From the IMG/VR virus record IMGVR_UViG_3300007963_002899, positions 1 to 20,821 of that record: 20,821 nt of DNA; one strand, given 5' to 3'. The notes below the pieces were generated by a model. That model was given only the letters and a program-made list of their open reading frames with translations. It did no database searches and was not told where the DNA came from. Positions within the stretch are counted from its first letter, which is position 1; each line of letters begins with the position of its first letter. Both the position numbers and the translations under genes were made by a program. The stretch is from a virus. Shown here in pieces: positions 1-20,821 of the stretch.

Positions 1-396
1 CGACTGGAACATCTGAAGATGTCCATCGGTGATACCAGCCGGCAGTTCTGGTCGCTCGCCGTCTTCCGTTTCGGCGGTCTCTCCAGGTGTGATGCCTCTC
101 AACTTCACGAGCGTGTCCAGCATTTCCGTCTTCAGATCATTGAACTCATTTTGCTGCTGCGACATCCGGCGTTGCTCTGCACGGAGAACTCTAGCCGCCG
201 CAGGATCTGTATCGTCGAGCCTTCTCAGCACGACATCAGTTCCCTCGCGGGGAACCTCCCTACCGCCAACCTCGTCTTCTCCATCTTCTTCTCTGCCAAC
301 CGCATCTAGCTCATCCAGCACTGCATCATTGTCGACAGGCTCTTCATCGAGCAAAGTCGCAAATGCATCCTCTTCTAACTGCGTTGCTTCTGTCAT
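1..396 (-). CDS. Putative head scaffolding protein, N-terminal 132 residues (cut by window edge)
   Basis: This reading frame starts at ATG 396 and stays open to base 1, so only the N-terminal part is seen. The start is supported by GGAG eight bases upstream. The first 60 or so residues are strongly acidic, with Asp/Glu runs and a Gly/Glu/Asp-rich stretch. Residues 65-100 form a likely amphipathic helix or coiled coil (an RRL..AARVLRAEQRRMSQQQ type pattern), followed by a Pro/Glu linker. Acidic, low-complexity, coiled-coil proteins placed after the portal and before the major capsid gene are typical scaffold proteins. That role is inferred from position and composition, because no conserved motif was recognised. 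It is the last minus-strand gene in view and probably precedes the capsid gene. A virion-internal acidic protein is the main alternative. Confidence 0.7.
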   Translation of the reverse strand, partial: MTEATQLEEDAFATLLDEEPVDNDAVLDELDAVGREEDGEDEVGGREVPREGTDVVLRRLDDTDPAAARVLRAEQRRMSQQQNEFNDLKTEMLDTLVKLRGITPGETAETEDGERPELPAGITDGHLQMFQS

Positions 397-420
397 ATCA
401 CTATCTCCGCCTTAAGGTAG

Positions 421-438
421 GAGAGGGCCAGCCCTCTC
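421..438 (-). other. Intercistronic hairpin between the large virion gene and the scaffold-like gene
   Basis: A perfect 7-bp stem GAGAGGG/CCCTCTC with a 4-base loop covers the stop codon of the 1045-residue gene and lies just before the ribosome-binding site of the next gene. No T-run follows on the minus strand, so it is not a standard intrinsic terminator. It may stabilise the downstream mRNA or uncouple translation before the highly expressed scaffold and capsid genes. Confidence 0.5.
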
Positions 439-3400
439 AATATCCCAGCCACTCGAAAAGATCTCGGACCGTAATAAATCCATCTTCGAACAGATCATCA
501 AACTCCTTGTAATCTACATCACTTGCGCCAGTTTTATCGAACCACTCTCCTGCGTCATCTAGCAGCCCATGCTTCCTAAGAACAAGCTCCACCCCCTTAC
601 TACCCTTCTTTAATCGAGTGGTTTTCGGCGACAAGGACGTCGCTTGAACTGTCTCACGACTCAGGAATCCAGACGCCAATAGAGTCCTTACATCTTCCAC
701 TCCTGTTGAGACGCCTTTGTCTCTTAGCATCGACCGTAGCTTATTATAAGCTCTCTGTATATCATCACGCTCATCTACATTAGCCTCGAGCAACTCTGAC
801 TTCGAAGTTTTGAATGCGTCTAGAAGCTGACTCTCTGACAGATTCTTCAGATTAGCTCCTTTATGGTCGAATATCTGATCCATCACCCACGAGTAGACAT
901 CCTCACCCTCGAATGGAGAATTCGATCCAGGCTTCGTCAGATCCAATGCCGCCTTCTTCACCCCTGCCATGATCTCATCGACGATCTCTGTCGCATCATC
1001 AAGAGCCACTCCACTCTCTTGCAGAAGCTTAATAGCAGTGGGACGATTCATCCCACCCTTCCAGAATTCTGAAGGCAGCCTCTGCGCTAGCTCCGTAGAC
1101 CCTAAGTCAAGAGCAAAAAGAGGATGATCTTCTTTGACGACTTGTGGGGTCTTCGCCATATCCGCAAGAGACTCAGGTATATCGCTTCCCTTAGTCGAAT
1201 CGTCCAACTTTTTCAGCTTTGCTTTAAGCGCCGAGATCCCCAACAGCCCTGATAGGTCCTCATCTGCTTTCATTTTATTACCTTGCTCGATCAAGTCAAC
1301 CAAGGTTTGACGAAGTTTTGCTATCTTCGCAGGATCTCCCTCTTCAATAATCCGATCGATGTCACTTATCAGATCCTCTGAGAGAAGGCCGCTCAATTCA
1401 TCGGCTACTTCCTTCAAGGAGTTATCCCAGTAGGCAGGGTCCGATATATTTTCACCCTCCTCTGGTAAATGCTTAAGCGACTTCTTCAAATAGTCAGACA
1501 CCCACTCATATATATTTCGTTCTGAAACATCTAGAAACGCAGTGTCAAATCGATCAAGTGCATCTATCGCTTCCTGCGCGGATTTCTTCGTAGCCAGATG
1601 CATAAACTTACCAAGATCATCCACATCAAAGCCCTCGATATGGATCTCAATAACTCTAGATTCGGTGTCTTCACTAAAGAACTTAAACCCACTTGCCTGA
1701 GCCTCTAACTCATCATCTCCAAACTTCTTTATCGCACCAGTACCGAACGCTCGAAAGTTGTGAACTGCTTTCTTTAGGAAATCTAGCTGCGCTGACTGAT
1801 TATCCCCGTAAAGTTTATAGCCTGCGTCCGACTTAGTGAAACCATACCACCTTGAGAAATGCTCTTCCATGTCACGGAAGTCCTTAGGTGTTAGGCCCAG
1901 CTCCTCGAACTTTGTCACCAGTCCCCAAAAGTTTTTATCTCCTTCTCGCCCAAAACGAGAACTATAATCTTCAATCGCTCTTCTGACATCCAGAGGAAGA
2001 CCTTCTAGAAATTGATCCATATCGCCAAAGTTCTCATACGGGCGAAATCTTTCTAGAATCTTCTGGGATTCGGAAATAGACTCCTTATATTCCCTCTTTA
2101 CATTAGCCGCAGTGGACTCCCAATCTTCGAACCCCAGACTGTCTAGCTTCTTCCTAACCATATCCATCGAACGCTTGTACAACTGGAGCTCGTCTGTTCC
2201 TAATATCGACTCATCAAAATTCTCCAAGGCCCTCAGAGCCTCCTTAAGGCCTTTAGTAGTACTGGCCTCCATCAGCTCTAACAAGTCAGCAGTTAGACCA
2301 GGTATCTGTATCCCGATATCATCGTCTTCCGTACCCTTGAGTTTATCGAAGTAAGGAACGGCATCTGGGCGTCCATGCATATACTCATACGTATCATCTA
2401 ATCCCTTCTGCAGTTTCTTCAGCTGTGCAGGCGTCAGATCCTTGCCCTTCTTAATAGCGTCTATAATGGACTCAAATCCTGAGGGAAAACTATCTATAAA
2501 CTCCTCAACCACATCCACATCAACACCATGCCCAGGATAAGAAGATTGTGGCCCTTTAGCAAACTGACCACTAATATGAGTCCACACATCTTCTAGATCC
2601 CATTCCCGTATTGGATCCCAATACTGCGACGGCAGCTCTTCGATTTCGCCCTCAGCAATAGCTCTCTTGGCGGCGTCGGACATCTGTGATCCAGGCGGAC
2701 CTTTTATACGACTAGGTGACCGCGATGACTGACCACCTGGTAGTACCTCTCTAGACGGCGCCATCAAAGGCGCTTCAGCTCCTTGGAACGGCAACGGCGG
2801 CGGCGTCGCTTGACCGACATGCTTCTTCAGCCATTCATTTAGAGTCTTTATTTGGTCATCGTCGAGGTCCCTACCCAGCCGAAGATCCTGTAGAACTATT
2901 CTCTTTGCTTTATCCTTAGGGTTCTTTCTATATATCTCTGCTAGCTTGTCCAGCGTCACGCCCTGCTGATCCAGAACCTCGACGATATCCTCGGTCGGAG
3001 CTCCCGCCTTGAATTGAATACTGACGGAGGGCGTAGACGCGGCCTTACTCGAACTTCCTATATCAGCGATCGCATCCGCTGCAGACACTCCTTGCGTCTT
3101 ACGGCGCTGGATAGCCTTAAGAAACCTATCCACTCTAGCTGGGATAGCAATGCCCGTCTTGAATAAAGTCGGCGCTAATTCGAACGTAGGCGGAAGCCCC
3201 TCAGCGGCTTGCATAGCGACATCTACTGTTGGGCCGAGCGGCAACCTCGGTATCGCTTCCGAGACTCTAGCCGCCCCCATCGCCGCTATCCGCAAGGCGT
3301 CCTTCTGCTTACGAAGCTGCTCTGCCAGCGCCCGAACCATCAGCGGATTCGTCTTCTCTAAATACCGCACATAGGACTCAGTAGTCCATCCCTCAACACC

Positions 3401-3574
3401 AGCGATATCTTGCAGGCCTAATCCGCCAGGCTCTCCAGCGAAGATCTTCCGCTCTTCCTCCGCAATACTCGTGAGCCGAGGACGAGGTACGGAAGGCAGA
3501 ACAGTCCTCCCCATCGTCGTCCGAGTCTTGTCCGCGATAGCTAACTGTGGGGATATATTCACACGAGTGGGCAT
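437..3574 (-). CDS. Large (1045 aa) internally repeated virion-associated protein, function unknown
   Basis: This 1045-residue protein is not recognised. It starts at ATG 3574 in a TAAATG overlap-type junction with the zinc-ribbon gene stop. It is largely helical and rich in Asp, Glu, Lys and Leu, with no obvious membrane segment or signal peptide. Residues 255-295 are a Pro/Ser/Gly-rich hinge. Residues 428-480 and 651-703 align without gaps with about one third identity, including a shared A-L-x-x-F-D-x-x-x-L core, so the middle of the protein looks duplicated. Shorter acidic D/E-I-D-x-I-I-x-x-G motifs recur near 368-380 and 736-746. Its place between portal-associated genes and a scaffold-like gene suggests a minor head or internal virion (ejection) protein. 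That is inference from context only; no catalytic motif was seen. Confidence 0.85.
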   Translation of the reverse strand: MPTRVNISPQLAIADKTRTTMGRTVLPSVPRPRLTSIAEEERKIFAGEPGGLGLQDIAGVEGWTTESYVRYLEKTNPLMVRALAEQLRKQKDALRIAAMGAARVSEAIPRLPLGPTVDVAMQAAEGLPPTFELAPTLFKTGIAIPARVDRFLKAIQRRKTQGVSAADAIADIGSSSKAASTPSVSIQFKAGAPTEDIVEVLDQQGVTLDKLAEIYRKNPKDKAKRIVLQDLRLGRDLDDDQIKTLNEWLKKHVGQATPPPLPFQGAEAPLMAPSREVLPGGQSSRSPSRIKGPPGSQMSDAAKRAIAEGEIEELPSQYWDPIREWDLEDVWTHISGQFAKGPQSSYPGHGVDVDVVEEFIDSFPSGFESIIDAIKKGKDLTPAQLKKLQKGLDDTYEYMHGRPDAVPYFDKLKGTEDDDIGIQIPGLTADLLELMEASTTKGLKEALRALENFDESILGTDELQLYKRSMDMVRKKLDSLGFEDWESTAANVKREYKESISESQKILERFRPYENFGDMDQFLEGLPLDVRRAIEDYSSRFGREGDKNFWGLVTKFEELGLTPKDFRDMEEHFSRWYGFTKSDAGYKLYGDNQSAQLDFLKKAVHNFRAFGTGAIKKFGDDELEAQASGFKFFSEDTESRVIEIHIEGFDVDDLGKFMHLATKKSAQEAIDALDRFDTAFLDVSERNIYEWVSDYLKKSLKHLPEEGENISDPAYWDNSLKEVADELSGLLSEDLISDIDRIIEEGDPAKIAKLRQTLVDLIEQGNKMKADEDLSGLLGISALKAKLKKLDDSTKGSDIPESLADMAKTPQVVKEDHPLFALDLGSTELAQRLPSEFWKGGMNRPTAIKLLQESGVALDDATEIVDEIMAGVKKAALDLTKPGSNSPFEGEDVYSWVMDQIFDHKGANLKNLSESQLLDAFKTSKSELLEANVDERDDIQRAYNKLRSMLRDKGVSTGVEDVRTLLASGFLSRETVQATSLSPKTTRLKKGSKGVELVLRKHGLLDDAGEWFDKTGASDVDYKEFDDLFEDGFITVRDLFEWLGY

Positions 3575-4009
3575 TTATTCCAACTTGTCGTTTCCCTTAT
3601 ACTCCGGCAGCTCGCTCATCTTCTTCGAATTAACTACTCGACCGTTATCGTCGTGCGTGTTGATAGTTGGGTCGCTTGGCACAAAGGGTTTGAACTTCTG
3701 GCCTTTCAGTGGTTGCTTCTCCATCTGATGCGGGGCCTTCGTGTCATGGTTTCTAGCGCCGCCTACGTGGTCTCCTGCTTCAACGACTCCCAAGGTCGCC
3801 ATAACTGCCTTGCGCTCCGATCGAGAATTGATGTCGCAACCGAGTCCTTCGTCGTAGTATGCCTCGAATGTGTCGACCCCAAAAGACTCAGGAATTCGTT
3901 CGAGAACAGCCCCGCATTCACAAGGGATGGGAACACGACGATCTTCGACGTCTCGTCGCTCATCAATTTTCCTCTGGCAGCTTTGGCACTCGAATGTATA
4001 GATCGGCAT
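3575..4009 (-). CDS. FmdB-like zinc-ribbon protein, 144 aa
   Basis: The N-terminus reads MPIYTFECQSCQ, with Cys8 and Cys11 forming one CxxC knuckle and Cys30 and Cys32 a second CxC pair followed by Gly. This is the layout of FmdB-type zinc-ribbon proteins, which begin with MPxYxFxCxxC. The remaining 110 residues are hydrophilic, rich in Lys, Asp and Asn, and unrecognised. Small zinc-ribbon proteins of this kind are often found in phage head operons; their exact job is not established. ATG 4009 lies four bases past the L,D-transpeptidase stop, with GGAAAG as ribosome-binding site inside the upstream gene, so translation is probably coupled. DNA or protein binding is the likely activity. Confidence 0.8.
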   Translation of the reverse strand: MPIYTFECQSCQRKIDERRDVEDRRVPIPCECGAVLERIPESFGVDTFEAYYDEGLGCDINSRSERKAVMATLGVVEAGDHVGGARNHDTKAPHQMEKQPLKGQKFKPFVPSDPTINTHDDNGRVVNSKKMSELPEYKGNDKLE

Positions 4010-4012
4010 CGC

Positions 4013-5239
4013 TTACTTTCCGACTTCCCTTGAGGTATAGTCAAAGACAGGAACGACACTGGCAAGTTTATCTTTCTGTGGCCGAGACTTGCCGTTGTCG
4101 TGAGTAACCCTCGCCCCACGATAGGGAAGAATCGTTACCTGAGCTCCAACGTCCAGCAGCTCTCCAACAGATATCATATCGCTTTCAAGAAAACGAATAC
4201 ATCCATGAGACACAAAGCCCTTATTAATGAAGCCTGTTCCTTCAGGATTAACGTCCTTCATAGCGTGCGGGCCATGAAGACCGTATCCAGATCCTCTCTT
4301 CTTCGGAGCGCTTAGCCCCATCCACAAGGGACCGTATCCACCCTCCACATCCCCATAAGGAACTTCGTTAATGATCTGCCAAGTCCCCACTGGAGAGAAG
4401 TACTTCTTCCCGTACTGCGTCCCAGTGGTATCCCCGGTACCGATAGCGAAGCGCCGCATCTCTTTTCCATCCTCTACAATCCATGCTTCGTTGCTATTAG
4501 GATCGATAAAGAGTTCTCTAGGAGATGTTGGATTCGCCTGAGCTTCTAGCGAGTCGACCGTGACAATAGCTTCGTCATCAGGAGGGGTAAACTCCCCAAT
4601 AGCCTGAGTAGTCGAATCAATCATCGCCTTGAGCGAGCCCTTCTCTTTTTCCAGCCTCGGCATCTTATCGGGCTGCATTTCCTCTGGACGCTCCAGCCTT
4701 TTTGCTCTCCTCGACTCATCGTCTGAAGGCAATTTAATCTGCGGCGACTGAGGAGGCGTCTCTGGCAACGGGGGCAGTTCTGTAAGCTGCGTTGCTTGAC
4801 GCGTCGTCTCCGCTATTGTAGGACGTTGCGTCATCTGACTATCTATAGTCTTAGGCTTCGGAGCATCGAAGCGCCGACTCTCTAAAACTGCTCCGATCGG
4901 CTCAGACGCTGGAGGCATAGACTCCGCCGGCTTGGGACGTGCTGGTGCCGCCTTCTGCACAGGAGCCGTCGAAGTCGGGGCTGGCGTCGTTGTATGCTTA
5001 GCTACCACAGGCGGAGTATGCATCCGTGGAGGCCTCTCGCCCCCACTAATCGTCTTCCTAGCTACGACTCCACGCTGGTTGTCAATGAGAATCATCTCCT
5101 TTCCACGCCTAATCCAGTGCCTACCAGGACCAGGGTCACCTACGTTTTTGAACGGATCTCCGGAAGTACTCCCCCCTGAGCGATTGACCGCGTTCTTGGT
5201 CGCGGATGCTACTGCAGGCCACGGACTATTAGTAGGCAT
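4013..5239 (-). CDS. L,D-transpeptidase (YkuD-domain) protein, 408 aa
   Basis: The C-terminal third, about residues 240-373, is a YkuD (ErfK/YbiS) domain. It has the conserved L-H-G element (His322, Gly323) and the S-H-G-C-I-R signature (residues 344-349) with the catalytic Cys347. In this family the Cys attacks the L,D bond of peptidoglycan stem peptides and makes 3-3 cross-links or attaches proteins; some members act mainly as carboxypeptidases. Residues 1-60 carry a short basic and hydrophilic segment, and 60-235 are Pro/Ala/Thr/Glu-rich and probably disordered. No signal peptide is visible. The gene overlaps the previous stop by a few bases and sits inside the portal-to-scaffold operon, so a virion-borne, injected cell-wall enzyme is more likely than a lysis protein. 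That location is inference. Confidence 0.9.
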   Translation of the reverse strand: MPTNSPWPAVASATKNAVNRSGGSTSGDPFKNVGDPGPGRHWIRRGKEMILIDNQRGVVARKTISGGERPPRMHTPPVVAKHTTTPAPTSTAPVQKAAPARPKPAESMPPASEPIGAVLESRRFDAPKPKTIDSQMTQRPTIAETTRQATQLTELPPLPETPPQSPQIKLPSDDESRRAKRLERPEEMQPDKMPRLEKEKGSLKAMIDSTTQAIGEFTPPDDEAIVTVDSLEAQANPTSPRELFIDPNSNEAWIVEDGKEMRRFAIGTGDTTGTQYGKKYFSPVGTWQIINEVPYGDVEGGYGPLWMGLSAPKKRGSGYGLHGPHAMKDVNPEGTGFINKGFVSHGCIRFLESDMISVGELLDVGAQVTILPYRGARVTHDNGKSRPQKDKLASVVPVFDYTSREVGK

Positions 5240-5414
5240 TATCTGCTCTCATTGCCTTCTTGGTCTTACTAGCTACCGTCGGCAACTTCCCACCCTCATC
5301 CCCAGCTAAGAACTCCTTAATCACCTTCAATGAGAGACCAAGCTGCTTTCGTAGCTTCGGATCATTCTTCGCTGCATGGAACAGCGCTCTTTGCTTTGAG
5401 CTCTTGAAGGGCAT
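5229..5414 (-). CDS. Small basic head-operon protein, 61 aa, unknown function
   Basis: The protein begins MPFKSSKQRALFHAA and is rich in Lys and Arg, resembling short phage proteins that start with MPF-K-S-x-x-Q-R and are found near portal genes. I do not know a function for that group. The frame is open upstream to ATG 5498, giving 89 residues, but ATG 5414 has GGAG six bases upstream and fits the conserved start of such proteins, so the shorter form is chosen. Its 3' end overlaps the L,D-transpeptidase start by eleven bases, which implies coupled translation. It may be a minor head-associated or DNA-binding protein. Confidence 0.7.
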   Translation of the reverse strand: MPFKSSKQRALFHAAKNDPKLRKQLGLSLKVIKEFLAGDEGGKLPTVASKTKKAMRADNAY

Positions 5415-5507
5415 TGACTTCTCCACCATCTGGTCTCTGGTCAGGCTCATCCTGGTCCCGAAGACGTTAGAAGGCTGACCAAGGGGGCTCCCGCTCATAC
5501 GACTACC

Positions 5508-7616
5508 CTACCCACGAAGGACCTCTCCGCTCTGCCTGCCTTCGTTCGGAACATCTCTATTCATCGAGTCAGGCTTAATACCGCCCTCTCCTCGGCCGGT
5601 CGTCCTAGACTCTTGTACCAACTCCTGCAGTCTCGGATCACGGACTATCGGATTGCCCTGCTCATCGAACTCCAGCAGTCTCTTCTCCTCCAACATAGCC
5701 GTCGCCGCTTTAATCATGGGCAGGATCTCCTCAACTAGCTGCTCATCGAATCCACGAACCAGCAGTCTACGAGCAAGCTCCGGCAAGTTCGGCGGCAAGC
5801 CCCAGATCTCTACGAACATCGGAGTCATGCCCGAGAACAGATTGAGCAAGTCCATCCACTGACTCCGCTCCACCGCTAGCGAGGTCGCATGAGACGTGAT
5901 GTCCATCGTCATGAGATACTCACCTTTAGCCATGTCAGCGGATATACTCAGGAATTTGTCCGCATTCTTGTCCACATTGAACAGTTTTTTCGGTCGGAAC
6001 TGAGCATCCATCTGCCACATCTTCCGAGCCTTGCGAACCTGGAACTCACTGATCAAAGAGCTCTTTCGATTCTCCCGACTCGTGTTCCGCTTCTCGATAA
6101 TGTTCGCTTCTGTCGCCGAGTCTGGATTAGGAGTCCGTCCTGGCTGAGGAGTCCCGAGCGCCCTGTCGAACATTGCCATCAGAGTGTTGAGCATCTCACC
6201 CTTCTCTGGCGGCACTTCATGGAACGGCAGCGGCATGATCGCCTTGCCAATCGATGAGTCCATCAGCCCAGGCACCTCAATAACCGATCCATCCGGCGCA
6301 TTAATAAGCTGCTGAATCTTCTCCGTATTCAGGCCGGAGGCCGGATCGACCACCCAGATATTCTTCTGCTTCCGAATGACTGAAAGGTTAGCGTCGAGGA
6401 CTTCATTGACGAGAGCCTGAACTGTATCACCACCACCTAGAAGTATCGTTGGCTTATGAAACCATCTTCGCAAGCCGGGAGTAAAACTGAGCGTCTCCAC
6501 CGGATAATCGTCGAGGCGGTCATAAGGCCACTCTTCCTCATAATTCAGAAACTTCTCGCTGCCCTCTGCAATGTTCAGCACAATGTCTCGATACTTCCCC
6601 TGCCCAACTGGGAAGTTCTTTGCCCACAGCTCCCACCCTCTCACCATGTCGAATCCGTCGTAGTCTGCCCCATCCTCCTTGGATGGAGAATCGAGCCACC
6701 GACTAGGCTTCAGATCCTTCGTATTCTCAAAGTTCGGATCTCCCTGCACTTCTTCCAGCGGAAGCTCCCAACCAAAGGCGCACCATCGTGCGTCCTGTGG
6801 CCCTTCCATGCTCATCAGATCTGTAATAAACTGATCCGACGGCCACCATATACCAAAGGGGCTCTCATGATGTACATTCGTGTTAGGATCAGGACTCTTC
6901 CTATCTAGAAACGCTTTATGTAGATCAACATGAGATTGAACTACTCCCTCCACAGCGGAGGCTATATCCTCACTCATGCCGAGGAGCCCACCTTGGAGGA
7001 TCTGCGTGTGGACGTCTATGTGGTGACGATGGTCTTGATCTTCCTCGACCCTGGTCACTTCACCTACGGCCAGAAAAAGGTTTTCCTCCAGGGGGTCCTC
7101 GAACACGAGTTCTGCGCCCACCCCCGGCTGGAGTAGCTCGTGTCTTGCACGCTCCATATCCTGAGTGTAGCCCAGCTTCGCCACCCCATAAGGGAAGAGA
7201 AAGGCGCTCAAAGCGACTCGCTCATCCACACGGAGTTGGTTCGTCTCTCGATACCGGTAGTTCACAATCTTGCTCTGACCCTGAGCCATATTCAAACTTT
7301 GTGGGTCGCTCGGATCAACAGGCAGCGATGCTCGCCGATCCTCAGCAAAGCTCTGGAAAACAGGCTCTCTATCGAGCATGTTCGAAAGGCTCTGATCAAT
7401 GTAGCCATAGACAATCCCGGACTTGGTTCGAGCAGTTACCTCATCCTGACTCATCGGACCGCCTGCAGACGCTTCCCTAGCCGTCGTCGGCTCGTTGTAG
7501 TACTGATCCGCTAACGTCTCGCTCGCTGCAAAGAGCGGCTTCAGCTGCCCGACCGTATAGTCAATGCGGGTCGACCAGAACTTAACTCTCTGATCCTCGC
7601 GTCGTGGATAGCTCAT
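5508..7616 (-). CDS. Portal protein, 702 aa
   Basis: This is the portal, the dodecameric ring at the capsid vertex through which DNA is packaged and ejected and to which the tail attaches. The assignment rests on its position directly after the large terminase, its size, and its general character: an acidic and aromatic N-terminal half followed by a long helical region. Residues 375-450 resemble the stem and crown-proximal part of portals, with the F-H-K-P-T-I-L-L-G-G-G-D element and the following helix. Residues 490-535 are a Pro/Asn linker followed by a basic helix. The C-terminal 50 residues are Arg/Gly/Glu-rich and probably disordered. ATG 7616 follows the terminase stop by about 20 bases. 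At about 700 residues it is in the size class of large portals such as P22's; specific family membership is not proven. Confidence 0.88.
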   Translation of the reverse strand: MSYPRREDQRVKFWSTRIDYTVGQLKPLFAASETLADQYYNEPTTAREASAGGPMSQDEVTARTKSGIVYGYIDQSLSNMLDREPVFQSFAEDRRASLPVDPSDPQSLNMAQGQSKIVNYRYRETNQLRVDERVALSAFLFPYGVAKLGYTQDMERARHELLQPGVGAELVFEDPLEENLFLAVGEVTRVEEDQDHRHHIDVHTQILQGGLLGMSEDIASAVEGVVQSHVDLHKAFLDRKSPDPNTNVHHESPFGIWWPSDQFITDLMSMEGPQDARWCAFGWELPLEEVQGDPNFENTKDLKPSRWLDSPSKEDGADYDGFDMVRGWELWAKNFPVGQGKYRDIVLNIAEGSEKFLNYEEEWPYDRLDDYPVETLSFTPGLRRWFHKPTILLGGGDTVQALVNEVLDANLSVIRKQKNIWVVDPASGLNTEKIQQLINAPDGSVIEVPGLMDSSIGKAIMPLPFHEVPPEKGEMLNTLMAMFDRALGTPQPGRTPNPDSATEANIIEKRNTSRENRKSSLISEFQVRKARKMWQMDAQFRPKKLFNVDKNADKFLSISADMAKGEYLMTMDITSHATSLAVERSQWMDLLNLFSGMTPMFVEIWGLPPNLPELARRLLVRGFDEQLVEEILPMIKAATAMLEEKRLLEFDEQGNPIVRDPRLQELVQESRTTGRGEGGIKPDSMNRDVPNEGRQSGEVLRG

Positions 7617-7635
7617 TTAGTCTCTAACTCATTCG

Positions 7636-9360
7636 TTAGTCTACGTAAGACTCTGGCCACTCTATGTCGCCTACGGGCGCTAACATCGGCGCTTCCTTCA
7701 CTGGAGCAATCCCCGCTCTTCTAAGAGCGCTCCTATGCATCAGATCATCGAAGGTGTGGGAAGCCTGCGTCAAGACCGGAATACCAATCTCAGGCACCGG
7801 CTCTGCCTTCTGTCCTCTTAGCTTATTCAGCTGCATCCCGATCAGAGTCAGCGCATCAACTTGGTCATCGTACCGACCACGGGGAAAGCGACTTAACTCA
7901 TGCTCAAGCGGACCCAGCCACGGAGCACTCATAGGCACATGCACATATCCCATCTGCATTGCGCCAGCTATTGATCCAGCTCGATCAGGAGAGTCCTTGC
8001 TGCCAAAACCTGCGACTGATACGTCTTGGAGAATGGTCCAAAGCTTCTCGTCCTTCATACGCTTCCTCAGGACTGGACCAATCGCCTTACTCAAAACTAC
8101 CCGCTCATTAAACCACTTAAGCGGCTTTCGCTTCTCGTTCTTCATCAGCTGCAGACAAGCCTCGACTCCATCGATTATATCTGTCTGCTCTCGAAACAAG
8201 TCCGTGAGGTAGATATGACCACGCTCACACACTCCAAACACCAAGTGGACAGTGTAATCTCCACTACCCTTTGTCAGTGCCCAGTCACTCGTTCCGTAGA
8301 AGGTCAGCCCTCTCGGCAACTTGTTCGGCTCGTATGGCATCAGCCAATCGGGCTTGAACAAATCTCCCTCGTCCGAGATGGGCTTCTGTTGGTGGAGCGC
8401 CTGGAATAATTGAGGGCTCCTGGCTCGGATAGCGTAAAGCTCCTCCAACGGACGCCGGTTAGGCCCATCTGGGAGTAAGGGTTCTCCCTCTTCCCTTCCC
8501 AAGGGATCGCCTGCTTCGGCAATAGATGGAATCGAGAGGATTTCCCAGTCCTCTTCTCCGGCGTCGTTCAATTTCTCAACTCGACCACCTATGTCATCGT
8601 CATGCCATCTCTGCATGATTAGAACAACAGACCCGCTTCCATCCTTGTAGCTTCGCAAACGGTTAATAAGGACTGACGCATACCAATCCCATACGTTCTG
8701 TCGATGCTGTAGGCTACGAGCTTCATCTGCATTCTTGAACGGATCGTCGATAATAGCGATATGAGCGTGGAATCCAATGATACCGCCTGCGACACCGCTC
8801 GCCTTGTAACTACCACCTTCTGTCGTCTTCCATGCATCTGCTGCAGCTGCGCTCTGGCTAATCTCAGTCCCAGGAAACACTAGCGCATAGCGCGGGTCCT
8901 GAATTATATCCCGAGCAACAGCACCAAACTCCGACGCCTTCTCCTTATTATAACTACCCTCGATAAGCTCAAAGTTCGCGTTCCTACCCATGACCCATGC
9001 TGGGAATAACTCACTGGCTAGACGACTCTTCCCTGTCGCCGGAGGGATGAAGATCGCCAACCGTCTACAGCGGCCGGCCTCTACATCCTCTAACTTCGAT
9101 CCGATCAGCTCATGAACCTCGTACGGCTCGTAGGTTGGGTCAACGAACTTGGCAAAGTCGATCAGTCCCTTTCGAGCCTTATTCAATTTGATAAGCTCAC
9201 GAGCTACCTCGAGAGGTCTAGCGACTCCAGCCGGAGGCTCGTGCTCACTTGGATCAAAGCGCTCGGCAGCTTCCTCCAGAGCAGCTTTCTCCAGCTCAGC
9301 AGCTTCCTCACGGCCCTCTCTCCTCGCATTCAGGAGCTTCCTGACTTCTTCGTTCTTCAC
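7636..9360 (-). CDS. terL: Terminase large subunit, 574 aa
   Basis: This is the DNA-packaging motor ATPase and headful or site-specific nuclease. The ATPase domain has the Walker A-like loop I-P-P-A-T-G-K-S (residues 105-112), Walker B I-A-I-I-D-D-P (201-207) and a coupling motif around I-M-Q-R-W-H (248-253). The nuclease domain, an RNase H-like fold, shows S-D-W (Asp359) and the C-terminal Y-D-D-Q-V-D-A (Asp498, Asp499, Asp502) as metal-binding acids. Residues 1-45 are a charged, coiled N-terminal extension. The start is GTG 9360, which overlaps the small terminase TGA as GTGA, so the two subunits are translationally coupled. Length fits the family. Confidence 0.96.
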   Translation of the reverse strand: MKNEEVRKLLNARREGREEAAELEKAALEEAAERFDPSEHEPPAGVARPLEVARELIKLNKARKGLIDFAKFVDPTYEPYEVHELIGSKLEDVEAGRCRRLAIFIPPATGKSRLASELFPAWVMGRNANFELIEGSYNKEKASEFGAVARDIIQDPRYALVFPGTEISQSAAAADAWKTTEGGSYKASGVAGGIIGFHAHIAIIDDPFKNADEARSLQHRQNVWDWYASVLINRLRSYKDGSGSVVLIMQRWHDDDIGGRVEKLNDAGEEDWEILSIPSIAEAGDPLGREEGEPLLPDGPNRRPLEELYAIRARSPQLFQALHQQKPISDEGDLFKPDWLMPYEPNKLPRGLTFYGTSDWALTKGSGDYTVHLVFGVCERGHIYLTDLFREQTDIIDGVEACLQLMKNEKRKPLKWFNERVVLSKAIGPVLRKRMKDEKLWTILQDVSVAGFGSKDSPDRAGSIAGAMQMGYVHVPMSAPWLGPLEHELSRFPRGRYDDQVDALTLIGMQLNKLRGQKAEPVPEIGIPVLTQASHTFDDLMHRSALRRAGIAPVKEAPMLAPVGDIEWPESYVD

Positions 9361-9992
9361 CCTGCAGGCTCCGACTGCTCGATCTCAAGAGCTTCAGATA
9401 GCTCCAGTCTCTCCTCGTCAGAGAGCTCAGAGAAATCTGCTTCAACAGCTTCGGGATGCGTACTGGCCATTCTATCTAGCAACCCCACCAGCGCTCCGGA
9501 TGTGGCCTCACTGAGAGAGTGGGTAACAGTCTGGTCAACCTCTTTCCGCTCTGTGTAGCCACGATTCTTCCCGAGTGTCTGTAAGACTTTCCAGCTGTAG
9601 GTCAGATCTCCGTTCTGCACTGCTCCAAAGATATTGTCTTCTGCACTATCGACAATGCCCTCTCGGAAGCTATCCATAATCTCAGTCAGGACTGCCGATC
9701 GACCGATATGATATACCACAGCCTGTCGACTGCTATAGCCAAGATCCAAGGCAACTTTTGATACATTCCCACGATTAGTAATGATCGCAGTTGCTATAGC
9801 CGCTACTCGATCTTCCTCTTGCTTCTTAATAGCCGCTCGAACATCTGGATCGATGTCAGCTCGGGCACTGAGCAACGGAGCGGAGCACCCGACTTTCTTA
9901 GCTGCCTCAGCCATATCATGGGACTCTGCCAGAGCCTCAATCATTAGCTCAGAGCTGAACTCCTGTCTCCGACCTACTCTACCGCGACTCAT
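9357..9992 (-). CDS. terS: Terminase small subunit, 211 aa
   Basis: This is the likely DNA-recognition subunit of the packaging terminase. The assignment comes from its position immediately upstream of terL with a GTGA overlap and from two helix-turn-helix-like segments, near residues 13-45 (M-I-E-A-L-A..A-A-K-K-V-G-C-S) and 70-98 (G-N-V-S-K-V-A-L-D-L-G-Y-S-S-R-Q-A). The C-terminal half is helical and ends in an acidic tail, probably for oligomerisation and contact with the large subunit. ATG 9992 has GAGG six bases upstream. The frame is open further to GTG 10088, which overlaps the preceding stop as TAGTG and would add 32 residues. The ATG start is preferred because the extra residues look non-conserved, but coupling to GTG 10088 remains possible. 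Confidence 0.85.
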   Translation of the reverse strand: MSRGRVGRRQEFSSELMIEALAESHDMAEAAKKVGCSAPLLSARADIDPDVRAAIKKQEEDRVAAIATAIITNRGNVSKVALDLGYSSRQAVVYHIGRSAVLTEIMDSFREGIVDSAEDNIFGAVQNGDLTYSWKVLQTLGKNRGYTERKEVDQTVTHSLSEATSGALVGLLDRMASTHPEAVEADFSELSDEERLELSEALEIEQSEPAG

Positions 9993-10087
9993 CTTCAACC
10001 TCAGGATGTAAGTTCGAGCAGTTGGTTGTGGGGGGTACGAGCGACCAGTAAACGCAAACTCGCGGCTGGCGGACGAACCTTTGATCA

Positions 10088-10276
10088 CTAGTCATCTGCC
10101 CGGCCCCCCACAGTCTTCTCTAGCACTCCCCTAGTCGTCTGGACGGAGACTAGCTCGACGCCGGTCAAAGCAGAGATTTCCTCATCCGATCGGCCCTCCT
10201 CAATGAGAGACACGACCGTGAGATGATTCGACCACAGTCTTTCGACTGGGAGCACAGTTCTGATAGCTGTTTCCAT
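10088..10276 (-). CDS. 62-aa HTH-like protein, first gene of the leftward operon, probably leaderless
   Basis: A 62-residue protein starting METAIRTVLP. Residues 29-52 (R-S-D-E-E-I-S-A-L-T-G-V..S-V-Q-T-T-R) fit a helix-turn-helix of the kind found in small regulators or terminase accessory proteins. It is not otherwise recognised. The frame is open to ATG 10354, but a strong promoter at 10283-10311 overlaps that upstream part. The ATG at 10276 lies exactly seven bases after the -10 box, so this start is chosen and the transcript would be leaderless. The stop overlaps the GTG of a possible longer small terminase. It could recognise the packaging site together with TerS or regulate the operon; both are guesses. 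Confidence 0.72.
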   Translation of the reverse strand: METAIRTVLPVERLWSNHLTVVSLIEEGRSDEEISALTGVELVSVQTTRGVLEKTVGGRADD

Positions 10277-10282
10277 AATCCA

Positions 10283-10311
10283 AATATACGAAAAGCACCG
10301 ACAGTTGTCAA
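10283..10311 (-). promoter_or_regulatory. Leftward promoter of the head operon (TTGACA-N17-TATATT)
   Basis: Reading the minus strand, TTGACA (10306-10311) is followed by exactly 17 bases and TATATT (10283-10288). The A of the ATG at 10276 is the seventh base after the -10 box, so the transcript should begin on the start codon. Two rightward promoters in the window have the same hexamers and spacing. Confidence 0.75.
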
Positions 10312-10376
10312 GCCCAAAGGCCGAAGCGCCGACCGATGCGTCGAAAATATGCAACGACCACGCAATAGCTTTCCAA

Positions 10377-10401
10377 ACTGTGGGGATAATATCCCCAAAG
10401 T
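10377..10401. promoter_or_regulatory. Palindromic operator-like site O1
   Basis: Perfect 8-bp arms TGGGGATA and TATCCCCA surround one central A (10381-10397). Outer ACT and AGT triplets extend the symmetry to 25 bp. The same element recurs at 12772-12800 and 18245-18269, with a half-site at 11931-11944. It lies about 65 bp upstream of the leftward -35 box and about 25 bp before a TATGAT sequence (10425-10430) that could be a rightward -10 box. A dimeric phage regulator is the likely ligand. Confidence 0.65.
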
Positions 10402-10697
10402 CGGTTCCGATAGACCACTTAGTGTATGATTTTTTGCTCAGAAATTTTTCATGTCTAAGATTAATAAAAAGCGCAACCGGGGGAGGGTTCCGCCGGGTTG
10501 GTCCTACATGGTATCGAGTTGCATTGGATACTTTTACATTATTCTATATCGCGCTACGTGGTACCCTATTGTATTTTGCCGAGAAGACTTCGTACTACTT
10601 TGTATTATTTGGAATTTTCTAGTGCGATGTCGTGCTACTTAGTTCTAACCCACCCGATCTCGTTGGCATGGTGTTTGCTAACACTGTAATAATATGG

Positions 10698-10725
10698 TTG
10701 ACACACCTAGGGGGTGCCGTATAGG
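10698..10725 (+). promoter_or_regulatory. Candidate rightward early promoter (TTGACA-N16-TATAGG)
   Basis: A perfect -35 box TTGACA (10698-10703) and a fair -10 box TATAGG (10720-10725) are 16 bases apart. A weaker overlapping candidate, TTGGCA (10663) with TAATAA (10687), lies just upstream, behind a small GTGTT/AACAC hairpin. If used, transcripts would have a leader of about 500 bases before the first gene. Confidence 0.4.
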
Positions 10726-10889
10726 TGATGTGGTGTAAGTGGTTGTTTTCGTTGACGTTAGGTGAGGTGGTCATTTTTTTTCAGAATGTTGTCGATTTTC
10801 CTTGACATCCGTTCGATACTTCTCGTGATTCATTGCATCGCGGAAACGAACCACTACCCGATACCCGATAGGATGGCGATTCGATAACA

Positions 10890-11013
10890 CCACTAGCCAC
10901 GCGACAAACATATGCCTAGGGGAACGCCACTAGTTGACGGACGTAGTCAACTACCCTAGCCACCACCTAGCAATTCGGATAGGACCACTAGGTGACGTAC
11001 GGCAAACCACTAG
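10890..11013. repeat. CCAC(C)TAG repeat cluster
   Basis: CCACTAG occurs at 10890-10896, 10927-10933, 10985-10991 and 11007-11013, with CCACCTAG at 10963-10970. The first three sites are spaced 37 bp apart and the last three 21-22 bp apart. More CTAG sites continue to 11192, about thirteen in 300 bp, far above chance. Such iteron-like arrays bind replication initiators or regulators; which applies here is unknown. Confidence 0.55.
10931..10953. repeat. 8-bp perfect inverted repeat TAGTTGAC/GTCAACTA
   Basis: Two perfect 8-bp arms are separated by 7 bases and lie inside the CTAG repeat cluster. The size and spacing suit a dimeric DNA-binding protein, or a small cruciform in an origin. Confidence 0.45.
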
Positions 11014-11195
11014 CGCCATGACCTAGGGTAGTTCCCTACTAGCGCGAATATGGTGGCATGGGACCGACTGGTGACTAGTACACCTACTGCATGGACCGAG
11101 TACGCGGGGGGGTTGTACTGGCATGATCTAGGCGGGCGACTATGCTACGGTGTGGGGGTGCCCGTACGGACATACGATGGACTAGGAACTAGTCA

Positions 11196-11244
11196 GCATT
11201 CCTTGTTCGTGTTGTTGTTGTCTGACTACTCAATCAAGGAATGC
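11196..11244 (+). promoter_or_regulatory. 10-bp inverted repeat covering the RBS of the first rightward gene
   Basis: GCATTCCTTG (11196-11205) and CAAGGAATGC (11235-11244) are exact inverse complements separated by 29 bases. The right arm contains AAGGA, the ribosome-binding site of the gene starting at ATG 11250. In RNA the stem would hide that site; in DNA the repeat could be an operator. The 9-mer CAAGGAATG occurs again at 11779-11787, just behind the same gene. Confidence 0.55.
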
Positions 11245-11249
11245 AACTA

Positions 11250-11759
11250 ATGTCCAATCTCAAGAATATGGTGACCAGCACCTATGTCCTGGATAAGTGC
11301 AAGGCTGGGAAGGATAACGAAAAGGGTGTCCAGGTCACGATAGTGCCCAAGAATCTGTCCGAGACCGAACTCCGCGACAAGATCCGTGCTGAGTACAACC
11401 GGAACACCCAGCAACACTTCCGGCTGATCTCGGGCCAGACCTTCGCCCAGATGTCGGCGAATGGTAACAAGCACGCGGGGAACTATCGCCCGACCTCCGA
11501 GCAGACTCGCCAGTGGGAGTTGATCCTCAAGGAGGGTCGCGCTAGTGTAGATATCGCGGCGATCAGCAAGACTAGCAGCAACGGTCGGGGGGAGACTCGG
11601 GAAGAGTACTTCGATCGTATGTTGCTGTCTGGAAAGTCGGTCGAGGATATTATGTCCGAGTTGAAAGCAGCGGCCGAGGATCGCGCGGAAGCTATGCGCG
11701 CTGAAGCTAGCGATACCGTCCAGACCGCCGATGAGCCTTTGGCGGAAGCAGCCGGATAA
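11250..11759 (+). CDS. First rightward (early) protein, 169 aa, unknown function
   Basis: The protein is not recognised. It starts MSNLKNMVTSTYVLDKCK. The frame is open to ATG 11241, but AAGGA at 11236-11240 gives correct spacing only for ATG 11250. Residues 45-75 carry aromatic and polar residues (Y-N-R-N-T-Q-Q-H-F-R), and the C-terminal 50 residues form an acidic, Ala-rich helix, likely a coiled coil, ending in A-A-G. It has no Cys pairs and no membrane segment. Its GC content is visibly higher than that of the flanking non-coding DNA. As the first gene behind the control region it is probably expressed early and strongly, perhaps as a host-takeover or DNA-binding protein. Its translation may be controlled by the inverted repeat that covers its ribosome-binding site. 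Confidence 0.85.
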   Translation: MSNLKNMVTSTYVLDKCKAGKDNEKGVQVTIVPKNLSETELRDKIRAEYNRNTQQHFRLISGQTFAQMSANGNKHAGNYRPTSEQTRQWELILKEGRASVDIAAISKTSSNGRGETREEYFDRMLLSGKSVEDIMSELKAAAEDRAEAMRAEASDTVQTADEPLAEAAG

Positions 11760-11820
11760 TTGAACCGTCCGAACTATCCAAGGAATGTTGACTAGTTTCT
11801 ATGGTAGGGCATACTCCTAT

Positions 11821-11994
11821 TGTATCTATTCTCTACTCCCTACTCTGGGTGGGCCTCCCCCCACATAAAAAAAAAAAAAGAAAAGAATAACCTTATCCAC
11901 CTGTTCAATGAGCAGTAGGGATAAGTGCGCTCCACTGTGGGGATGGAATTCGACAATCCGTCGGGGGTAGGGGGTAGAGTAGAGAGTAGATACA
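11821..11994. repeat. 18-bp inverted repeat around a poly(A) tract and half-operator
   Basis: TGTATCTATTCTCTACTC (11821-11838) is the inverse complement of 11977-11994 with one mismatch. The 138 bases between hold a run of 13 A (11867-11879), a near DnaA box TTATCCACC (11893-11901), a 7-bp CTTATCC/GGATAAG pair, and a half-site of the palindromic operator (11931-11944). No gene is seen between 11760 and 12039. The arrangement suggests a regulatory or origin-like element. Confidence 0.5.
11931..11944. promoter_or_regulatory. Half-site of the palindromic operator
   Basis: The 14-mer TCCACTGTGGGGAT is identical to the left half of O2 at 12771-12784. The right half here is degenerate, matching only part of AATCCCCA. 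It lies about 95 bp before the gene at 12040. Confidence 0.5.
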
Positions 11995-12039
11995 GTAGAT
12001 CTATCCAACACACCCATCAAGTACCCTAACGGAGAAAAG

Positions 12040-12252
12040 ATGACCCTTATCATATCTAAGGATGGTATGCACGCTATCCTTATAGACGGGCGCAGCATCA
12101 AGATTAGGAAGCGTCGTAGTTTTGATGACTCGCACACAGCCCTAGAAGGCTGGGAGCCGGAGTACGTCACCGAGTTCGACCTTGACTCCTATGACGCAAC
12201 CTCGATCATCGGGCAGCTAAGCTACAGGCCCGATAGGGACAATCCGGCGTGA
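12040..12252 (+). CDS. Hypothetical protein, 70 aa
   Basis: Unrecognised small protein beginning MTLIISKDGMHAILIDGRSIKIRKR. It has a beta-rich N-terminus with a basic R-K-R patch at residues 23-25 and an acidic C-terminal half. ATG 12040 has GGAG six bases upstream. Its stop overlaps the GTG start of the next gene (GTGA), so the pair is translationally coupled. A short imperfect inverted repeat (TAAGGAT/ATCCTTA, around 12057-12081) lies at the start of the coding region and might tune translation. Confidence 0.75.
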   Translation: MTLIISKDGMHAILIDGRSIKIRKRRSFDDSHTALEGWEPEYVTEFDLDSYDATSIIGQLSYRPDRDNPA

Positions 12253-12707
12253 CTAAACAATGGATAGGAAAAGCCCCTAGCCAGTGCCAGCTATGTGAGA
12301 GGAAACTAACCACATCCTTTATCGACGGTCGTGTGCAGAACGGACCTTGGTCGTCGACTATGACGTGGGCTATCGTGTGTGAGGGATGTCACCTATCACA
12401 CGGTGTAGGCTTTGGTACTGGTAAGGCCCAGAAGTTCGTCCTTGACGATAGCGGCGACTGGAACTTGACCATATGCGAGACAGTCGACATTGACGGAGAT
12501 CGCCCGTGGCAGTATTTCGGGAACCAGCTAATCCGCGAGGTCTTCGGTCAACTCGACGCAGGCCTCATCACGCAGGAGGAAGCCTGGGACAAGGTGACTG
12601 CCTGCGTCATTCAGATACACACTAACAGGGGGCTGACTGACAAGTTAGTCCACCAGGCGTTGGAGGAATTGATCCAGCGCACGATCGAGAAGAATATGAG
12701 TAAGTAA
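12249..12707 (+). CDS. Zinc-binding (CxxC/CxxCH) protein, 152 aa
   Basis: Cys13-x-x-Cys16 and Cys44-x-x-Cys47-His48 form a treble-clef-like metal site. Between them lies F-I-D-G-R..G-P-W, and after them G-x-G-F-G-T-G-K-A-Q-K-F (residues 52-63). This combination is familiar from small phage proteins of unknown function. The C-terminal half (about residues 95-150) is helical and acidic and does not match that group, so it is probably an added domain. The start is GTG 12249, overlapping the previous stop. A DNA- or RNA-binding role is plausible for the metal-binding part. A strong hairpin follows the stop, suggesting the transcription unit ends here. Confidence 0.8.
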   Translation: MTKQWIGKAPSQCQLCERKLTTSFIDGRVQNGPWSSTMTWAIVCEGCHLSHGVGFGTGKAQKFVLDDSGDWNLTICETVDIDGDRPWQYFGNQLIREVFGQLDAGLITQEEAWDKVTACVIQIHTNRGLTDKLVHQALEELIQRTIEKNMSK

Positions 12708-12712
12708 CGAAA

Positions 12713-12757
12713 CTAGCGCCAGTAGGTCGGTAGTTGTCCAACGCCTACTGGTGCTAG
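12713..12757 (+). terminator. 14-bp hairpin, possible transcription terminator
   Basis: CTAGCGCCAGTAGG (12713-12726) pairs with CCTACTGGTGCTAG (12744-12757), with one G-T wobble and a 17-base loop. It lies six bases after the stop of the zinc-binding gene and directly before operator O2. The following sequence is only moderately T-rich, so it may be a weak or factor-assisted terminator. Confidence 0.45.
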
Positions 12758-12771
12758 CCTACATTTGTATT

Positions 12772-12800
12772 CCACTGTGGGGATTTAATCCCCAAACTGG
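12772..12800. promoter_or_regulatory. Palindromic operator-like site O2
   Basis: Arms TGGGGATT (12778-12785) and AATCCCCA (12787-12794) are perfect around a central T, and outer CCA/TGG triplets extend the symmetry. It sits between the hairpin at 12713-12757 and the gene at 12824, with TATAGA (12805-12810) just downstream as a possible -10 box, so it probably controls a promoter here. Confidence 0.6.
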
Positions 12801-12823
12801 AGAGTATAGACAGCGAGGAACTA

Positions 12824-13030
12824 ATGCACCGAGTCCAGATCCACGGAGTTCTCGAGATGTCTCTCGGGCCTACCACAATGGAAGCATACGTCAAGGACGA
12901 GGCAGCCGCGATACGCTTCGCACAAGCCTTACGTGGTAGGCTAGCAGTGAACTTCTCCGCTACCTATGATGTTCACAACGGCGTGCAGTGGGTGACATAC
13001 TGGACCCACGACTACGCGGGAAGGAACTAG
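12824..13030 (+). CDS. Hypothetical protein, 68 aa
   Basis: Unrecognised. The protein begins MHRVQIHGVLEMSLGPTTM and has alternating hydrophobic residues with one helix near residues 25-40 (D-E-A-A-A-I-R-F-A-Q-A-L), consistent with a small alpha/beta fold. The C-terminal part is aromatic (V-Q-W-V-T-Y-W-T-H-D-Y). ATG 12824 has GAGG about six bases upstream. It is the first gene behind operator O2. Confidence 0.72.
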   Translation: MHRVQIHGVLEMSLGPTTMEAYVKDEAAAIRFAQALRGRLAVNFSATYDVHNGVQWVTYWTHDYAGRN

Positions 13031-13045
13031 GAGGCATAGCAGCAA

Positions 13046-13240
13046 ATGGCTACTGAGAATCAGAGATTCATCTCCGCGCTTCTTGGCACGTTAGTCACCG
13101 AGGAGCCAACTATGATGCAGGAGAAGTTCGGGACTCACGGTATGAACGAGATCTCGTACTTTATCAACCAGCACCTAGCAGGGACCATTATGTATTACTC
13201 TAACGGGCGCTGGCACGTAGACAGTACACCACCCTCGTAA
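13046..13240 (+). CDS. Hypothetical protein, 64 aa
   Basis: Unrecognised small protein beginning MATENQRFISALLGTLV. It is mostly helical up to residue 45, followed by M-Y-Y-S-N-G-R-W-H-V. A strong AGGAGG lies at 13029-13034, eleven bases from the ATG, slightly farther than usual. It follows the previous gene by 15 bases and is probably in the same transcript. Confidence 0.7.
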   Translation: MATENQRFISALLGTLVTEEPTMMQEKFGTHGMNEISYFINQHLAGTIMYYSNGRWHVDSTPPS

Positions 13241-13253
13241 CAAGTGAGATTCT

Positions 13254-13382
13254 ATGCACTCGAACAAGCAGCACCCCGCGAGGTCTGGGTCTGATAGTAA
13301 GAAGGCCCAGGCGCATCGCGCTCGTCGACGGAGACTGCTCAAAATCAGTCGCGCGAGCAAGCAGCGCAACCGCAGGAAGTAG
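13254..13382 (+). CDS. Very basic 42-aa peptide
   Basis: ATG 13254 opens a 42-residue frame ending in TAG. Well over a third of the residues are Lys, Arg or His, including an R-A-R-R-R-R run (residues 22-27) and an R-A-S-K-Q-R-N-R-R-K tail. There are almost no acidic residues. The composition resembles small ribosomal or nucleic-acid-binding proteins. AAGTGAG upstream is a modest ribosome-binding site. The stop lies seven bases before the tRNA-like structure at 13390, so peptide and RNA may share a transcript, and an RNA-binding role is an attractive but untested idea. No family was recognised, and the frame could be a chance product. Confidence 0.5.
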   Translation: MHSNKQHPARSGSDSKKAQAHRARRRRLLKISRASKQRNRRK

Positions 13383-13389
13383 ACCTATC

Positions 13390-13508
13390 ATTCGGGACCT
13401 TGTCACTAGGGACTTAATCACCCCTAGTGTTGTAGGTGGCTACGATTAGTTACAAGGACGGCTAGGCTGATTACCTTTGGCCGCGAGGTTCAACTCCTCT
13501 CCCGAATA
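13390..13508 (+). ncRNA. tRNA-like structured RNA with enlarged D-arm (divergent tRNA or tRNA mimic)
   Basis: ATTCGGG (13390-13396) pairs perfectly with CCCGAAT (13501-13507), followed by A as discriminator and CC. Directly inside the 3' strand is a T-arm, GAGG-TTCAACT-CCTC (13485-13499), with a canonical T-loop. CCTTGT (13398-13403) pairs with ACAAGG (13452-13457) at the D-arm position. This helix encloses an 8-bp hairpin, CACTAGGG/CCCTAGTG (13404-13429), and a small GTAG/CTAC hairpin (13432-13443). CGGCTAGG (13459-13466) and CC-TT-TGGCCG (13474-13483) form an anticodon-like arm with a 7-base loop CTGATTA, which would read GAU. The variable loop is almost absent. At 119 bases it is far longer than a tRNA of this type, and position 37 is U rather than a purine. 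It may be a tRNA mimic, a degenerate tRNA or a new RNA. Confidence 0.5.
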
Positions 13509-13531
13509 CCTTTTCACACCTGGAGAAGTAG

Positions 13532-13891
13532 ATGACCCCAGCAAAGATTAGAGAGCACGCACTCGCAGTTGCTCTCGATCCTGCGTTCGTCAAGTCCGCC
13601 GAGTACGGGACTGCTAAGCACGTCTCGCTATTCTACGACGACGGCGAGCATCAGAGTACCAAGGCGGGTGAACTCTACGGGCAGCGGACGTTTCAATGCC
13701 TACAGGAGCCTACCCACCCGCAAGGGATGTTCGGTCCCTTGCCCGTAGTTCACAAGAACACTGCGAACAACTCCGGTGACTTTCACTTCGTCTTTGTATC
13801 CGATGAGGACGGAGATAAGCTGGAGGAAATGGCACGGCAGTGCCAGGAAGGTATGCTCGAGACGTGCCCATTCCACAGTTCGGACCGCTAG
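13532..13891 (+). CDS. Hypothetical protein, 119 aa
   Basis: Unrecognised. The N-terminus is a helix (T-P-A-K-I-R-E-H-A-L-A-V-A-L), the middle is polar with a H-V-S-L-F-Y-D-D-G strand, and residues 80-96 contain F-H-F-V-F-V-S-D-E-D-G. Cys56, Cys103 and Cys111 are present, but there is no clear metal-binding pair. ATG 13532 has GGAG seven to eight bases upstream. It follows the tRNA-like RNA by 23 bases. Confidence 0.78.
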   Translation: MTPAKIREHALAVALDPAFVKSAEYGTAKHVSLFYDDGEHQSTKAGELYGQRTFQCLQEPTHPQGMFGPLPVVHKNTANNSGDFHFVFVSDEDGDKLEEMARQCQEGMLETCPFHSSDR

Positions 13892-13899
13892 TTCCTGGG

Positions 13900-14067
13900 A
13901 TGCGGAAGGATAAGCCTAGCAACGAATCTGCCCGCATCTCACTCGACGCTCAAGGCCACCTTATCATCTCACTCGTCAAGCCTAGCGGCGAGATCATGGC
14001 CGAGTATCGGCATGGCGTAGTTGAGACGTCGCTGGTGACGGAGATGCTTGAGAGTGCGAGAGTATGA
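13900..14067 (+). CDS. Hypothetical protein, 55 aa
   Basis: Unrecognised. The protein begins MRKDKPSNESARISLDAQG and contains a short beta-strand pattern (G-H-L-I-I-S-L-V-K) and a C-terminal helix. The frame extends upstream to ATG 13840, but that would overlap the previous gene widely, so ATG 13900, eight bases after that gene's stop, is preferred although no good ribosome-binding site precedes it. Its stop overlaps the next start as ATGA. Confidence 0.62.
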   Translation: MRKDKPSNESARISLDAQGHLIISLVKPSGEIMAEYRHGVVETSLVTEMLESARV

Positions 14068-14354
14068 AGCCTAGCGCACACGATAGCTGGGTAGTACGCG
14101 TGGTGACTCGCGCAGATCCTAACGAGTTGCCGCCTTCCATTCAGTTGAACGGAGCGTTCTTGGAACTGCTCGACCGTTGTAACAGCATCCAGTTACGGCG
14201 CGATGGGCTAGACCCTGGCGCGATCTGCTTCGACATTCCTTGCCCAACGTTCGACTTCAACTCTAAGGCCTGGGCGGAGGCAATGGCCGAACGCTTCGAG
14301 GCGCTCGGCTTCCACGCAGTACCAGCACCGGCTATGCCGGAGAAAGGCGCTTGA
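14064..14354 (+). CDS. Hypothetical protein, 96 aa
   Basis: Unrecognised. The start ATG overlaps the previous stop (ATGA), which indicates coupled translation. Residues 1-20 are a strand-rich segment (S-W-V-V-R-V-V-T-R). Residues 25-55 contain a helix and two Cys, and residues 65-85 an amphipathic helix (K-A-W-A-E-A-M-A-E-R-F-E-A-L-G-F). The pattern suggests a small globular alpha/beta protein. It is the last gene before the promoter at 14431. Confidence 0.75.
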   Translation: MKPSAHDSWVVRVVTRADPNELPPSIQLNGAFLELLDRCNSIQLRRDGLDPGAICFDIPCPTFDFNSKAWAEAMAERFEALGFHAVPAPAMPEKGA

Positions 14355-14430
14355 TTGAACTTTCGGCTGCGGGACTATCCCACGCCAGCGCATTGGTAGG
14401 AGAACGATTTAGCTAGATAAAATTTCTTTC

Positions 14431-14459
14431 TTGACACGTCGACAATTCCGATATATATT
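14431..14459 (+). promoter_or_regulatory. Rightward promoter (TTGACA-N17-TATATT)
   Basis: A perfect -35 box TTGACA (14431-14436), 17 bases, and TATATT (14454-14459). Transcription should begin near 14466, giving a leader of about 44 bases with AGGAGG before the gene at 14510. Confidence 0.75.
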
Positions 14460-14509
14460 GTGCCCATCGTTCGATCTACGAACAACCTCATATCTAGGAG
14501 GATTTACCT

Positions 14510-14683
14510 ATGAAAGTATCCGACCTACGACATGCACTAGCGGACCTCGACGCAGATGCGGCGGTCTTACTATCGCATGAGGAATCATTTCTTGACCTCA
14601 AAGTTCGTGGCTTTTCCAGGCCGGACAATGTAATCGAAACTGATCACATCGTCCTAGTCCTTGATCGTCCACAAGATCTATAA
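14510..14683 (+). CDS. Hypothetical protein, 57 aa
   Basis: Too small to be noticed by length alone, but preceded by a strong promoter and an ideal AGGAGG nine bases before ATG 14510. The protein starts MKVSDLRHALADLDADAAV and continues with strands and a D-H-I-V-L-V-L-D segment. The beginning resembles short phage proteins whose opening M-K-V-x-D-L-x-x-x-L-x-x-x-D precedes a strand; I do not know a function. Four bases separate it from the next gene. Confidence 0.75.
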   Translation: MKVSDLRHALADLDADAAVLLSHEESFLDLKVRGFSRPDNVIETDHIVLVLDRPQDL

Positions 14684-14687
14684 CTAG

Positions 14688-14894
14688 ATGCCCGTCTATC
14701 ACGTAACTAAGTCCGTCATGGTCGAGGCAACATCGCCCGAGGATGCGGCGCTAAAGGGAAATACAGAACTCGGCAACCCAGAACTATTCGTTGAGGTTGT
14801 CAAAGATGGTGAACACTCGATGACGCTTTACTCCCCAACCCTAATCGTGGGTCTGCCCATCGAAGGAGATCACGACTCCACGACCATCGCCTAG
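14688..14894 (+). CDS. Hypothetical protein, 68 aa
   Basis: Unrecognised. The protein begins MPVYHVTKSVMVEATSPEDAALKG, a strand followed by an A-x-S-P-E-D-A-A helix. This layout is common among short phage and bacterial proteins of unknown role. The C-terminal half is acidic and strand-rich. It has no strong ribosome-binding site and probably depends on coupling to the gene ending at 14683. A large hairpin follows it. Confidence 0.72.
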   Translation: MPVYHVTKSVMVEATSPEDAALKGNTELGNPELFVEVVKDGEHSMTLYSPTLIVGLPIEGDHDSTTIA

Positions 14895-14972
14895 GCCAGA
14901 TCGTCTGGCCATGCTAGCGGTTCGCTAGGTCTAGAGCTCGCGGTCTTCGCCTAGCGGCCGCTAGCACATTTT
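14894..14972 (+). terminator. Tandem hairpins, candidate terminator
   Basis: First a 6-bp hairpin GGCCAG/CTGGCC (14894-14910) touching the stop codon. Then a nested stem: TGCTAGCGG (14912-14920) with CCGCTAGCA (14958-14966), and inside it CGCTAGG (14923-14929) with CCTAGCG (14950-14956), joined by a small internal loop. CA and four T follow. The T-run is short, so termination may be partial; RNA processing or stabilisation is an alternative. Confidence 0.5.
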
Positions 14973-14996
14973 AACTACTCACAAGGAGTATGTTAA

Positions 14997-15278
14997 ATGC
15001 CTTACACAATAGTGCAGCATAGCGCGTACGGATACAACTATAACCCACAGTTCCGTCGCGGACTAGAGACCCGTCATGTAGACACCAAGGCTGATCAGGC
15101 CAAGGTTAGCAAGGCGGGCGGTGTGCTCATGGACTACCTCGAGGCTGAGGAACTCGCTAGGATCGAGTCGTATCCTGCAAGCAACAACGGACTAATTCCA
15201 TCAGCGCTGGGCACGTTCGCAAGGGCCAAGGTGGACGGCTTGCGTATCTATGTTCCTGAAGTAAAGATCAACTCATGA
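14997..15278 (+). CDS. Hypothetical protein, 93 aa
   Basis: Unrecognised. AAGGAG lies eight bases before ATG 14997, an excellent ribosome-binding site. The N-terminus is Tyr-rich (Y-G-Y-N-Y-N-P), the middle is polar and basic, and residues 45-60 form a helix (M-D-Y-L-E-A-E-E-L-A-R-I). The C-terminus is strand-like. The next gene starts inside its stop codon (ATGA). Confidence 0.78.
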   Translation: MPYTIVQHSAYGYNYNPQFRRGLETRHVDTKADQAKVSKAGGVLMDYLEAEELARIESYPASNNGLIPSALGTFARAKVDGLRIYVPEVKINS

Positions 15279-15505
15279 AACTCGGTGGGCCGACTCATAG
15301 TCTCGATCCAGATAAGCCATGCGACGCGATTGAGATGCTGATTATAGTCACTCGACAACGACTGGATGTCAGAAAGGCAACCTACCGCTTTGTAGCTGGT
15401 CGCCATCGACGCTTCGACAATATAAGTGGGTTCAGTATTGCCGACTTGGCAGCAGCTACAAACACCGCCGAAGACTTCGCCACCAACCATATGGGAGACC
15501 ATTGA
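15275..15505 (+). CDS. Hypothetical protein, 76 aa
   Basis: Unrecognised; starts at an ATGA overlap with the previous gene. Residues 19-40 are helical and basic (E-M-L-I-I-V-T-R-Q-R-L-D-V-R-K), followed by R-F-V-A-G-R-H-R-R-F and a helix with A-D-L-A-A-A. No metal-binding or membrane features. Confidence 0.72.
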   Translation: MKLGGPTHSLDPDKPCDAIEMLIIVTRQRLDVRKATYRFVAGRHRRFDNISGFSIADLAAATNTAEDFATNHMGDH

Positions 15506-15522
15506 TAACTATAGGAGATCCT

Positions 15523-15843
15523 ATGCTCAAACTCAAAGTCATTCCTCCTGGCGACATTATGCCTACCTTCGAGAAAGAGTTGCACTTCAGGAAGCTCGAC
15601 TTCCATGATCACTTCGCCTTGCTCGAGGCGATAGTTGCTGCGGGGGATGGGGCTGGGGAAGTTCCCATGCTCGAGTTCATCCGACTCAAGATCGGAACGA
15701 TGGCTGTCAGTGAGAATGGAATAGTAGAAGGCAGGCCACTGAACCCAAGAGCGAGTGAGCTCTACAATGCTGACTACAGAGGCGGTGAGATCTTCGGCAC
15801 CGCTATCCTCTTCGACGGTCAACTCATGGAGATTATGGACTGA
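15523..15843 (+). CDS. Hypothetical protein, 106 aa
   Basis: Unrecognised. ATG 15523 is chosen because AGGAG lies five bases upstream; an in-frame TTG at 15502 lacks one. The sequence alternates strands and one helix (H-F-A-L-L-E-A-I-V-A-A-G), with an acidic C-terminus ending M-E-I-M-D. Its stop overlaps the next ATG (TGATG). Confidence 0.78.
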   Translation: MLKLKVIPPGDIMPTFEKELHFRKLDFHDHFALLEAIVAAGDGAGEVPMLEFIRLKIGTMAVSENGIVEGRPLNPRASELYNADYRGGEIFGTAILFDGQLMEIMD

Positions 15844-16175
15844 TGTTCTCTAACGAACCGAAGTCTAAGACCGACCAGCTGGTAAAAGATCGCGGATCTC
15901 TTTACGGCAGGCCGCTCGAGAATCATAGCCTAACTAAGCATCTGTTCCGTCCCTTCGAGCAGAGATTCTCTAGGGTGAAGTGGGATGTATTCAAGTCCTC
16001 GGCGACCGCTGATGCTATTAGCGTATGCGTCTTCAACATCATGCAGAAACTATCTCGCGCTGCACATAGTCCAACTCATCGAGATCACTGGGAAGATATC
16101 AAGGGCTATGCAGAGAATATCCTGATGATCCTCGACGAAGAAGAAAGAGCGGACCGAGATGGCAAAGGGAGCTAG
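15843..16175 (+). CDS. DUF6378-like protein, 110 aa
   Basis: The pattern K-D-R-G-S-L-Y-G-x-x-x-E-N-H near residues 15-28, and later K-L-S-R-A-A-H-S-P-T-H-R-D-H-W-E-D-I-x-G-Y-A (about 69-90), matches the DUF6378 family of small phage proteins of unknown biochemical role, which share a similar R-G-x-x-Y-G opening and a H-x-x-D-x-W-x-D-I-x-G-Y-A helix. The family assignment is from memory of the motif. The ATG overlaps the previous stop as TGATG. Members are usually found among early or nucleotide-metabolism genes of phages. Confidence 0.75.
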   Translation: MFSNEPKSKTDQLVKDRGSLYGRPLENHSLTKHLFRPFEQRFSRVKWDVFKSSATADAISVCVFNIMQKLSRAAHSPTHRDHWEDIKGYAENILMILDEEERADRDGKGS

Positions 16176-16596
16176 CGGCACCTTCCCAGTATACATCTCC
16201 CCACAGCTGCTCGCGCAGCTAGCTAGCGATGCAAGCAAGCGGGGGATATATCTAGGAAACAGGCCTGCCTTCTCGACCTTCCTGCGTCAGCTCCTCGAGC
16301 AGCTCGCGGGGCCAGAGAGTGAGTGGCGCTTTCAGGACTCGGACGCTGCAGTATTATACCTAGAAGGTCTCGGATTTTCCACCGCTCAGTTCACTAAGCC
16401 GCGCTTCGCTCGAGCGCAGGCAAGGGAGCATCTAGCTGAGGAGATTGAAGAGGCTACGGAGAAGGTAGTAGAGCAGAAGCTTCCTGGTCCTCACAGTCGG
16501 ATCGGGGAACTGACCACCAAGCTGCTCGACAACTCAATCACACCAGAAGAGGAGGATGAACTAGAACGGCTGACTGGGAGTAATGACCCTGAGTAA
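16159..16596 (+). CDS. Putative ribbon-helix-helix-like protein, 145 aa
   Basis: Residues 8-50 show a strand, T-F-P-V-Y-I-S, followed by two helices (Q-L-L-A-Q-L-A-S-D-A-S-K-R-G and F-S-T-F-L-R-Q-L-L-E-Q-L-A). This is the spacing of a ribbon-helix-helix DNA-binding domain. The C-terminal part is a long acidic, Glu-rich helix with a coiled-coil look, ending in T-P-E-E-E-D-E-L-E. The gene overlaps the previous one by 17 bases. If the fold is right, it is a candidate for a phage transcription factor, possibly one that binds the palindromic operators; that link is only a guess. Confidence 0.7.
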   Translation: MAKGASGTFPVYISPQLLAQLASDASKRGIYLGNRPAFSTFLRQLLEQLAGPESEWRFQDSDAAVLYLEGLGFSTAQFTKPRFARAQAREHLAEEIEEATEKVVEQKLPGPHSRIGELTTKLLDNSITPEEEDELERLTGSNDPE

Positions 16597-16618
16597 AAAG
16601 CATCGACGAATTTCTTCC

Positions 16619-16647
16619 TTGACATCTCGGTTCGATTGTTGTATATT
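16619..16647 (+). promoter_or_regulatory. Rightward promoter (TTGACA-N17-TATATT)
   Basis: TTGACA (16619-16624), 17 bases, TATATT (16642-16647). Start of transcription should be near 16654, about 55 bases before the gene at 16709. Like the promoter at 14431 it is preceded by C and a pyrimidine-rich stretch. Confidence 0.72.
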
Positions 16648-16708
16648 CCGATACCGTTTGTATCAGGGCATAGCTCAACCGCCCACTTCTCTTGCCGGAG
16701 AGAATATC

Positions 16709-16954
16709 ATGCCTAACCAAGTACCACCAAGTCCAGGGCCAAATCATCCCTTTCGATTCGGATCTTCACAGGATAGAATCGATAGACGAAGATCCTTTCT
16801 GCGGGATAATGCTATACATCTCAAGTCCCACGGCTTGGAAGATCCAGAAGAACGCGATGAACCGGAGCACTTAATCGACACAGTCGATGATGAGTGCGAC
16901 GAAGATCCTTTCCGCTACATGCTCGATCCATATGAGGAAGAGGACGACGAATGA
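16709..16954 (+). CDS. Acidic hypothetical protein, 81 aa
   Basis: Unrecognised. ATG 16709 has GGAGAG eight bases upstream and lies behind the promoter at 16619; an in-frame start at 16583 lies upstream of that promoter and is rejected. The N-terminus is Pro-rich, residues 20-40 are basic, and the rest is strongly acidic, ending in E-E-E-D-D-E. Such proteins may mimic DNA or bind basic host proteins, but nothing here proves that. The next gene starts within its stop (ATGA). Confidence 0.74.
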   Translation: MPNQVPPSPGPNHPFRFGSSQDRIDRRRSFLRDNAIHLKSHGLEDPEERDEPEHLIDTVDDECDEDPFRYMLDPYEEEDDE

Positions 16955-17157
16955 CAGTGGAGCAAGCTACTAGTGTCCATATGACTAAGTCACCAGCCAC
17001 CAAAGCTCTCGGGGCTTATGTCACGATCTATGAGGAGAAACAATTCCTCTACATCAACGATCTGGTCCAGCTCAGGATGCAGATCGACGAGGCAGTTTCA
17101 ATGATCGAGGACGAGGACCTTAGACAGATGCATACTCTCGACGAGCTACAACAGTGA
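16951..17157 (+). CDS. Hypothetical protein, 68 aa
   Basis: Unrecognised; starts at an ATGA overlap. Residues 20-35 form strands (G-A-Y-V-T-I-Y-E-E-K-Q-F-L-Y-I-N), followed by a long acidic helix (L-R-M-Q-I-D-E-A-V-S-M-I-E-D). The stop overlaps the next gene's GTG. Confidence 0.7.
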   Translation: MTVEQATSVHMTKSPATKALGAYVTIYEEKQFLYINDLVQLRMQIDEAVSMIEDEDLRQMHTLDELQQ

Positions 17158-17414
17158 CTGCTCGCAGGAGTAAGCTCGGTCGGTATCTGAGCTGCGATAA
17201 TAAGCTATGCAATAAGCCTGCTAGAATCTTCCCGATACCTGGAGATGGCACTGCCGAGGTTCCAGAGGCTCGAGCAGCTGCGTTCGAGAAAGGCTGGAGA
17301 ACAGCCATTGATGGTAAGGGCGTGATCCTCGACGTGTGCCCCAGCTGCGTAGAGCAGATGGCAGAGCTAGCCGATAGACTGAAGGAGCTGGAGAACGAAA
17401 CTGATGTTTCTTAA
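17154..17414 (+). CDS. Zinc-ribbon-like hypothetical protein, 86 aa
   Basis: Cys14 and Cys19 (C-D-N-K-L-C) and Cys62 and Cys65 (C-P-S-C) could bind one zinc ion, with about 42 residues between the pairs. The last 20 residues are a coiled-coil-like helix (M-A-E-L-A-D-R-L-K-E-L-E). The N-terminus is basic. This is similar in style to host zinc-ribbon proteins of small size, but no family is recognised. The start is GTG 17154, overlapping the previous TGA. Confidence 0.74.
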   Translation: MTARRSKLGRYLSCDNKLCNKPARIFPIPGDGTAEVPEARAAAFEKGWRTAIDGKGVILDVCPSCVEQMAELADRLKELENETDVS

Positions 17415-17505
17415 ACGAGAGCGTCGAGGCACCCCTAGGACAGGTCGATTTAGCCCCGCTGAGTCAGCCCTGAGTCATCCGCCGAGCACGGAGACTGTCA
17501 AGTGA
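17404..17505 (+). CDS. Possible 33-aa basic peptide
   Basis: ATG 17404 opens a short frame to TGA 17505. The peptide begins MFLKRERRGTPRTGRF, is Arg-rich at its N-terminus and Ser/Pro/Thr-rich after. It overlaps the previous gene by eleven bases, with GGAG ten bases upstream of the ATG. This is weak support and it may not be a gene. The 140-base gap to the next clear gene is otherwise empty. Confidence 0.3.
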   Translation: MFLKRERRGTPRTGRFSPAESALSHPPSTETVK

Positions 17506-17556
17506 GACCTGATCTCAGCCTAGGGGCTCTGCCGCTCCGCTTGAAAGATACCAGCA

Positions 17557-17748
17557 ATGAGCAAGAAGAACAGACCGCCTGCGTACTACATAAAGCGCAG
17601 GCCGCTTCACTCCAGCGCACCGTGGGAGATGGTAACTATAATCCACAACCACGCTGACGCTGTGCAGAATTTCAACAGTATGAAGAAAGAAGGCGGTTAT
17701 AACTACATGCTATCTCATAGCGGTATGACTATAGCATATCACCCATAG
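17557..17748 (+). CDS. Hypothetical protein, 63 aa
   Basis: Unrecognised small basic protein beginning MSKKNRPPAYYIKRRPLHSS. It is rich in Tyr, His and Asn, with a strand-helix-strand pattern. The ribosome-binding site is weak. It lies 20 bases before the M15 peptidase gene and is probably in the same transcript. Confidence 0.62.
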   Translation: MSKKNRPPAYYIKRRPLHSSAPWEMVTIIHNHADAVQNFNSMKKEGGYNYMLSHSGMTIAYHP

Positions 17749-17768
17749 ACACAAGAGAGCAGCACAAC

Positions 17769-18218
17769 ATGGCCGAGAGCCTGATCCATCACTATACAGA
17801 AGAGAACTGGCCCGCTTCCCGCTGGCCGAACTTTAGTTTCAACGAGATGAAGTGCAAGGAGACTGGAGAATGCTCTCTACATCCTGCCTTCATGGATCGT
17901 TTGCAGATGATCCGATCAGAGATCGGCCGTTCGCTCTCCGTAACGAGCGGATTCCGGTCTCAGCTTCACTCAGTCGAGAAGAAGAAGATCGACCTCGGCA
18001 AACCTCATGGCAGTCACCCACGCGGGGTAGCTGCTGACATCGCAGTAGCTCACGGAGGAGAAGCCCATGAAATTCTAAACGCTGCCCTTTCGAATCAGCG
18101 CTTCGCGGGGGTAGGTATCAGGCTCAAGAAAGACGGCTCTGATTTCATCCATCTGGACTGTGCCGGATACCTTTGCGAGTTCCATGTATCCAGGCCTGCT
18201 GTCTGGGTCTACTCATGA
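17769..18218 (+). CDS. M15 family peptidase, endolysin candidate, 149 aa
   Basis: A D-Ala-D-Ala carboxypeptidase-like or L-Ala-D-Glu endopeptidase-like protein of the Peptidase_M15_3 type. It shows V-T-S-G-F-R-S (residues 58-64), the zinc motif S-H-x-x-G-x-A-x-D with His83 and Asp90, and F-I-H-L-D with His128 as third ligand. The N-terminal F-S-F-N-E-M-K-C element is typical of this family in phage endolysins. It covers only the catalytic domain; no separate wall-binding domain or signal peptide is visible, so release would need a holin. The gene sits between small early genes and the helicase, not beside structural genes. It would cleave peptide bonds of host peptidoglycan at lysis. Confidence 0.88.
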   Translation: MAESLIHHYTEENWPASRWPNFSFNEMKCKETGECSLHPAFMDRLQMIRSEIGRSLSVTSGFRSQLHSVEKKKIDLGKPHGSHPRGVAADIAVAHGGEAHEILNAALSNQRFAGVGIRLKKDGSDFIHLDCAGYLCEFHVSRPAVWVYS

Positions 18219-18244
18219 ACAAGTATGGAGTGATTATTAATTTA

Positions 18245-18269
18245 ACTTTGGGGAAATAATCCCCGCACT
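18245..18269. promoter_or_regulatory. Palindromic operator-like site O3
   Basis: GGGGA (18250-18254) and TCCCC (18260-18264) around a central T are the core of the same element found at 10377 and 12772, with flanking ACTTT and GCACT. It matches the inverse complement of O1 well, although its centre is less symmetric. It lies just before the leader peptide and helicase, so it probably controls their transcription. Confidence 0.58.
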
Positions 18270-18286
18270 TAACAAGGAAAAGAAAG

Positions 18287-18316
18287 ATGGCTGGTAAGTA
18301 CGAGGGATCGAGGTGA
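18287..18316 (+). CDS. 9-aa leader peptide coupled to the helicase
   Basis: A tiny frame, MAGKYEGSR, begins at ATG 18287 behind a strong AAGGAAAAG ribosome-binding site. Its TGA overlaps the GTG start of the helicase gene (GTGA). Ribosomes ending here could restart on the helicase, giving coupled and perhaps regulated expression. Whether the peptide itself matters is unknown. Confidence 0.45.
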   Translation: MAGKYEGSR

Positions 18317-19836
18317 ACTGGTCCCAGTATCAGAAAGATATATTCTCCTACGTAGAGGATCCTACTAAGGGGAACCTAGTGGTTGAGGCCGTGGCTGGCT
18401 CTGGTAAGAGTGTCACGCTGAAGGAAGCCGTCAGGCGAATCCCAGCGGACAAGGCAGTGCTTGTCCTAGCCTTCAATCGACACATCAGAGATCCACTCGA
18501 GGTGGACCTAGCGGACTGCTACAACGTAAAGGTCCAGACGCTCAACGGCTTTGGCTTCGGTGCAGTTCGCCGAGCGCTTGGCCGACCTCGAGTTAAGGGT
18601 GATAAGACTGGGAACATATACCAGTATAATGTCCTGAACGGAGCGGACAGCGATGAGGACCGAGCGGTCTTCTACAGCTCAGTCTCCGCAGTCAAGAAGA
18701 TCACCGCTCTACGTAAGCATCTCATGCTATTCGAGCCCCTGAATACGGAGCTGCTAGCAGAGCTGTGCGACGCTTACGATGTAGACATTCCAAACAGCAT
18801 GAGCGAATCGCAGTTCATCTACCTGCTAGAACAGGTATGGCAGATCGGTCTCGAAGACTCTACGACAATCGACTTCGACGATCAGTTGCTATATCCTATC
18901 CACCACAACTATGACCTCGAGACATACGACTTTATCCTAGTCGACGAGGCTCAGGACCTGAGTCCAATTCAGATCGAGCTGACTAAGCGAGCGCTCAGGC
19001 CTGGAGGAAGAGCTATCTATTGTGGCGACAGAAAGCAAGCCATCTATCAATTCCGAGGAGCCGACTCAGCCGCTATCCAGAGGATCGAACGAGAGCTCGA
19101 GTGTGACTTGCTCCCGCTCTCGATCTGCTATCGCTGCTGTAAGAGCGTGGTGGGACGGGCTAAGGAACTGGTGCCTCAGATCGAGGCCTTTGAAGACGCA
19201 CCTGAGGGAACAGTCAACGATATCTTCTCCGACGAGTTCGAACCAAAAAGTGGAGACTTCGTTATATGCAGAACCACAGCCCCGCTTGTCGAAGGATGCC
19301 TCAAGCAGCTCCGACTCGGCAACAAAGCAACAGTTAAGGGTCGAGACATCGGGGCGTCTCTCGAAGCCTTTATAAAGAAGATCAAGGGCACTGGGCTTGG
19401 CACAGACATCGACGAGTTTGTCCACGCTATGCATGAGTACTATGATCTAGAGTTAGATCGTCTCACTGGGAAGCGTCGAACACACGCCATTCAGTTGCTG
19501 ATGGATAAGTACCAGGCGATCCTCGCCATCCAACAGCACTCCGACGCCACTAACGTTGGTGGACTAATCGACACTATCCGAAAGATCTTCTCCGATAACA
19601 TCGCTGGTGTCACCTTCATGACGGTACACAAAGCGAAGGGTCTGGAAGCTCCAACCGTCTACATTATCCGTCCTGACTTAATGCCTCACCCGAAGTCATC
19701 AGACCTCGACGCCGAGATGAACATCAAGTACGTCGCTATGACTAGGGCACAGCTTGAATTAGTCTGGGTGGATCCTGATAACCGACCGACTGAAGAGGAA
19801 GAAGAAGAGGACGTTGCTCTTGAGGCACGCCCGTAA
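18313..19836 (+). CDS. UvrD-like superfamily 1A DNA helicase, 507 aa
   Basis: An ATP-driven DNA helicase for phage replication or recombination. Motif I A-V-A-G-S-G-K-S is at 26-33, motif Ia L-A-F-N-R-H-I at 52-58, motif II V-D-E-A-Q-D at 210-215, motif III G-D-R-K-Q-A-I-Y-Q-F-R-G-A-D at 238-251, motif IV I-C-Y-R-C near 271-275, motif V T-V-H-K-A-K-G-L-E at 437-445 and motif VI Y-V-A-M-T-R-A-Q at 473-480. At about 500 residues it is shorter than UvrD or Rep (about 700), with smaller 1B and 2B insertions, like other phage UvrD-type proteins. The acidic C-terminal tail (E-E-E-E-E-E-D) is unusual. The start is GTG 18313, overlapping a 9-residue leader frame, with GAGG seven bases upstream. Confidence 0.93.
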   Translation: MNWSQYQKDIFSYVEDPTKGNLVVEAVAGSGKSVTLKEAVRRIPADKAVLVLAFNRHIRDPLEVDLADCYNVKVQTLNGFGFGAVRRALGRPRVKGDKTGNIYQYNVLNGADSDEDRAVFYSSVSAVKKITALRKHLMLFEPLNTELLAELCDAYDVDIPNSMSESQFIYLLEQVWQIGLEDSTTIDFDDQLLYPIHHNYDLETYDFILVDEAQDLSPIQIELTKRALRPGGRAIYCGDRKQAIYQFRGADSAAIQRIERELECDLLPLSICYRCCKSVVGRAKELVPQIEAFEDAPEGTVNDIFSDEFEPKSGDFVICRTTAPLVEGCLKQLRLGNKATVKGRDIGASLEAFIKKIKGTGLGTDIDEFVHAMHEYYDLELDRLTGKRRTHAIQLLMDKYQAILAIQQHSDATNVGGLIDTIRKIFSDNIAGVTFMTVHKAKGLEAPTVYIIRPDLMPHPKSSDLDAEMNIKYVAMTRAQLELVWVDPDNRPTEEEEEEDVALEARP

Positions 19837-19935
19837 ATGCCGTCTAACGCCAGTTGATCTGACCCTTGGTAGGTGTCCCAACATCGGAGATAGGGCCACC
19901 ATGCCCCATATACGGCCCCCAGAATGGACTGTGGC

Positions 19936-20301
19936 ATGAGCGAACGACCACCGAAACAATCTACTCCAGAGGAGCGGCTCGAAGCTCCGCTGAAGTGGAG
20001 TCCCAAAGACCCTAGCAAAGAAAGCCTCGAGCAGCTCAGGGCAGTACTCGAGGTAGCAGTATCGAATGATATGATCTCCTCGACCGATGCTAATCGAATG
20101 CTCAGGATTCTAGAGGTAAATCCTTCGGCTCAGCTTGCTCGGCTGGGACAACGGCTTACGCTAATTGAGAAGACCGCGCAGGATCTAAGCGGTCTGGAAC
20201 AAAGAGTTCAGTTCGCAGCGGAGAACAGTAGGAAAGAACTAGAGCGACTCGACACCCTTGTAACAGGATTCTTTCAGGAGACTGATAATAGTGACGAATA
20301 G
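19936..20301 (+). CDS. Coiled-coil hypothetical protein, 121 aa
   Basis: Unrecognised. The first 30 residues are Pro/Ser/Lys-rich. The rest is helical, with heptad-like Leu spacing (L-A-R-L-G-Q-R-L-T-L-I-E-K-T and L-S-G-L-E-Q-R-V-Q-F), so an oligomer is likely. ATG 19936 is chosen over ATG 19924; neither has a strong ribosome-binding site. The last bases overlap the GTG of a 30-residue membrane peptide. It could be part of a holin or spanin-like set, but also a replication accessory protein. Confidence 0.72.
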   Translation: MSERPPKQSTPEERLEAPLKWSPKDPSKESLEQLRAVLEVAVSNDMISSTDANRMLRILEVNPSAQLARLGQRLTLIEKTAQDLSGLEQRVQFAAENSRKELERLDTLVTGFFQETDNSDE

Positions 20302-20383
20302 ACAGCATAATGCCCTGATTCTGATCCTCTCTCTATACTGCGGTCTTACCGCTTACTTCCTTTACAAGCTATTCACAAGTTAG
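20291..20383 (+). CDS. Single-pass membrane peptide, 30 aa
   Basis: GTG 20291 opens a 30-residue frame, MTNRQHN followed by a hydrophobic span of about 18 residues (A-L-I-L-I-L-S-L-Y-C-G-L-T-A-Y-F-L-Y) and K-L-F-T-S. AGGAG lies ten bases upstream. It overlaps the preceding coiled-coil gene by eleven bases. It is too small to assign; a holin-like or accessory membrane role is possible and would complement the M15 peptidase. Confidence 0.5.
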   Translation: MTNRQHNALILILSLYCGLTAYFLYKLFTS

Positions 20384-20398
20384 AAGAAAGCAAAGAAG

Positions 20399-20821
20399 AT
20401 GAGAGGTGATACAGATCGACTACAGATGGCGGCTGACTGGGCTCAGCTATCCCTAGATCCCTCCACCCAGAACGGAGCAGTACTGTATAGCGAGTCCGGA
20501 GTACTGATCGGCAAAGGATGGAACCGCTTCCCTTTGGGAGTGGAGACGAATGAGAAGCGATGGGCTCGACCAGCGAAGTACGACTACGTTATGCACGCTG
20601 AGGCTGTCGCTATCCTCGACAGTCTAGATAGCTTCACGTCTCACCATCGTAGTACACTCTACTGCACTTGGGCCGCTTGTCCGCAGTGCGCTGGGGCCAT
20701 CATCGAGTCCGGTATTATTCGAGTAGTAACTCTCAAGAGTCTGCGCGATAAGAGCTCCGATGAATGGGCTGACTTAATCGACATAGCGGATGAGATGCTG
20801 CATGAAGCTGGGGTCGCTGTC
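20399..20821 (+). CDS. dCMP (deoxycytidylate) deaminase, N-terminal 141 residues (cut by window edge)
   Basis: A zinc-dependent deaminase that converts dCMP to dUMP, feeding dTMP synthesis for phage DNA. It shows H-A-E (His66, Glu68 as proton shuttle) and C-P-Q-C (Cys94, Cys97), giving the usual His-Cys-Cys zinc site. The motif normally reads P-C-x-x-C; here Ala93 replaces the Pro. D-P-S-T-Q-N-G-A near residue 20 also fits the family, where it lies at the nucleotide site. The start is ATG 20399 and the frame runs off the window end. It follows the membrane peptide by 15 bases. Confidence 0.88.
   Translation, partial: MRGDTDRLQMAADWAQLSLDPSTQNGAVLYSESGVLIGKGWNRFPLGVETNEKRWARPAKYDYVMHAEAVAILDSLDSFTSHHRSTLYCTWAACPQCAGAIIESGIIRVVTLKSLRDKSSDEWADLIDIADEMLHEAGVAV

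Follow-up and report, generated by a model that had tools for sequence, protein, structure and literature searches.

A canonical tRNA (RF00005) carries a 7-bp acceptor helix stacked on a 5-bp T-arm with a TTCRANY loop, a D-arm of 3–4 bp with a 7–11-nt loop containing GG, and an anticodon arm of 5 bp with a 7-nt loop having U at position 33. A 12-bp acceptor and T-arm stack with its T-loop constitutes the minimal substrate of RNase P. The phi29-type packaging RNA is about 120 nt long and shows loop–loop complementarity. The aptamer of the yjdF (azaaromatic) riboswitch (RF01764) is a tRNA-like four-way junction located in the mRNA leader just upstream of the Shine–Dalgarno sequence, with which its T-loop pairs in the off state; tRNA-like structures at such positions raise translation 2- to 6.3-fold (PMC9142559). 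YrlA, a bacterial Y RNA (RF02553), is 90–150 nt long and has tRNA-like D, T and acceptor arms (PMC8394870), and Y RNAs have been reported in mycobacteriophages (PMC12282133). Phage tRNA-like RNAs come to light chiefly through tRNA finders, and forms with extra arms escape these programs.

We analysed a 20,821-bp IMG/VR viral record without end repeats (hereafter the window, meaning the whole stretch of DNA), in which an initial annotation had pointed out a tRNA-like RNA that belongs to no standard tRNA class. Like a canonical tRNA, this element has an acceptor, a T-arm with a TTCRANY loop, a 12-bp stack, A at the discriminator position and a 7-nt anticodon-like loop lying 15 nt before the T-loop. 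Its stack is made of 8 + 4 bp instead of 7 + 5, the register being shifted by one pair. It is unlike tRNA in its D-arm, where a 6-bp helix encloses two hairpins, in its anticodon-like arm, which has U at position 33 of the loop but is bulged (5 + 3 bp) and weak, and in having neither an encoded CCA nor a match to the tRNA model. With the yjdF riboswitch it shares the four-way junction, the tRNA-like form and the leader position, but its sequence and lengths differ and no ligand is known. It resembles YrlA in size and in its arms; however, the ends of its RNA form the acceptor itself, whereas YrlA has a separate basal stem, and no Rsr-like protein was found among the matched families of the window. 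The likeness to the packaging RNA is a lead only; this phage has the usual large terminase, Rfam gave no match and no terminal location is evident for the element.

ARAGORN called neither a tRNA nor a tmRNA at the element. The covariance-model scan called for by the initial annotation was run with Rfam and placed the element outside the known families: there was no match at the gathering threshold, the tRNA model RF00005 gave none even at E 10, and the models of YrlA (RF02553) and of the yjdF riboswitch (RF01764) had no match in the window at E 10. For tmRNA, which combines tRNA-like ends with a tag-peptide frame and pseudoknots, Rfam also gave no match, and stop codons are present in all frames of the element. 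By the tests applied, the element is tRNA-like but outside the tRNA family, YrlA and the yjdF riboswitch, in agreement with the absence of a standard class noted earlier.

Predicted fold and anatomy of the element

The minimum-energy fold of 13390–13508 is a four-way junction (−46.5 kcal/mol, z −3.83), and none of 200 shuffles was as stable. It contains 40 pairs, involving 80 of the 119 bases (67%), and did not change when the element was folded within 149, 198, 221, 281 and 421 nt of its message. Pair probabilities across the element are 0.72–1.0, except for the inner part of the anticodon-like arm (Table 1).

Table 1. Features of the tRNA-like element and of the adjoining genes (window coordinates)
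Feature	Coordinates	Strand	Basis
Small basic ORF of 42 aa, 7 nt upstream of the element	13254..13382	+	Sequence; no PHROG match
tRNA-like four-way-junction RNA element (whole)	13390..13508	+	Predicted fold, context-robust; descriptor chance test
Acceptor-like helix, 5' strand AUUCGGGA, pairs with 13500–13507	13390..13397	+	Pair probabilities 0.82–1.0
D-helix, 6 bp, 5' strand CCUUGU against ACAAGG (13452–13457)	13398..13403	+	Pair probabilities 0.81–0.95
Hairpin 1, 8 perfect bp CACUAGGG/CCCUAGUG, 10-nt loop ACUUAAUCAC	13404..13429	+	Pair probabilities 0.87–0.99
Hairpin 2, 6 bp (one U-G), loop GUGG	13430..13445	+	Pair probabilities 0.72–0.95
Anticodon-like arm, 5 + 3 bp with UU bulge	13459..13483	+	Pair probabilities: outer 5 bp 0.87–0.92, inner 3 bp 0.42–0.61
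T-arm GAGG-UUCAACU-CCUC, loop fits TTCRANY	13485..13499	+	Sequence; pair probabilities 0.96
Acceptor-like helix, 3' strand UCCCGAAU; then A13508 (discriminator position), CC-U	13500..13507	+	Sequence, fold
Shine–Dalgarno GGAG, 13 nt after A13508, 6 nt before start codon	13522..13525	+	Sequence
Downstream ORF, 119 aa	13532..13891	+	No Pfam or PHROG match

Sequence and predicted fold bear out the coordinates and the four-way topology given by the initial annotation, along with its T-loop TTCAACT (UUCAACU at 13489–13495), its 6-bp D-arm helix enclosing two hairpins, one of them of 8 perfect bp, and its estimate that about two thirds of the bases pair. Two of its arms are redrawn here. The acceptor-like helix, described as 7 bp, is present but 8 bp long, since A13397 pairs with U13500, and the T-stem (13485–13488/13496–13499) is then 4 bp; the 12 bp so stacked are as in tRNA. 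The anticodon-like arm does present the 7-base loop CTGATTA, and its stem is now resolved into an outer helix and, beyond the bulge, weak inner pairs. A conserved reading frame through the region had been named as an observation that would speak against an RNA; none crosses the element, and all six are closed.

The fifth pair position of the T-arm is a C-U mismatch, and the 3' end of the element reads A-CC-U. The anticodon-like loop CUGAUUA (13467–13473) would present the triplet GAU (Ile), and its 15-nt distance from the T-loop is the ordinary tRNA spacing. Hairpin 2, with GG in its loop, contains AGGUGGCUA (13434–13442), which by inspection is similar to a tRNA D-loop (A14 G15 .. G18 G19 .. 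A21). Relative to a standard tRNA the element is longer by 46 nt, with 31 before and 15 after this segment. UAAUCA (13415–13420) in the loop of hairpin 1 is complementary to UGAUUA (13468–13473) in the anticodon-like loop over 6 bp, a duplex of −3.6 kcal/mol. The chance of at least six Watson–Crick pairs is 0.3% for these two loops and 0.8% for any pair of loops, and as a sign of a kissing interaction the complementarity is no more than suggestive. We also considered reading hairpin 1 as tRNA-Leu(UAA) and dropped this, since the arms come in the wrong order and a mismatch would close the loop.

Folding energy alone is unexceptional at the element: several sites in the window have lower z values. 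The reverse strand folds equally well (−46.9 kcal/mol, z −4.77), and therefore the strand assignment rests on the T-loop sequence and the direction of the genes.

The tRNA-like arrangement in shuffled and phage DNA

We defined a descriptor comprising a TTCRANY T-loop, a 4-bp stem and a 7-bp helix in the tRNA register, both helices being present in the minimum-energy fold. When the whole window was shuffled preserving dinucleotides, 1 of 1000 shuffles matched it on either strand, which sets the tRNA-like anatomy beyond chance for this window, although at p ∼0.001 per window such a match could turn up now and then among thousands of windows read, and this one had been picked from a larger scan. 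In 1.59 Mb of other DNA, almost all from phages, the descriptor retrieved 59 ARAGORN tRNAs and 10 other sites. Eight of the ten share their contig with ARAGORN tRNAs, and the majority of the eight resemble unusual tRNAs; the two off such contigs are L076 (68 nt) and L130 (139 nt). As the matches were almost all tRNAs or tRNA-like, sites having this arrangement are nearly always tRNA-like. The fold of the element is very unlikely to have arisen by chance.

The L130 site (268–406, − strand; z −2.65) is an expanded tRNA-like RNA in an unrelated 38.7-kb virus contig. Besides a 7-bp acceptor, a T-arm and a D-like hairpin, it carries a long arm in the centre and one additional hairpin, and it was matched by neither ARAGORN nor Rfam. 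It ends 29 nt upstream of the start codon of an ORF that by inspection is YqaJ-like. It has no evident sequence relation to the element in the window and shares its placement.

Several unusual tRNA-like genes skipped by ARAGORN are present on tRNA-bearing phage contigs: L122 8733–9002 (−), and L128 4115–4187 and 9016–9092 (−). A 101-nt tRNA at L127 1182–1282 (+), also skipped by ARAGORN and found by Rfam, has two extra hairpins between its anticodon arm (UAU, Ile, by inspection) and T-arm, one of them with the loop CUGAUUA.

Genome and relatives

The record's origin in IMG/VR and the matches to TerL and helicase support the phage origin proposed earlier. The left arm encodes on the − strand TerL (PHROG 38) and a YkuD L,D-transpeptidase; beside TerL, the probable TerS and portal are named by position, without a family match. 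The right arm runs on the + strand; besides numerous small ORFs it has an M15 peptidase/endolysin, a UvrD-type helicase and a dCMP deaminase. The identity of TerL to the best-covered named phages does not exceed about 40%, and the portal-sized protein and TerS had no match in them. None of the scanned window proteins matched a recombinase. The element occupies the gap between two co-directional ORFs, and the AlphaFold model of the downstream product is uninformative (pLDDT 44). Beside the element we found neither a promoter-like site nor a terminator-like hairpin belonging to it; within the scanned right arm, the best-matching + strand promoters lie downstream, at 14431–14459 and 16619–16647 (TTGACA-17-TATATT, near-consensus). 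The surrounding genes would be expressed early, to judge by how small the ORFs are and by their neighbours.

Single-query searches with ORF 13532 and the helicase gave no relatives. The TerL profile retrieved 80 loci, 7 of them close, and the TerS profile 33 relatives, which by sequence profile together form a small uncultured family. The nearest by TerS, L087 (100%) and L088 (97%), are near-identical contigs ending at about 11.8 kb, before the element. The helicase profile had L116 as its sole close relative. L116/L090 (TerS 60%, helicase 63% identity), largely collinear with the window in the right arm, is the best relative covering the region, and neither the descriptor nor a single-sequence model detected the element there. 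The same was true of the other family contigs searched, several of which are partial and possibly short of the corresponding region. The contigs of the family yielded no tRNA. A BLAST search of phages and plasmids brought up nothing notable for the element, three loop sequence patterns run over the viral collection yielded chance matches and unrelated tRNAs only, and a TerS profile search of genome contigs revealed no prophage relative. No homologue, and hence no covariation in support of the helices, was found.

The single-sequence covariance model (R1) aligned the 3' half of the element to ordinary phage tRNAs. The T-loop/acceptor/ACC string is common to three contigs (two genomes and one virus), in all of which it lies in tRNA-Leu genes with different T-stems, a weak hint, at the level of sequence, of where the element came from.

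A cis-acting leader as the proposed role

Lying 13 nt upstream of the Shine–Dalgarno, the element is no less likely to act in cis than as a free RNA. Because of its co-directional position, the lack of its own promoter or terminator and the strong hairpins in two other gaps, our first choice is that the element acts in cis, as a tRNA-like structure in the intercistronic leader of gene 13532–13891 working on its own message (probability about 0.4). More generally, it would probably serve in the control or processing of the neighbouring message. The four-way junction would form within a polycistronic transcript, where the acceptor/T stack and the T-loop would give a tRNA-like elbow, for which GUGG in hairpin 2 may supply the D-loop side. 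The element might then keep the pyrimidine-rich T-arm/acceptor strand off the Shine–Dalgarno, attract ribosomes to it, or separate the two cistrons through an RNase P cut at 13389/13390; these actions could also be combined. The analysis shows the sequence, the predicted fold with its statistics, the position and the lack of a reading frame; transcription and early expression, the tertiary elbow, the loop–loop pairing and each step of action on the message are what we infer.

Consistent with a cis-acting leader, the fold is robust in the mRNA context, other long gaps of the right arm have strong hairpins upstream of start codons (12713–12757 and 14893–14966), and the unrelated L130 RNA is likewise located upstream of a start codon. 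The yjdF aptamer provides a precedent. When the 5' strand of the acceptor was blocked in silico, the T-arm/acceptor 3' strand paired with the Shine–Dalgarno and AUG region, and the unpaired probability of GGAG was 0.00–0.10. On the other hand, the complementarity of the T-arm strand to this Shine–Dalgarno is unremarkable: of the 23 further start regions of the window, 4 score higher and one ties. In addition, the Shine–Dalgarno sits for the most part in a weak local hairpin also when the tRNA-like fold is intact, the L116/L090 relative does without the element, and no homologue was found that would show covariation. Since the same strand would match a number of other start regions equally well or more strongly, the alternative pairing is not specific to this gene and does not establish an anti-Shine–Dalgarno switch.

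Alternative explanations

It is possible, but on balance doubtful, that the element acts in trans as a free tRNA mimic. An RNA of ∼119 nt would be released by RNase P together with host 3' nucleases, CCA might be completed on the ...ACC end, and the product would bind a tRNA-binding enzyme, for example as a decoy that occupies a tRNA-targeting nuclease, while hairpin 1 masks the anticodon-like loop. The 12-bp acceptor and T-arm with its T-loop, A13508-CC at the 3' end and the low chance of the loop–loop complementarity are in keeping with this, as is the finding that phage tRNAs counter tRNA-cleaving defence (PMC11455837). They have to be set against the unencoded CCA, the absence of promoter-like or terminator-like sites beside the element, the lack of homologues and the weak inner stem of the anticodon-like arm.

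We consider it unlikely that hairpin-rich intergenic DNA merely resembles a tRNA, by chance or as a generic fold, without any tRNA-related role. Stronger local folds elsewhere in the window, the equal folding of both strands, the absence of a counterpart in L116/L090 or other related contigs and the fact that this window is one of many read would all fit such a reading; however, it has to accommodate the single match in 1000 window shuffles, the two descriptor matches outside tRNA-bearing contigs in 1.59 Mb, and the robustness of the fold in context.

A degenerated or rearranged tRNA gene, its 3' half derived from an ordinary tRNA, its 5' half rebuilt by the 46-nt insertion and its translation function lost, appears rather improbable. 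Although the 3' half keeps the tRNA spacing and is aligned to ordinary tRNAs by model R1, the shared string lies in tRNA-Leu genes in all three contigs found and hairpin 2 contains the D-loop-like AGGUGGCUA, the Rfam tRNA model fails here at E 10, yet it detects the 101-nt L127 tRNA with its extra arms. Eight perfect acceptor pairs and a perfect 8-bp hairpin are also unlike the products of decay, and the family's contigs are devoid of detected tRNAs.

A phage attachment site whose 3' half duplicates the 3' terminus of the host tRNA gene used for integration is highly improbable: integration does commonly yield partial tRNA genes (PMC9897764), but the different T-stems of the string-sharing tRNA-Leu genes speak against a copy of a known host tRNA, no recombinase was found in the scanned window proteins or, by inspection, among the larger L116 ORFs, the fifth T-arm pair is mismatched, a matching 5' acceptor strand would be needless, and the string GGTTCAACTCC-TCT-CCCGAATACC is in no GTDB representative.

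Should the element prove genuine and have a function, tRNA mimics that regulate translation, bring in RNase P or divert tRNA-targeting defences may be encoded in phage operons, and further examples would be retrieved with a simple acceptor/T-arm descriptor. It seems to us improbable at present that the element represents a novel class of RNA in phages, in which an expanded tRNA mimic pairs a D-arm hairpin loop-to-loop with its anticodon-like loop and engages tRNA-binding enzymes or ribosomes without being able to decode; L130 268–406 (−), from an unrelated phage, could then be another example, expanded in a different way.

Other structures in the window and in a relative

The strongest local RNA fold of the scan is at 14893–14966 (+), just upstream of ORF 14997 (z −5.6 for 14870–15000), where a hairpin of the GGCCAGAUCGUCUGGCC type precedes a long one formed by GCUAGCGG.../CCGCUAGC. 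Another long hairpin, CTAGCGCCAGTAGG...CCTACTGGTGCTAG, is present at 12713–12757 (+) between ORFs 12249 and 12824 (z −5.8 for 12705–12823). The near-consensus promoter TTGACA-17-TATATT also occurs at 10311–10283 (−). Similar TTGACA...TATATT sites are visible in L090, where a long hairpin-based structure with a GC-rich basal stem (6712–6783, −) directly precedes one such promoter-like site. The sequence ACTGTGGGGAT... is repeated at ∼10377–10401, ∼11933 and 12771–12801, at two of the three sites within a palindrome containing ATCCCC, and these repeats are possible operator or replication sites.
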